A stretch of 64,000 nt of DNA from Plantimonas leprariae (GTDB lineage Bacteria; Pseudomonadota; Alphaproteobacteria; Rhizobiales; Rhizobiaceae): contig NZ_VZDO01000001.1 in NCBI RefSeq assembly GCF_008802405.1, positions 62,001 through 126,000 of the forward strand, given 5' to 3'. The notes below the pieces were generated by a model, which worked only from the letters and a program-made list of their open reading frames with translations, had not been told where the DNA came from and ran no database searches. Both the position numbers and the translations under genes were made by a program. Shown in pieces: positions 1-64,000 of the stretch. The number at the start of each line of letters is the position of its first letter. Position 1 is the stretch's first letter.

Positions 1-733
1 CCTTGGCGTCCGCCTCGTAGAGCGACTTGCCGACGTCGTGCCCTTGCGCGGCGAGGAAGGTGTTCGCCATGCCGCCGCCGATGACGAGATGGTCCATCTT
101 CGGCACGAGGAATTCGAGGACGCCGATCTTGCTGGAGACCTTCGCGCCACCGACCACCGCCGCGACAGGGCGCTGCGGTTCGTTCAGCGCCGATTCCAGC
201 GCGTTCACCTCCGCCAGCAGCGACGGTCCGGCATAGGCCGGCTTGAGCTTCGCGATCGCGTGCGTCGAGGCGTGGGCGCGGTGCGCGCAGGAGAAGGCGT
301 CGTTGACGTAGATGTCGCCGAGCTCCGCCAACCGTCGCGCGAAGCCCTCGTCGTTCTTCTCTTCCTCGGCGTGGAAGCGCAGGTTCTCCAGAACCGCGAC
401 CTCGCCGTCCTGCAGCGCCGAGACGACCGACTTCGCCGGCTCGCCGACGCAGTCCTCGGCGAAGGCGACCTTCGATCCCAGGATCTCGGCGAGCTTGTCG
501 GCGACAGGCTTCAAGGTGAAGGCCGGATCGGGCTTGCCCTTCGGCCGGCCGAAATGCGCGAGGATGACGATCCTTCCGCCCTTCCCCGCCAGCTCCTTCA
601 CCGTCGGGGCGAAACGCTCCAACCTTGTGGCGTCCGTCACCTTGCCGTCCTTGGCCGGAACGTTCAGGTCGGCGCGGATGAGCAGAGTCTTGCCGGAAAC
701 CGCCGCGTCGCCGATCGAGGGAAGCCGGCTCAA
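1..733 (-). CDS. pgk: Phosphoglycerate kinase, N-terminal 244 residues (gene cut by window edge)
   Basis: Phosphoglycerate kinase interconverts 1,3-bisphosphoglycerate and 3-phosphoglycerate with ADP/ATP in cytoplasmic glycolysis, gluconeogenesis or the Calvin cycle. The minus-strand translation shows the family N-terminus, with IRADLNVP near residues 19-26, HFGRPKGK, the segment [15 protein letters not shown] and [14 protein letters not shown]. The frame stays open to base 1, so the C-terminal nucleotide-binding half is outside the window. I chose a TTG start at 731-733: it overlaps the tkt stop as TTGA and is preceded by AAGGAG at a good distance. No ATG start fits the conserved N-terminus. 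The 4-base overlap with tkt implies translational coupling. Gene identity is firm; the TTG start is an inference. Confidence 0.95.
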
Positions 734-2733
734 CGGACGATCTCCTTCGCCGCCGTCACGATGCCGTCCGGCGTGATGCCGAAATGCTCGTAGAGCTTCG
801 GCGCGGGGCCGGAAGCGCCGAAGGAGCGCATGCCGACGAAGCGCCCTTCCGTGCCGATGAAGCGATCCCAGGACAGGCCGCCCGCCGCCTCGACCGCGAT
901 GCGCGGCGCGGTGCCGAGAACGGACCGGCGGTAGCTCTCGTCCTGTTCGAGGAAGAGCTCGTGGCTCGGCATCGAGACCACCGCCGCGCGGATGCCCTCG
1001 CCCGCCAGCTTCTCGGCGCCGGCGAGCGCGATCTCGATCTCGGAACCGCTGGCGAGGATCGTCACCTGCCGCTCGCCGTTCGCTTCCTTCAGCACGTAGC
1101 CGCCGCGCCGCGACCGATTCTCGGCGACGTCGCCGGCGCGGACCGTCGGCAGGTTCTGGCGCGACAGCGACAGGACCGACGGGCGATGTTCGGTCAAGGC
1201 GATCTCCCAGGCTTCCGCCGTCTCGATCGCGTCGGCCGGGCGGAAGACCAGCATGCCCGGCGTCGCGCGCAGCATAGTCAGGTGCTCGATCGGCTGGTGC
1301 GTCGGACCGTCCTCGCCGAGGCCGATCGAATCGTGCGTCAGGACGTAGATGACGCGAACGCCCATCAGCGCCGAGATGCGCATGCCGCCGCGCATGTAAT
1401 CGGAGAAGACGAGGAACGTGCCGCCATAGGGGATGAAGCCGCCGTGGACGGCGAGGCCGTTCATCACCGCCGCCATCGCGTGCTCGCGGATGCCGTAGCG
1501 GATGTAGCGGCCGTCGTAGTGCCCGGCCTGCACGTCGTGCATGTTCTTGGTCAGCGTGAAGACGGAGTGCGTCAGGTCCGCCGAGCCGCCGACGGTGAGT
1601 TCCGTCGCAGCGTTGACGATTTCCAGCGTCGCCTCGGAGGACTTGCGGGTCGCGAGCTTCGGCTTCTCCTCGGAAAGCCTCTGGCGATAGTCCGCCATGG
1701 TCTTCGCGAAGTCGGGTCCGAGTTCGCCCTCCATCGCGGCGTCGAACTCGGCCTTTCTGCCGGAGGCCGCATGGCGCTTCTCCCATTCGCCGCGGGCCGC
1801 CGCGCCCTTCACCCCGACCTCGCGCCAGCCGGCGACGATCTCGTCCGGGATCGCGAAGGCTTCCGCCGTCCAGACCAGCTTCTCGCGCGTCGCCGCGATC
1901 TCGTCCGGCCCGAGCGGTGCGCCGTGGCTCTTCTCGGAGCCGGCGAGCTTCGGCGAGCCGTAGCCGATGATGGTCTTCGCCGCGATCATCGCCGGCTTGT
2001 CGGATTTCCTCGCCCGCTCGATCGCGGCGCGGATCGCGTTCGTGTCGTGGCCGTCGACGCGCTCGGCGTGCCAGCCAGCCGCCTCGAAGCGCTTCACCTG
2101 GTCGGTCGAAGTCGCGAGCGAGGTCTTGCCGTCGATCGAGATGCCGTTGTCGTCGAAGAGGACGATCAGCTTCGACAGCTTCAGGTGGCCCGCGAGGTCG
2201 ATCGCCTCGTGGCTGATGCCCTCCATCAAGCAGCCGTCGCCGCAGAAGACGTAAGTGTAGTGGTCGACGAGGTCGTCGCCGTAGCGCGCATTCAGCATGC
2301 GCTCGGCGAGCGCCATGCCGACCGCCGTGGTGATGCCCTGCCCGAGCGGGCCGGTCGTCGTCTCGATGCCGAGCGCGTGGCCGTATTCCGGGTGGCCGGC
2401 GGTCTTCGAGCCGATCTGCCGGAAGTTCTGCAACTGCTCGATCGTCATGTCGGAATAGCCGACGAGATGGTGCAGCGCGTAGAGGAGCATGGACCCGTGG
2501 CCGTTCGACAAGACGAAACGGTCGCGGTCCGGCCAGTCGGGGCGCGCCGGATCGAGCTTGATGAAGTCGCGGAACAGAACGCTCGCCACGTCCGCCATGC
2601 CCATCGGCATGCCGGGATGGCCGGAATTGGCACGCTGCACCGCATCCATCGCCAGCGCCCGGATGGCATTCGCCATGTCGCGCGGGTCGCGGTCGGCGGC
2701 TCCGCTCTTCGGCTGCGCGGCGACTTCGGACAT
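730..2733 (-). CDS. tkt: Transketolase
   Basis: Thiamine-diphosphate enzyme that moves two-carbon ketol units between sugar phosphates in the pentose phosphate and Calvin pathways. At 667 residues it has normal length. Visible motifs are GHPGMPMG at residues 38-45, the ThDP/metal motif starting GDG at 165-167 ([13 protein letters not shown]), and the pyrimidine-domain motif [10 protein letters not shown] near residue 478. The start ATG at 2731-2733 gives the usual short N-terminal arm. It lies 105 bases downstream of fbp and overlaps pgk by four bases, so fbp-tkt-pgk look like one transcription unit. Many Rhizobiales have gap between tkt and pgk; it is absent here. Confidence 0.97.
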
Positions 2734-2838
2734 CGGCTTCCCTTCGGACGTTCGAGCCGCGCGAAGCGGCGTTTCAATCGATTCGTGCCGGAGGCTTATC
2801 GCAGGTCCGCCGACAAATCCATGACGCGTCGCCGCGCG

Positions 2839-3834
2839 TCACGCGTCCTTGCCGAGATAGCCCGCCAGCGCCTCGATTTCCGCCTTCGAGCCGAAGGCGA
2901 AGGGGGTGCGGGCGTGGAGGCCGTCCGGCACGATGTCGAGCATCCGCCCCGTTCCGTCGCTCGCCGCGCCCCCCGCCTGCTCGATGCAGAAGGCCATCGG
3001 GTTGGTTTCGTAGAGCTGGCGCAGGCGACCGCGCTCGTAGCCCTTCCGGGTATCGCCGGGGTAGAGGAACATGCCGCCGCGCCGGAAGATGCGATAGGCG
3101 TCGGCGACCATCGAGCCGACATAGCGCATGCCAAAATCGTGCCCCCTCGGGCCCTCCGCGCCAGCGTCGAGATCGTCGACGTAACGGCGCATGCCCGTCG
3201 CCCAGTGGCGGCGATTCGAGACGTTGACGGCGTACTCCTTCGCTTCGGTCGGGATCGCGGGGGCCGGCCCGAAAGCGACGAAGCCGCCCGAACCCGGCGC
3301 GCGGATGAAGACGCGCGTGCCCGCCCCCAGCGTCACGACGAGGAGGAGTTGCGGCCCGTAGATGAAGAAGCCGGCCGCGAGCTGGTTCGTGCCCGGCTGC
3401 CGGAAGACGCTGGAAGGATCGGCGCGATGCGCGTCGGTCGCCGGCAGCAGCGAGAAGATCGTGCCGATCGAGACGTTGGTCTCGATGTTGGACGACCCGT
3501 CGAGCGGGTCGATCGCCAGCGCCAGCGGCCCGTCGCCGAGTTGCACCGCCTCGTCCTGCTCCTCCGAGCCGTAGAAGCCCACCGGCGAGCGCTTCGCGGC
3601 GTCGAGGAAGGCGCGGTCGGCGACGACGTCGAGCTCCTTCTGCATGTCGCCGCCGGCGTTCTGGTGGTTCTGCGCGGCGGCGAGGTCGTCGCCGGACCCG
3701 CCGCGCGCGATCGTCTCCTGCACGATCACCGCCGCATCGGCGAAGGCGAGAATCGTAGCGGCGACCGCTTTCCCTTCCGGCCGGTTTTCCGCACCGTCGC
3801 GCAGGAAGCCTTCGAGCGTCTTTTCCGTATCCAT
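2839..3834 (-). CDS. fbp: Fructose-1,6-bisphosphatase, class I
   Basis: Hydrolyses fructose 1,6-bisphosphate to fructose 6-phosphate and phosphate, the committed gluconeogenic or Calvin-cycle step. The 331-residue product carries the metal-binding signature DPLDGSSN at 109-116, followed by IETN, and the class I C-terminal motif RRGGMFLYPGD. The open frame extends upstream to 3933, but the extra 33 residues do not look like the family. ATG at 3832-3834 gives the conserved start MDTEKTLEGF and follows a GGAAGG ribosome binding site. It is first in the fbp-tkt-pgk run and is divergent from crtE. It could be a cbbF, but no other Calvin gene is in the window. Confidence 0.95.
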   Translation of the reverse strand: MDTEKTLEGFLRDGAENRPEGKAVAATILAFADAAVIVQETIARGGSGDDLAAAQNHQNAGGDMQKELDVVADRAFLDAAKRSPVGFYGSEEQDEAVQLGDGPLALAIDPLDGSSNIETNVSIGTIFSLLPATDAHRADPSSVFRQPGTNQLAAGFFIYGPQLLLVVTLGAGTRVFIRAPGSGGFVAFGPAPAIPTEAKEYAVNVSNRRHWATGMRRYVDDLDAGAEGPRGHDFGMRYVGSMVADAYRIFRRGGMFLYPGDTRKGYERGRLRQLYETNPMAFCIEQAGGAASDGTGRMLDIVPDGLHARTPFAFGSKAEIEALAGYLGKDA

Positions 3835-4093
3835 CGCCACCCTTCCATCCTTCCGCGCCGGCCGCACCGCCGCGAGATAGGGCAAACGCATGGCATAACA
3901 TAGCGGCGTCCTCGCCCGATCGTGATGGGGCAAGCGGCCGCCAACGCGGCGAAACCTGTCGGCAAGCGGCGGCTTGCGGCACTACGCCTCTTGGCACCCG
4001 CGCCGTTAGCGGCAACTATCCCCGTCAAACCGTCCCGCCGCGCGCGGTCAGAGGACGGCATTCGATTCGGGTCAGGGAAGCGAACGCGCAAGC
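3835..4093. promoter_or_regulatory. Divergent intergenic region fbp / crtE
   Basis: These 259 bases must hold the promoters of both the fbp operon and crtE. A 6-bp inverted repeat GCAAGC-GGCG-GCTTGC lies at 3962-3977. I see no convincing -35/-10 pair, no TGT-N12-ACA CrtJ/PpsR-type site and no gene. Any regulatory role is a guess. Confidence 0.4.
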
Positions 4094-5053
4094 ATGACAT
4101 CGGACCCAAAGGCCGGCTTCGAAGCCGCGCTCCGGCGCATCGACGAACGGCTGGAAGCCTTGCTGCCGCCGACGCTCGCGAGCCACGCGCCGTTGGGAGA
4201 CGCCCTGCGCGAAAGCGTTCTCGCCCCCGGCAAGCGCCTTCGTCCGCTGATGACGCTGCTGGCGGCCGAGGACCTCGGCGGGTCCGCGGCGGCGGCCCTC
4301 GACGCCGGCTGCGCGGTCGAGATGGTCCATGCGGCCTCGCTCGTGCTCGACGACCTGCCCTGCATGGACGACGCCACGCTCCGGCGCGGCCAGCCGGCGC
4401 TGCACGTGCGGCACGGCGAGGACGTCGCGGTTCTCGTCGCGATCGGCTCGCTGGCGGGGGCCTACCAGCTCATCGCCGGCATCGACGGATTGTCGGCCGA
4501 AGCCCGGGTCGAAGCGGTGGCGATCCTTTCCGCCGCGGTCGGCGTCCGGGGTCTCGTCGGCGGTCAGTTCGAGGACCTGCGCGGCGGCCGGCACCGCCGC
4601 GCCGTCGCCGAGATCGCCGCCGCGAACGGCTTGAAGACCGGCTCGCTGTTCAGCGCGGCGGTCGAGATCGGCGGCGTCGTCGCCGGCGCATCCGGCGGGG
4701 TGCGGGCCGAACTTCGCGGCTTCGCCGAGGAGCTCGGCCATGCCTTCCAGCTCGTCGACGACCTGCTCGACCGCGCGCCGAGCTCCAGCGCGCTCGGGAA
4801 AGACGTCGGACAGGACCGGAACAAGTCCACGATCGTCTCGATGATGGGGCCGGCGGCGGCGCGGCGGCGCATCGAGCGGCACGTCTCGCGCGCCGAGGCG
4901 AGCCTCACCCGGGTCTTCGGGCCATCGAGCCGCATGCACGGGCTGCTGGCGCTGGTGTTCGAGCACGCGATGCGGCAGGGACAGGGCGAGGGCCGTCCGC
5001 ACCGCGTCGACGGCTTCGCGGCGGAAGCGCCGCAGGAGATCGGCGCCCGCTGA
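4094..5053 (+). CDS. crtE: Geranylgeranyl diphosphate synthase (polyprenyl synthetase)
   Basis: Condenses isopentenyl diphosphate with allylic diphosphates to make the C20 precursor of carotenoids. The 319-residue protein has the first aspartate-rich motif DDLPCMDD at 86-93, with the bacterial two-residue insertion, and a second motif LVDDLLD ending at 226. The substrate-binding GKRLRP is at 46-51. It sits 16 bases upstream of crtZ in the same direction, and the other carotenoid genes follow on the opposite strand. This context supports CrtE over the farnesyl synthase IspA, which shares these motifs. The ribosome binding site is weak (GGGAAG well upstream). Product chain length cannot be read with certainty from sequence. 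Confidence 0.87.
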   Translation: MTSDPKAGFEAALRRIDERLEALLPPTLASHAPLGDALRESVLAPGKRLRPLMTLLAAEDLGGSAAAALDAGCAVEMVHAASLVLDDLPCMDDATLRRGQPALHVRHGEDVAVLVAIGSLAGAYQLIAGIDGLSAEARVEAVAILSAAVGVRGLVGGQFEDLRGGRHRRAVAEIAAANGLKTGSLFSAAVEIGGVVAGASGGVRAELRGFAEELGHAFQLVDDLLDRAPSSSALGKDVGQDRNKSTIVSMMGPAAARRRIERHVSRAEASLTRVFGPSSRMHGLLALVFEHAMRQGQGEGRPHRVDGFAAEAPQEIGAR

Positions 5054-5069
5054 CGGCGCGGAGAAAGCG

Positions 5070-5678
5070 ATGACATTGACGAGCTGGCCGGTCCTGATCG
5101 GCGTCGCCCTGGTCACCTTCCTTGCCATGGAATGGGTGGCGTGGTGGACCCACAAATACGTCATGCATGGCGACTGGGGCTGGGGCTGGCACAAGTCGCA
5201 TCACGAGGAACACGACGAGCTCTTCGAGAAGAACGACCTCTACGCCGTGGTCTTTTCCGGCATCGCCATCGTGCTCTTCGTCGTCGGCTCGCTCGCCGGC
5301 CTGCCGCTGGTGCTCGCCTTCGCCACCGGCATCACGCTCTACGGCATCTTCTACTTCATCGTGCACGACGGCCTCGTCCACCAGCGCTGGCCGTTCCGCA
5401 ACATCCCGCACCGGGGCTACGCCAAGCGCCTCGTGCAGGCGCATCGCCTCCACCATGCCGTGGAAGGCCGCGAGGACAACGTTTCCTTCGGCTTCCTCTA
5501 CGCCCCGCCGGCCGACCGGCTGCACGCGCAGCTGAAGGCCTCCGGCGTCGTCGAGCGCGAGCGCCGAGCGGCACGGGAAGCAAAGGCGGCGGCGCGTGCA
5601 GCCACCGCCACCGTCACGCCGCCGGATGCGTCCAGAGAGCGGCCGGACGAGGCGGAGATGCCGCGCGGCGCGGCTTGA
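5070..5678 (+). CDS. crtZ: Beta-carotene hydroxylase, non-haem di-iron type
   Basis: Hydroxylates the beta rings of beta-carotene at C3, giving zeaxanthin, in the inner membrane. The histidine clusters of the family are all present: HKYVMH (His28, His33), HKSHHEEH (His41-48), HDGLVH (His99, His104) and HRLHH (His125-129). Hydrophobic helices lie between them. At 202 residues it is longer than usual (about 160-180), because a charged Ala/Arg/Glu tail follows residue 150. The last 65 bases of that tail run over the 3' end of crtB on the other strand. GAGAAAG precedes the ATG. It probably forms an operon with crtE. Confidence 0.95.
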   Translation: MTLTSWPVLIGVALVTFLAMEWVAWWTHKYVMHGDWGWGWHKSHHEEHDELFEKNDLYAVVFSGIAIVLFVVGSLAGLPLVLAFATGITLYGIFYFIVHDGLVHQRWPFRNIPHRGYAKRLVQAHRLHHAVEGREDNVSFGFLYAPPADRLHAQLKASGVVERERRAAREAKAAARAATATVTPPDASRERPDEAEMPRGAA

Positions 5679-6555
5679 GCGCGACGAGCCCGGCCCCAGC
5701 GACGTTCCGCAGCTTTTCCGCGCCGCTCGTCGAGACCCGTTCGTCCCAGGCGGCGGCCCCTCGCGCCACCACCTTCAGCCCGATCTCGCGGTAGACGCCG
5801 AGCGCGGTCGCGATCGCCCAGCTCGATCGGCGCGGCAGCGCGTCCACACCGATCCGCGCCGAAGCGTAATACGGCTCGGCCAGATCGACGAGACGCTTCG
5901 CCAGCACCGCGAGCTTCCCCCGCGCCGCCGGATCGGCGAGCGTTTCTGGCGTGAGGCCGACCTCGCGCAGCCATTGCCGCGGCAGGTAGATGCGCCCGAC
6001 CTCCGCATCCGGCACGATGTCGCGCGCGATGTTGGTGAGCTGGAAGGCGAGGCCGAGGTCGCAGGCGCGGCGGAGCACGTCCGGATCGTGCGTCCCCATG
6101 ATCAGCGCCATCATCGCGCCGACCACGCCCGCGACGTGGTAGCAGTAGTCGAGAAGCTCCGGCACGCTCTCATAGACCCGCCCGTCGACATCCATGCGGA
6201 AGCCGTCGAGATGGTCGAGAGCCAGCGCCAGCGGAATGCCGCGGCGCTCCGCCACCAGTTGCAGGGCGCGGAAGGCCGGCTGCCCGACCCGCTCGCCGGC
6301 GAAGGCACGCCGGGTCTCGCGCTCCAGTTCCGCGAGCCGTTCCGGCACGCCGGATGCGCCCGTCGCGCCGTGTCCGAGCGTCTGGCCGTCCACCACGTCG
6401 TCGCAATGCCGGCACCAGGCGTAGAGCATGATTGCGTCGGCGCGCGTCTCGGCGTCGAACAGCCTTGCCGCGGCGGCGAAGCTGTTCGAGCCCTTCGCGA
6501 TGGTCTCCGCCGCGGCCCGGACGATCGCGGCGCGATCCGCCGCCGCGTCATTCAT
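5614..6555 (-). CDS. crtB: Phytoene synthase
   Basis: Joins two geranylgeranyl diphosphates head to head to make phytoene, the first committed carotenoid step. The 313-residue product shows the first aspartate motif CDDVVD at 51-56 and the squalene/phytoene synthase signature at 166-192, including NIARDIVPD (second motif D179-D183) and GRIYLP. I chose ATG at 6553-6555 (start MNDAAADR): it overlaps the end of crtI by eight bases and has GAGG nine bases upstream; an ATG nine bases earlier is possible. It is the last gene of crtX-crtY-crtI-crtB, and its 3' end overlaps crtZ. Confidence 0.95.
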   Translation of the reverse strand: MNDAAADRAAIVRAAAETIAKGSNSFAAAARLFDAETRADAIMLYAWCRHCDDVVDGQTLGHGATGASGVPERLAELERETRRAFAGERVGQPAFRALQLVAERRGIPLALALDHLDGFRMDVDGRVYESVPELLDYCYHVAGVVGAMMALIMGTHDPDVLRRACDLGLAFQLTNIARDIVPDAEVGRIYLPRQWLREVGLTPETLADPAARGKLAVLAKRLVDLAEPYYASARIGVDALPRRSSWAIATALGVYREIGLKVVARGAAAWDERVSTSGAEKLRNVAGAGLVALKPRRAASPPRPAALWTHPAA

Positions 6556-8053
6556 GCAGCGCATCCTCGATCATCAGGCCGGCCGTCGCCTTGGCCGAGC
6601 CGACGACGCCCGGAACCCCGGCCCCGGGATGGGTGCCCGCGCCGACGATGTAGAGGTTGCCGATTTCCGCGTCGCGGTTGTGCGGCCGGAACCAGGCGCT
6701 CTGCGTCAGCACCGGATCGAGCGAGAAGGCCGAGCCCAGATGCGCGTTCAGCTCCGACTTGAAGTCGATGGGCGTGAAGATGCGGCTGGTGACGAGGTCT
6801 TCGGCGAGGCCGGGGATGTAGTGCTTTTCGAGGTAGGCGAGGATGCGGTCGCGGTAGAGCGGCCCCTCCCGCTCCCAGTCGATCGCGGCGTTGCCGAGAT
6901 GCGGCACCGGCGCCAAGACGTAGAACGAGCCCATGCCGGGCGGCGCCAGCGAGGGATCGGTGGCGCAGGGGTTGTGCAGGTAGAGCGAGAAGTCGCGCGG
7001 CAGCGTGTTGCCGTTGAAGATCTCGGCGATGAGGTCGCGGTAGCGCGCGCCGAAGCAGACCGTGTGATGCATGATCTCCGGCCGATGCCGCCGGAGGCCG
7101 AAGTAGATGACGAAGAGCGACATCGAGAACTTGCGCCCCTTCAATCGCTTGGCTTCCGCCGCACCGCGCTTCGTCCCGCCGAGCAGCGCCTCGTAAGTGT
7201 GGACCACGTCGGCGTTCGAGGCGACGAGATCGGCATCGAAGCGCCGCCCGTCCTTGCAGACCACACCGGTCGCCCTGGTGCTGGCGGTCTCGATGCGCTC
7301 CACGTCGGCGTCGAGCTCCACCTGGCCGCCGAGGTCCTCGAACAGCCTGACCATTCCGCGCACCAGCGCGCCGGTGCCGCCGCGCGGGAAGAACACACCC
7401 CACTTGCGCTCCAGCGCGTGGATCAGCGCGTAGATCGAGGACGTCGCGAAAGGGTTGCCGCCGACCAGCAGCGAATGGAACGAGAAGGCCTGCCGGAGCT
7501 GGTCGTCCTCGATGAACTCGGCGACCTTGGCATAGACGCTCTTCCACGCCTGCAACCGGGCCAGCGCCGGGCCGGCGCGCACCATGTCGCGGAACTGCAG
7601 GAAGGGCACGGTGCCGAGCTTGACGTAGCCCTCCTCGAACACGGCCTTCGAATAGTCGAGGAAGCGGCGGTAGCCGGCGAGGTCGCGCCCGTTCTTCGCG
7701 CCGATCTGCCGGTCGAGCTCGGCTTGGTCGTTGACGTAGTCGAAGCTGTAGCCGTCCTCCCAGCACAGGCGGTAGAAGGGCGAAACGGGCAAGAGCTCGA
7801 CATAGTCCGCCATGCGCCGGCCCGCCGCGGTCCATAGTTCCTCCAGCGCGGACGGGTCGGTGATGACGGTCGGCCCGGCGTCGAAGGTGAAGCCCCCGTC
7901 CTCGTAGACGTAGGCGCGGCCGCCCGGCTTGTCGCGGCGCTCGAGCAGCGTCGTCGCGATGCCGGCCGACTGCAGTCGGATCGCGAGCGCGAGGCCGCCG
8001 AACCCCGCGCCGATCACGACGGCGCGCTTCTTCGGCGTCGGGCGGTCGAGCAT
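6548..8053 (-). CDS. crtI: Phytoene desaturase (lycopene-forming)
   Basis: FAD enzyme that introduces double bonds into phytoene to give lycopene. The 501-residue product starts MLDRPTPKKR, followed by the dinucleotide fold VVIGAGFGGLALAIRL and PGGRAY. Near the C-terminus it has the bacterial phytoene dehydrogenase signature, including YIVGAGTHPGAGVPGVVGSA. The open frame continues far upstream through crtY in another frame, but ATG at 8051-8053 fits the family N-terminus, follows AAGGA, and shares one base with the crtY stop (TGATG). Four-step desaturation to lycopene is inferred from the lycopene cyclase next door. Confidence 0.96.
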   Translation of the reverse strand: MLDRPTPKKRAVVIGAGFGGLALAIRLQSAGIATTLLERRDKPGGRAYVYEDGGFTFDAGPTVITDPSALEELWTAAGRRMADYVELLPVSPFYRLCWEDGYSFDYVNDQAELDRQIGAKNGRDLAGYRRFLDYSKAVFEEGYVKLGTVPFLQFRDMVRAGPALARLQAWKSVYAKVAEFIEDDQLRQAFSFHSLLVGGNPFATSSIYALIHALERKWGVFFPRGGTGALVRGMVRLFEDLGGQVELDADVERIETASTRATGVVCKDGRRFDADLVASNADVVHTYEALLGGTKRGAAEAKRLKGRKFSMSLFVIYFGLRRHRPEIMHHTVCFGARYRDLIAEIFNGNTLPRDFSLYLHNPCATDPSLAPPGMGSFYVLAPVPHLGNAAIDWEREGPLYRDRILAYLEKHYIPGLAEDLVTSRIFTPIDFKSELNAHLGSAFSLDPVLTQSAWFRPHNRDAEIGNLYIVGAGTHPGAGVPGVVGSAKATAGLMIEDALHE

Positions 8054-9225
8054 CAGGCGGATTCCTTCATGGACCGGCGCGACATGGCGAGTGCGCGGAT
8101 CGCGTTCGAGATCGGCACCGGCGGGCGGCCGGTGAGGATGCGCAGCTTGTCGCCGGCCGAGAGGTTGGTGGCGTAGAAGCGCCCGACGAGGTCGTCCGGC
8201 AGGCGGTGGAAATGCTGCAGAATCTCGTAGCGCCGTGACGCCTCGCCCGCGAAGAACAGCATCCGGTTCAGTCCCCGGAAGAAGCGCCGATCCTCCCAGG
8301 TCTGGACCGAGTGATCGCGCGTCAGGGCGAAGAGGGCGTCGGCGGACAGGTCCGGCGCACTCGCGATCCGGTCGGCGAGGCGCACCGCGTCGGGGAGCGA
8401 GTAGCCGGTGGTCGGGTGGAAGAGCACCGCCGCGAGGCCCGACGCCGGGATGCCTCCGCGCTCGTCCCAGAACCGGCGGATGTCGCCGTCCACCGCGATC
8501 GGCAGCACGCCCTGCTCTTCCCGCACGATCCGCCGGACGCGCCAGCCGTGCCCCGTGCAATAGTCGGCGAGCCGTCGGCGCAACGCTTCCGCGTCGAGCG
8601 CGTCGCCGTCGGCATAATAAGTGTCCTCGACCAGCAGCCGGTCAGCGGCGAAGGGCAGGACGTAGACGAAGCGGTAGCCGTCGTCCTGCTCGACCGTCGC
8701 GTCCATCACGATCGGTCGTTCGAGGCCGTGCGGCGCTTCCAGCTCGATCTCCAGCCCGAGGAACTTCTGGAACACGAGGTCGACATGCGGGCTCGCCGCG
8801 TGGCCGCGCCCGTCGAGCACCGCACCCGCCTCGATGCGCGTCCCGTCGCCGAGCGTCACGGCGCGAGGCTCGACCATTGCGACGGGCGCGCCCGTGCGCA
8901 CCGCCGGCCCGCACTCGCCGATCAGGGCGGCGAAGCGATCCGACGTCGCGCTGCGATAGCCCGTGCCGATACGTCGGCGGCGGAGGGGAAAGCGCACCTC
9001 GTAGTCCGGCCAGACATGCGCGACGAAGGGCGCGACCCAGGCGCCTTCCGCGATTGTCAGGTCGTGCTCGTGGAACGACCACGTGTGGTTGCCGCCGACC
9101 GTCTCGCCGGCCTCCAGCATGAGGACCGTCAGGTCCGGACGCTTCTCGCGGAGGCGCCGGAGCACGAGCCCGTTCGCCAGCCCGCCGCCGACGAGAACGA
9201 GGTCGAAGCGTTCAGGCGAGCGCAA
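8053..9225 (-). CDS. crtY: Lycopene beta-cyclase, CrtY type
   Basis: Cyclises both ends of lycopene to beta-carotene. The 390-residue protein opens with a flavin-binding stretch (FDLVLVGGGLANGL, residues 7-20) and the CrtY motif NHTWSFHEHDL. Family length is normal (about 380-390). The start is a TTG at 9223-9225, with GGAG seven bases before it, overlapping the end of crtX by 14 bases. No ATG or GTG upstream gives the conserved N-terminus. It is coupled to crtI by a one-base overlap. Its presence with CrtZ and CrtX sets the pathway end point as zeaxanthin and its glycosides. Confidence 0.94.
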   Translation of the reverse strand: MRSPERFDLVLVGGGLANGLVLRRLREKRPDLTVLMLEAGETVGGNHTWSFHEHDLTIAEGAWVAPFVAHVWPDYEVRFPLRRRRIGTGYRSATSDRFAALIGECGPAVRTGAPVAMVEPRAVTLGDGTRIEAGAVLDGRGHAASPHVDLVFQKFLGLEIELEAPHGLERPIVMDATVEQDDGYRFVYVLPFAADRLLVEDTYYADGDALDAEALRRRLADYCTGHGWRVRRIVREEQGVLPIAVDGDIRRFWDERGGIPASGLAAVLFHPTTGYSLPDAVRLADRIASAPDLSADALFALTRDHSVQTWEDRRFFRGLNRMLFFAGEASRRYEILQHFHRLPDDLVGRFYATNLSAGDKLRILTGRPPVPISNAIRALAMSRRSMKESA

Positions 9226-10489
9226 CGCGCGGCTCCGGCCGGCTGGCGCGCGTGCCGTTCAAGGCTGCCTCGATCAGGTCCGTCGCCAAGTCGCCTCCGC
9301 CCGCGCGCGCGATCTCGCGGCCGATCGCGGCCGCCCTTTCGCGGGTGCTGGATGCGCCAAGCAGGCGCTCGATGGAAGCCGCGAGCCGGCCGCAAGACAA
9401 CGTGACGCGCCCGAGCTTCTCGCCGACGCCGTGGTGGACGATCCGCGCGGCGATGCCCGGCTGGTCGAAGGCGATCGGCACGCAGAGGAGCGGCACGCCC
9501 GCCCCGAGCGCGTCCAGCACCGTGTTGAGGCCGCCGTGGGTCAGGCAGAGATCGGCGCGGCGCATGACGGCGGCGAGCGGCACGAAGTCGGTGACGAAGT
9601 CCGCCCCGAGCGCCGCGGCCTCGCGAGCCGAAAGGCCGCCGCAATGGGCGACGGCGAGCTGGACACCGACCTCGCGGCAGGCCTCCGCCGCCTTGCGGAA
9701 GAAGCCGAGCCGGTGTCCCTGCATAGTGCCGAGCGAGGCGAAGACGAGCGGCCGCGCGGGATCCGGCTCGAACGGCAGCAGCGGCGCGACCGGCGGCGGC
9801 TCGCCGCGGATCGGCCCGACGAAATGGCGGATCGCCGAGGGCGGTCGCGGGAAATCGAAGCCAGGCACGATCTGCGCGATCCGCAGCGTCGGCGACAGGC
9901 AGTCGGCCAGAGCATGGCGGGGGGAGAGGCCGAAACGCTGCACCCAGGCCTCGATCCCGTGCCGCTGGCGGGTCAGCAGCGCGTTCGCGATCTTCTCGCC
10001 GCCCGCATTGCGCTTCAGCCCCTCCGGGCTCGGATCGAACGGCCAGTCGAGGAAAGGCAGCGGCATGCCGGGCGAGACGTCCATCGGCAGTGCCGCCGCG
10101 ACGGAGGCGAAGGGCAGGCCGAGCGCCGCCGCGACGAGGCCCGTTGCCGGCTCCATCTCGTCGCCGACGATCATGTCGGCGCGCCAGGCCTTCAGGATCG
10201 CCGGCGCGTCCTCGCAGAGCGCGTCGGTGAGGTCCGCGCCGTCGGCTACCGTGCGGAGGATGCCGAGCGGCCCGGTCGGTCGCGCGGCGCGGCGGATCAC
10301 CGCGTCGAGGCCGCCCCGCCCCGCCGAGCGCACCGTGCGCACCGGCGCGCTCGACACCACGACGTGCCGCGCCCCCTCGTTGAGAACGAAAAGCACTTCG
10401 TGACCGCGGCCCATCAAACGGTCCGCCAGCGCCTCGAAGACGCGGATGTGACTGGCGAACGGGGCCGAGATCAATGCGAAACGTGCCAT
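9212..10489 (-). CDS. crtX: Zeaxanthin glucosyltransferase
   Basis: Member of the UDP-glycosyltransferase GT1 family that, in carotenoid clusters, adds glucose to the hydroxyls of zeaxanthin. The 425-residue product begins MARFALISAPFASHIRVFEA. Its C-terminal half carries the UGT signature (LTHGGLNTVLDALGAGVPLL, then PIAFDQPGIAARI). It is the first gene of the crtX-Y-I-B run and overlaps crtY by 14 bases. Function rests on the family and on neighbours that make the acceptor; the sugar cannot be read from sequence. Confidence 0.9.
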   Translation of the reverse strand: MARFALISAPFASHIRVFEALADRLMGRGHEVLFVLNEGARHVVVSSAPVRTVRSAGRGGLDAVIRRAARPTGPLGILRTVADGADLTDALCEDAPAILKAWRADMIVGDEMEPATGLVAAALGLPFASVAAALPMDVSPGMPLPFLDWPFDPSPEGLKRNAGGEKIANALLTRQRHGIEAWVQRFGLSPRHALADCLSPTLRIAQIVPGFDFPRPPSAIRHFVGPIRGEPPPVAPLLPFEPDPARPLVFASLGTMQGHRLGFFRKAAEACREVGVQLAVAHCGGLSAREAAALGADFVTDFVPLAAVMRRADLCLTHGGLNTVLDALGAGVPLLCVPIAFDQPGIAARIVHHGVGEKLGRVTLSCGRLAASIERLLGASSTRERAAAIGREIARAGGGDLATDLIEAALNGTRASRPEPRVALA

Positions 10490-10591
10490 CTGCCGGCAAA
10501 TCTAGCAGGGATCGCGCCGGTTGACAGAATGCGACATCGGCTCTCCACATGTGGGGCAACCGGGAACCGGCCCGAAACGTTCGAGCGAGGC

Positions 10592-11173
10592 ATGTCGAGC
10601 GCGGTTCAGCCCATCCCCGAAAACGAGCGCAGTCCCTTTCCGGACAAGGGCTGGCGGCAGGTCGGCATCGCCTTCACGATGCTCGGCACGGCGGCCGCCA
10701 TCCTCCTCCTGATGGGCCGGCATCCGGTCTGTCCCTGCGGCACGGTGTCCGTGTGGCAATGGTCGCGCGATCCGGCGGAGAACTCGCAGGCCTTCGCCGA
10801 CTGGTACTCGCTCCTCCATGTCGTGTTCGGCATGGCGCTCTTCGCGGGCGTCCGGCGTCTGCGGCCGCACTGGTCGCTCCCGTCCGTGTTCCTCGCCGTC
10901 ATCCTCGGCCATTCGATCTGGGAGGTCGCGGAGAACACGCCGCTGATCATCGGCATCTTCTCCGGCGGGGCGAACGCGCCGCATTACGAAGGCGACAGCC
11001 TCTTGAACTCCTTCGGCGACACGGTGTTCGCGCTCGGCGGCGCGGGCCTGATGCCGTTTCTCCGCTGGCCGGCGGTCGCGCTCGTCGTCGTCGCGGTGGA
11101 AGCCGCCGTCACCTTCGGCGTCGGCGACGGCTTCGTCGTCGGCACGCTCCGGCTGTTCGGCGTCGATATCTAG
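10592..11173 (+). CDS. DUF2585 (UPF0314) inner-membrane protein
   Basis: This 193-residue protein matches the uncharacterised DUF2585/UPF0314 family of Rhizobiales. It has about four hydrophobic segments: residues around 24-41, WYSLLHVVFGMALFAGV, PSVFLAVILGHSIWEVAEN, and the C-terminal VALVVVAVEAAVTFGVG. The motif HPVCPCGTVSVW is typical of the family. The frame is open far upstream, but ATG at 10592-10594 gives a family-like start; its ribosome binding site is poor. The stop TAG overlaps the stop of the HerA-like gene on the other strand through a shared CTAG. No function is known. Confidence 0.85.
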   Translation: MSSAVQPIPENERSPFPDKGWRQVGIAFTMLGTAAAILLLMGRHPVCPCGTVSVWQWSRDPAENSQAFADWYSLLHVVFGMALFAGVRRLRPHWSLPSVFLAVILGHSIWEVAENTPLIIGIFSGGANAPHYEGDSLLNSFGDTVFALGGAGLMPFLRWPAVALVVVAVEAAVTFGVGDGFVVGTLRLFGVDI

Positions 11174-12684
11174 AACTTCGTCGACTGCCGCGCGGCGCGG
11201 CGCGCCCGCGCATCGTCGAGCTTCAGGGGCTTGGCCTTCTGGACAGCGCGCCAGCCGGTGGAGAGGATCGTGACGACGCGGTTGCCGCGGAAGTCCGCTT
11301 CCGCCGTCAGGAGGCCACGCTCGGCCATGTAGCCGAGAAGGAAACGCCCGCGCGAAGGCGAGTGGCTGCCGTAAGCCCGCGCCAGCGCCGCGTCGTCCGG
11401 GCAGTCCGCGCTGTCGCGGGCGGCCCGCGCCAGCATCAGGAACACGCCCTGCATGTCCTCCGGCAGGGCGTCGGACGCGTCCAGCACCGTCTGCCACGCC
11501 TCGTCCGCATCCGCCGCCGTCACGCCGGCCCGCGCGAGGCTCAGCCGACGGCGGAAGGCCGCCATGTCGGTCTCAGCGCCCCGCAGCCGCTTCAGGCGGC
11601 AATGCGTGAGGAAGTCCTGGTAGAGCACCGGCACGGGGCGGAAGGCGGAAGCCGGATCGGCGAGCATCTCGGCGAAGATGTCCTCGACGAGCGCCGCGCG
11701 CTCGGCCTCGCTGCGCTCGTCGTCGGCCTCCGGGGCCGGCTTCTCGCGCGCCGCGACGACGCGGCCGAGAAGATCGTGCGTCGAGACGTGCTCGCGGACC
11801 GGGCGCGACACCGGCGGCGGCAGATCTTCGGCCGGCGCGGCGGCGAAGATCAGGTCGTGCATCGCCTGGCCGCCCGCTTCCGGCAGGGAGAGGAGCGAAG
11901 GGCGGCCGGTGCGCCCGCGGGTTTCCACCGAGCCGATCCGCACCGCCACCGGCCGGCGCGACAGGGCGGGCCCGAGCGCGACGAAATGGCCGGGCTCCAG
12001 GTCGCGGAAGCGCTCGGCCCCTTTCCGGTCCATGCCGAGGAGGTCGGCGGCGCGCGCCATGTCGATGTCGAGGAAGGTGCGGCCCATCAGGAAGTTCGAG
12101 GCTTCCGCCGCGACGTTCTTGGCGAGCTTGGCGAGCCGCTGCGTCGCGACGATGCCGGCGAGGCCGCGCTTGCGCCCGCGGCACATCAGGTTCGTCATCG
12201 CGCCGAGCGAGACCTTGCGCGCCTCGTCCGACACCTCGCCGGCGATGGCGGGCGCGAAGAGCTGCGCCTCGTCCACCGCGATCAGCATCGGGAACCAGTG
12301 GGCGTGGTCGGCCTCGAACAGGCCGTTCAGGAAGGCGGCGGCGCAGCTCATCTGCACCTCGGCGTCGAGACCTTCGAGATTGAGGACCACCGAGGCGCGG
12401 TGCTCGCGGATGCGCAGCGCGATGCGTTGCAGCTCGGCCGGCGTCCGGTCGGCATCGACCACCAGATGGCCGAAGCGGTCGGCGAAGGAGACGAAGTCGC
12501 CTTCGGGGTCGATGATCGCCTGCTGCACGTAGGGAGCGCTCTGTTCGAGCAGCCGGCGCAGGAGATGCGACTTGCCTGAACCGGAATTTCCCTGCACGAG
12601 CAGGCGCGTCGACAGGAGTTCCTCCAGATCGAGCTCGGCGGGCTCACCGTTGGCGACGGTTCCGAGATCGACGGCAACCTTCAT
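11170..12684 (-). CDS. HerA-like ATP-binding protein (COG0433 type)
   Basis: A 504-residue P-loop ATPase of the HerA/FtsK-like group. The Walker A motif GNSGSGKS is at 32-39. DPEGDF at 61-66 is a HerA-like feature and the Walker B region LIAVDEAQ ends at 143. An arginine-rich element RGRKRGL follows at 171-177 and is typical of HerA-type hexameric motors. The C-terminal part (about 330-504) has no domain I recognise. ATG at 12682-12684 (start MKVAVDLG) is preferred to the upstream start at 12774. HerA ATPases often pair with nucleases such as NurA; no nuclease is adjacent, so the DNA-processing role is unproven. Confidence 0.85.
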   Translation of the reverse strand: MKVAVDLGTVANGEPAELDLEELLSTRLLVQGNSGSGKSHLLRRLLEQSAPYVQQAIIDPEGDFVSFADRFGHLVVDADRTPAELQRIALRIREHRASVVLNLEGLDAEVQMSCAAAFLNGLFEADHAHWFPMLIAVDEAQLFAPAIAGEVSDEARKVSLGAMTNLMCRGRKRGLAGIVATQRLAKLAKNVAAEASNFLMGRTFLDIDMARAADLLGMDRKGAERFRDLEPGHFVALGPALSRRPVAVRIGSVETRGRTGRPSLLSLPEAGGQAMHDLIFAAAPAEDLPPPVSRPVREHVSTHDLLGRVVAAREKPAPEADDERSEAERAALVEDIFAEMLADPASAFRPVPVLYQDFLTHCRLKRLRGAETDMAAFRRRLSLARAGVTAADADEAWQTVLDASDALPEDMQGVFLMLARAARDSADCPDDAALARAYGSHSPSRGRFLLGYMAERGLLTAEADFRGNRVVTILSTGWRAVQKAKPLKLDDARARRAARQSTKF

Positions 12685-12764
12685 CAGGCACTGATTCCGG
12701 GATGGTGGACAATGGCGTGAGATACCACGCCGCCAAGAACGGGAGTCGAGGTGCAACGCTCCCT

Positions 12765-12788
12765 TCCACAGCAAAGGAAAGCTGTGGA
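12765..12788 (-). terminator. Inverted repeat after the UdgX gene, possible terminator
   Basis: A perfect 8-bp inverted repeat TCCACAGC / GCTGTGGA with an 8-base loop lies 11 bases beyond the UdgX stop. No long T-run follows on the minus strand, so a factor-independent terminator is only possible. An operator for the HerA-like gene is an alternative. Confidence 0.35.
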
Positions 12789-12799
12789 TGGCCGCAGCC

Positions 12800-14275
12800 T
12801 CACGCCGCCAGCGCGATCTCCGGAACCGTCTCGCGCACCAGCGCCATGTCGCGGTTGAAGGCCTCGGTTTCCTTGGCCTGCAGGTCCGGGTCCGGCAGGC
12901 GCAGGATGTAGGCGGGGTGCACCGTCACGAGCAGCTTCGTCTCGGCGTCGAGGTCGATCAGCTTCGAGCGCGTGTCGCGGATCGTGACCGACTTGCCGAG
13001 GACGGTCGCGGCGGCCGTCGCGCCGAGCGCGACGACGAGCTTCGGCTTCACGATGTCCCGCTCCATCTCCAGCCAGAAGCGGCAGGCCTTCACCTCGCCC
13101 ATCGACGGCTTCTGGTGGATGCGCCGCTTGCCGCGCGGCACGAACTTGAAGTGCTTCACCGCGTTGGTGACGTAGGCTCGGCTGCGGTCGATGCCGGCAT
13201 CCGCCAGCGCCGAGTCGAACACCTTGCCGGCCGGGCCGACGAAGGGTTCGCCGGCGATGTCCTCCTGGTCGCCCGGCTGCTCGCCGACGAAGATCACCGG
13301 GGCGTCGTCCGGCCCCTTGCCGAACACGGTCTGCGTCGCCGGCTCCCAGAGCGAACAGGCCTGACAGTGCTTCGCTTCCGCCCGCGCCTCGTCGAGCGTC
13401 CGAGGCTGGTTGCCGAGAAGCGGATCCTCCGCCGTCTTCGCCGCGCGTGCCATCCCGATCGTCTCCGCCACCCGTTCGTGGCGCAAACTCGGCAGGGTCG
13501 GCGCGGTTTCCAGCATGCGCCGCGATGCCGCTTCCGCGCCGCGCACCAGCGGCTGGATCAGCGTCGCCTCGGGCAGGTTCTTCCAGTACTTCTTCGGCAT
13601 CTCGGCCTGCATCGCCTTCACCTTCAGCCGGGCCGGATTGAAGATCGAGGCGTAGTAGGTGAGCCAGAGATCCTCCGTCGCGTCTTCCTTCGGCCGGTCC
13701 TCGATCGAGGCGCCGGGCGCGAAGCTCAAATCCGCGCCGTCCCAGTGGACCGAGCGCAGCGGCGTCAGGATGCTCCAGACCATGCCGGCGAAGCGGCGCA
13801 TGAAGAACGGCGCGGTCAGTTCCACGACATGATGGCTCGGCTCGAACCAGGCGATGTAGTGCCGGCCCTCCCCCGTCCCGATCTCGCGGAAGCGCACGAA
13901 GGCCTTCATCTTATGCGCGTCGCGATAGACGGCCTTCTCCATCTCGCGGGCGCGGATCACATCGTCGTCCGAGGCGACTTCGAGCAGGCCCTTCTCCGAC
14001 TGCAGCCGCCAGAGCAGGCGATAGGCGAGCACGAAGCGCTCCGGGTCGGCGTTGCAGACGACGTGCTTCGCCAGTTCGGGAAAGGCCTTCGCGACGGTCA
14101 CCTGCGGCGCGTCGTCCGGCACAGTTTCGGGCAGCGGCTCGGCGAAGAGGCTCGGCGCCTCGTCGCCGACCGTAAAGCTCATCGCGTCGGGCTGCACCCG
14201 GCAAGTGACCGCGCGTCGCGCCGCCTCGCGCCAGCCGTCGAAATCGGCGGGATGGTCGAGGCGGGCGAAGAACAT
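12800..14275 (-). CDS. udgX: DUF4130-UdgX fusion: covalent uracil-DNA-glycosylase family protein
   Basis: A 491-residue fusion. Residues about 80-245 form a DUF4130 domain (the TIGR03915-type protein linked to radical-SAM/UDG pairs). Residues about 290-490 are a UdgX-type glycosylase. The UDG part has HCQACSLW (Cys304, Cys307), the active-site loop GEQPGDQED at 331-339, the UdgX hallmark KRRIH at 383-387 and the C-terminal VHPAYILR at 452-459. In characterised UdgX the KRRIH histidine forms a covalent bond with the abasic sugar after uracil excision; this chemistry is inferred for His387. Only a third cysteine (Cys398) is seen for the iron-sulphur site. ATG at 14273-14275 is chosen over an upstream start inside the neighbour. 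It lies 35 bases after the radical-SAM gene, probably co-transcribed. Confidence 0.93.
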   Translation of the reverse strand: MFFARLDHPADFDGWREAARRAVTCRVQPDAMSFTVGDEAPSLFAEPLPETVPDDAPQVTVAKAFPELAKHVVCNADPERFVLAYRLLWRLQSEKGLLEVASDDDVIRAREMEKAVYRDAHKMKAFVRFREIGTGEGRHYIAWFEPSHHVVELTAPFFMRRFAGMVWSILTPLRSVHWDGADLSFAPGASIEDRPKEDATEDLWLTYYASIFNPARLKVKAMQAEMPKKYWKNLPEATLIQPLVRGAEAASRRMLETAPTLPSLRHERVAETIGMARAAKTAEDPLLGNQPRTLDEARAEAKHCQACSLWEPATQTVFGKGPDDAPVIFVGEQPGDQEDIAGEPFVGPAGKVFDSALADAGIDRSRAYVTNAVKHFKFVPRGKRRIHQKPSMGEVKACRFWLEMERDIVKPKLVVALGATAAATVLGKSVTIRDTRSKLIDLDAETKLLVTVHPAYILRLPDPDLQAKETEAFNRDMALVRETVPEIALAA

Positions 14276-14310
14276 CGGTGAAACTCCGGGCCGGGTGCGG
14301 AGCAACGCGC

Positions 14311-15555
14311 TCAGAACAGCGCCAGTTGCCGGGGCGTCGTGTCGCGGGGCACGAAGTCGAAGCGCAGGTTCTCGCGGTCGGTCGAGTGGCCCGGCGACCA
14401 GTCGCTCGCCACAAGGAATGGCCGCACCTTCTCCACCGACTGGCAAAGCTTCGCGACGTCCCCCAGCGTCAGTCGGCGATGGCGGCGGGTCGACAGGATG
14501 CGCTTCACCGCCTTGGTGCCGAGCCCCGGCACGCGGAGCAGCAGTTCGCGGTCGGCGCGGTTGACGTCGACCGGGAAGCGTTCGCGGTGCTTCAGCGCCC
14601 AGGCGAGCTTCGGGTCGACGGCTAGATCCAGCATGCCTGCCTCGCCGCCCGCCACGATCTCGCGCCGCTCGAAGCCGTAGAAACGCATCAGCCAGTCGGC
14701 CTGATAGAGCCGGTGCTCGCGCATCAGGGGAGGCTTGAGGAGCGGCAGGCGGCTGGACGAATCCGGGATCGGCGAGAAGGCGGAGTAGTAGACACGTTTG
14801 AGCTGGTAATTGCCGTAGAGGTTCTCCGACCGGCCGAGGATCGCGTCGTCGCTCGCCCCGTCGGCACCGACGATCATCTGCGTCGATTGCCCGGCAGGAG
14901 AGAAGCGCTTCGGCTTGGCGCGATCCTTCGCTTCGCCGCGATGGGCCTCGATCTTCGCGCGCAGGTGCCCCATCGAGCGGCGGATGTCGCGCGCGTCCTT
15001 TTCGGGCGCGAGCGCCTGCAGCGACAGGTCGGTTGGCAGCTCGATGTTGATCGACAGGCGGTCGGCGAACAGGCCGGCTTCCTCGATCAGGAGCGGCGAG
15101 GCATCGGGGATGGTCTTCAGGTGGATGTAGCCGTTGAAGCCGTGTTCAAGCCGAAGCTTTCTCGCCACTGCCACCATCTCCTCCATCGTGTGGTCGGAGT
15201 TGCGGATGATGCCGGAGGAGAGGAACAGCCCCTCGATGTAGTTCCGCTTGTAGAAGTCCATCGTGAGCGTCACGACCTCCTCCACGCTGAACCGGGCGCG
15301 CGCGACGTTCGAGGACGAACGGTTCACGCAGTAGATGCAGTCGTAGATGCAGAAGTTCGTCAGCAGGATCTTCAGAAGCGAGATGCAGCGCCCGTCCGGC
15401 GCATAGGCGTGGCAGATGCCGGAGCCTTCCGTCGAACCGATGCCTTTCGATTTCAGCGAATTGCGTTTCTCGGAGCCGCTCGACGCGCAGGAGGCGTCGT
15501 ATTTCGCGGCGTCGGACAGGATCGCGAGCTTCTGCTGAACGGTGAGTGCGGCCAT
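14311..15555 (-). CDS. Putative DNA modification/repair radical SAM protein (TIGR03916 type)
   Basis: A 414-residue radical S-adenosylmethionine protein. The cluster motif CX3CX2C is Cys69, Cys73, Cys76 (CIYDCIYC), set in LLTNFCIYDCIYCVNRS. The N-terminal stretch QKLAILSDAAKYDASCASSG is characteristic of this family. The C-terminus holds a helix-hairpin-helix DNA-binding motif (LLLRVPGLGTKAVKRIL, residues 338-354). Family members are found next to UDG-domain proteins, as here, and are thought to act in DNA modification or repair; the substrate is unknown. It is first in a two-gene operon with the DUF4130-UdgX gene, and a LexA-type site lies 14 bases upstream of its ATG. Confidence 0.93.
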   Translation of the reverse strand: MAALTVQQKLAILSDAAKYDASCASSGSEKRNSLKSKGIGSTEGSGICHAYAPDGRCISLLKILLTNFCIYDCIYCVNRSSSNVARARFSVEEVVTLTMDFYKRNYIEGLFLSSGIIRNSDHTMEEMVAVARKLRLEHGFNGYIHLKTIPDASPLLIEEAGLFADRLSINIELPTDLSLQALAPEKDARDIRRSMGHLRAKIEAHRGEAKDRAKPKRFSPAGQSTQMIVGADGASDDAILGRSENLYGNYQLKRVYYSAFSPIPDSSSRLPLLKPPLMREHRLYQADWLMRFYGFERREIVAGGEAGMLDLAVDPKLAWALKHRERFPVDVNRADRELLLRVPGLGTKAVKRILSTRRHRRLTLGDVAKLCQSVEKVRPFLVASDWSPGHSTDRENLRFDFVPRDTTPRQLALF

Positions 15556-15569
15556 GCGGACAATCTAGC

Positions 15570-15584
15570 GTTCGTGATATGTTC
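15570..15584 (-). promoter_or_regulatory. Putative LexA (SOS) box, GTTC-N7-GTTC
   Basis: The sequence GTTC-GTGATAT-GTTC (GAAC-N7-GAAC on the minus strand) matches exactly the direct-repeat operator bound by alphaproteobacterial LexA. It lies 14 bases upstream of the radical-SAM start codon, where it could overlap the promoter or transcription start. Eight fixed bases are expected by chance about twice in a window of this size at even base composition, fewer at high GC. The match alone is therefore weak; its place before a DNA-repair operon gives it weight. Confidence 0.68.
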
Positions 15585-15633
15585 TACCATAGCGTCCGCA
15601 TGGTTATCCAAAGCTTTCCGCTTTTACCTTCTG

Positions 15634-15645
15634 CAACGATCGTTG
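15634..15645. repeat. 12-bp perfect palindrome in the radical-SAM / BA14K intergenic region
   Basis: CAACGATCGTTG is a perfect palindrome about 80 bases upstream of the radical-SAM start and 136 bases upstream of the BA14K-like gene. It may be an operator for either divergent gene or a chance element. Confidence 0.3.
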
Positions 15646-15780
15646 GGCCCTTGCGCTGCCGACCCATTGCATCGGCACCAAACGGGAACACATATTGCGG
15701 CGAAGGGTTTAGGGAGCAAATCCGGATCGCGGCATCGTCCGCAGGGCCGGAAAGCGCTCTTTCGTTCGATAGGTGTACTC

Positions 15781-16305
15781 ATGAGAAAGCTTCTCTTGTC
15801 CCTCGGCGCGGCGGCGACGCTCGCGGCCGGCATGGTCGCGACGACGGAAACGGCTTCGGCCGATCCCTGGCGCGGCGGCTACTACCGGCACGGCGGCTAT
15901 CACGGTGGCGGCTGGGGTGGCGATCGCTGGCGGTATCGCCACCACAACGGTTGGGGCGGCGGCGACGCGCTCGCGGCCGGCGCGATCGGTCTCGGCGTGG
16001 GGGCGCTGCTCGGCAGCGCCATCACCAGCGACCCGTATTCCAGCGGCCGCTACTACGGCCGCGGCTATTACGGCAACGGCTATGATGGCGGCGGCTACTA
16101 CGGCCGTCCGGCCGACGTAGTGGTCGAAGGCCCGGTCTATCGCGAGCGCCGCGTCTACTATCGCCCAGCGCCAGTCTATCGCGAGATCCGCCCGGTGCGG
16201 GCCTACAGCCATGCGGACGCCTGCGCCGCGCGCTACCGCACCTACGACTACCGGACCGATACGTTCATCGGGTACGGCGGCGTCGTGCGGCCCTGCCGGC
16301 TCTAG
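15781..16305 (+). CDS. BA14K-like secreted Gly/Tyr-rich protein
   Basis: A 174-residue exported protein. Residues 1-27 form a signal peptide (charged MRK, hydrophobic core, cleavage near TASA-DP). The mature part is rich in Gly, Tyr, Arg and His, with a small glycine-zipper-like hydrophobic stretch (ALAAGAIGLGVGALLGSAI). The last 30 residues, including HADACAARYRTYDYRTDTF and a final VRPCRL, match the BA14K C-terminal domain. In Brucella this family was described as an immunoreactive, lectin-like surface protein; the role here is unknown. AGGTG lies just before the ATG, and an intrinsic terminator follows, so it is probably monocistronic. Confidence 0.88.
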   Translation: MRKLLLSLGAAATLAAGMVATTETASADPWRGGYYRHGGYHGGGWGGDRWRYRHHNGWGGGDALAAGAIGLGVGALLGSAITSDPYSSGRYYGRGYYGNGYDGGGYYGRPADVVVEGPVYRERRVYYRPAPVYREIRPVRAYSHADACAARYRTYDYRTDTFIGYGGVVRPCRL

Positions 16306-16330
16306 GCAGACGGCGGGAATTCGTTCTGGA

Positions 16331-16357
16331 AGGGCCGGCCTCGCGCCGGCCCTTTTT
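16331..16357 (+). terminator. Intrinsic terminator of the BA14K-like gene
   Basis: A perfect 9-bp stem AGGGCCGGC / GCCGGCCCT with a 5-base loop ends in five T residues on the plus strand, 25 bases after the stop codon. Confidence 0.9.
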
Positions 16358-16371
16358 CGTTCGGGTGGTCC

Positions 16372-17163
16372 CTAATGCGCCTTGGCGGCCGCGCGCTTCG
16401 TCAGGACCTTGACGAGGTTGGCGCGGTAGGCGCCGGAGCCGTGGAGGTCCGACAGCATGTCGCCGGCATCGACCGTCAGGGCATTCAGGTCGCCGCCGTT
16501 CGACAGCGCCTCGCCGCCCTCCTCCCACAGGAACGCGCCCGACTGCGAAGCGCCGGTGACGCCGACCTTCACGTCGTTCCCGCGCTTCGCGACGAACGTG
16601 CCGCACATCGCGTAGCGGGAAGCGGGGTTGCGGAACTTCTCGTAGCCCGTCGCGTCCGGCGCCTCGAACGAGACGGCCGTGACGATCTCGTTCTCCTCCA
16701 GCGCGGTCTCGAACAGGCCGAGGAAGAAGTCGCTCGCGGCGATCTCGCGGTCGGTCGTGTGGATGGTGGCGTCCATCGCGAGGAGCGCGGCCGGATAGTC
16801 CGCGGCCGGATCGAAGTTCGCGACCGAGCCGCCGATCGTGCCCATGTGGCGCACCGCCGGATCGCCGATCAGGTGCGCGAGTTCGGCGAAGCCCGGGCAG
16901 ACCGCCTTGATCTCCTCCGATGCCGAGATCTCCGCGTGCGTCGTGCCGCCGCCGATCCGCACGCGTCTGCCGTCGACCGCGATGCCCTTCAGCTCGTTGA
17001 TATGGCGGAGATCGACGAGGTCGGTCGGGCTCGCCAGCCGCTGCTTCATCGTCGGGATCAGCGTCATGCCGCCGGAAAGGTACTTGCCCTCGCCGCCGGC
17101 CGCGGCGATCGCTTCCGCCGCCTCGGCGAGGCTGGACGGGCGGTGATAGTTCGTCTGGTACAT
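16372..17163 (-). CDS. coxM: Molybdenum hydroxylase medium (FAD) subunit, CoxM-like
   Basis: FAD-binding electron-transfer subunit of a xanthine dehydrogenase/CO dehydrogenase-family enzyme. The 263-residue product has the two FAD-phosphate motifs: LSGGMTLIPTMKQR at 29-42 and TIGGSVANFDP at 109-119. It is the last gene of the operon coxS-coxL-coxM, 19 bases after coxL. It passes electrons from the iron-sulphur subunit to the electron acceptor. Substrate cannot be set from this subunit. Confidence 0.92.
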   Translation of the reverse strand: MYQTNYHRPSSLAEAAEAIAAAGGEGKYLSGGMTLIPTMKQRLASPTDLVDLRHINELKGIAVDGRRVRIGGGTTHAEISASEEIKAVCPGFAELAHLIGDPAVRHMGTIGGSVANFDPAADYPAALLAMDATIHTTDREIAASDFFLGLFETALEENEIVTAVSFEAPDATGYEKFRNPASRYAMCGTFVAKRGNDVKVGVTGASQSGAFLWEEGGEALSNGGDLNALTVDAGDMLSDLHGSGAYRANLVKVLTKRAAAKAH

Positions 17164-17182
17164 CGTTTCCCTTCCCGTCCCG

Positions 17183-19534
17183 TCAGTTCGCCGCGACCGC
17201 GTGGAGCGCCGCCCAGACCTTTTCGGGAGTCGCGGGCATGGTCAGCTCGTTGTTGCCGATCGCGTCGGTGATGGCGTTGATCACGGCGGGCGGCGAGCCG
17301 ATCGCGCCGGCCTCGCCGCAGCCCTTGAGACCCAGCGGGTTCGAGGGCGAAGGCGTCGACGTGGTCGAGACCGCGAAGTTCGGCAGGTTCGCCGCGCGCG
17401 GCATGGCGTAGTCCATGTAGCTCGCCGTGATGAGCTGACCCGAATCGTCGTAGAGCGTGCCTTCGAGCAGCGCCTGGCCCACCCCTTGCGCGATGCCGCC
17501 ATGCACCTGGCCGTGGACGATCATCGGATTCACCACGGTGCCGAAGTCGTCGGCCGCGACGAACTGCACCAGCTCGACGCCGCCCGTGTCCGGGTCGACC
17601 TCGACCTCGCAGATGTAGCAGCCGGCGGGAAACGTGAAGTTCTGCGGGTCGTAGAACGCGCCTTCCTTCAGGCCGGGCTCCATGCCGCCCGGCAGGTTGT
17701 GCGCGGTGTAGGCGTTGAGCGCCACCTCGTGCCAGCCGAGCTTCCTGTCGGTGCCGGCGACGCGCACCTCGCCGTTCGCGATCTCGATGTCGCCCTCGTC
17801 GGCTTCGAGAAGGTGCGCGGCGATCCGCTTCGCCTTCGCCTCGACCTTGTCGAGCGCCTTGACGATCGCCGACATGCCGACCGCGCCGGACCGGGAGCCG
17901 TAGGTGCCCATGCCGAACTGCACCTTGTCGGTGTCGCCGTGGATCACTTGGACGTTGTCGATGGGCAACCCGAACCGTTCCGCGACGAGCTGCGAGAACG
18001 TCGTCTCGTGGCCCTGGCCATGGCTGTGCGAGCCGGTGAGGATCTCGATCGTCCCGACCGGGTTCACCCGCACCTCGGCCGATTCCCACAAGCCGACGCC
18101 CGCGCCGAGCGAGCCGACCGCCTTCGAGGGCGCGATGCCGCAAGCCTCGATGTAGCAGCTCATGCCGAGGCCGCGCAGCTTGCCGCGGCCCTTGGCCTCC
18201 TCGCGCCGCGCCTCGAAGCCGGCGACGTTCGCCGCCTGCATGCCGGCGTCGAGCGAGGCCTCGAAGTCGCCGGCGTCGTAGCACATGATCACCGGCGTCT
18301 GGTGCGGGAAGGCACGGACGAAGTTCTTCCGCCGGAGCTCGGCCGGCGACAGGCCGAGCTCGCGCGCCGCGGTCTCCACCGTGCGCTCCACGACGTAGGT
18401 CGCCTCCGGCCGCCCCGCGCCGCGATAGGCGTCGACCGGAACGGTGTTGGTGTAGACCGCCTTGACGTTCACGTAGATCGCCGGGATGTCGTACTGGCCG
18501 GACAGGAGCGTGCCGTAGAGGTAGGTCGGCGTCGCGGAGGAGAACAGCGACATGTAGGCGCCGAGATTGGCGACCGTGTCGACCTTCAGCCCCAGGAACT
18601 TGTTGTCGGCGTCGAGCGCCAGTTCCACTTCCGTCACGTGGTCGCGGCCGTGCGCGTCGGTGAGGAAGGCCTCCGTTCGGTCGCTCGTCCATTTCACCGG
18701 CACGCCGGTCTTCTTCGAGGCCCAGAGGCAGACGATCTCTTCCGGATAGATATAGATTTTCGAGCCGAAGCCGCCGCCGACATCCGGCGCGATGACCCGG
18801 AGCTTGTGCTCCGGCGCGACGTTGTAGAAGGCGCTCATCACGAGGCGCGCGACATGCGGGTTCTGCGAGGTCGTCCAGACCGTGTAATGGTCCTCGGCCG
18901 GGTCGTACGAGCCCAAGGCCGCCCGCGGCTCCATCGCGTTCGGCACGAGCCGGTTGTTGACGATGTGGAGTTTCGTCACGTGGGCGGCCTTGGCGAAAGC
19001 GGCGTCGGTCGCGGCCTTGTCGCCGAGTTCCCAGTCGAAGATCAGGTTGCTTTTCGCTTCCGGATGAAGCTGCGGCGCGCCGTCCTTCAGCGCATCCGTC
19101 GCCTGCACCACGGAGGGCAGTTCGGCATAGGACACCTCGACGGCTTCCGCCGCATCGCGGGCTTGGCTCCTCGTCTCGGCCACCACCACGGCGACCGCCT
19201 GCCCGACATGCCGGACGGTGCCGACCGCGAGCGCCGGCCAGGCGCCCATGTTCATCGGCGAGCCGTCCTTCGAGGTCACCGCCCAGCCGCAGATCAGGTT
19301 GCCGATGCCGTCGGCCTGCAGTTCCGGCCCGGTCAGCACGGCGATGACGCCCGGCATGGCCTTCGCGGCCTCGGCGTCGATGCCGGACAGCGTCGCGTGG
19401 GCGTGCGGCGAGCGCACGAAGGCCGCGTACTTCATGCCCGGCACCACCATGTCGTCGGTGTAGCGCCCGCGCCCGGTGATGAAGCGCCGGTCCTCTTTTC
19501 TGAGGACGCTGGCGCCGATGCCTTCGATACCCAT
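17183..19534 (-). CDS. coxL: Molybdenum hydroxylase large subunit, form II CoxL type
   Basis: The 783-residue catalytic subunit holds the molybdopterin-cytosine-dinucleotide cofactor. Family features include DVGGGFGSK at 251-259, the active-site loop AYRGAGR at 369-375 and the base glutamate in GCGEAG (Glu741). True form I CO dehydrogenases have AYXCSFR with a catalytic cysteine. AYRGAGR is the form II loop, whose members act on various aromatic, heterocyclic or aldehyde substrates or are of unknown substrate. The gene order S-L-M is also that of form II. The start ATG at 19532-19534 gives the usual N-terminus [21 protein letters not shown] in shortened form (first residues only cited). CO oxidation should not be assumed. 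Confidence 0.93.
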
Positions 19535-19581
19535 TTGCGTGAAACCTCCCAGTTTCGTGTCGGGCGCGTTCCGCCTCGGGC

Positions 19582-20085
19582 TTATTCGGCCGCGGCGAGT
19601 TGCGGTTCGGCCGCCACGCCGGCCGCGGAGGCAGCGGCGAGGATCGCCTTGACGATGTTATGGTAGCCGGTGCAGCGGCAGATGTTGCCGTCGAGTTCCT
19701 CGCGCACCGTCTTCTCGTCGAGCCCTTCCGGGTGGCGCCGGATCATGTCCACCGCCGTCATGATCATGCCGGGGGTGCAGTAGCCGCACTGGAGGCCGTG
19801 ATGCTCGCGGAACGCCGCCTGCACCGGGTGGAGTTCGCTCTGGCTCGGCGCGAGGCCCTCGATCGTCAGCACCGTGGAGCCCGACGCCTGCACCGCCAGC
19901 ATCGTGCAGCTCTTCACGGCCACCCCGTCGACATGGACGACGCAGGCGCCGCATTGCGACGTGTCGCAGCCGACATGCGTGCCGGTGAGGTTGAGATTGT
20001 CGCGCAGGAACTGCACGAGAAGCGTCCGGTCCTCGACCTGCCCCTCGATCGCGCGTCCGTTCACCGTCAGGGAAACCGCGGTCAT
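19582..20085 (-). CDS. coxS: Molybdenum hydroxylase small subunit, two [2Fe-2S] clusters, CoxS-like
   Basis: The 167-residue electron-transfer subunit carries both family cluster motifs. The plant-ferredoxin-type site is Cys40, Cys45, Cys48 and Cys60 ([10 protein letters not shown], then KSC). The second is Cys100, Cys103, Cys136 and Cys138 ([14 protein letters not shown]). It is the first gene of the operon and 47 bases upstream of coxL. Length matches the family (about 155-170). No cofactor-insertion genes such as coxD-F follow, so maturation genes must lie elsewhere. Confidence 0.94.
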
Positions 20086-20401
20086 TTATCCTCCAAGCGA
20101 TGCCGACGCGCTCGCGCCGCTTCGATCCTTTGAGGCCGGCTCTCCCTCCGGCGTCTCCGCCCGCGAGACTGCCTCCGATGCCGGGCGGCCGGCAAGCGTT
20201 TTTTAGAACGATTCCAGCCGCTATATTCGGCGGAAGCGTTCGCCTTGCCTTCGCCGCAATCTGTGACGCCCCGGGCACAACGGCGGCTTGAATCGTCCGG
20301 CGGCCTCGCGAATGTCAGGATGACGCAAGCTTCCTGTGTTGTTCCGCCTCGATTTTCGGGCATCCTAGGCATCGACGTGCGAAGGCGGATCGCGTGGGAC
20401 G
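20086..20401. other. Divergent intergenic region coxS / tamA
   Basis: About 316 bases with no gene I can support. It should contain the promoters of the cox operon and of tamA-tamB. The region around 20200-20240 is less GC-rich than the surroundings (TTTTTTAGAACG, CTATATTCGG), as a promoter would be, but I cannot define -35/-10 boxes. Confidence 0.4.
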
Positions 20402-22459
20402 ATGCCGCCATGCCCTCGCGGCAGCGTCCGGGCGAGGATGACGCGGCGAAATGTCCAAGGCGTGCGGGTGAGAGTGCGGTTCGAGTTCGGCGTCCCCTTT
20501 CGCGACCGCTTTGTCGCGTCGCGCTGCTCCCGGCTGTTGCTGGCGGGGGTGGTGTTCGGGATCGCCGCACTCGGCAGCGCCGCACCGGCGAGCGCGATCA
20601 ACATCTTCGGCCTGAAGCTGTTCGAAAGCGACAAGGACCCGAACGAAGGCGTGATCGACCCGATCCGCTACAGCGTCACACTTTCGGTGATGCCGGCCGA
20701 CAAGGACCTGCAGGACACGCTGGAGAAGGCCTCGTCGCTCGTCGCCAACGAGGACAACCCGGTGTCGGGATCGCTCGGCCTCCTGTCGCAGGCGAAGACC
20801 GACCAGAAGCGCCTCGTCGCGGCGCTCTACGAGAACGCGCGCTACGACGGCATCGTGACGATCCTCATCGAGGGCAAGGACATCGCGACGCTCGCGCCGG
20901 ACGCGACGTTCGACACGTCCCGCCCCGTGCCGGTGCAGGTCATCGTCGAGCCGGGACAGGTCTTCACGATCGGACGCGTCGAGATCACCGCGAACGGCGT
21001 GCCGGTGAATCCCTCGACCTACGATCTGGCAAGCGGCTCCAACGCCGCCTCGACGCGCGTCCTCGAACAGGAGTCGAACCTCTTGGAGGCGCTGCGCAAC
21101 GAGGGCCGGCCTTTCGTCGCGATCACTCGCCGCGACGTCGTGGCGGACTCGGCGACGGCGAAGCTGGACTACCGCCTCGCCGTCTCGCCCGGCGGACAGG
21201 TGCCCTACGGCGACATCTTCGTCGACGGCACGAAGGACGTGGACCCGGGTTTCGTCGCCTACATGACCGGCATCGAGAAGGGGAAGGTCTTCTCGCCGGC
21301 GGAACTCAAGAAGGCGCGCGACCGCCTCGTCAAGCTCGACGTCTTCTCCTCCGTCAACGTGCGCGAGGGCAAGGAGCAGATGGCCGACGGGACGTTGCCG
21401 GTTCAGGTCGAGGTCGCCGAGCGCAAGTTCAACTTCTTCGGCATCGGCGGTACCTATTCCAACACCGACGGCGCGGGCGTCTCCGGCTATATCGGCAACC
21501 GCAACCTGTTCGGGCGGGCCGAGTCCCTCCGCCTCGACGCCTCGGTCTCGCGCATCGGCGCGACGGCGCTATCCTCGGACACGGTGCGCGACACGAGCGA
21601 CATCGATTACAAGGCCTCGCTGGTCTTCAAGAAGCCGGGCGTGCTCGGGCCGGACTCGGTCTATGTCGGCTCAATCGAGGCGGTGAGCGAGCATCCCCTC
21701 GCCTACGACCGCAACTCCATCGCCGGCACCAGCGGCGTCCAGTACGCGATCGACGACGTCCAGAGCGTCGACGCGCGCATCCGGCTCGAATACGAGGCGA
21801 TCCGCGACTATCTCGGCGACCAGGACTACTTCATCGCCTCGGTGCCGATCGCCTACACCTACGACAGCCGCGACAACAAGCTGAACCCGACGCAAGGTTT
21901 CCTCGGCAAGCTTCTCGCCGAACCGTCCTACGAGATCCGCGGCGGCGTGCCGTTCCTGCGCGCCCGGGCCGATGCCTCGACCTACGTCTCCGTCACCGAC
22001 AACGACCGCTTCATCGTCGCGGGGCGCGTCGCCTACGGCTCGGTGTTCGGAGCGGACCGCGACGACGTGCCGAACGACCGGCGCTTCTATGCCGGCGGCG
22101 GCGGCTCGGTGCGCGGCTACCAGTTCCAGACGATCGGACCGTTCTTCCCGGACGAGCTCGGCCCGACCGGCGACGAGTCGTTCAACGACACGCCGCGCGG
22201 CGGCCGCTCCCTGTTCGAGGCGAACCTCGAATTCCGCATCGGCGTCACCGAGAACATCCAGATCGTGCCCTTCGTCGATGCCGGCACGGTCGGCGACGAA
22301 CTCGTTCCCGACTTCGGCAACTTCAAGCTCGGCTACGGCATCGGCGCCCGGTACCTGACGAGCTTCGGCCCGATCCGCGTCGATGTCGGCTTCCCCGCGC
22401 AGCCGAGCTCGCGCGACGAAAGCTTCCAGATCTATGCCGGCATCGGACAGGCCTTCTGA
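20402..22459 (+). CDS. tamA: TamA-like Omp85 outer-membrane assembly protein
   Basis: Outer-membrane partner of the translocation and assembly module. The 685-residue product has an N-terminal export signal ending near AAPASA (residues about 45-63), POTRA-like domains (about 70-350) and a C-terminal beta-barrel with the Omp85 features GGGGSVRGYQ and a final GIGQAF. The exact start is uncertain: ATG at 20402 is kept, with an in-frame ATG at 20438 as an alternative; either gives a long signal peptide. The stop is directly followed by tamB. TamA-TamB pairs deliver proteins and possibly lipids to the outer membrane. Confidence 0.92.
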   Translation: MPPCPRGSVRARMTRRNVQGVRVRVRFEFGVPFRDRFVASRCSRLLLAGVVFGIAALGSAAPASAINIFGLKLFESDKDPNEGVIDPIRYSVTLSVMPADKDLQDTLEKASSLVANEDNPVSGSLGLLSQAKTDQKRLVAALYENARYDGIVTILIEGKDIATLAPDATFDTSRPVPVQVIVEPGQVFTIGRVEITANGVPVNPSTYDLASGSNAASTRVLEQESNLLEALRNEGRPFVAITRRDVVADSATAKLDYRLAVSPGGQVPYGDIFVDGTKDVDPGFVAYMTGIEKGKVFSPAELKKARDRLVKLDVFSSVNVREGKEQMADGTLPVQVEVAERKFNFFGIGGTYSNTDGAGVSGYIGNRNLFGRAESLRLDASVSRIGATALSSDTVRDTSDIDYKASLVFKKPGVLGPDSVYVGSIEAVSEHPLAYDRNSIAGTSGVQYAIDDVQSVDARIRLEYEAIRDYLGDQDYFIASVPIAYTYDSRDNKLNPTQGFLGKLLAEPSYEIRGGVPFLRARADASTYVSVTDNDRFIVAGRVAYGSVFGADRDDVPNDRRFYAGGGGSVRGYQFQTIGPFFPDELGPTGDESFNDTPRGGRSLFEANLEFRIGVTENIQIVPFVDAGTVGDELVPDFGNFKLGYGIGARYLTSFGPIRVDVGFPAQPSSRDESFQIYAGIGQAF

Positions 22460-22460
22460 T

Positions 22461-25400
22461 ATGATGCAGACGCTCCGCCCGATCCTGATCCTCCTCGCCG
22501 TTCTCGTAGGCTTCGGCGGCGCACCGGCGCGGGCGCAGGAATTCGTCGCGCGGCAGATCGAAAACCTCGTTTCCACCGACTCCCTGAAGGTGAAGATCGA
22601 CGGGCTGTCCGGCGCGCTCACCGGGAACCTGCGCATCGGATCCGTCACCGTGTCCGATCCGCAGGGGCCTTTCCTGACCGCGCGCGACCTCGCGATGGAC
22701 TGGTCGCCGCTCAGCGTGGTGCGCTCCGACATCCAGATCCAGTCGCTCACCGCCGGGCAGATCGTGCTGGACCGGCTGCCGAGCCTGCCGCCCTCGCAGG
22801 GCGCGGATGCCTCGTCCGGCGGTGGCGGGCTGCCGAACCTCACCGCCAACGTCCAGAAGCTCGCGATCTCGGAATTCGTCGTCGGCGAGGCGATCGCCGG
22901 CCGCCAGGCCCGGCTTTCCCTCGACGCCCGGCTGGTGCTCGAAGCCGATCCGACGCGGCTGGAAACGGCGCTGAACCTCAACCGGCTCGACCAGCCGGGC
23001 CGCATCACCGCCAATATCGCCTATGCGCCGAACGAGAACCGGCTGCAAGTGCAGGTGGATGCCGGCGAGCCGGCGGGCGGCCTCGTCGCGACCCTGCTCA
23101 AGATCCCGAACGCGCCGCCGGTGCAGCTCACCGTCAACGGCTCGGGCCCCTTGAGCGACTTCATGGCGAACGGCTCGCTGAACGTCGACAACGGGAACGC
23201 CGCGATGCTGACGGCCCGCGTCGCCGATGCGCCGGACGGTCGGCGCGTCACCGCCTCGCTCAACGTCGCGGCGGAGCGTTTCGCGCCGGCGGCCTATCAG
23301 GCCTATGTGCGCGGCGGCGCGAATCTCGACGCGAGCGTGCTGCTTCGCCCCGATGGCGTCATCGGCATCGAGCAGGCGCAGGTGGCGAGCCAGGCGCTGC
23401 GCCTCACCGCGAACGGCACGTTCGACCGCGCCGGCCCACAGACGGCGCTCGACGTGGCGCTCGCAAGCCCGGACGGCGGCCCGATCGCGGTGCGGCTCGG
23501 CGAAGGCGATGCCGGGACCCGCGTCGACCTCACGGAGCTGCGAGCGAAGCTCGCCGGCGCGCTGTCCGCCGCCGATATCGACCTCAACGCCACGCTGCCG
23601 CAGGCCGGCTACGGCCCGTACGGAGCGCGCGACCTCACCCTCGCCGTCACGTCGCGCGGCTTCGACGTCACGAAAGTCTCCGGCCCTCTGACGCTGGAAG
23701 CGAATGCCGGCGCGGTGGAGATGCCGGAGGGCGTCGGGGCACGCTTCACCGAGGGGCGCGTACGGATTGCCGCCGACGGGGCGCTCAGCCCGGACAGCCT
23801 GACGCTGAACCGAAGCGCGGTCACGACCGGCGCGGCGAATGCCGCGATCACCGGCACCGCGGCGCTGAACTTCTCGACCTTCGACTTGGCGCTTTCCAGC
23901 GACTTCCAGACGCTCGCGCTCTCCGCTGCGGCGGTGCCGCTCGCCGGCGACCGCACCAGCCTTTCCGGCCGCGTCTCGCGCGACGCGAGCGGGGCGCTGG
24001 CCGCGCAGGACCTCGCCGTCCGCTCGACCGGCCTCAACATCGACGGCTCGGCGCGGCTCGCGGGCGACGCGGTGGAAGCCAACGTCAAGGGCACGATCGA
24101 CGCCGACAACGCGAACGACGCCGCGATCTCCGGCAAGGCGGACTTCGCGCTCACCGCCAAAGGCCCGACCGCGCAGCCGGACCTCGATCTTGCGCTGAAC
24201 AGCCAGGGCCTGCGCGTCAACGGCCGCGAGCTTGCCAACCTCAAGGTCGCGGCGCGCGGCAGCTTCACCGGGGCGACGCCGAAGGGATCGGTCAATCTTT
24301 CCGGCACGCTCGACGGTGCGCCGCTGACCGGCGCGGCCAACCTCGCGACCCTGCCCTCCGGCGAGCGGCGGATCACCGACCTTGCCATCCGGCAGGGGCC
24401 GAACGCCGTCACCGGCGACCTGACGCTGACCACCGCCGCCGTGCCGACCGGCCGGCTCGACGTGGCGGTGACGGATGTCGCGCCGCTCGCGGCCCTCGCG
24501 CTGCAGCAGGCGAGCGGCGACCTCGCCGGGCGCATCGACCTTTCGGTCGGCGCCGACGACTTCCCGGTCGCGACCGTGGACCTGCGCTCGAACAAGCTGA
24601 CGGCGGCCGGCAACACGCTGACCGGCGCGGCGCTGAACCTTTCCGTGACCGACTATCTCGGCAAGCCGCTGCCGAAGGGCACGATCCGCGCGAACGCGAT
24701 CGAAGCCGGCGGCGTCGCCGTCGACGGCTTGACGATCGACCTGTCCCAGGCCGGCGACGGCACGCGGCTCGACGCCAGGGCGCGCGCCAACGGCGTGCCG
24801 GTGGAGCTTGCCGGCGTCGCGACGATCCGGCCGACCGAGACCGCGATCGCGCTGGAGACGCTGAACGCCGCGATCCCGGATGCTGCCGTCGCGCTGGAAC
24901 AGGCGTCCCGCATCCGCATCGCGAACGGCACCACCACGATCGATCCGACCGTGCTGAAGATCGGGAACGGCCGCCTGCGCCTCGGCGGCACGGCGGGCGG
25001 GCAGCTCAACCTCGACGCCAAGCTCGAAGCCGTGCCGGTCGCGGCCGCGAACCCGTTCGTGCCGAACCTCGCCGCGTCCGGCACCCTCGACGGCGAGGCG
25101 ACGATCTCGGGCGCGGCCAGCGATCCGCAGGCGCGCTTCCGCATCGAAGCGAAGCAAGTCGAGACCAGCCAGACACGGGCCGGCAAGCTGCCGCCGATCG
25201 CCGCTAACGCCAACGGAGACTTCGCCGGCGGCATCTTGAACTTGGCTGGCGCCGACGTGAACCTCGGCACCGGGCGCATCCGCGCCAGCGGCCGGGCGGG
25301 CGGCGACCTCCTCGATCTCACCGCGACGCTGGAGAACGTTCCGGTCGCGCTCGCCAACGGCTTCGTCGACCAATTGAACGCCGCCGGCACGATCTCCGGC

Positions 25401-28400
25401 TCGGCGCGCGTCACCGGCTCGCCGTCGCAGCCGAACGCGACGTTCGATGTCCGCGGCACCGGCATCACGGCGAAGGAGATCGCCGAGGGCGGCGTGCCGC
25501 CGATCGAACTCGTCGCCAACGGCTCCTACGCGAACGCGTTGCTGACGCTCGCCCAAGCTCGCGCCACGATCGGCGCGGCCTTCGTGGAAGCGTCCGGCAC
25601 GGCCGGCGACACGCTGAACCTGAACGCCCGGCTGCAGGACGTGCCGGTCGCGCTCGCCAACGGCTTCGTACCCGGCCTCAAGGCGACGGGCACCCTCTCC
25701 GGCACGGCGACTGCGACCGGCTCGGCGGCGAACCCGAACGCCCGCTTCGACATCTCAGGGAACGGCATCACGGCGGAGGGCACGCGCAAGGCCAACATCC
25801 CGCCGGCGCAGCTTCGGGTCAACGGCACCTATGCCGAAGGCACGGCCGACCTCCAGACGGCCGTCGTCAACGTCGGCGATGCCGCGATCCAGGCGAGCGG
25901 CCGGGTGGGCCAGGCGCTGGACCTCCGTGTGCAACTCGCCGACGTGCCTATCGGGCTTGCGAACGGTTTCGTGCCGGGCCTCGGGGCCACCGGCACGATT
26001 TCCGGCGCCGCCACCGCGACCGGCACGCTCGCCGATCCGAACGCCGCCTTCAATCTCACCGGTTCGGGGATCACCGCCGAGCGGATCGCGGCTTCCGGCA
26101 TCAAGCCGCTGTCGCTCGACGTCGCGGGCCGCGTCGCGGCCATGACCGCCACGATCGAGCGTGGCCGGGTGCAGGTCGGCGACGGCTCGCTGAACGCCAC
26201 CGGCACGGTCGGCCACAACCTGAACCTGAAGGTCGACATCGACCGGCTGCCTGTCGGCCTCGCCAACGGTTTCTCGGCCGGTCTCGGCGCGGCCGGCACG
26301 ATCTCCGGCCAGGCGACCGCCACCGGCTCGACCGCGAATCCGAGCGTGAACTTCCGCCTGTCCGGCGACGGCCTCACCGCCAATCAGCTCAAGGCCGCGA
26401 ACATCCGGCCTGTGGAACTGGACCTTGCCGGCCGCTACGCTGGCGGCACCGCGACGATCGATTCTGGCCGCATCGACATCGGCGACGGGTCGATCACCGC
26501 CAGCGGCACGGTCGGGCAGCAGTTGAACCTCAACGTCGCGCTGGACGACCTGCCGGTCGCGCTGGCGAACGGCTTCGTGCCGAACCTCCGCGCGTCCGGC
26601 ACGATCTCGGGCAGCGCCGAAGCGACGGGCTCGGTTGCCGACCCGCAGGCGACCTTCGAGATCGAGGGCCGGCAGATCACCGCGGCCGACATCCGCGCGG
26701 CCGGCGTCGCGCCGCTGGAGCTCGACCTTTCGGGCCGCTATGCTGGAGGGAATGCCGAGATCGGCACGGCGCGGATCACGGTCGGCGACGGCTCGGTGAT
26801 CGCCACCGGCAAGGTCGGCCAGAACCTCGACGTCGACGTGACGCTGACGCGCCTTCCCGTCGCGCTCGCCAACGGCTTCGTGCCCGGCCTCGGCGCGCGC
26901 GGCACCGTCTCCGGCAAAGCCTCGGCGGACGGGCCGATCGCCAACCCGACCGCCACGTTCGACATCCGCGCCGACGACGTCTCGACGACGCAGACCCGCG
27001 CCGCCCGCACCCCGGCGCTCGACGCAGTGGCGAGCGGCACCTACGAGAACCGGACCGTCGCGATCCGCACGGCGCGGGTCACGGTCGGCAGCGGCGCGGT
27101 CGAGGTGACCGGGCGTGCCGGGCAGCAGCTCGACTTGAACGTCGCGATCCGCAACCTGCCCGCCTCGCTGGCTTCGGCCGCCGCGAGCGGCATCGACCCG
27201 ACCGGCACCCTGAACGGCACGGCGCGGGCGACGGGGGCGGCATCGAACCCCGCCGCCACCTTCGACCTGAACCTCACCGGCTTCTCGGTGAAACAGACCC
27301 GCGACGCTGGCGTTGCCGCCCTCGGCATCCGCGCGAACGGTGCGTTCGAGAACCGGAACCTCCGGTTCGACACGAACCTCACCGGCGGCGGGCTCGCCTT
27401 CACCGCGAACGGCACGGTGAACGTCGCCGGAAGCCCACGCTTCGACGTGCGCGCCAACGGCACTGCGCCGCTCTCCCTTGCCAACCGCATCCTGGCGGAA
27501 GGCGGGCGCGCGGCGCAGGGGACGGTGCGGATCGACGTCGCGGCGTCCGGCACCGCGGCGGCGCCCAACGTCACCGGCACGATCTCGACTTCCGGCGCGA
27601 CCTTCACCGATACGGGCTTCAACGTCGCGCTCCGCGGCATCAACGCCCGGATCGAGCTCAACGGCCAGACGGCAACGATCGCCAATTTCAGCGGCAATCT
27701 CGCGGCCGGCGGTTCGATCTCGGCCAGCGGCACGGTCGGGCTGACGGGTGGCTTCCCGGCGAATATCCAGATCCGGGCGAACAATGCGCGTTACGCCGAT
27801 GGACAGCTCGTCGCGACGACGCTTTCCGCGGCCCTGACGATCACCGGACAGTTGACCGCGACGCCGCTTCTTGCCGGCACGATCAACGTCGCCGAATTGA
27901 ACATCCTCGTGCCGTCGTCCTTCCCGTCCTCGCTGGCGCGGATCGACGTCAAGCGCCGCAACGCGCCGGCACGCGTCATCCGCCAGCAGCGCCAGCTCTT
28001 TCCGCCGCAGAAGAGCGGCGGGGGCGGCGGCATCAACCTCGACCTGACCTTGAATGCGCCGAGCCGCATCTTCGTGCGCGGCCGCGGCCTCGACGCGCAG
28101 CTCGGCGGTTCCCTGCGCATCCAGGGATCGGCGGCATCGCCCGAGATCACCGGCGGCTTCGATCTCCAGCGCGGCCGGCTGGTGGTCCTCAACAAGCGGC
28201 TCGACTTCCAGCGCGGCCGCCTCGCCTTCACCGGCGACCTCCTGCCCCTCCTCGACTTCCTCGCGACCTCGCAATCGGGCGATGCCACGATCAACATCGC
28301 GGTGACCGGGCCGGCTAACGATCCGAGCTTCAACTTCTCGTCCTCCCCCGCCCTGCCGCAGGACGAGGTGTTGGCCCGCCTGATCTTCAACCAGGGCACG

Positions 28401-28715
28401 ACGAACCTCTCGCCGCTCCAGATCGCGCAGCTCGCCGAGGCCGCCGCGCAGCTCGCGGGCGTCGGCGGCTCGACCGGCCTGTTGGAATCCTTACGCTCGC
28501 AGATCGGCGTCGACGACATCGACATCCGCACCACGGCGGACGGCCAGACGGCGGTTGGCGTCGGCAAGTATCTGAACGACCGCACCTATCTCGGCGTCGA
28601 CTCCACCGGGCGCGCCTCGGTCAACATCGACATCGCGAAGGGCTTGAAGGCGCGCGGTTCGGTGACTGGCCAAGGCGGCGGCGAGGTCGGCATCTTCTAC
28701 GAGAACGAGTACTAG
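22461..28715 (+). CDS. tamB: TamB-like translocation/assembly protein (DUF490 C-terminus)
   Basis: A 2084-residue protein anchored in the inner membrane by its N-terminal signal segment (MMQTLRPILILLAVLVGFGG). It is predicted to span the periplasm as a long beta-taco/groove, with a conserved C-terminal TamB domain (about 1750-2084) ending in EVGIFYENEY. It starts one base after the tamA stop, so the two are coupled. Residues 858 to about 1665 are built from a tandem repeat of 101 residues (own entry). Length exceeds the E. coli TamB (about 1260), and the repeat accounts for much of this. TamB-family proteins are linked to phospholipid transport to the outer membrane and to outer-membrane protein assembly. 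The upstream open frame to 22383 is not used. Confidence 0.93.
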   Translation: MMQTLRPILILLAVLVGFGGAPARAQEFVARQIENLVSTDSLKVKIDGLSGALTGNLRIGSVTVSDPQGPFLTARDLAMDWSPLSVVRSDIQIQSLTAGQIVLDRLPSLPPSQGADASSGGGGLPNLTANVQKLAISEFVVGEAIAGRQARLSLDARLVLEADPTRLETALNLNRLDQPGRITANIAYAPNENRLQVQVDAGEPAGGLVATLLKIPNAPPVQLTVNGSGPLSDFMANGSLNVDNGNAAMLTARVADAPDGRRVTASLNVAAERFAPAAYQAYVRGGANLDASVLLRPDGVIGIEQAQVASQALRLTANGTFDRAGPQTALDVALASPDGGPIAVRLGEGDAGTRVDLTELRAKLAGALSAADIDLNATLPQAGYGPYGARDLTLAVTSRGFDVTKVSGPLTLEANAGAVEMPEGVGARFTEGRVRIAADGALSPDSLTLNRSAVTTGAANAAITGTAALNFSTFDLALSSDFQTLALSAAAVPLAGDRTSLSGRVSRDASGALAAQDLAVRSTGLNIDGSARLAGDAVEANVKGTIDADNANDAAISGKADFALTAKGPTAQPDLDLALNSQGLRVNGRELANLKVAARGSFTGATPKGSVNLSGTLDGAPLTGAANLATLPSGERRITDLAIRQGPNAVTGDLTLTTAAVPTGRLDVAVTDVAPLAALALQQASGDLAGRIDLSVGADDFPVATVDLRSNKLTAAGNTLTGAALNLSVTDYLGKPLPKGTIRANAIEAGGVAVDGLTIDLSQAGDGTRLDARARANGVPVELAGVATIRPTETAIALETLNAAIPDAAVALEQASRIRIANGTTTIDPTVLKIGNGRLRLGGTAGGQLNLDAKLEAVPVAAANPFVPNLAASGTLDGEATISGAASDPQARFRIEAKQVETSQTRAGKLPPIAANANGDFAGGILNLAGADVNLGTGRIRASGRAGGDLLDLTATLENVPVALANGFVDQLNAAGTISGSARVTGSPSQPNATFDVRGTGITAKEIAEGGVPPIELVANGSYANALLTLAQARATIGAAFVEASGTAGDTLNLNARLQDVPVALANGFVPGLKATGTLSGTATATGSAANPNARFDISGNGITAEGTRKANIPPAQLRVNGTYAEGTADLQTAVVNVGDAAIQASGRVGQALDLRVQLADVPIGLANGFVPGLGATGTISGAATATGTLADPNAAFNLTGSGITAERIAASGIKPLSLDVAGRVAAMTATIERGRVQVGDGSLNATGTVGHNLNLKVDIDRLPVGLANGFSAGLGAAGTISGQATATGSTANPSVNFRLSGDGLTANQLKAANIRPVELDLAGRYAGGTATIDSGRIDIGDGSITASGTVGQQLNLNVALDDLPVALANGFVPNLRASGTISGSAEATGSVADPQATFEIEGRQITAADIRAAGVAPLELDLSGRYAGGNAEIGTARITVGDGSVIATGKVGQNLDVDVTLTRLPVALANGFVPGLGARGTVSGKASADGPIANPTATFDIRADDVSTTQTRAARTPALDAVASGTYENRTVAIRTARVTVGSGAVEVTGRAGQQLDLNVAIRNLPASLASAAASGIDPTGTLNGTARATGAASNPAATFDLNLTGFSVKQTRDAGVAALGIRANGAFENRNLRFDTNLTGGGLAFTANGTVNVAGSPRFDVRANGTAPLSLANRILAEGGRAAQGTVRIDVAASGTAAAPNVTGTISTSGATFTDTGFNVALRGINARIELNGQTATIANFSGNLAAGGSISASGTVGLTGGFPANIQIRANNARYADGQLVATTLSAALTITGQLTATPLLAGTINVAELNILVPSSFPSSLARIDVKRRNAPARVIRQQRQLFPPQKSGGGGGINLDLTLNAPSRIFVRGRGLDAQLGGSLRIQGSAASPEITGGFDLQRGRLVVLNKRLDFQRGRLAFTGDLLPLLDFLATSQSGDATINIAVTGPANDPSFNFSSSPALPQDEVLARLIFNQGTTNLSPLQIAQLAEAAAQLAGVGGSTGLLESLRSQIGVDDIDIRTTADGQTAVGVGKYLNDRTYLGVDSTGRASVNIDIAKGLKARGSVTGQGGGEVGIFYENEY
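25032..27458 (+). repeat. Eight in-frame units of about 303 bp inside tamB
   Basis: Each unit starts at a motif like (V/L)PVALANGFVPGL, followed by GTISG, ATGS, NP.A.F, GITA, and then VGDG and SGTVGQ.LNL. Unit starts are 25032, 25338, 25641, 25944, 26247, 26550, 26853 and 27156: one spacing of 306 and six of exactly 303 bases. Units are clearly similar but not identical at DNA level, so this is an old protein repeat, not a recent duplication. A degenerate ninth unit may follow. Confidence 0.9.
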
Positions 28716-28716
28716 G

Positions 28717-28769
28717 AGGCTGTGTGGAAAGTCCCGCCGGATCGGCCCGGGAGACTTTCCGGACAGCCT
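28717..28769 (+). repeat. Long imperfect inverted repeat just after tamB
   Basis: AGGCTGT-GT-GGAAAGTC at 28717-28733 pairs with GACTTTCC-GG-ACAGCCT at 28753-28769: 15 pairs interrupted by two mismatches. It starts two bases after the tamB stop. There is no T-run, so it may be an RNA-stabilising or weak termination hairpin, or a small dispersed palindrome. Confidence 0.6.
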
Positions 28770-28781
28770 TATCAGTGCAAA

Positions 28782-28817
28782 CGAAAAGGGCGCGGCACCC
28801 GCAGGCGCCACGCCCTT
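28782..28817 (-). terminator. Intrinsic terminator of the small secreted protein gene
   Basis: On the minus strand an 11-bp stem AAGGGCGTGGC / GCCGCGCCCTT (one G-U pair) with a 10-base loop is followed by TTTTCGTTT. It lies 23 bases beyond the stop of the 28840-29148 gene. Confidence 0.8.
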
Positions 28818-28839
28818 CGCACACGTCGTCGCGCGAAGC

Positions 28840-29148
28840 TTACTTGACGTAGATCGTCACTTCGCGGTTCGGCTTCACGGTGATCGAGTCGATCGAGTCG
28901 ACCGGCACGTTCTGCGCCGCGAGCTTGTCGGCGAGACCCGGGTTCGCCGCGATCGTGTTCTGGATCGACATCGGGTCGGTCTTGGTATTGGCGGCCTTCG
29001 AGGCCTCCGAACGGCGCGTCACGATCGTGTAGTCGGTGCCGGCCGCCATCGACCCGCTGGCTTCCGGAAGCGTCGCGGAAGTCGCCTGCGCGAAGGCGGG
29101 CGAAACCGCGAAGAGGGCGATGGCGGCGGCCAGAATGGTCTTCTTCAT
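28840..29148 (-). CDS. Small secreted protein, unknown function
   Basis: A 102-residue protein with a clear Sec signal peptide (MKKTILAAAIALFAVSPAFA, cleavage before QA). The mature part is about 82 residues, soluble, without cysteines. It has a Ser/Thr/Ala-rich linker and a C-terminal part IQNTIAANPGLADKLAAQ followed by a VDSIDSITVKP strand-like end. I do not recognise a family. It has its own terminator and stands alone, divergent from pgi. A GGATTACC stretch precedes the start. A periplasmic role is inferred from the signal only. Confidence 0.8.
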   Translation of the reverse strand: MKKTILAAAIALFAVSPAFAQATSATLPEASGSMAAGTDYTIVTRRSEASKAANTKTDPMSIQNTIAANPGLADKLAAQNVPVDSIDSITVKPNREVTIYVK

Positions 29149-29436
29149 GATGGTAATCCTTAACTAGTGCCCATTAATCCGCCTTTGTCGGGACGGACCG
29201 AGTTGCTCCGATGGCCCTCGCTGCGGGCGTGACGGTGCTGAAACAGTCGAATGGCGTTTCCGTTCCGACAGGGGGAATACCTGCGTCCGGCCGCGCCGGC
29301 GCCGCGGCGACCGGTTCCGGCCGTCTCGGCCGCCGAACTGCGACGGGGAGATGAAATTAACCCTCCGCCTATCGACCATCCTCGCGCGGATGATAAGTCC
29401 CGCTCGGAAACGGTTCGAACCGGATCGAGGAACGCC
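29149..29436. other. Divergent intergenic region, small secreted protein / pgi
   Basis: About 288 bases. An open frame continuous with pgi covers 29251-29436, but its translation is Pro/Arg-rich and unlike any Pgi N-terminus. I see no separate gene; it should hold both promoters. Confidence 0.4.
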
Positions 29437-31077
29437 ATGAGCGAGACAGCCCAGAACGATGGCTTCATGGCGCTGCGCCAGCGCGGCGCGGCGGCGAGAG
29501 CGGAAGGCATCCGCGAGCGTTTCGCCGCCGACCCGGCACGCTTCGAGGCGTTCCGCTTCCGCTTTGAGGACATGCTGCTCGACGTGTCGAAATGCGCGCT
29601 CGGCAAGGACGATCTCGACGCGCTGGTGGAACTGGCCGGCCGGGCCGGCGTCGCCGACAAACGCGACGCGATGTTCTCCGGCGCGCCGATCAACTCGACC
29701 GAGAACCGCTCGGTGCTTCACGTCGCGCTGCGCGGCCATGTCGAGGACGGCTTCGAGGCCGCGGGCAAGCCGGTCGGCCAGGAGGTCGAGGAAGTGCTCG
29801 CGCGCATGAGCGCCTTCGCCGACGGCATCCGCTCCGGCGAGATCAAGGGCTCCACCGGCAAGCGAATCACCGACGTCGTCAACATCGGCATCGGCGGCTC
29901 CGATCTCGGCCCCGCCATGGCGACGCTGGCGCTCGCCCCCTATCACGATGGGCCGCGGGCGCATTTCGTCTCGAACGTCGACGGGGCGCACATCGCCGAC
30001 ACGATCAAGCTGCTCGATCCCGAAACGAGCCTGTTCATCGTCGCCTCGAAGACCTTCACCACGATCGAGACGATGACCAACGCTCAAACCGCGAAGGATT
30101 TCGTCGCCAGGGCGCTCGGGGACGAGGCGGTGGGCCAGCATTTCGCCGCCGTCTCCACCGCGCTCGACAAGGTCGCCGCCTTCGGCATCGACGAGACCCG
30201 CGTCTTCGGCTTCCGCGACTGGGTCGGCGGGCGCTACTCGGTCTGGTCGGCGATCGGGCTGCCGGTGATGATCGCCATCGGGCCGAAGAACTTTCGCGCT
30301 TTTCTCGAAGGCGCGCGGGCGATGGACCGGCACTTCCGCTCCGCCCCGGCGGCCGAGAACCTGCCGATGATCCTCGGCCTGGTCGGCTGGTGGCACCGCG
30401 TCGCGCAGGGCTATCCCGCCCGCGCGATCCTGCCCTACGACCAGCGGCTGCTTCGCCTGCCGGCCTATCTGCAGCAGCTCGACATGGAATCGAACGGCAA
30501 GCATGTCGGCCTCGACGGCGAGCCGACGCGCACCGTCACGGGTCCGCTCGTCTGGGGCGAGCCCGGCACCAACGGCCAGCACGCCTTCTACCAGCTCCTC
30601 CACCAGGGCACCGACGTCATTCCGTGCGAGTTCATGGTCGGCGCGAACAGCCACGAGCCGGAGCTGAAGGTCCACCAGGACCTGCTCCTCGCCAACTGCC
30701 TCGCCCAGTCCGAGGCGCTGATGCGCGGCCGCACCATCGCGGAAGCGAAGCAGCAGCTCTTGGACAAGGGAGCCGACGCTGCGGAAGCGACAAGAATAGC
30801 GCCGCACCGCGAATTCGCCGGTAACAGACCGTCCATAACCATCGTGTACAAGTTGCTGGATCCGTTCACGTTCGGACGGCTCGTCGCCCTCTACGAACAC
30901 CGCGTCTTCGTCGAAGGCGCCCTGTTCGGGATCAATTCCTTCGACCAGTGGGGCGTCGAGCTGGGCAAGGAACTGGCGACGAGCCTCCTGCCGGTCGTGA
31001 CCGGGGAAACCGATTCCAGCGGCCACGACGGATCCACCGCCGGGCTGGTGGAGGCGATCCGCCAGATGAGGAGCTGA
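29437..31077 (+). CDS. pgi: Glucose-6-phosphate isomerase
   Basis: Interconverts glucose 6-phosphate and fructose 6-phosphate. The 546-residue protein shows [11 protein letters not shown], the first signature area [19 protein letters not shown], and the C-terminal signature [18 protein letters not shown], all standard for Pgi. ATG at 29437 follows GAGGAACGCC and gives [10 protein letters not shown]. The longer upstream frame is rejected. It begins a six-gene run to glgX; only five bases separate it from glgP. Its place in a glycogen operon links hexose phosphate supply to storage. Confidence 0.96.
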
Positions 31078-31082
31078 GGGCC

Positions 31083-33602
31083 ATGAGTTCCGCCGCCGAG
31101 AAGAGCCGCCGCAACAGCGAGACGGCCGCGCCGGAGGATGCCGGCGACGTCGCGGTGGCGGCGCCGAAGCCGACCCCGCGCCGCAACGATTCCGCCTCGC
31201 TCGCCAAGGAAATCGCCGAGAAGCTGACCTACGCCATCGGCAAGGACCCCGCGACCGCCCGCCGCCACGACTGGCTGGAGGCGGTGACGCTGGCGGTGCG
31301 CGACCGCATCGTCGACCATTGGCTCGCCTCCAATTCCCGCAACGTGCAGAGCGGCGCGAAGCGCGTCTGCTACCTGTCGATGGAGTTCCTGATCGGCCGC
31401 CTCTTGCGCGACGCGATCATCAATCTCGGCCTGTCGGAGGCGGTGCGCGACGCGCTCTCGGCCTACGACGTCGACATCGACCTCCTGGAGACGCTGGAGC
31501 CGGACGCGGCGCTCGGCAACGGCGGCCTCGGGCGCCTCGCCGCCTGCTTCGCCGAATCGATGGCCTCCGTCGGCATCCAGGGCTTCGGCTACGGCATCCG
31601 CTACGTCCACGGCTTCTTCCGGCAGGAGATCGTCGGCGGCGAGCAGGTGGAACTGCCGGAGAACTGGCTGGCGCACGGCAATCCGTGGGAGTTCGAGCGC
31701 CGCGAGCGCTCCTTCGAGATCGGGTTCGGCGGCAAGGTCACGACGATCGAGGAAGCCGGCAAGCCGCCGCGCCAGGTCTGGCGCCCGGCCGAGCGCATCC
31801 TCGCCGTCGCCTACGACACGCCGGTGGTCGGCTGGAAGGGCACGCGCGTCAACACGCTGCGCCTGTGGAGCGCGCAGGCGCTCGACCCGATCCTGCTCGA
31901 CGCTTTCAACTCGGGCGACCATATCGGCGCGCTGCTCGAAGCCAACCGCGCCCAGTCGATCACGCAGGTGCTCTACCCGGCCGATTCGCATCTGGCGGGC
32001 CAGGAACTGCGCCTCAGGCAGGAATTCTTCTTCTCCTCCGCCTCGCTGCAGGACATCATCCGCCACCACCTGAAGCGGAACGGCGGCGACCTCTCGACCC
32101 TGCCGGACAAGGTGTCGATCCAGCTCAACGACACGCATCCTGCCGTCTCGGTGGCCGAGATGATGCGGCTCCTCGTCGACGTCCACGGCCTCGGCTGGGA
32201 CGAGAGCTGGGACATCACCAAGCGCGTCTTCTCCTACACCAACCACACCCTTCTGCCGGAAGCGCTGGAGACTTGGCCGGTGAACCTCTTCGAGCGCCTC
32301 CTGCCGCGCCAGATGCAGATCATCTACGCGATCAACGCGCAGATCATCCGCGAGGCGACGCAAAAGGGCCTCGACGGGGCGAAGGTCTCGGCGATCTCGC
32401 TGATCGACGAGGGCTCGGGCCGCCGCGTGCGCATGGGCTCGCTGGCCTTCGTCGGCTCCCACGCGATCAACGGCGTCTCGGCGCTGCACACCGAACTGAT
32501 GAAGAAGACCGTCTTCAACCAGTTCCACGAGCTCTATCCCGAGCGCATCCAGAACAAGACCAACGGCGTGACGCCGCGGCGCTGGCTGCTCGAATGCAAT
32601 CCCGGCCTCACCGACCTCGTGACGGAGGCGATCGGCCCCGGCTTCAAGGACGACATCACCAAGATCAGCGGCATCGACAAGCTCGCCGACGACGCGGGCT
32701 TCCGCGAGAAGTTCATGGCGGTGAAGCTCGCCAACAAGCAGCGGCTCGCCAAGACGATCGAGGAACGGCTCGCGATCACCGTCGATCCGACCGCGATGTT
32801 CGACGTACAGGTGAAGCGCATCCACGAATACAAGCGCCAGTTCCTGAACCTCGTCGAGACCGTCGCGCTCTACGACCAGATCCGCTCGCATCCCGAGATC
32901 GCGTGGCAGCCGCGCGTCAAGATCTTCGCCGGCAAGGCGGCGCCCTCCTACGCCAACGCCAAGCAGATCATCCACCTCGCCAACGACGTGGCGCGGGTCA
33001 TCAACGCCGATCCGTCGGTGCAGAACCTCCTGAAGGTCGTGTTCCTGCCGAACTACAACGTCAGCCTCGCCGAGCTGATCATGCCGGCGGCGGACCTCTC
33101 CGAACAGATCTCCACCGCGGGCCTCGAAGCGTCCGGCACCGGCAACATGAAGTTCGCCCTGAACGGCGCGCTGACGATCGGCACGCTCGACGGCGCGAAC
33201 GTCGAGATGCTGGAGCACATCGGCGAGGACAACATCTTCATCTTCGGCCTCACCGCCGCGGAGGTCGCGGCGCGGCGGGCCGAGGGCCAGTCGGGGCGCG
33301 AGATCATCGATGCCTCGCCGATCCTGAAGGGTGCGCTGGACTCGATCTCGCACGGCGTGTTCGGCGAGCCCGGCCGCTACAACAACCTCGTCGACAACCT
33401 CTACGGCAACGACTGGTGGATGATCGCCGCCGACTTCGAGGCCTATTGGCAGACGCAGCGCCGGCTCGACGCCCTCTGGCAGGACAGCGACGCCTGGGGC
33501 ACGAAGGCGGTGCGCAACACCGCCCGGATGGCGTGGTTCTCCTCCGACCGCTCGATCCGCGAATACGCCAAGGACATCTGGGACGCGCCGACCAGCGTCT
33601 GA
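31083..33602 (+). CDS. glgP: Glycogen/starch/alpha-glucan phosphorylase
   Basis: PLP enzyme that releases glucose 1-phosphate from alpha-1,4-glucans. The 839-residue product has the family length. It shows VKRIHEYKRQFLN and the PLP-lysine signature EASGTGNMKFALNGA. The first 45 residues are a low-complexity charged extension. ATG at 31083-31085 lies just after pgi. The gene is followed by a 173-base gap before glgC, the largest gap in the cluster; this is where glgB lies in Agrobacterium-type operons. I saw no gene remnant there. Confidence 0.96.
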   Translation: MSSAAEKSRRNSETAAPEDAGDVAVAAPKPTPRRNDSASLAKEIAEKLTYAIGKDPATARRHDWLEAVTLAVRDRIVDHWLASNSRNVQSGAKRVCYLSMEFLIGRLLRDAIINLGLSEAVRDALSAYDVDIDLLETLEPDAALGNGGLGRLAACFAESMASVGIQGFGYGIRYVHGFFRQEIVGGEQVELPENWLAHGNPWEFERRERSFEIGFGGKVTTIEEAGKPPRQVWRPAERILAVAYDTPVVGWKGTRVNTLRLWSAQALDPILLDAFNSGDHIGALLEANRAQSITQVLYPADSHLAGQELRLRQEFFFSSASLQDIIRHHLKRNGGDLSTLPDKVSIQLNDTHPAVSVAEMMRLLVDVHGLGWDESWDITKRVFSYTNHTLLPEALETWPVNLFERLLPRQMQIIYAINAQIIREATQKGLDGAKVSAISLIDEGSGRRVRMGSLAFVGSHAINGVSALHTELMKKTVFNQFHELYPERIQNKTNGVTPRRWLLECNPGLTDLVTEAIGPGFKDDITKISGIDKLADDAGFREKFMAVKLANKQRLAKTIEERLAITVDPTAMFDVQVKRIHEYKRQFLNLVETVALYDQIRSHPEIAWQPRVKIFAGKAAPSYANAKQIIHLANDVARVINADPSVQNLLKVVFLPNYNVSLAELIMPAADLSEQISTAGLEASGTGNMKFALNGALTIGTLDGANVEMLEHIGEDNIFIFGLTAAEVAARRAEGQSGREIIDASPILKGALDSISHGVFGEPGRYNNLVDNLYGNDWWMIAADFEAYWQTQRRLDALWQDSDAWGTKAVRNTARMAWFSSDRSIREYAKDIWDAPTSV

Positions 33603-33775
33603 GAATTCGAGACAAGGCGAGGCGGCGGCCCTTTCCGGTGAAAAGACCGGGCGAAGGCCCGCCGCCACCGCTTCCCGAAACCGCGGAAGATGCTAGAATC
33701 GTGGAAAAGCCGCGGCGCGGGAGAGCGTCGACGGCAACGACACGACCGTGCCGGGTTTCGGGAGGAAGCTGAAGT
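33603..33775. other. glgP-glgC spacer, no glgB
   Basis: A 173-base spacer without a supportable gene. It may carry an internal promoter for glgC-glgA-pgm-glgX. GGGAGGAAG before the glgC ATG is a ribosome binding site. Confidence 0.4.
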
Positions 33776-38129
<4,354 letters not shown>

Positions 38130-38139
38130 CCGGCGCGGC

Positions 38140-40206
38140 ATGACGACCGCCCTCACCGCCGAGCGCGGCCGCCCGCCGGCGCTCGGCGCGACGGTGGAGG
38201 ATGACGGCATCCACTTCGCCGTCTATTCCGAGAACGCCGACGAGGTGACGCTCTGTCTCTTCGACCAGTACGGCGCGCGGGAAACCGAGCGGCTGCGCCT
38301 GCCCGGCCGCGACGGCAACACCCGCTTCGGCTTCGCCCCGGAGCTGCCGGAGGGGACGCGCTACGCCTTCCGGGCGCGCGGTCCCTTCGCACCGGCGGAA
38401 GGGCATCGCTTCGACGCCTCGAAGCTCCTCGTCGACCCCTACGCGATCCGGCTCGACCGGCCCTTCGTCTACCGACCCGAGCTCGCCGCCCCGCCGTCGC
38501 GCGGGGTCGACAGCGGCCCCTTCGTGCCGCGCTGCATCGCCGAGCGTCCGAGCCAAGAAGGCCGCCCGCTCCCCTTCGCGCCGCCGGGTTTCACCTACGA
38601 GATGCTCGTACGCGGCTTCTCGCAACTGCGGCCGGACGTGCCGGTGCGGCTGCGCGGCACGGTCGCGGCGCTCGGCGAAGCGCCGCTCCTCGACCATCTC
38701 TCGCGCCTCGGCGTCGAGACGGTGGAGCTGATGCCGCTGACGGCCTCGCTCGACGAGCGGCACCTGCCGACGCTCGGGCTGACCAACGCCTGGGGCTACA
38801 ACCCGATCTGCCAGATGGCGCCGGATCCGCGCCTCGCGCCGGGCGGCTTCGCCGAAATCCGTGCCGCGGTCGAGGCGCTGCACGGCCGGGGCATCCGCGC
38901 CCTCCTCGACATCGTCCTCAACCATTCCGGCGAAAGCGACGAGTTCGGCCCGACCGTCTGCTACCGCGGCCTCGATAACGCCCTCTACTACCGCCACGCG
39001 GCCGACGATCCGAGCCGCCTCGTCAACGACACCGGCACCGGCAACACCTTCGCGGCCGACCGCGGGCCGGTGCTCGATCTCTTCCGCGCGACGCTCCGGC
39101 GCTGGGTGGAGGAGACCGGCATCGACGGCTTCCGCTACGATCTCGGCACGGTGCTGGGGCGCCTGCCGAACGGCTTCAGCCGCTCGGCGCCGTTCTTCGC
39201 GATGGTCGCCGAGGACCCGGTCCTTAAGGACCGCATCCACGTCGCCGAGCCCTGGGACATCGGGCCGGGCGGCTATCAGGTCGGCAACTTCCCGCCGCCC
39301 TTCCTCGAATGGCAGGACCGCTTCCGCGACGACGTGCGCCGCTTCTGGCGCGGCGACGACCGCACCGTCGGGGCGTTGGCGACGCGGCTCGCCGGCTCCG
39401 CCGACCTTTTCGGCGCGCCCGGCCGCAAGCCCTCCGACGGCGTCAACTTCCTCGCGGCGCATGACGGCTTCACGCTCGCCGACCTCGTCGCCTACACGCA
39501 GAAGCACAACGAGGCGAACGGCGAGGGCAACCGCGACGGCCACAACGACAACCATTCCTGGAACAACGGCGTCGAAGGCGTGACGACCGATCCGGCCGTC
39601 CGCGAGGCGCGGGGCCGCGACGTCCGGGCGCTACTTGCGACGCTGTTCGTCGCGCGCGGCAACCCGATGCTGACCGCCGGCGACGAGCTCGGCCGCACGC
39701 AGGGCGGCAACAACAATGCCTACTCCCAGGACAACGAGATCACCTGGATCGACTGGCGGCGCGCCGACCGCGAGCTCGTCGACTTCGTCGGCCGGCTGCA
39801 GCGCCTCCGCCGCGGCCACCCCGCCCTCGCGGCCGACGCCTTCCTGACCGGCGAGGCAGCAAGCGGCGGCCAGCCGGACGTCGAATGGCTGCGCGAGGAC
39901 GGCGCGGCGATGACCGTCGCCGACTGGAACGAACCGCACCGGCGCTTCCTCGGCTTACGCCTCCACGCCCCCGGCGGCGAGGCGGCGACGGTCTACCTCA
40001 ATGCCGGCCGTGACGAGGTGCTGGCGACGCTCCAGTCCCCGCGCCGCGGCAGCGGCCTCGTGCTGGCACTCCGCTCCGACCGCCCCGATGCCGAAGCCGC
40101 ACCGCTCGATCCCGAGCGCCCCCTCCCCGTCGCGGCACGCTCCGTTTTCGTCCTCGTCGAGGAAAACGCGTCGCGCTCGCCGCAGCCGGCAGGATCGATT
40201 ATCTAG
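38140..40206 (+). CDS. glgX: Glycogen debranching enzyme (GH13, isoamylase type)
   Basis: Hydrolyses alpha-1,6 branches in phosphorylase-limited glycogen. The 688-residue protein has an N-terminal CBM48-like domain (about 10-110) and a GH13 barrel. Catalytic residues fit Asp334 (GFRYDLG), Glu370 (HVAEPWD) and Asp442 (AAHDGF). DIVLNHSGE is the first conserved region. It ends the glycogen run, five bases before mutL. A debranching enzyme without a branching enzyme nearby is odd, so glgB is expected elsewhere in the genome. Confidence 0.94.
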
Positions 40207-40211
40207 ACGGG

Positions 40212-42068
40212 ATGCCGATCCGCCAGCTTCCCGATGACGTCATCGACCAGATCGCCGCCGGCGAGGTCGTCGAGCGGCCGGCGAGCGTCGTGAAGGAGCT
40301 GGTCGAGAACGCGCTCGACGCCGGCGCGACGCGCATCGCCGTCGCCACCGCCGGCGGCGGCAAGACGCTGGTGCGCGTTTCCGACGACGGCGGCGGCATC
40401 CCGCCGGACGAGCTGACGCTGGCGATCCGCCGACACTGTACCTCGAAGCTCGGCACCGACATCTTGGCTATTCGCTCGCTGGGCTTCAGGGGCGAGGCGC
40501 TGCCCTCCATCGGCTCGGTGGCGCGGCTGACGCTCCGCTCGCGCTGGGAGAAGGGCGACGGCGCGGAGGAGGTGCTCGTCGAGAACGGTCGCTGCGAGGG
40601 GCCGCGCCCGGCGGCCCTCGGCCGCGGCACGGTGGTGGAGGTGCGCGACCTCTTCCATTCGGTGCCGGCGCGGCTGAAGTTCCTGAAAGGCGAGCGGGCG
40701 GAAAGCGCCGCCGTCACCGACGTCGTCCGGCGCATCGCGCTCGGACACCCGGAGGTGCGCTTCGAGCTCTCCGGCACCGACCGTTCGAACCTCGTCCTCG
40801 AACCGGGCGACGAGCGCAAACGCATCGCCGACGTGCTCGGGGCCGAGTTCATCGACAACGCCCTCCCCATCGACGCGGAGCGCGAAGGCGTGCGGCTCAC
40901 CGGCTTCGCCTCGATCCCGACCTACGGGCGCGGCAACGCCCTGCAGCAATACGTCTTCGTCAACGGCCGGCCGGTGCGCGACAAGATGCTGCTCTCGGCG
41001 CTGAGAGCCGCCTATTCCGACGTGATGGCGCGCGACCGGCATCCCGTCGCCGTCCTCCATGTCGGGATCGATCCGGCCGACGTCGACGTCAACGTTCATC
41101 CGGCGAAGGCGGACGTGCGCTTCCGCGATCCCGGCCTCGTGCGCGGCCTCGTCGTCGGCGCGATCCGGCAGGCGCTCGGCACCTCGGGCCTCCGTCCCTC
41201 GACCGCCGGCGCGGCCGGCATGATGGACGCGTTCCGCGCCCCCGGTTTCGCTGGCGCGAGTGCCGCGCCCCGTCACTCGCCCTTCGGGGGCGCCCGGTCG
41301 CCGGGCTACCATGCGGCCCGGCCGCGCGAGAGCTTCGACCCGGCGACCTCGCCGTTCCGGCCGCTGGACGGCGAGGCGGCGGTGCTCGACCGCGGCCTCG
41401 CGGAAGAGACCGCCGCCTTCGCCGGCTTCCAGCCGCAGGCGCGCCGGCCGGAACCGGTCGCGGTGCCGGTACCGGTTCGGCAGGACGAGCATCCGCTGGG
41501 CGCGGCGCGGGCGCAGATCCAGAAGGCCTTCATCGTCGCCGAAACGCCGGACAGCCTGGTGATCGTCGACCAGCACGCCGCGCACGAGCGGCTCGTCTAC
41601 GAGGCGCTGAAAACAGCGATCCACGGCGCGCCGCTGGCCTCGCAGGGGCTGCTGATCCCCGAGATCGTCGACCTGCCCGAGGAGGATGTCGACCGGCTGG
41701 TCGCGTCCGCAGCGGACTTCGGGCGCTTCGGTCTATCGCTCGAACGCTTCGGACCGGGCGCGGTCGCGGTGCGCGCGACGCCGGCGATGCTCGGCGAGGT
41801 CGACGCGAAGGCGGTGCTCGCCGAGCTTGCCGACGAACTCGCGGACGAGCGGATCGGCGAGGGCCTGTCGCTGATGATCGACCGGGTCGCCGCCACCATG
41901 GCCTGCCACGGCTCGGTGCGGGCCGGTCGGGCGCTGCGGCCGGCCGAGATGGACGCGCTCTTGCGGCAGATGGAGGCGACGCCCGGCTCCGGCCAGTGCA
42001 ACCACGGCCGTCCGACCTTCATCGAATTGAAGCTCGGCGACATCGAACGGCTGTTTGGCCGCCGCTGA
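40212..42068 (+). CDS. mutL: DNA mismatch repair protein MutL (with endonuclease motif)
   Basis: GHKL ATPase that couples MutS mismatch recognition to strand removal. The 618-residue protein has ENALDAGAT (ATP site), SDDGGGIP and [10 protein letters not shown] in the N-terminal domain, a proline/glycine-rich linker (about 330-430) and a C-terminal dimerisation domain. [12 protein letters not shown] at 453-464 fits the metal-dependent endonuclease motif DQHA(X)2E(X)4[10 protein letters not shown] and CNHGRPT match other endonuclease-MutL motifs. So strand nicking by MutL itself is likely, as expected outside MutH-bearing gammaproteobacteria. It starts five bases after glgX. Confidence 0.96.
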
Positions 42069-42109
42069 AAGGCGGTTTATAGAAACCCGCGAACGATCGG
42101 ACGACAGGC

Positions 42110-42346
42110 ATGATGAACCGGATGGATTCGGGCGGCGAGGCGCGGCTTCGCTACGGCGACGGCGACTTCGAGGTGCTGAAGCCCGGCGCCTACGTGCGCT
42201 GCGCCGTGACGAACGAGGCGATCCCGCTCGACATGCTGCGCTACTGGAGCGTCGCGCGGCAGGAGCCCTATGCGAGCGCGCAGGTCTCGCTGCAGCGCGA
42301 ACTGGATGCCGATCCGAAGCTCGGACAAGCGATGGCGGCCCGCTAG
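42110..42346 (+). CDS. DUF2093 family protein
   Basis: A 78-residue protein of the uncharacterised alphaproteobacterial DUF2093 family. The core FEVLKPGAYVRCAVTNEAIP and LRYWSVARQEPYAS are characteristic. Only one cysteine is present and there is no signal peptide. It follows mutL by 41 bases and ends in a CTAG that is also the lpxK stop on the other strand. The mutL / DUF2093 / lpxK neighbourhood is common in Rhizobiales. Function unknown. Confidence 0.88.
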   Translation: MMNRMDSGGEARLRYGDGDFEVLKPGAYVRCAVTNEAIPLDMLRYWSVARQEPYASAQVSLQRELDADPKLGQAMAAR

Positions 42347-43374
42347 GGCCTCAGCCGCCGGGCCTTGAAAGCGGCGACCGCTTCCCGCACGAAGCGCCGG
42401 GCGAGTTCCGGCGGCTCGAAGACGAGGTCGACCGCGAAGACGTCGACGGCCTCGCGGAACCTCGCTGCCGTCTCGCCGCCACCCTCCAACCGCACAAGGT
42501 CCTTCGCAGTGGTCACGAGGTCCGCCCCGGCGCGGCGCGCGGCCTCGCGGAGGTCGTGCATCTCCTCCTCCGAGAAGCGGTGGTGGTCGGGGAAGTCGCG
42601 CGCGCCGGCGAGCGTCGCGCCGGCCTCGCGGAGCGAGCGGTAGAACTTCTCCGGGTCGGCGATACCGGCAAACGCGAAGACGCGCCGCTCCCGGAAACGC
42701 TCGGCCTCGCGGGCCAGGAGGCGCGCCTCGAAGACCGGCCGGTTGCTCCGCGCGGTGAGCCGGATCGCGGCGTCGCCGGCCGAGCCGCGGCCGATCACGA
42801 GCAGGGCGTCGGCGTGGCGGATCTGGTCGCGGAGCGGCGCGCGAAGCGGCCCCGCCGGCACGACGCGGGCATTGCCGAGGCCGCGTCCCGCATCGATCGC
42901 GACGAGCGTGAGGTCGGCGGCGAGCCGCGCGCTCTGGAAGCCGTCGTCCATGACGAGGAAATCCGCGCCGGCCGCGACGAGGAGCGCCGCGGCGCGCTTG
43001 CGGTCCGCCGCCACCGCCGTCGGCGCTTCCTGCGCGAGCAGCATCGGCTCGTCGCCGACGAGACCGGCATGGTGGTGCGCGAGGTCGACGAGCGTCGCCT
43101 CCCGAAGCGCGCCGCCGTGCCCGCGCGACACGAAGCCCGGCGACAGACCTTCCGCGCGGGCGGCGCGACCGAGCGCGATCGCGGTCGGCGTCTTGCCGCC
43201 GCCGCCGACGGTGAAGTTGCCGACGCAGACGACGGGCACGCCGGCCTCCGCCCGCTCGCCTCGTTCGAGGCGGCGGGCGGCCGCCGCGCCGTAGGCGCTG
43301 GCGAAGGGTGCGAGACAGGCCGTCTGCCAGCCCGGCGCCCGCCACCAGAAGGCGGGCGTCTCCCCCGCCATCAT
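42343..43374 (-). CDS. lpxK: Tetraacyldisaccharide 4'-kinase
   Basis: Phosphorylates the lipid A disaccharide at the 4' position to give lipid IVA at the inner membrane. The 343-residue protein has the P-loop-like VGGGGKTP at 56-63 in VGNFTVGGGGKTPTAIALG, plus the family motifs LVMDDGFQ and FAFAGIADPEKF. The start ATG at 43372-43374 overlaps the waaA stop (ATGA); the second ATG of ATGATG is possible. It is the last gene of the block 46560-42343. The long upstream open frame comes from waaA in another frame. Confidence 0.95.
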   Translation of the reverse strand: MMAGETPAFWWRAPGWQTACLAPFASAYGAAAARRLERGERAEAGVPVVCVGNFTVGGGGKTPTAIALGRAARAEGLSPGFVSRGHGGALREATLVDLAHHHAGLVGDEPMLLAQEAPTAVAADRKRAAALLVAAGADFLVMDDGFQSARLAADLTLVAIDAGRGLGNARVVPAGPLRAPLRDQIRHADALLVIGRGSAGDAAIRLTARSNRPVFEARLLAREAERFRERRVFAFAGIADPEKFYRSLREAGATLAGARDFPDHHRFSEEEMHDLREAARRAGADLVTTAKDLVRLEGGGETAARFREAVDVFAVDLVFEPPELARRFVREAVAAFKARRLRP

Positions 43375-44699
43375 CGGGCGGGACCTCGCGCGCGGCCTTC
43401 GAGGCTGGCCGCGATCCGCAAGGGGTGAATGAACGGCTCCAGCGCCTGCATGGTACGCGTCAGCGCGCCGCGCATCTCGCCGGCGGCGTCGCCCGCCGCC
43501 GCCATCATGCCGCGCCGAAGGTCCGGCCGGTCGAGAAGGTGGGCGACGATGTCGCGCAGGTTGTCGCCGTCCTTGACCAGCCGCGCGCCGCCGCGGCGCA
43601 GGAGCTGGAGATAGATGTCGCGGAAGTTCTGGACGTAGCGGCCGGAGAGGATCGCGGTGCCGAGCATCGCCGCCTCCAGCGGGTTCTGGCCGCCGTGGCC
43701 GGCGAGCGAGCGCCCGACGAAGGCGATCTCGGTGAGCCGGAGATAGAGCCCCATCTCGCCCATCGTGTCGCCGAGGAAGATGTCGGTGGAGCCGTCCGGC
43801 ACCTGCCCCGCCGAGCGGCGCGCGACGTTGAGGCCGCGGGCCGCGAACTCGGCACCGAGCGCGTCGGCACGCTCGACATGCCGCGGCACGACGATGGTGA
43901 GGAGATCGGGCCGCATCAGGCGGAGCGCCCGGTGCACGTCGACCGCCACCGCCTCCTCGCCCTGATGGGTGGAGACGGCTGCCCAGACGGCGCGTCCCCG
44001 GATCGCCATTTCCACCTCCCGCAGCGCCATCGGATCGAAAGGCGGCGGGCCGGCTTCGGCCTTGAGGTTGCCGGCGACGGTGATCGCCCGCGCCCCGAGG
44101 ACGTGGAACCGCTCGCCGTCGATGTCGGACTGCGCGACGACGTGAGACAGGTTCTCGAGCAGCGCCTCGGCGATCGAGGGGGCCGCCTTCCAGCGGCGGA
44201 AGGAGCGGTCCGACAGCCGGGCGTTGACCAGCACCTGCGGCACGCGGCGGCGCTGCAGTTCCATCATCGTCGTCGGCCAGATCTCGCTTTCCGCGACGAT
44301 CGCGAGGTCCGGCCGCCAATGGTCGAGGAAGCGCATGACCGATGGCCGCAGGTCGAGCGGCACGTACTGGTGGATGACGCTGTCGCCGAGACGGTCCTGC
44401 ACCATCGCGGCGGAGGTGACCGTGCCAGTGGTCATCACGACGTGGATCCGCTCGCCGGCGATCTCGCGCACCAGCGGCACCACGGCGTTCGATTCGCCGA
44501 CGCTCGCGGCATGCACCCAGACGACGGGGCCGGTCGCCGGCCGCTCGACGCTCGGGAAGCCGTAGCGCTCGCGGCGGCGGGGCCGCTCCTCCTTGCCGCG
44601 CGAGGCGCGCCAGGTGACGTAGGCGCCGAGCATCGGGTAGGCCGCGGCACCCGCCATGCGATAGGCCGCGAGCGCGGCGCGCGCCATCCGCTCGCTCAT
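43371..44699 (-). CDS. waaA: 3-deoxy-D-manno-octulosonic acid (Kdo) transferase
   Basis: GT30 enzyme that transfers Kdo from CMP-Kdo to lipid IVA. The 442-residue protein has an N-terminal membrane helix, the motif WVHAASVGESNA with the catalytic glutamate, and LVNARLSDRSFRRW. The C-terminal half has the GT-B motif SLAGHGGQNPLEAAM. It overlaps the DUF374 gene and lpxK by four bases on each side. The number of Kdo residues added cannot be told from sequence. Confidence 0.95.
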   Translation of the reverse strand: MSERMARAALAAYRMAGAAAYPMLGAYVTWRASRGKEERPRRRERYGFPSVERPATGPVVWVHAASVGESNAVVPLVREIAGERIHVVMTTGTVTSAAMVQDRLGDSVIHQYVPLDLRPSVMRFLDHWRPDLAIVAESEIWPTTMMELQRRRVPQVLVNARLSDRSFRRWKAAPSIAEALLENLSHVVAQSDIDGERFHVLGARAITVAGNLKAEAGPPPFDPMALREVEMAIRGRAVWAAVSTHQGEEAVAVDVHRALRLMRPDLLTIVVPRHVERADALGAEFAARGLNVARRSAGQVPDGSTDIFLGDTMGEMGLYLRLTEIAFVGRSLAGHGGQNPLEAAMLGTAILSGRYVQNFRDIYLQLLRRGGARLVKDGDNLRDIVAHLLDRPDLRRGMMAAAGDAAGEMRGALTRTMQALEPFIHPLRIAASLEGRARGPAR

Positions 44700-45517
44700 C
44701 GCGCGCGCTTGCCGTCGGCGAGCGCCGCCACCTGGCGGTTCGCGGCCTCGATGGCGCGCGTCACCTCCTGGCGCTTCGCCTCCATCACCGCCTCGTCGGC
44801 GTCGGCGGGAACGAAGATCGGCTCGCCCATGACGATCGCCATGCGCCCGAACGGCAGCGGGATCGTGGTGCGGTCCCAGGTCCGGGCGAGGACGAGGCGG
44901 CGGCTGGTCACCGCGGCGGACGGGATGATCGGCCGGCCGGTGATCCGGGCGAGCGTCACGACGCCGAGCCCGGCCTCGCGCGCCGTCGCCTTGGAGATGT
45001 CGGCGATCATGAAGGCGTTGGAGCCTTCGGCCACGCGCCGCCGTAGCGCGATCAACGCCCGCGCGCCGCCCTTTTCGAGGACGCGGCCCTGCTCCCGGCC
45101 ACCCGAACCCCGCACCGTGTCGATCCCGAATTTGCGCACCACCCAGGCATTGACCTCCGCATCGACGTTCTTCGACAGGAGCGCCACGAAGCGCAGGTCA
45201 GCGGGACGAAAGAAAGGCGCGAGGAGGTGCTGGCCGTGCCAGAAGGCGACGATGGAGGGGTGGTTCTCGCGCATCCGCCGTTCGGCGGCAGAGCATTCCG
45301 GCACGCGCCGCTGCGTCCAGCCGACGAAGCGCAGCCAGCCGTAGGCGAGCCTCGCCGCCGTGCTGAGCGCGAAACGGCTGCGGAACAGGCGTCTGCGACC
45401 TTGGCGAAAACGGGTATGCAGCCGGGATGGCTTCCGCCGCGCCGCGCGTTCGGGTCTGTCCTCCGGCCCGGCCGCGGTCGCCGCCGTGGCGGCGGCGGAG
45501 GCGTCCGCCTCCGTCAC
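44696..45517 (-). CDS. DUF374 / lysophospholipid acyltransferase-like protein
   Basis: A 273-residue protein with a positively charged, Arg-rich N-terminus (residues 1-55) and a DUF374 domain. Visible parts are IVAFWHGQHLLAPFF, where the HG resembles the HX4D acyltransferase area, and LITGRPIIPSA-like text (ARITGRPIIPSAAV). I chose GTG at 45515-45517, because it overlaps the DUF4170 stop (GTGA) as the other genes here overlap. An in-frame open region extends much further upstream but belongs to the phosphatase in another frame. Position between DUF4170 and waaA suggests a part in lipid A/Kdo assembly; the acyl donor and acceptor are unknown. Confidence 0.85.
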   Translation of the reverse strand: MTEADASAAATAATAAGPEDRPERAARRKPSRLHTRFRQGRRRLFRSRFALSTAARLAYGWLRFVGWTQRRVPECSAAERRMRENHPSIVAFWHGQHLLAPFFRPADLRFVALLSKNVDAEVNAWVVRKFGIDTVRGSGGREQGRVLEKGGARALIALRRRVAEGSNAFMIADISKATAREAGLGVVTLARITGRPIIPSAAVTSRRLVLARTWDRTTIPLPFGRMAIVMGEPIFVPADADEAVMEAKRQEVTRAIEAANRQVAALADGKRAR

Positions 45518-45750
45518 GGCAGCTCGGGATCGAGCAGGCGGTGCATATGGACGATGAAGTAGCGCATCGCGGCGTTGTCGACCGTCTGCTGCGCCCTGCC
45601 CTGCCATGCCTTCAGGGCGGAGGCGTAGTCGGGAAAGACGCCGACGAGGTCGAGCTTGGAGGGATCGGCGAACTCGGCGCCGTCGAGGCTCTTCAGCTCG
45701 CCGCCGAAGACGAGGTGGAGCCGCTGTTTGCTTTCCGTTTCCGCAACCAT
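45514..45750 (-). CDS. DUF4170 family protein
   Basis: A 78-residue cytoplasmic protein. It opens MVAETESKQRLHLVFGGELK, includes the family text VGVFPDYASALKAWQGRAQQ and ends YFIVHMHRLLDPE. The family is uncharacterised and regularly encoded between an inositol-monophosphatase-family gene and DUF374-waaA-lpxK in Rhizobiales. It lies 12 bases after the phosphatase gene. Function unknown; co-transcription hints at a link to lipid A assembly. Confidence 0.88.
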   Translation of the reverse strand: MVAETESKQRLHLVFGGELKSLDGAEFADPSKLDLVGVFPDYASALKAWQGRAQQTVDNAAMRYFIVHMHRLLDPELP

Positions 45751-45762
45751 CGTTTCCGTCCG

Positions 45763-46560
45763 TCAGGCGGCCGCCGTCGCCGATCTCGCGATGCGCCGGA
45801 GCTCGGGCCATGCGGCCTTCGTTCCGGCGATTAAGAGGCCATGCCTCCTGCCCTCGATCTTGTAAAGCCTTTCCTCGCCCTCGATGTCGCCGAGCAGGCC
45901 GCCGGCCTCGGCGAGGATCAGGTCCGCCGCCGCGATGTCCCAGTCGCTCGCGCTCGGTCGGATCAGCGTGCCGTCGAGCCGACCGGCCGCGACCTGCGCG
46001 ATGCGGTAGGCGAGCGAGGGCGCGCTGACGGCGGCGCGAACGTTCCGCAGCATGTCCGGTGACAGCTTGCGGCGGAGCGCGTCCGGCATGGCGACCCGCA
46101 GTTCCTCGTCCGCGTCCACCCGTTCGCCGGCATCGAGGGGCAGGCCGTTCAGCCGCGCCCCTTCGCCGGCGGCGGCCTCGAAGACCTCCTCCCGCACCGG
46201 AACGTCGATCGCACCCGCAACGGGCCGGCCGCCCGCGACCACCGCGAGCGCGACGCACCACGTCTCCTCGCCGCGCAGGAACGAGCGGGTGCCGTCGATC
46301 GGATCCACCACGAAGAAGCGCTCCGGCGCGCCGGCGGCCGGCGCTTCCGCGACCGTCTCTTCCGACAGCCAGCCGTAGTCCGGCCTCGCGGCGAGCAATG
46401 TTTCCTTCAGGAAGGTGTCGACCGCGAGATCGGCCTCGCTGACCGGCGAATTGCCTTCCTTCCACCAGACATGCGGGTCCATGCGGAAGTAGCGGAGCGC
46501 GATCCGGCCGGCCTCCGCCGCGGCGTCGACGAGGAGGCGGAGATCGGCATCGGCGCTCAA
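45763..46560 (-). CDS. Inositol monophosphatase / CysQ-family phosphatase
   Basis: A 265-residue metal-dependent phosphatase. Motifs: SPVSEADLAVD (39-49), SEE at 66-68, DPIDGTRSF at 86-94 and the C-terminal SDWDIAAADLILAEAGG. These supply the metal ligands. Substrate could be inositol phosphates, fructose 1,6-bisphosphate or 3'-phosphoadenosine 5'-phosphate (CysQ); sequence does not decide. It overlaps pmbA by four bases and leads into DUF4170. Confidence 0.9.
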   Translation of the reverse strand: MSADADLRLLVDAAAEAGRIALRYFRMDPHVWWKEGNSPVSEADLAVDTFLKETLLAARPDYGWLSEETVAEAPAAGAPERFFVVDPIDGTRSFLRGEETWCVALAVVAGGRPVAGAIDVPVREEVFEAAAGEGARLNGLPLDAGERVDADEELRVAMPDALRRKLSPDMLRNVRAAVSAPSLAYRIAQVAAGRLDGTLIRPSASDWDIAAADLILAEAGGLLGDIEGEERLYKIEGRRHGLLIAGTKAAWPELRRIARSATAAA

Positions 46561-47897
46561 GCGCCGCCCACCGTCATCGTCCCGACCCGCAGCGTCGGCG
46601 CGACGATCGAGAAGCGCGTGTCGGCGTCGTTCGCGAGCTGCATCGCGAGGAACATGTCCGCGAGGTGCCCGGCAAGCGTCATCTCCGAGATCGGGAAGGT
46701 CAGCTCGCCGTTCTCGATCATGAAGCCGGAGAAGCCGGCGGAATAGTCGCCGGTCACGAGGTTCGCGCCGTGGCCGATCGTGTCGGTGACGTAGACGCCG
46801 GTGCCGGTCGCGCGGATAAGCTCGGCCGCCGAGCTGCGCCCGAGCGTGATCTCGACATTGGTGGAGGACGGCGAAACGCCGCCCGACGAGCGCGACGCGC
46901 GTCCGTTCGTGGCGAGCCCGAACTCGCGCGCGGTGGCGCTGTCGAGCAGCCAGTTCCGCAAGGTGCCGTCGGCCACTAGTTCCAGATCGTCGCCTCTAAC
47001 GCCCTCGCCGTCGAAGGCGCGCGAGCCGGGCCGGCGGGCGAGGCTCGGGCGGTCGGTCACCGACACGCCGTCCGGCAGCACCTTTGCGCCCATCCGGTCC
47101 TTCAGGAAGCTCGTGCCTCTGGCGATGGAAGCGCCGTTCAGCGCGCCAAGCAGGGTTCCCACCGCGCCGCGCGCGACGCGCGGGTCGAGCACGACTTCGT
47201 AGCGGCCGGTCGCGATCATGCGCGGGTTGACGCGGCGCACCGCCCGCTCGCCGGCGCGCCGGCCGATCGCCTCGTTGGCTTCGAGATCGGCGAAATGCAG
47301 GCGGGAATCGAAGTCGTAGTCCTGCTGCATCTTCACGCCTTCGCCGGCGACGGCCGCGACCTGCCGGTAGAAGGACGAACGCGTCCGCTGGCCGGAGAAG
47401 CCGCCGGAGGTGACGAGCACCAGGCCGGAATGGCCGTAGCCCGCCGACGCCCCTTGCGAGTTCGTCACGCCCGACACGGTGCGGGCGGCCTCCTCCAGCG
47501 CCAGCGCGTCCTCGCGAAGGCTGTCGCCGGAAGGCTCGGTCGGATCGAAGAGGTCGAGCTCGGCCGGCGCGTCCTTCAGGAGCAGCGCCGGGTCGGCGAG
47601 CCCGGCATAGGGGTCCTCCGGCGAGACCTTCGCCATCGCCACGGCCCGCTGCACCAGGGCATCGACCGCGACGCGCGCATCGGCGGACACGGAGGCGCTG
47701 CGGCGGCCGACGAAGACGCGCAGCGATATGTCCTCGCTTTCGGAGGCCTCAATCTCCTCCGGCTTGCCGAGCCGTACCGTCGCGCCCCGCGCCCGCGAGC
47801 GCACCACGGCGGCGTCCGCGGCGTCGGCGCCGAGCCGCTTCGCCGCTTCCACGAGGCGCGCGGCGGTATCGAGAAGGCTTTGCGTCGCGCTGTCCAT
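46557..47897 (-). CDS. pmbA: TldD/PmbA family protein, PmbA type
   Basis: A 446-residue member of the TldD/PmbA family; TldD-PmbA (TldE) heterodimers are metalloproteases that process unfolded peptides such as microcin B17 or CcdA. No HEXXXH zinc motif is present, which fits the non-catalytic PmbA/TldE partner. Family features include the C-terminal SFMIENGELTFPISEMT-like text (GFMIENGELTFPISEMT) and TGDYSAGFSG. ATG at 47895-47897 (MDSATQSLL) is preferred over the longer frame start at 48056. It is the first gene of the block leading to lpxK. No tldD is in the window. Confidence 0.9.
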   Translation of the reverse strand: MDSATQSLLDTAARLVEAAKRLGADAADAAVVRSRARGATVRLGKPEEIEASESEDISLRVFVGRRSASVSADARVAVDALVQRAVAMAKVSPEDPYAGLADPALLLKDAPAELDLFDPTEPSGDSLREDALALEEAARTVSGVTNSQGASAGYGHSGLVLVTSGGFSGQRTRSSFYRQVAAVAGEGVKMQQDYDFDSRLHFADLEANEAIGRRAGERAVRRVNPRMIATGRYEVVLDPRVARGAVGTLLGALNGASIARGTSFLKDRMGAKVLPDGVSVTDRPSLARRPGSRAFDGEGVRGDDLELVADGTLRNWLLDSATAREFGLATNGRASRSSGGVSPSSTNVEITLGRSSAAELIRATGTGVYVTDTIGHGANLVTGDYSAGFSGFMIENGELTFPISEMTLAGHLADMFLAMQLANDADTRFSIVAPTLRVGTMTVGGA

Positions 47898-48048
47898 CGG
47901 AGCGTCCGGTTCGTCGGGATCGACCCCATCTATGGTGCGGGACCGGTTCTGCCAACCGAAGCCGGACGCGGCACATTCGGTCGCGCCCGCCCCGCGGAAC
48001 CCGCGCCGCCGGGCGGCCGTTGAATCCGCCCGGTCACCGAGTATTGCG
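47898..48048. promoter_or_regulatory. Divergent promoter region pmbA / topoisomerase IB
   Basis: A 151-base gap between two divergent genes, so it should contain both promoters. I could not define boxes. Confidence 0.35.
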
Positions 48049-49089
48049 ATGGACAAGCGCCTTGCCTTTCACGCCGAGCGGTTCGGGCTCGTCGTGGTCG
48101 ATCCGGAAGAGTTCCTGATCGAGCGCCGGCCGCGCGGGCGCGGCCATACGATCTGCTTCACGGCGGGCGACCGCCCGATGACCGAGGAGATCAAGAAGCG
48201 CATCAAGGCGCTCGGCATCCCGCCGGCCTGGCGGGACGTCCGGATCTGCCTCGAAGAGAACGGCCATATCCAGGCGATCGGCCGCGACGAGAAGGACCGC
48301 GTCCAGTACCGATACCATACGGACTGGTTGAACGTGCGCAACGCTGTGAAAACCGAGCGCCTGCTGCGCTTCGGCAAGTCGTTGCCGCGCCTTCGCAAGC
48401 GCATCTCGCGCGACATGCGCCGGAAGGAGGTCGACCGCCGCGCCGCCTCGGCCACCGCCGCCCGGCTCGTCGACATCGCCGCGATGCGGCCGGGCCACGA
48501 GAAATACGCCGAGGACGGCGGCCGGGGCGTCGCCTCCCTGACGAAGGGCGACATCCGCCTCGCCGGCAACGGCAATGGCGGCCAGCTCAAGTTCATGGGC
48601 AAGTCGTCGAAGCTGAACGAGATCGCCATCTCGGACCGCCGGCTGCTGGGCTCGATCGGGCGCATCCGCAAGCTGAAGGGCAAGCGGCTGTTCTCGTTCA
48701 AGGAGACCGGCGCCAAGCGCCGCAACCTGACCGCGCCGGTGCTGAACGAGTACCTGCGCGAGGCGGCGGAATCGAAAATCTCGGCGAAGGACTTCCGCAC
48801 CTTCCACGGCTCGGCCGAGGCGCTGCGCTTCCTGATCGACGAAGTGGGCGGGACGGCCGATACCGAGCCGAAGCGCAAGCGCGCCGTCGCCGCCGCCATG
48901 CGCTCGGTCTCGGAGCGCCTGCGCAACACGCCGGCCGTCGCACGCGCTTCCTACGTCCACCCGGAGATCGTCACGGCCTTCGAGGAGCAGCGGCTCGATC
49001 CGGCGCTCCTGCGTGGCCGCGAGCGGGACGGGCTGAACCGCGTCGAGACCGGCCTGATGCGCTTCCTCGAAGAGGTCGCGACGAACTAG
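48049..49089 (+). CDS. DNA topoisomerase IB (poxvirus/eukaryotic-like)
   Basis: Relaxes supercoiled DNA through a 3'-phosphotyrosine intermediate. The 346-residue protein has the active-site residues of the family: Arg in AAMRPGHEKYA (Arg147), a lysine in the KGKRLF / KSSKLN region, Arg250 in AKDFRTFHG, and the nucleophile Tyr302 in RASYVHPEI. Length fits bacterial TopIB. ATG at 48049 begins MDKRLAFHAE; the long upstream frame is rejected. Bacterial TopIB is patchily distributed and its physiological role is not settled. The stop shares CTAG with the patatin gene. Confidence 0.95.
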   Translation: MDKRLAFHAERFGLVVVDPEEFLIERRPRGRGHTICFTAGDRPMTEEIKKRIKALGIPPAWRDVRICLEENGHIQAIGRDEKDRVQYRYHTDWLNVRNAVKTERLLRFGKSLPRLRKRISRDMRRKEVDRRAASATAARLVDIAAMRPGHEKYAEDGGRGVASLTKGDIRLAGNGNGGQLKFMGKSSKLNEIAISDRRLLGSIGRIRKLKGKRLFSFKETGAKRRNLTAPVLNEYLREAAESKISAKDFRTFHGSAEALRFLIDEVGGTADTEPKRKRAVAAAMRSVSERLRNTPAVARASYVHPEIVTAFEEQRLDPALLRGRERDGLNRVETGLMRFLEEVATN

Positions 49090-49952
49090 GCCATAGGGGA
49101 TGCGCGCACCGGGCGGTCTAGCATGTCGCCGAGACTGCGCTTCACCTCCTCGCGCAACGGCTCGGTCTCGGCGAGGATTTCGCGCGCCTTCATGAAGTCG
49201 AGGACGCGCCAGCGCGAGACCGGCGGGCGGAACAGGATGTCGGGCGGGTCGGCCTTCAGCTTCGTCTCGATGATCGACTGCTGCATGAGCTGCGAGCCGC
49301 CCACCGCCGCCTCGAACGGCGTCGGCAGCCGGTCCGGGCCGCCCTCCGGGCCGCCGTTCAAGTCGACGGCGACAGTGACGCCGCAGCGGCCCTTCAGGCG
49401 GTCGAATGGCAGCGGATTATAGATGCCGCCGTCGATCAGCACCGCGCCGTCGCGTCGGACGGGGCGGAACACCGCCGGCAGCGCGGCGGAAGCCGCGAGC
49501 GCGCTGACGAGCGGTCCCGTCTCGATCGCGACCTCCTGCCTTGCGTAGAAGTCCGTCGCCGTGACGACGAGCGGCACGGGGAGCGCGTCGAGGTCGAGAT
49601 CGACCAGCGGCGGCGGCAGGAAGGCGGCCAGGAGGCGTTCGGCGTTGAGCTGGCCGAGCCGGACGCCGCCATCGGCACGGAAAGCCGCGAAGCTCGCCGG
49701 GCGGCTCGCCCAGAGCCGGCCCATCACCTGCCGCGGCCCGGCGAAGGCGTCCAGCGTCCATTCGCGGATCGCCGCAGCCGCCATGCCGGACGCCAGCCCT
49801 GCGCCCATGATCGCGCCGATCGAGGAGCCGGCGATTGCGGCAGGCCGCAGCCCGAGGTCGTCGAAGGCCTGGAGGACGTGGAGATGCGCAAGGCCCCTCG
49901 CCCCGCCCCCGCCGAGGGCGAGGCCGACAGTCTGCTCGCGGCCCGCCGGCAA
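49086..49952 (-). CDS. Patatin-like phospholipase (RssA/NTE type)
   Basis: Ser-Asp dyad hydrolase of 288 residues. The oxyanion hole is GGGGARG at 14-20, the nucleophile elbow GSSIG with Ser44, and the catalytic aspartate is in DGG at 174-176. There is no signal peptide. It lies eight bases after the second M16 gene and is probably co-transcribed with it. Substrate is probably a phospholipid or other lipid ester; not determined by sequence. Confidence 0.92.
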   Translation of the reverse strand: MPAGREQTVGLALGGGGARGLAHLHVLQAFDDLGLRPAAIAGSSIGAIMGAGLASGMAAAAIREWTLDAFAGPRQVMGRLWASRPASFAAFRADGGVRLGQLNAERLLAAFLPPPLVDLDLDALPVPLVVTATDFYARQEVAIETGPLVSALAASAALPAVFRPVRRDGAVLIDGGIYNPLPFDRLKGRCGVTVAVDLNGGPEGGPDRLPTPFEAAVGGSQLMQQSIIETKLKADPPDILFRPPVSRWRVLDFMKAREILAETEPLREEVKRSLGDMLDRPVRASPMA

Positions 49953-49960
49953 GCGGGCGC

Positions 49961-51307
49961 TCAGGAGTTGGCGGCGCCGACGGTCACCACCGTCGGCTCG
50001 GCCGACAGGAGCTTCTTCGCGACGCGCTTCACGTCGTCCAGCGTCACCGCGTCGATCAGCCCTTCGCGCTTCTGGATGTAGTCGATGCCGAGGTCGTCGA
50101 GCTGGATGCCGACCAGCGTCGCGGCGATCGCGCCGGAGGAATCGAGATTCTGGATGCCGTAGGAGCCTTTCACGAAATCCTTGGCGGCCTTCAGCTCGTC
50201 GGCGGTCGGCCCGTCGCTCGCCAGCCGCGCCATCTCGCGCTTGATGACGGCGATCGATTCCTGCGCCTTGTCGGCGCGCGTCGCGGTGGAAACGCCGAGC
50301 ACCGCCGAATGGTCGAAGGAAGCGAGGAACGAGCTCGCGCCGTAGGCGAGACCGCGCTTCTCGCGCACCTCCTGGAACAGGCGCGAGGTGAAGGTGCCGC
50401 CGCCGAAGATGTGGTTCATCAGGTAGGCGGCGAAGAAGTCCGGGTCGTCCCGCTTCACGCCCGGCAGCGCGAAGCGGATCAACGTCTGCGGCACGTCGAG
50501 CGGCACCGCGACGCTCTTGCCCGTTGCCGGCGCGATCTCCGGCACGTTCGGCAGCTCGGCCTTCGCCGGCAGCTTGCCGAAGACGCGGTCGAGTTCAGCG
50601 CCTAGCGCTTCCGGGTCGATCGCGCCGACGACGCCGACGATGAGGTTGTCCCGCGCGAAGCCCCGTCCGCGGAAGCGCTGAAGATCCGCCTTGCCGACCG
50701 CCGCGAGCGTTTCCTTCGTGCCCTCGGAGGGGCGCGAGTAGGGATGGTTGGGAAAGATCGCCTCGCGCCAGGCCTTGCCGGCGAGCTGGTCCGGATCGTT
50801 CTCGTTGGCGAGGATGCCGGTGAGGAGTTGGCCGCGGATGCGCGCCACCGGCTCCTCGTCGAAGCGCGGTTCGTTCAGCGCGAGGCGCAGGAGGTCGAAG
50901 GCCTGGTCCTCGCTCTCGACGATCGTGCGAAACGAGCCGGAGAAGTTGTCGGTGGAGGCATCGAACGAGAGGCCGATGCCGAGTTCGTCGAGCTTCTCCT
51001 GGAACTCGGCGCTCTTCACGTCGCCGGCGCCCTCGTCGAGGAGACCGGACAGGAGGTTGGCGGTTCCCTCCTTGCCTGCCTCGTCGGCCGTCGAGCCCGA
51101 GCCCTTGAAGGCGAAGTTCACCGCGACGAGCGGGTTCGTGTAGTCCTCGACGAGCAGCGCCTTGATGCCGCCGGGGCTGGTGACTTGTTTGATCTCGATC
51201 GCTTGCGCCCCGACGATCCCGACGAGCAGGAAGGCGGCAGCCGCAGCGGCGGACCGGGCGAGGGTTCGGATGGTCGCGGTCACGCGGGACGGGTCCTTCA
51301 AGCGCAT
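49961..51307 (-). CDS. M16 peptidase-family protein without zinc motif
   Basis: A 448-residue exported protein of the insulinase/pitrilysin family. The N-terminal signal segment covers about residues 13-36. Where the partner has HFLEH, this protein reads NLLSG (Asn84, Ser87, Gly88), so no zinc site remains. The C-terminal half keeps the substrate-binding type features FGGGTFTSRLFQEVREKRGL. It lies six bases downstream of the catalytic M16 gene. By analogy with other M16B pairs it is the non-catalytic subunit of a periplasmic heterodimer. Confidence 0.92.
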   Translation of the reverse strand: MRLKDPSRVTATIRTLARSAAAAAAFLLVGIVGAQAIEIKQVTSPGGIKALLVEDYTNPLVAVNFAFKGSGSTADEAGKEGTANLLSGLLDEGAGDVKSAEFQEKLDELGIGLSFDASTDNFSGSFRTIVESEDQAFDLLRLALNEPRFDEEPVARIRGQLLTGILANENDPDQLAGKAWREAIFPNHPYSRPSEGTKETLAAVGKADLQRFRGRGFARDNLIVGVVGAIDPEALGAELDRVFGKLPAKAELPNVPEIAPATGKSVAVPLDVPQTLIRFALPGVKRDDPDFFAAYLMNHIFGGGTFTSRLFQEVREKRGLAYGASSFLASFDHSAVLGVSTATRADKAQESIAVIKREMARLASDGPTADELKAAKDFVKGSYGIQNLDSSGAIAATLVGIQLDDLGIDYIQKREGLIDAVTLDDVKRVAKKLLSAEPTVVTVGAANS

Positions 51308-51313
51308 CGGATA

Positions 51314-52774
51314 TCAGGAACGGTTCGCGGCGGGCGACGCCGCAGGCTCAGGCGCGGCGGCGGCCGCCTTGGCCGGGCCGTCCGGCAAGAGGTAGCCGGT
51401 GACGGAGCGCTTCGGCTGGAGAAACTTCCGCGCCGCTGCGTTCACCGCCTCCACCGTCACCTTCTCGATGCGGTCCGGATAGCTGTCGACGTCGGCGATC
51501 GTGCGGCCGATCGACAGGGCCGCGCCGTAGCGGCGGCCGAGCGAGGTCTGGCTGTCGCGCTCGTAGATGACGCCCTTGCGCACGTGGTTCTTGGCACGCT
51601 CCAGTTCGGCCGGAGTGATGCCGTCGGCAAGCACCTTCGCGAGCTCGGCCTCGATCGCCGTCTCCACGCGGGCGAGATCGGCGTCGCCGCGCGGCGTGCC
51701 GTAGACGCCGAACTCCCCCTCCTTCACCCGGCCGCTCTGGTAGAAGGCGCCCGCTCCTGCCGCGATGCCCTGTTCCACCACCAGCGAGCGGTAGAGCCGG
51801 CTCGTCGTGCCGCCGCCGAGGACGTCGGCCAGGACGTCGAGCGCCTCCGCCTCGCCGGGAGCGGCTGTGACGTCGGACGGCGCGAGGTAGGAGCGCTGCA
51901 TCGAGGGCTGCGTCACCCGCGCGTCGCGCAGCGTCACGGTGCGGGCCGCCAGCGGCTCGGGTTCGACGGCGCGGCTGCTCGCGCGGTCGCCCGGCTCGGC
52001 GCGCCGCTTCACCTGCCCGAAGGTCTTCTCGGCGAGCCGGCGCACCTGGTCCGCGGTCACGTCGCCCGCGACGATCAGCGTCGCGTTGTTCGGCGTATAG
52101 TAGCGGTCGTACCAGGCGATCGCGTCCTCGCGCGACAGCTTCTCCATTTCGTGCCGCCAGCCGATCACCGGGATGCCGTAGTGGCTGTTCTGGTAGAGTG
52201 CCGCGTCCATCGCCTCGCCGAGCTGCGCGCCGGGATCGTTCTCGGTGCGCATCCGCCGCTCCTCGAGGATCACGTCCCGCTCCGGCAGGACGGCGGCGTC
52301 GTCGAGGACGAGGTTCTCCATCCGGTCGGACTCGAAGCGCATCATCTCCTCCAGCGCATCGGCCGGCACCTGCTGGTAGTAGGCGGTGTAGTCGGAGGTG
52401 GTGAAGGCGTTCTCCTCGCCGCCGATGTTCGACACGGCCGACGAGAACTCGCCGGCCTTGTGGTTCTTCGTGCCCTTGAACATCAGGTGCTCGAGGAAGT
52501 GGGCGATGCCGGAGGTGCCGGCCACCTCGTCCGCCGCGCCCGCCTTGTACCAGACCATCTGCGTCACGACCGGCGCGCGATGGTCCGGCAGCACCACGAC
52601 CTGCAGCCCGTTGGCGAGGGCGAAGCTCTCGATCTTCGGGCGCTTGGCTTCCGCATCCGCCATGCGCTCGGCGGCGGTCATCGTCTTCTGCGACTCCGCC
52701 CTTGCACCGGCCGGTGCGAAAGCGACGACGAGGGCGAAGGCCGAGACGCCGAGAAGGCGGGAGTTGCGGAACAT
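51314..52774 (-). CDS. M16 zinc peptidase, catalytic member
   Basis: A 486-residue periplasmic M16B metallopeptidase. The signal peptide ends near GARA-ES (residue 26). The inverted zinc motif HFLEH is at 92-96; the third ligand is a glutamate in ILEERR (171/172), at the usual distance. The second half contains GGGTTSRLYRSLVVEQG. It leads directly into the inactive M16 paralogue. Substrates are unknown; family roles include degrading small peptides. Confidence 0.94.
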   Translation of the reverse strand: MFRNSRLLGVSAFALVVAFAPAGARAESQKTMTAAERMADAEAKRPKIESFALANGLQVVVLPDHRAPVVTQMVWYKAGAADEVAGTSGIAHFLEHLMFKGTKNHKAGEFSSAVSNIGGEENAFTTSDYTAYYQQVPADALEEMMRFESDRMENLVLDDAAVLPERDVILEERRMRTENDPGAQLGEAMDAALYQNSHYGIPVIGWRHEMEKLSREDAIAWYDRYYTPNNATLIVAGDVTADQVRRLAEKTFGQVKRRAEPGDRASSRAVEPEPLAARTVTLRDARVTQPSMQRSYLAPSDVTAAPGEAEALDVLADVLGGGTTSRLYRSLVVEQGIAAGAGAFYQSGRVKEGEFGVYGTPRGDADLARVETAIEAELAKVLADGITPAELERAKNHVRKGVIYERDSQTSLGRRYGAALSIGRTIADVDSYPDRIEKVTVEAVNAAARKFLQPKRSVTGYLLPDGPAKAAAAAPEPAASPAANRS

Positions 52775-52852
52775 CAGCGGTCGGTCCTCGAAGCTTTTCA
52801 GGCAGGCGGCAAGTGCGCCGCCGGGTTAGCGGCCCCGGACTCTCGCCGCAAT

Positions 52853-53428
52853 TTACGTTTTCGTTAGGGCGGCTGGCTCGAAGCGCAGGAAGCGGAACAG
52901 GCTGTCGCCGATCCGCCGTTCGTCGAGAACCGCGAAACCATCCGGCACCTCGAAGGGCGCCCCCGCCGCTTCCTCCGCGACGCAGAGCGCTTGTCGCTTC
53001 AGCCAGCCGCCGTCGCGGGCGCTCGCCAGGGCCTTGTCGCCGAGGCCGCGAGTATAGGGCGGGTCGGCGAACAGGAGATCGAACGGTTCCTGTGGGGCCG
53101 CGTCGCCGAGCTTCGTCGCGTCGCGCCGGAAGAGCTTCGTCGCGCCGGTCAGGCCGAACGCCTCGATATTGGCGCGCAGGAGGCCGCGCGCCTCGACGCC
53201 CTTCTCCACGAACAGGCAGAACCGGGCGCCGCGCGACAACGCTTCGATGCCGAGTGCCCCCGTGCCGGAAAAGAGGTCGAGGACGCGCGCACCGTCGAGC
53301 GCGCCCGGGAAGGCGTGGCCGAGGATGTTGAACAGCGTTTCGCGCGCCCGGTCGGTGGTGGGGCGGATCGCATCGGTCTTTGGCGTGGCGATGGCGCGGC
53401 CACGGAAACGGCCGCCGACGATGCGCAA
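52853..53428 (-). CDS. rsmD: 16S rRNA (guanine966-N2)-methyltransferase
   Basis: Methylates G966 of 16S rRNA. The 191-residue protein starts MRIVGGRFRGR, has the SAM-binding region VLDLFSGTGALGIEALSRGA and the catalytic DPPY motif (FADPPY). The start is a TTG at 53426-53428, fixed by the conserved N-terminus. It lies three bases after the pseudouridine synthase stop, a pairing common in alphaproteobacteria. Confidence 0.95.
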   Translation of the reverse strand: MRIVGGRFRGRAIATPKTDAIRPTTDRARETLFNILGHAFPGALDGARVLDLFSGTGALGIEALSRGARFCLFVEKGVEARGLLRANIEAFGLTGATKLFRRDATKLGDAAPQEPFDLLFADPPYTRGLGDKALASARDGGWLKRQALCVAEEAAGAPFEVPDGFAVLDERRIGDSLFRFLRFEPAALTKT

Positions 53429-53431
53429 GCC

Positions 53432-55330
53432 TCAGGCCCCGCCGCGCGGCGGCCGCCGGTTGCCGCCGCCGGCGGGCTTGCCGCCACCGCCGCCGAACGG
53501 GCGCTTCGGCCGGTCGCCGTCGCGGCGCGGCGGGCGCGGCTTGTCGCCATCGGCACGCTCGCGGCGCTCTCCCCTGTTCTCGAACGACGCGCCCGGCTTC
53601 TGGTCGCGGAAGCCGCTCGACCGGCGCGGCCTGTCGCCATCGGATTTCGATTGCGCACCGTCCGGGCGGTCGCGGAAGCCGCGCGAGCGGAACGGCTTCG
53701 CGTTGCCCTCTGTCGCGGCCCGCGCCTCGCGCTCGCGCTTCGCGGCGGCCTGCTTCTCGCCGAGCGGCCGACCGCCGGGCGCGATCCAGACATTGGCGCT
53801 GCGGCGCGCGCCGGGCTTCGGCCGCGCCGGGCGATCCTCGCCTAGCGCCTCGTCGCGGTTGGCGCGCTTGAACGGGCGCGGCGCATCGCCGTCCCGGTCG
53901 CGGCGCGGCCCCCGGTCGGGCCGCGTGTCGAGCCGCGCCAGCGCCGACTCGCGCTTGGCGTTGCCGAACTCGCGGCGGCCGGGCTTCCGCGCCGGCTTGC
54001 CGTCGCCCTTCGCCGTGACCCATTCGCTGCGCTCGGACTTCCGCTCCTCGCGAGCCGGCTCGGTCGCTTCGTCGCGGCGGCGCGGCGCGGCCTCCACCAC
54101 GTCGTTCGAGAACTGGTTGACGACGGGTGCGTCGAAATCGGCCCCCGACTCCTCGATCAGCGTGGCCCCGAGCTGGTCGCGGAGTGTGCGGCCGCGCACC
54201 TCGCGCACCGCGCCTTCCGGCAGATCGCCGAGCTGGAACGGCCCGAAGGAGAGGCGGATCAGGCGGTTCACCTCCAAGCCGAGATGGCCGAGGATGCGCT
54301 TCACCTCGCGGTTCTTGCCTTCGCGCAGGCCCAGCGTCATCCAGACGTTGGCGCCCTTCTCCGAGTCGAGCGTCGCCTCGATCGCGCCGTAGAACACGCC
54401 GTCGATCGCGATACCGTGCTTTAGCTCGTCGAGCTGGCTTTGCGTGATCGCGCCGTGCGCGCGGACGCGGTAGCGCCGGAGCCAGCCGGTGGAGGGGAGT
54501 TCCAGCGTCCGCGCCAGCCCGCCGTCGTTGGTGAGGAGGAGCAGGCCTTCCGTGTTGATGTCGAGCCGCCCTACGGTGAGGACGCGCGGCAGGTCGTCCG
54601 GCAGGCGGTCGAACACGGTCGGCCGGCCTTCGGGGTCGCGGTTCGTGGTCACGAGGCCCGCCGGCTTGTGGTAGAGCCAGAGGCGGGTGCGCTCGGTCGC
54701 CGGCAGCGCCTCGCCGTCGATCTCGATCCGGTCGGTCGGCTTCACGGTGATCGCCGGCGTCTCGACGAGATGGCCGTTCAGCCGCACCCGCCCGTCGGCG
54801 ATCATCGCCTCGGCGTCGCGCCGCGAGGCGATGCCGGCCCGCGCCAGGCGCTTGGCGATCCGCACCGCGCCGCCGCTCTCGGTCTCGTCGCCCGCAGCGG
54901 CCGGCGGCCGGCGTTCGAAGCGCTTGGGGCCGCCCTCGGCGCGGGCCGGGCTGCCGCGATGCTCGCCCCGCCCTTCGCGCCGGAAGCCACCCTTGCCCTC
55001 GCCGCCCCCCTTGCCTTCGCCGCCGCCCTTGCTCTCACCCTTGCCGGCGAAGGGTTTGCGCGGCCGCTCGAAGCGGCGCTCGCCGCCCTCTTCGCGCGGC
55101 GCATCGTCCCGCCGCGCGGGCCAGGGACGGAAGGGCTTGCCCTCGCGCACCCCGTCCTTCGGGCCGTCGCCGCGCGGTGCGAACGCTCGCTTGCCGCCGC
55201 GCTCGCCGCCCTTGCCCGGCCCCGGCGCACCGGCGCGGCCGCCGCCGCCCGCACCCGGACGTCCCGTCCGTCCGCCGTTCCGGTCACGCCCGCCCGGGCC
55301 GCGTCCGTCGCCGCCGCTTCTGTCGCTCAT
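53432..55330 (-). CDS. rluB: Pseudouridine synthase (RluB/RsuA family) with long disordered arms
   Basis: Converts a uridine in rRNA to pseudouridine; E. coli RluB modifies U2605 of 23S rRNA. Of 632 residues, only about 155-400 form the enzyme: an S4 domain (RIAKRLARAGIASRRDAEAM) and the catalytic domain with GRLD at 254-257 (Asp257) and GLREGKNREVKR. The first 150 residues and the last 230 are Arg/Gly/Lys/Asp/Pro-rich, with repeats such as GKGGGEGKGG. These arms are probably disordered and RNA-binding. ATG at 55328-55330 is used. RluB versus RsuA or RluE is not fully decided by sequence. Confidence 0.88.
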   Translation of the reverse strand: MSDRSGGDGRGPGGRDRNGGRTGRPGAGGGGRAGAPGPGKGGERGGKRAFAPRGDGPKDGVREGKPFRPWPARRDDAPREEGGERRFERPRKPFAGKGESKGGGEGKGGGEGKGGFRREGRGEHRGSPARAEGGPKRFERRPPAAAGDETESGGAVRIAKRLARAGIASRRDAEAMIADGRVRLNGHLVETPAITVKPTDRIEIDGEALPATERTRLWLYHKPAGLVTTNRDPEGRPTVFDRLPDDLPRVLTVGRLDINTEGLLLLTNDGGLARTLELPSTGWLRRYRVRAHGAITQSQLDELKHGIAIDGVFYGAIEATLDSEKGANVWMTLGLREGKNREVKRILGHLGLEVNRLIRLSFGPFQLGDLPEGAVREVRGRTLRDQLGATLIEESGADFDAPVVNQFSNDVVEAAPRRRDEATEPAREERKSERSEWVTAKGDGKPARKPGRREFGNAKRESALARLDTRPDRGPRRDRDGDAPRPFKRANRDEALGEDRPARPKPGARRSANVWIAPGGRPLGEKQAAAKREREARAATEGNAKPFRSRGFRDRPDGAQSKSDGDRPRRSSGFRDQKPGASFENRGERRERADGDKPRPPRRDGDRPKRPFGGGGGKPAGGGNRRPPRGGA

Positions 55331-55386
55331 GATCTTTCTTTCGGTTCGGCCGCTGCTTATCAGGTCGCTCGGCACGAAGGGAAGTC

Positions 55387-55851
55387 ATGACGAGGCCCGA
55401 CACGGTGCGCGGCGGCTATATGGATCTGGCGCTCAACGAGGCGCGGGAAGCGGGGACACGCGGCGAAGTGCCGGTCGGCGCCGTTCTGGTGCTGGACGGC
55501 GCGGTGATCGCGGCCGCCGGCAACCGGACGCGCGAACGGAACGACCCGACCGCCCATGCAGAGATGCTGGCGATCCGGGACGCCTGCGTCCGCCTCGGGC
55601 AGGAGCGGCTCGCCGGCGCCGACCTCTACGTCACGCTTGAGCCCTGCGCGATGTGCGCGGCGGCGATCAGCTTCGCGAGGGTCAGGCGGCTCTACTACGG
55701 CGCGGCCGATCCGAAGGGCGGCGGCGTCGCGCACGGGCCTCGCTTCTACGCGCAAGCGACCTGCCACCATGCGCCGGAGGTTTATTCGGGCATCGCCGAG
55801 ACGGCGAGCGCCGATCTCCTGCGCGGCTTCTTCGCCGCGCGGCGTACTTAA
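55387..55851 (+). CDS. tadA: tRNA-specific adenosine deaminase
   Basis: Deaminates wobble adenosine 34 to inosine in tRNA-Arg(ACG); usually essential. The 154-residue protein has the zinc/catalytic motif TAHAEM (His and proton-shuttling Glu) and PCAMCAAA (two zinc cysteines). GPRFYAQATCHHAPEV is the TadA C-terminal region. AGGGA precedes the ATG at 55387; a later in-frame ATG at 55420 is less likely. It is divergent from rluB with only 56 bases between them. Confidence 0.94.
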   Translation: MTRPDTVRGGYMDLALNEAREAGTRGEVPVGAVLVLDGAVIAAAGNRTRERNDPTAHAEMLAIRDACVRLGQERLAGADLYVTLEPCAMCAAAISFARVRRLYYGAADPKGGGVAHGPRFYAQATCHHAPEVYSGIAETASADLLRGFFAARRT

Positions 55852-55854
55852 GGA

Positions 55855-56550
55855 TCAGCGGTCGAAGGGGTTCAGCTTCGCGAGCTTGGAGAGCAAGCTC
55901 TGGTCCTTGCCCTTCATGCGCCGCTCCTTCACCTCCTCGTCCTCGCCGGGATCGCCGGCCGTCGCGGTGGCGGCCGGCTGCCGGTAGGCGAGCGGCGGCT
56001 CGGAAAGGTATTTCCGCTGCGCCGGGCTGCCCTGCTGTGCTTCCGCGAGCCGCTTCTTGAACTGGTCCCGTCCGGCGCTGAGCTGATCCGGCGGCAGCAC
56101 GTTCGTCTTACGATCGTCCATCGGCGCCCAACGCTTGCCGTTGCCGACCGTGTTGCGCGCCTTCTGCTCCTCGCTGATGCCTTCCTTGTCGGCCATGAGC
56201 TGGTCCGGAGGAATGGCGCCGTCGGACGACTGGGCGTCAGCGGCGGCGCGGATGCGGGCGCTGCGGGCTTCCGGCGACTCCGGCCAGTTCGGGCTGTTCG
56301 CGGCGCTGGCGGCTTCCTGCGGCTGCGGCAGGACGGAGCGGTTCGTCGGCCGCACCAGCTCGGCACGCGGCGAATAGTCGATGTCCTGCTTGTTGGTCGA
56401 GCCGAGGGCGAGCATGCCGTCGAGGTCGTCGAAGAGCTGCGTGCCGGCCGACTTGCCGGTGCCGTAGGTCGGGCCAAGGCATCCGGACAGCAGCGCCGTC
56501 GCGCCAATCATCGCGAGCGCCGAGGCGGCGCGCGTCCTGCCGATCGTCAT
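55855..56550 (-). CDS. Putative outer-membrane lipoprotein (possible BamF-like)
   Basis: A 231-residue protein with a lipoprotein signal: MTIGRTRAASALAMIGATAL and then the lipobox LSGC, so lipidation at Cys24 is expected. The mature part is hydrophilic, Pro/Gln/Ala-rich, with PRAELVRPTNRSVLPQP and a basic end LLSKLAKLNPFDR. It lies downstream of ileS and upstream of the M16 block, the place where alphaproteobacteria often carry lspA and a BAM-associated lipoprotein (DUF3035/BamF). The BamF idea rests mainly on position and is weak. Its stop is three bases beyond the tadA stop. Confidence 0.8.
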   Translation of the reverse strand: MTIGRTRAASALAMIGATALLSGCLGPTYGTGKSAGTQLFDDLDGMLALGSTNKQDIDYSPRAELVRPTNRSVLPQPQEAASAANSPNWPESPEARSARIRAAADAQSSDGAIPPDQLMADKEGISEEQKARNTVGNGKRWAPMDDRKTNVLPPDQLSAGRDQFKKRLAEAQQGSPAQRKYLSEPPLAYRQPAATATAGDPGEDEEVKERRMKGKDQSLLSKLAKLNPFDR

Positions 56551-56744
56551 GCCCCACCGGCCCCCTTATCGCCGATAAACCCTCACGGCTTCGACGGATT
56601 CCCGCCGACACCTGTGCGGTCGGCGATCCCATCCGAATCTGTCGAATTCCGGGCGTTCCTTACCGAAGAACCATCGCCCGGGCAAGAAAGCGAAGCGCTG
56701 TGGCCGATCGGCCACTTCGCTTTCCACAAGCTCGCGCCACCGCT

Positions 56745-59700
56745 TCAAGCGGCGAGCCGTCCGGCCGCCTTCAGTTCCCGCAGCGCCCCGGCGTCGCGCG
56801 CAGAGACGTCCGGAAATTCCGGATCGGAGCCGACGTCGTCGGTGATCCGCCAGGAGCGGGCGCACTTCCGCCCTTCCGCCCGCGCCGGCATCACGGCGAC
56901 GCCCGGCACGTCGGGCAGGCGGAACGCGCCTTCCGGAGCGGCGCCCTCCCCGAGCGTGAGGCCGCTGGTGATCGCGATCTCGGCGAAGTCCGCCTCGGCG
57001 ACCAACGCCCGAAGCTCCGCGTCCTCGACGAAGACGACTGGAGCCGCTTCCAGCGACGAGCCGATGCGCTTCGCCCGCCGCTCCTCTTCCAGCGCGCCGG
57101 TGACGACACGGCGGACGCGGCGGAGCTTCTGCCACTTGGCGGCCAGTTCCGCGTCTTCCCAGGCCGGATCCGCCTTTCGCATCGCCTCCAGATGCACCGA
57201 GCGGCTTTCCTTGTGCCGTTCCAGCCAAGCCTCCTCCATGGTGAAGGGCAGCATCGGGGCGAGCCAAGTGACGAGATGGTCGAAGAGTTCGCGCACCAAC
57301 TGCATGGCGGCCAGTCGCCGCCGCGAGGACGGCGCGTCGCAATAGAGCGCGTCCTTGCGGATGTCGAAGTAGAAGGCCGAAAGCTCCACTACGGCGAAGT
57401 CTAGGAGCGCGCGGGAGATGCGCTTGAAGTCGAAGTCGTCGTAGCCCTTCTCGACGACCTTGCCGAGCTCGGCGAGGCGGTGGAGCATCAGCCGCTCCAG
57501 TTCCGGCATCTCGTCGAGCGGCACCGTCTCGCCGGTGTCGTGCGCAAGCGTGCCGAGCATCCAGCGCACCGTGTTGCGGAGCTTGCGATAGCTGTCGATG
57601 TTGGTCTGGAGGATCGTCTTGCCGAGCCGCAGGTCCTCCGAATAGTCGGACGATACCACCCAGAGCCGCAGGATGTCGGCGCCGGACTGCTGCATCACCT
57701 CCTGCGGCGTCACGACGTTGCCGAGCGACTTCGACATCTTCCGCCCTTCCTCGTCCATGACGAAACCGTGCGTCAGCACCGCGTCGTAGGGCGCGCGGCC
57801 GCGCGTGCCGCAGCTTTCCAAGAGCGAGGAGTGGAACCAGCCGCGATGCTGGTCGGAGCCTTCGAGGTAGAGGTCGGCCGGCCATTTGAGGTCGGGCCGC
57901 TTCTCCAGGCAGAAGGCATGGGTCGAGCCCGAATCGAACCAGACGTCGAGGATGTCCTTCACTTGCGTCCATTCGGCCGCGTCGTGCCGGTTGCCGAGGA
58001 AGCGTTCCTTGGCGCCCGCCGCGAACCAGGCGTCCGCGCCCTCCTGCGCGAAGGCCGCGAGGATGCGCTCGTTCACCGCCTCGTCCTTCAGGACCTCGCC
58101 GTCCGCGTTGGCGAAGACGGCGATCGGCACGCCCCAGGCGCGCTGGCGCGACAGCACCCAGTCCGGCCGGTCGGCGATCATCCCGCCAATGCGGTTCCGG
58201 CCCGCCGCAGGCACGAAGCGCGTCGCGTCGATGGCGTTCAGCGCCCGCGTGCGCAACGTATCCCCCTCGCCGTATAGGTCCTTGTCCATATGGACGAACC
58301 ATTGCGGCGTGTTGCGAAAGATCACCGGCTTCTTTGAGCGCCAGGAATGCGGGTACTGGTGCTTCATCCGGCCGCGCGCCAGGAGTTCGCCGACGGTGAT
58401 GAGCTCGCTCATCACGCGCGCGTTGGCGTCGCCTTTCTTGCCTTTGTCGTCGATGACGCGCGCGGGGCCGCCTTCCGCATCCGGTCCGAAGCCCGGCGCG
58501 TCCACCGTGTAGTAGCCGTCGTCGTCCACCGGGAACGGGATCGCGGTGTCGATACCGCGCGCTTCGAGTTCCCGGCGGTTCGCGGTCCAGACGTCGAAGT
58601 CCTCGCGGCCGTGGGACGGCGCGGTGTGGACGAAGCCTGTGCCGGCCTCGTCGGTGACGTGCTCGCCCGCGAGCAGCGGCACAGGAAAGTCGTAGCCGCC
58701 GCCGAACTGGCGGAACGGATGCATGCAGATCAACGCGGCGAGTTCCGCTGCCGGCACGTCGCGCAGCCGCCGGAAGCCGCCCTCCGGTACCCGCGCCTTA
58801 TCGAAGACATCCGCGGCGAGCTTGTCGGCGACAAGCAGCCGCTCGCCCTTCATCGCCCAGCGCGGCTTGTCGGGATCGTTCGGCGCCGTCACCTCGTAGA
58901 GGCCGTAGGATACCCGATCGGAATAGCTGACCGCCCGGTTGCCGGGGATCGTCCAGGGCGTCGTCGTCCAGATCACGACGCAGGCGCTGAAAAGGTCGCC
59001 GATCGGCCCGTCGCGCCCTTCCGCGTTCTGCTTGCGCACGGCATCGCGGAAGGCCTCGCGATCCTCGCCGAGCGACACACCCGGCTCGAACCGCCCCAGC
59101 ACCGGGAACTTCACCCAGATCGTGTCGGACTCGTAGTCGTCGTACTCGACCTCGGCCTCGGCGAGCGCGGTCTTCTCGACCACCGACCACATCACCGGCT
59201 TCGAGCCGCGATAGAGCTGGCCCGACATGGCGAACTTCATGAGTTCGCCGGCGATCACGCTTTCCGCGTCGTAGGCCATCGTCAGGTAGGGGTTGGCGAA
59301 GTCGCCCTCGACGCCGAGGCGGCGGAACTCGGCCGACTGCACCCCAACCCAGTGCTCCGCATAGGCGCGGCATTCCTGCCGGAAGGCCACCATCGCGGCC
59401 GAATCCTTCAGGTCCGGCTTCGGCTTGCCCTTCGAGCGGTAGTTCTCCTCCTCGATCTTCCACTCGATCGGCAGGCCGTGGCAGTCCCAGCCGGGCACGT
59501 AGTTCGCGTCGTATCCCCGCATCTGGAACGAGCGGTTGATCACGTCCTTCAGGATCTTGTTCAGCGCGTGCCCGATGTGCAGATGGCCGTTGGCGTAGGG
59601 CGGGCCGTCGTGGAGGACGTATCTCGGCCGGTCCTTCGCGGCGGCACGAAGCTGGTCGTAGAGCCGCATGTCGTCCCAGCGCTTCAGCCATTCCGGCTCT

Positions 59701-59801
59701 TGCTTGGGCAGGCCGGCGCGCATCGGGAACTCGGTCTCGGGCAGGTAGAGCGTCTTCGAATAGTCGACGCCGGTGTCTAGCTTCGCTGGCTTGTCGTTCA
59801 T
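56745..59801 (-). CDS. ileS: Isoleucyl-tRNA synthetase
   Basis: Charges tRNA-Ile with isoleucine. The 1018-residue protein has the class I signatures [11 protein letters not shown] (68-78) and KMSKS at 688-692, with the editing domain between them. The C-terminal zinc finger seen in E. coli is reduced: KCARSW keeps one cysteine, and the second CXXC is replaced by [12 protein letters not shown] at 59799-59801 (MNDKPAKLD) is chosen over the frame start 24 bases upstream. lspA, a usual neighbour in the order, is not next to it. Confidence 0.97.
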
Positions 59802-59984
59802 CGGGTTCGAACCTGTCGGCGGCACAGGCGTTCAGCCCGGCGGCACGGATCGGCAAAGGAATGGGTTGCGCTGCTCGTCGTCCCGGCGCTTCGGACGGCA
59901 GAACCGCCGCTAGAAGGCCGGGCGGCTAATTCGAAGGATCGAAAGGGCGCGCGGAAAATCCATGGCGCAAGCCTGTAACAACTC

Positions 59985-60620
59985 ATGAGCCGCAAGGAAA
60001 GCATCGCCGATGCGGGGGACGAACCGCGCCGCCTCGACGGCGAGGATGCGGTCGCGGCGCGGATGGCGCTGGTCGACGCGCCGCACGTGGCGGGGCTCAA
60101 CGCGCTCGCCCGCCGGATCGCGGCGGAGCACGGCGCCGCGCCGTTCTTCGACCCGCTCGGGGGCGGAGCCGAAGCGTCCATCCTCCTCCTCCTGGAAACG
60201 CCCGGCACGCGGATCGGCCCGGCGCGGTTCGTCAGCCAGGACAACGCGACGGGCACCGGCCGCAACCTCCGCCGGTTCTTCGGCGAAGCCGGGATCGGAC
60301 GGCGCGACGTCGTGATCTGGAACGCCGTGCCCTTCATCATCCACGCCGAAGGTGCCCGCAACCGTGCGCCGACCAGAGGGGAAGCGGCGGCGGGGATGCG
60401 CTGGCTGCCGCCGCTCCTCGACCTCCTGCCGAACCTCAAGGCCGCCGTCATGGCCGGGCGCTTCGCGAAGCGCTGCCGGCCGGAGTTGGAACGGCTGCGG
60501 CCCGGCCTCCCCCTGTTCGAGATGCCGCATCCGAGCCCGGTCTACGTGGTGACGAAGCCGACCATCGCGCCCGGCATCGTCGCGACCTTGCGCGAGGCGC
60601 GCGAAGCGGCGGAGCGTTAG
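59985..60620 (+). CDS. Uracil-DNA glycosylase superfamily protein
   Basis: A 211-residue protein of the UDG fold. Motifs in order: ILLLLETPGTR (66-76, the catalytic-loop area), WNAVPFI (112-118) and the C-terminal MPHPSP (180-185), where the histidine loop lies. No CXXC iron-sulphur motif is seen; the single cysteine (Cys164) argues against UDG family 4. Exact subfamily and base specificity cannot be given. It lies on plus between ribF and ileS, both on minus, so it interrupts an otherwise co-directional housekeeping block. The ribosome binding site is weak. Confidence 0.82.
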   Translation: MSRKESIADAGDEPRRLDGEDAVAARMALVDAPHVAGLNALARRIAAEHGAAPFFDPLGGGAEASILLLLETPGTRIGPARFVSQDNATGTGRNLRRFFGEAGIGRRDVVIWNAVPFIIHAEGARNRAPTRGEAAAGMRWLPPLLDLLPNLKAAVMAGRFAKRCRPELERLRPGLPLFEMPHPSPVYVVTKPTIAPGIVATLREAREAAER

Positions 60621-60631
60621 GCGGCGGAGCG

Positions 60632-61615
60632 TTAGAAAGACAGCAACCGGTCGAGCGGCGACAGGGGCTGGGCGCCCGCCAGCGCGGCGCGTGCCTCCTC
60701 GGCGTCGCGGTCCATCTGTCGGATCAGCGCCTCGACGCGGTCGAACTTCTCTTCGCCGCGCAGCCAGGCGAAGAGCGCGACGTCGCAGGTCTCGCCGTAG
60801 AGGTCGCCGGCGAAGTCGAAGAGGAAGGTCTCGAACAGCGCCGCGCCGTTGTCGAAGGTCGGCCGCCGCCCGTAGCTCGCGACGCCGCCGAGTAGGGTGC
60901 CGTCCGAGCGGCGCAAGCGCACCGCGTAGATGCCGTGCGCGAGGAGGCCGTTCTCGACCAGTGCCATGTTGGCGGTGGGATAGCCGAGCTGGCGGCCGAG
61001 CTTCTGGCCGCCGATCACCGGCGCCTCGATCGTCCAGCGATAGCCGAGGAGCGCCGCCGCGCCCGCGACGTTCCCCTGCCCAAGATCGTGCCGGATGCGG
61101 CTGGAGGAGACCGGCGCGCCGCTTTCGTCGGCGAAGGCTTCGACGGCGGTGACGCCGAAGCCGTACCGCTCGCCCGCGGCGCGCAAGGTCGCGACCGTGC
61201 CGCTCCGCTTCGCGCCGTAGCAGAAGTCGAAGCCGACCACGACGTGCCGGGCGCCGAGTCCTTCGACCAGGACGGCGCGCACGAACTCGTCGGCCGAAAG
61301 GGCGGCGAAGGCCCGGTCGAAGGGCTGCTCCACCACCGCCGCGAAGCCGAGCGCGGCGAGGAGCCGCGCCTTCACCGGCGGCGGCGTCAGGCGCAGCACC
61401 GGCCGGTCCGGCGCGAAGACGCTGCGCGGATGCGGCTCGAAGGTCAGGCAGAGCGCCGGAATGCCGTCCCGCCCGGCGATTTCGATCGCAGCCCCCAGCA
61501 CCGCCTGATGGCCGCGATGGATGCCGTCGAAATTGCCGATCGCGACGACGCCGCCGCGAAACCCTTCCGCCAGCGTCGAGGCCGGGCCGAAACGGCGGAT
61601 GCCGGCGGCGCTCAT
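60632..61615 (-). CDS. ribF: Bifunctional riboflavin kinase / FAD synthetase
   Basis: Makes FMN and FAD from riboflavin. The 327-residue protein has the nucleotidyltransferase motif GNFDGIHRGH at 27-36 and SSSRIRHDL in the first domain. The flavokinase domain has GRQLGYPTANM and YGRRPTFDNG. Its ATG overlaps the stop of the HAD hydrolase gene by four bases (ATGA). Its 3' end faces the UDG-superfamily gene with 11 bases between stops. Confidence 0.96.
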   Translation of the reverse strand: MSAAGIRRFGPASTLAEGFRGGVVAIGNFDGIHRGHQAVLGAAIEIAGRDGIPALCLTFEPHPRSVFAPDRPVLRLTPPPVKARLLAALGFAAVVEQPFDRAFAALSADEFVRAVLVEGLGARHVVVGFDFCYGAKRSGTVATLRAAGERYGFGVTAVEAFADESGAPVSSSRIRHDLGQGNVAGAAALLGYRWTIEAPVIGGQKLGRQLGYPTANMALVENGLLAHGIYAVRLRRSDGTLLGGVASYGRRPTFDNGAALFETFLFDFAGDLYGETCDVALFAWLRGEEKFDRVEALIRQMDRDAEEARAALAGAQPLSPLDRLLSF

Positions 61616-62436
61616 CGCAGCGTCGGCATGACGTAGCGCGCCGCGAGACCCTGTGCGCCGAGCGCCTCGCCGATGCCCGCCCCCAGTTCGTCGCGGTGGA
61701 CGCCCTCGGCGATGAGGAGCACGTCGACGCCGTAGTCGTTGGCGCCGCGGATGTCGGTATGGAGGCCGTCGCCGATCGCGAGCACCGCGGTCGGCCGCCC
61801 GGCGGTGCCCGCTTCCCGCGCCGCCAGATCGTAGATCGGGCGATAGGGCTTGCCCGCCATCGCGACCGCGCCGCCCTCCGCCCCGTAGGCTTTCGCGAGC
61901 GCGCCGGCGCAGAAGATCAGCTTCGCGCCGCGATGCACGACGACGTCCGGGTTGGCGCAGACCATCGGCAGGTTGCGCTCGCGCAGCCGCGCCAGAAGCT
62001 CGGCGTAGTCGTCCGGCGTTTCCGTCTCGTCGTCGAAGAGACCGGTCGCGACGATCGTCTCCGCCTCCGCCTCCCCGACGAAATCGACCTCGATACCGGT
62101 GAAGATGTCCTTGTTGCGCTCCGGCCCGATGTGGAAGAGCCGCCGCGGGCCGGAGGCGATGAGGTCGCGCGTGACATCGCCGGAGGTGACGATCCGGTCG
62201 TAGGCTTCCCGCGAGAAGCTCAACGAATCGAGCTGGCGCGCGACGCCTTCCAAGGGTCGCGGCGAGTTCGTCAGCAGCACCACGGTGCGGCCGGCCTGCC
62301 GCGCCTGCCGGAGCGCCGCCTCGGCGGCGGCGTGCTTCTCGACGCCGTCGTGGATGACGCCCCAGACGTCGCAGAAGATCGCCTCGTAGCGCGGAACCAC
62401 GGTGCCGAGGTCGGCGATGGCTTCGGGAGCGGTCAT
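61612..62436 (-). CDS. TIGR01459-type HAD-superfamily hydrolase
   Basis: A 274-residue class IIA HAD-like phosphatase. Motif I reads CDVWGVIHDG (about 22-31), so the usual second aspartate of DXD is Trp-Gly-Val, as is normal for this subfamily. Motif II is LLTNSPRP. MAGKPYRPIYD and IGDGLHTDIRGANDYG are motifs III and IV. Substrate unknown. It leads the HAD-ribF pair and is divergent from groESL, an order common in Rhizobiales. Confidence 0.93.
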   Translation of the reverse strand: MTAPEAIADLGTVVPRYEAIFCDVWGVIHDGVEKHAAAEAALRQARQAGRTVVLLTNSPRPLEGVARQLDSLSFSREAYDRIVTSGDVTRDLIASGPRRLFHIGPERNKDIFTGIEVDFVGEAEAETIVATGLFDDETETPDDYAELLARLRERNLPMVCANPDVVVHRGAKLIFCAGALAKAYGAEGGAVAMAGKPYRPIYDLAAREAGTAGRPTAVLAIGDGLHTDIRGANDYGVDVLLIAEGVHRDELGAGIGEALGAQGLAARYVMPTLR

Positions 62437-62670
62437 GATCGGTCGCGGTCTTCCGATGGAAAAGCCGCCCGGCGAAAGGCGCGAAGGCTTCGCCGAGCGC
62501 GATTAAGTGGCATGCGCCGTGGCGTCAAGCGAGCCGCTGGTCGCAGCCGGGGCGGTGGATGGCTCCGGCCGAGCCCTTGCGGCGCGCGGAGCCCGCAGCC
62601 ATATCGGGGCCGGCGACGCCCGCCCGGCGGCTGTCGCGAAAATTTCACGCCGCCTCGCCTTGCGCGAAGC

Positions 62671-62699
62671 TTGACAGCCGGACCCCCGCCGAACTATCT
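62671..62699 (+). promoter_or_regulatory. groES: groESL promoter
   Basis: TTGACA at 62671-62676 and CTATCT at 62694-62699 are separated by 17 bases and lie just upstream of the CIRCE element. The preceding GC gives CTTGACA, which also suits an alphaproteobacterial RpoH-type -35, so use by the vegetative factor, RpoH or both is possible. Confidence 0.72.
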
Positions 62700-62708
62700 C
62701 GCCGCCTG

Positions 62709-62735
62709 TTAGCACTCGTTCATATCGAGTGCCAG
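62709..62735 (+). promoter_or_regulatory. CIRCE element (HrcA operator)
   Basis: TTAGCACTC-N9-GAGTGCCAG compared with the consensus TTAGCACTC-N9-GAGTGCTAA: the left half is perfect, the right half has two changes at its outer end. It starts 9 bases after the -10 box and 90 bases before the groES ATG, where HrcA would block the promoter. Confidence 0.92.
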
Positions 62736-62798
62736 ACCATCCGGCCGGGCCTCGCTTCGAGTGTCCGGTTTCGCTTTACGAGCTTGAGGAAACTCACC

Positions 62799-63098
62799 AT
62801 GGCAACCCTGAACTTCCGTCCGCTGCACGACCGCGTCGTGGTTCGCCGCGTCGAGTCCGAGCAGAAGACCGCCGGCGGCATCATCATTCCGGACACCGCC
62901 AAGGAGAAGCCGCAGGAAGGCGAAGTCGTCGCCGTCGGCCCCGGCGCCCGCGACGACAAGGGCGCGGTGCAGGCGCTCGACGTCAAGGCCGGCGACCGCG
63001 TTCTGTTCGGCAAGTGGTCCGGCACCGAGGTCAAGGTGAACGGCGAAGATCTCCTCATCATGAAGGAGAGCGACATCATGGGCGTGATCGCCGCCTGA
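62799..63098 (+). CDS. groES: Co-chaperonin GroES
   Basis: The 99-residue lid of the GroEL chamber. It starts [17 protein letters not shown], contains the mobile-loop region [20 protein letters not shown] in part, and ends [16 protein letters not shown] lies upstream of the ATG. It is followed by groEL after 80 bases. Control by CIRCE/HrcA and a heat-type promoter is supported by the sites upstream. Confidence 0.98.
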
Positions 63099-63166
63099 TC
63101 GGCGCCTTCCTTCCCACTCTTCCCATCCATCCGAGAACGGCGCTTCTCTCAGGAACGCGCCCTTAG

Positions 63167-64000
<834 letters not shown>

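Follow-up and report, generated by a model that had tools for sequence, protein, structure and literature searches.

The DNA analysed here carries a radical-SAM gene next to a gene whose product joins DUF4130 to UdgX. What does the radical enzyme act on, and is UdgX part of its pathway? A first-pass annotation had called the pair an uncharacterised DNA-damage module and proposed that the radical enzyme processes the lesion or the crosslinked protein. Within the window, by which we mean the whole 64-kb stretch of DNA, we located the following parts:

12800..14275, (-) strand: DUF4130-UdgX fusion protein, 491 aa (ORF list, NCBIfam and Pfam matches; length reckoned with ATG 14275 as start; in the mechanical list the ORF begins further upstream, at a TTG)
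12836..13561, (-) strand: UdgX / TIGR03914 domain, residues 239-480, GEQPG at 331 (328.5 bits, cut-off 189.95)
13115..13129, (-) strand: KRRIH R-loop, residues 383-387, nucleophile His387 (exact in sequence)
13565..14254, (-) strand: DUF4130 / TIGR03915 domain, residues 8-237 (226.3 bits, cut-off 112.25)
14311..15555, (-) strand: radical-SAM protein, TIGR03916 (rSAM_link_UDG), 414 aa (NCBIfam 573.5 bits, cut-off 343.5)
14314..14328, (-) strand: QLALF, residues 410-414, C-terminal, candidate beta sliding-clamp-binding motif (motif conservation)
14482..14571, (-) strand: candidate helix-hairpin-helix motif, residues 329-358 (PF12836, E 4.7e-5, below the gathering cut-off)
15328..15351, (-) strand: CX3CX2C, Cys69/73/76, SAM-binding [4Fe-4S] site (invariant in the 49-sequence alignment and the cross-phylum set)
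15385..15489, (-) strand: Cys23, Cys48 and Cys57 (and His49), residues 23-57, candidate ligands of a second Fe-S cluster (conservation)
15570..15584, (-) strand: LexA/SOS box of the alphaproteobacterial type, GAAC-N7-GAAC (GAACATATCACGAAC), exact match at -15 to -29 from the radical-SAM start codon

The gene pair is exactly as first annotated, with Cys69/73/76, a gap of 35 bases, DUF4130 and UdgX in one protein and a KRRIH loop ending at His387. The locus belongs to a type of two-gene DNA-damage operon that is widespread in bacteria, with a likely clamp-docking tag on the radical enzyme.

The three parts are already linked by the names of the NCBI models TIGR03916, TIGR03915 and TIGR03914. NCBI calls the pair 'putative DNA modification/repair' and gives no reaction. 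Two papers describe SplB-like radical-SAM photolyases associated with DUF4130 (2013, PMC3765255) and SOS control of a UDG-COG4277 (COG1573-COG4277) operon in Bacteroidetes, with Verrucomicrobia and Alphaproteobacteria also cited (2021, PMC8565304). 'Uncharacterised' therefore fits the reaction but not the gene association. While the same families come together in the COG1573-COG4277 operon and in the TIGR03914-TIGR03916 set, DUF4130 and UdgX are fused here, and the clamp-type tail, Cys23/48/57 and the dispensability of UdgX are absent from the text of PMC8565304 available to us. The gene grouping is not new; the operator, the clamp-type tail, the extra cysteines and the imuB-dnaE2 loci are additions of the present analysis.

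The two proteins

Pfam assigned both DUF4130 (PF13566, 142 bits, cut-off 27) and UDG (109.6 bits) to the fusion protein. Compared with the PDB, its UdgX part matched Mycobacterium smegmatis UdgX (6ail, E 1.5e-47), and the hallmarks of UdgX were present: TIGR03914 over cut-off, the KRRIH R-loop and the Gln of motif A (GEQPG). The entry 6AIL is MsmUdgX, and the role of the loop and of His109 is known from that protein (PMC10359453). Although loop and GEQPG occur in both, the solved chains are UdgX proteins of 205-229 aa, whereas the present UdgX follows DUF4130 in one chain. The AlphaFold2 model of DUF4130 (residues 1-250) had a mean pLDDT of 91.4 and gave no PDB match at E <= 0.001, the best having E 0.018 or weaker and low TM-scores. 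Many of these top fold matches were family II pyrophosphatases, RecJ and NrnA-like enzymes, which we take to share the DHH fold; this is a lead only.

TIGR03916, presumably the same radical-SAM family as COG4277, matched its protein over the full length (residues 6-403 on profile positions 1-397 of 415, NCBIfam). Pfam Radical_SAM (PF04055) scored 31.7 bits against a cut-off of 29.5, and a fold comparison with the PDB gave 74 hits at E <= 0.001. The structures matched by fold include HydE, PFL activase, biotin synthase and LIAS. The helix-hairpin-helix match (HHH_3) reached 23.8 bits, with a Pfam cut-off of 27. Cys23, Cys48 and Cys57 were all invariant among the 49 aligned sequences and present in 13 of the 14 members of the cross-phylum set, missing only from L116. 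Residues 23-58 of the model have pLDDT values below 50, and the three cysteines perhaps hold a second Fe-S cluster.

Spore photoproduct lyase (SplB) is likewise a radical-SAM enzyme that acts in DNA repair. The present protein differs from it by its candidate helix-hairpin-helix and its clamp-type tail. No spore photoproduct lyase model was among its 13 NCBIfam matches at E <= 1, and no such structure was among the best 50 of 1273 PDB matches (E <= 10), a lower-ranked one being possible.

A clamp-type motif at the end of the radical-SAM protein

The consensus for binding the sliding clamp is QLxLF, often at the C-terminus (PMC4549789). The QLALF end of the radical-SAM protein fits this motif and likely binds the beta clamp. 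The final 40 residues contain Q[LM]xL[FLIW] in 98 of the 117 radical-SAM relatives, versus 0.9% of shuffled tails and 2/681 other ORFs; in the DUF4130 proteins it occurred only once (1/113). As most of the relatives come from Alphaproteobacteria and share ancestry, counts of relatives, here and below, are not independent trials. Control ORFs for this motif and for the operator were mechanical ORFs of at least 300 aa, some of which are surely not genes. Among the 19 relatives that miss the motif, 18 fit a looser pattern, which was set after inspection of the misses and occurs in 6% of shuffled tails; in the remaining one, L115, another 15 residues come after QLSIF. The motif is five residues only, and the tail (residues 406-414) has pLDDT values below 50 in the model. 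To our knowledge, the sliding-clamp clients described so far include no radical-SAM enzyme, and a literature search joining the two terms returned no paper on one, judged by titles and the openings of abstracts.

LexA-type operators

LexA-type operators are conserved before the radical-SAM gene. In the window itself, GAAC-N7-GAAC was found three times, versus 1.89 expected by shuffling, so that the box alone is not above chance. Of 109 relatives, 100 had a box that matched exactly in the 250 bases before the orthologous radical-SAM gene, as did 0.9% of Markov-resampled sequences and 10 of 641 other ORFs. The window's own genome (L006) was left out of this count and of those for clamp motif, looser pattern, gene order and UdgX tree; it is included in a count of 30 loci. 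Five of the loci L001-L030 had no such box, and three of these five had a perfect CTGT-N8-ACAG. The clostridial L112 has two perfect GAAC-N4-GTTC, and in L099 the sole operator match has one mismatch and lies 291 bases upstream. None of the three operator types tested, with one mismatch allowed, preceded the gene in L001, L018, L111, L113, L114 and L117. The alphaproteobacterial LexA motif is published as GTTC-N7-GTTC (PMC3323433), and in the main texts of the SOS papers searched neither a radical-SAM nor a uracil-DNA glycosylase gene is mentioned. Judged by the boxes, LexA probably binds here.

Some copies neighbour imuA-like, imuB and dnaE2 genes

The ImuA-ImuB-DnaE2 mutasome associates with the clamp. 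It resembles the present operon in its LexA-type control and shares loci with it in some lineages, but the operon encodes no polymerase. By tblastn, relatives of ImuA, ImuB or DnaE2 were detected in the flanks of 6 of 80 named loci (up to 6 kb) and 4 of 30 other loci (about 1.5 kb). In L098, imuB, the radical-SAM gene, DUF4130-UdgX and dnaE2 follow one another in that order on one strand. L090 has the same order, with dnaE2 cut by the locus end, and L105 has the imuB side but ends before dnaE2. In L127 and L128 the module and an imuA-like gene point away from each other, a LexA-type box lying in between, and imu genes are adjacent to the module in L083, L094, L109, L011, L013 and L014.

These loci, together with the LexA-type boxes and the clamp-type tail, would suit a mutasome accessory that shares the clamp with ImuB and DnaE2 and prepares or cleans sites of translesion synthesis (e.g. 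uracil or abasic sites), with no lesion reversal of its own. However, no imu match was found in the flanks of 74 of the 80 named loci or anywhere in the 64-kb window. In addition, the imuA-like neighbours are called ImuA by position, and the two such proteins tested gave no match in NCBIfam or Pfam. We therefore regard a pure accessory role as unlikely.

The radical-SAM protein and DUF4130 as the probable core

In 249 Pseudomonadota genomes, the radical-SAM model was over cut-off in 39 and DUF4130 in 41, with both in 39. Where both genes could be placed they lay on the same strand (112/112 loci), with a median gap of -1 base. With the conserved boxes, these figures bear out the annotated DNA-damage module with linked parts. 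The partnership is not absolute: a radical-SAM gene is missing from G217 (one contig) and G200, both of which have DUF4130-UdgX. About 3 kb separate the two genes in G229 and G241, and in L035 the nearest 6 kb contain no DUF4130.

The pair also occurs without UdgX. In L111-L115 and L117 (Bacteroidota, Clostridia, Fusobacterium, Acinetobacter) it was present with no UdgX match in the stretch; both L113 and L117 were counted, although they seem almost identical. L116 and L118, with no DUF4130 by tblastn, and L119, with no radical-SAM gene in its stretch, were kept out of these statements. Two named controls were covered as well, irrespective of whether their matches reach the cut-offs: in Bacteroides ihuae the radical-SAM and DUF4130 models found a match but UdgX did not, and in Caulobacter vibrioides all three did. 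C. vibrioides OR37 (L081) likewise carries the three parts, together with a LexA-type box and a QLSLF end. The pair is thus found in at least four phyla (Pseudomonadota, Bacteroidota, Bacillota, Fusobacteriota), coverage beyond Pseudomonadota consisting of L111, L112, L114, L115, L116, L118 and the named controls.

Such a tight couple could also consist of a maturase and its target, in which the radical-SAM protein modifies or activates DUF4130, the real DNA enzyme. For many radical-SAM enzymes the substrate is a single partner protein, and 39 of the 41 DUF4130 genomes have the radical-SAM gene. But the candidate helix-hairpin-helix and the clamp-type tail sit on the radical-SAM protein, the clamp motif occurs in just that one DUF4130 protein, and G217 and G200 keep DUF4130-UdgX by itself, which makes a maturase improbable.

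UdgX is an optional module

At 72 of the 80 named loci, nearly all alphaproteobacterial, a UdgX match was fused to or found with DUF4130. Across the 249 genomes, however, 10 of the 39 with a radical-SAM gene had no UdgX over cut-off, and 9 of the 38 with UdgX had no radical-SAM gene (the other 29 had one); 7 of these 9 also had no DUF4130 over cut-off. In three of these 7, BLAST revealed no more than relics of DUF4130 before an intact UdgX: G071 (38 residues, with a LexA-type box directly upstream), G051 (pieces of 21 and 13 residues) and G055 (16 residues, E 5e-4); G171 showed none. UdgX presence switched at least six times along a FastTree phylogeny of the radical-SAM protein, counted without L035, L116 and L118 and with the states of eleven short loci set by hand. 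UdgX was matched in 393 plasmid records (E 1e-30) versus 158 for the radical-SAM gene (E 1e-5). Core and add-on can thus be told apart by occurrence: the radical-SAM protein and DUF4130 appear as the core and UdgX as a dispensable module. Joint occurrence of TIGR03916, DUF4130 and UdgX, proposed for survey in the annotation, held for the first two and was incomplete for UdgX, which is separable both ways.

Since UdgX is optional, the radical enzyme is probably not there to remove its DNA crosslink. A model built on the first annotation, with all three parts in one obligate pathway and the covalent adduct of UdgX and DNA as what the enzyme resolves or modifies, is very improbable in view of these separations, the relics and the plasmid counts, despite the intact catalytic loop and the 72 named loci with UdgX. 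Uracil or UdgX adducts are accordingly unsuited as sole substrate in experiments, the core pair being separable from UdgX.

A model for the operon

We favour, with moderate confidence, a putative enzyme for DNA lesions that is SOS-induced and clamp-docked; DUF4130 would be its core partner, and UdgX an optional cap for abasic sites. The operon would be LexA-repressed and inducible by DNA damage. After damage, the radical-SAM enzyme would bind DNA by its candidate helix-hairpin-helix, and its QLxLF tail would tether it to the beta sliding clamp and so take it to DNA undergoing replication or translesion synthesis. DUF4130 would be co-produced as its near-obligate partner. Together the two may carry out radical chemistry, probably with the help of a second Fe-S cluster bound by Cys23/48/57, and their target would be a lesion in the DNA or else DNA at lesion sites. 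At the same sites, the UdgX module would excise uracil and cap the abasic site covalently. The tail, the SOS-type operators and, in some lineages, the placement between imuB and dnaE2 hint at where and when the pair may act. More specifically, and only tentatively, the radical-SAM protein could be a clamp-riding, two-cluster repair enzyme, SOS-induced and working with DUF4130 at stalled or translesion forks, with UdgX as a repeatedly recruited suicide abasic-site cap.

Mobile elements

A mobile or defence origin was considered and rejected: neither protein matched any PADLOC family (E <= 0.01), and PHROG matches appeared only at E 0.004. In viral_contigs, two loci were found with the profile query and one of them again with the window's radical-SAM protein, and none with the L111 or L112 protein. 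Among phage records, 10 matched the radical-SAM protein and 6 matched DUF4130, mostly unannotated fecal contigs. In Bacteroides phage BKO1-TP1 a DUF4130 protein of 172 aa is annotated at one end, and the 6.5 kb examined contained no radical-SAM match. An 'Acinetobacter phage' contig is poor evidence for a phage gene, because glyS and glyQ adjoin its radical-SAM/DUF4130 pair.

Gene pair and family identities

The two genes are 35 bases apart in the window, and the NCBI models that the two proteins match are named rSAM_link_UDG, SAM_7_link_chp and UDG_fam_dom.

Features of the operon in the window
15555..14311, minus strand: radical-SAM protein, 414 aa; TIGR03916, 573.5 bits
14275..12800, minus strand: DUF4130-UdgX protein, 491 aa; DUF4130 (TIGR03915) at residues 8-237, UdgX (TIGR03914) at residues 239-480
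15570-15584, minus strand: LexA-type box GAACATATCACGAAC, exact match, -15 to -29 from the radical-SAM start codon

Cys69, Cys73 and Cys76 are the radical-SAM cysteines, and His387 is the last residue of KRRIH; the first-pass annotation had described these residues, the gap and the DUF4130-UdgX fusion exactly. A HerA-type ATPase gene (12684..11170, minus strand; PF01935, E 1.1e-8) lies downstream of the operon. Upstream are genes for molybdenum hydroxylase large and FAD subunits (19534..16372, minus strand), which presumably resemble a carbon-monoxide dehydrogenase set, and a BA14K-like gene sits between them and the operon.

The radical-SAM/DUF4130/UdgX grouping is a known gene set, and neither the association nor its predicted SOS control is new. 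An excerpt of PMC8565304 predicts that a two-gene COG1573-COG4277 operon of Bacteroidetes is under SOS control, with citations for Verrucomicrobia and Alphaproteobacteria. A literature search for UdgX combined with radical SAM returned no match. By term look-up in the main text, neither a radical-SAM gene nor a uracil-DNA glycosylase gene appears in the SOS studies PMC12700426, PMC6473078, PMC12907096 and PMC4211646, nor a radical-SAM gene in PMC3323433.

UdgX is an optional partner of the radical-SAM/DUF4130 pair

Among 249 Pseudomonadota genomes, 39 encoded the radical-SAM protein, 41 DUF4130 and 38 UdgX over cut-off. All 39 radical-SAM genomes contained DUF4130. It occurred without the radical-SAM gene in genomes G217 and G200 alone, each time as a DUF4130-UdgX gene adjoining an imuA-like gene. 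In stretches L127:1550-3990 and L128:123-2675, DUF4130-UdgX without radical-SAM is divergent from an imuA-like gene (in L128 identified by eye only), with a LexA-type box in between.

UdgX over cut-off was missing in 10 of the 39 radical-SAM genomes (G099, G183, G023, G046, G074, G082, G190, G196, G225, G237), and the radical-SAM gene in 9 of the 38 UdgX genomes (G055, G051, G071, G171, G139, G154, G213, G200, G217), some of which are drafts. The UdgX domain in the window retains the crosslinking enzyme's motifs, and the first-pass annotation had proposed a DNA-damage module whose radical enzyme processes the lesion or the crosslinked protein. We retain the DNA-damage module, but it is very unlikely, given these absences in both directions, that the radical enzyme is there to serve UdgX adducts.

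BLAST revealed a DUF4130 relic ahead of UdgX in G071 (38 residues), G051 (pieces of 21 and 13) and G055 (16 residues, E 5e-4), and none in G171. The UdgX gene of G071 directly follows a LexA-type box; no exact box was found in the other UdgX-only stretches (L124-L126 and L129-L132). At L123:1307-2173, such a box stands directly ahead of a 281-aa UdgX protein carrying a DUF4130 relic, apparently what remained once the radical-SAM gene and the greater part of DUF4130 had been lost.

Radical-SAM and DUF4130 without UdgX in the stretch were found in loci L111-L115 and L117 (Bacteroidota, Clostridia, Fusobacterium, Acinetobacter). L113 and L117 come from a 3.66-Mb record that bears the label A. baumannii plasmid and from a contig named as Acinetobacter phage; their size or gene content makes both look like parts of a chromosome. 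In a FastTree phylogeny of the radical-SAM protein (96 with UdgX, 19 without), UdgX presence changed at least six times. Radical-SAM and DUF4130 shared a strand in 112 of 112 loci with both placed, and the gap, measured from script-called starts, was at most 60 bases in 103 (median -1). Five of the 117 loci stood outside this count because their stretch contains no DUF4130: L035, L116, L118, L017 and L020. In G229 and G241, the genomes of L017 and L020, DUF4130 lies about 3 kb from the radical-SAM gene on the same strand. In Jiella pelagia (L035) the radical-SAM gene comes with a LexA-type box, and neither DUF4130 nor UdgX was matched within 6 kb. Thus, co-occurrence, the changes on the tree and the coupling of strand and gap establish the radical-SAM/DUF4130 pair as the core, and UdgX as a module repeatedly gained or lost.

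A LexA-type operator precedes the pair

Such boxes are not remarkable in the window alone (3 found versus 1.89 expected). However, 25 of 30 genome-search loci, the window's own included, and 76 of 80 named loci had an exact box in the 250 bases upstream, compared to a control of 29 matches per 1,200,133 bases. With the window's copy excluded, 100 of 109 relatives carried it, versus 0.9% of Markov-resampled upstream sequences and 10 of 641 other mechanical ORFs of at least 300 aa. Three operator types were tested, and an excerpt of PMC3323433 gives these motif types. Among the genome-search loci lacking the exact box, L021, L024 and L030 had a perfect CTGT-N8-ACAG instead, and L001 and L018 had none of the three types with one mismatch allowed. 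Four named loci lacked the exact box: L041, L068 and L101 had a one-mismatch version and L099 solely a one-mismatch GAAC-N4-GTTC, 291 bases away. The exact box was found in none of the eight loci L111-L118 (250 bases upstream). L112 (Clostridia) has two perfect GAAC-N4-GTTC upstream, one-mismatch matches in L115, L116 and L118 are possibly due to chance, and L111, L113, L114 and L117 matched none of the three types even with one mismatch.

The radical-SAM protein ends in a clamp-type motif

The window protein ends in QLALF, and the beta sliding-clamp consensus is given as QLxLF, often C-terminal, in an excerpt of PMC4549789. Leaving out the window's own genome (L006), 98 of 117 relatives had Q[LM]xL[FLIW] in their last 40 residues, 82 at the very end; QLSLF was commonest (38). 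The motif occurred in 0.9% of shuffled tails, 4 times in 43,625 residues elsewhere in the relatives, in 2 of 681 other mechanical ORFs and in 1 of 113 DUF4130(-UdgX) proteins. The 19 misses were mostly near variants (QLGFGF, QLSLAL, QMALAL, QMAFAL, QLSLGF, QLILPF, QLSFF, QADLF, QASLF, QGSLF, QPRLL). When the pattern was relaxed with these variants in view, it fitted 116 of 117 relatives versus 6% of shuffled tails; in the sole misfit, L115, another 15 residues come after QLSIF. In the predicted structure the tail has a pLDDT under 50. Judged by title and abstract start, no paper found for sliding clamp and radical SAM concerned the TIGR03916 family.

By tblastn, the module has ImuA, ImuB or DnaE2 relatives close by in 6 of 80 named loci (L083, L090, L094, L098, L105, L109) and in 4 of 30 short loci (L011-L014; L012 by an edge piece only), with no imu match in the 64-kb window. 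One strand of L098 carries imuA-like, imuB, radical-SAM, DUF4130-UdgX and dnaE2 genes; dnaE2 scores over the NCBIfam cut-off as an error-prone DNA polymerase and imuB has Pfam IMS domain matches, whereas no NCBIfam or Pfam model fitted the imuA-like protein. L090 has the same order, its dnaE2 cut by the locus end, and L105 stops before dnaE2. Since these relatives adjoin the module in some loci, they further support a candidate place at the fork.

The best reading, and a fairly probable one, is a lesion-processing pair that is predicted to be induced by the SOS response and docked on the clamp, and for which UdgX is optional. LexA-type control would have the pair made on damage, the QLxLF-type tail would dock the radical-SAM protein on the beta clamp at the fork, and the docked pair would process lesions, with or without UdgX.

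Structure and possible chemistry

PDB comparison gave a radical-SAM fold for the TIGR03916 protein; spore photoproduct lyase was not seen among its best 50 matches. All 49 aligned relatives have Cys23, Cys48 and Cys57, as do 13 of 14 cross-phylum sequences. These three cysteines stand outside the SAM motif and suggest a candidate second cluster, one of whose iron sites would be free. The sole exception is L116 (Gemmatirosa), which lacks these cysteines and where DUF4130 was likewise not matched within 6 kb. Its protein (L116:6004-7266; about 35% identity with the radical-SAM protein, CX3CX2C kept, QLSLW near the end) perhaps forms a separate subfamily.

Among 88 fusion-like relatives, KRRIH was exact in 42 and GEQPG in 87; 20 of the 46 without exact KRRIH were viewed, showing 18 near forms (such as KRRLH, KIRLH, KFRLH or KKRIH) and two without pattern match.

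The predicted DUF4130 model is confident, with no confident structural relative in the PDB. Arg128, Arg161 and Arg216 are invariant over 15 diverse sequences, a conservation that would fit a DNA- or phosphate-binding role. In the PDB, residues 1-250 of the model weakly but repeatedly matched family II pyrophosphatases, RecJ and NrnA-like enzymes, at a best E of 0.018 and with low TM-scores.
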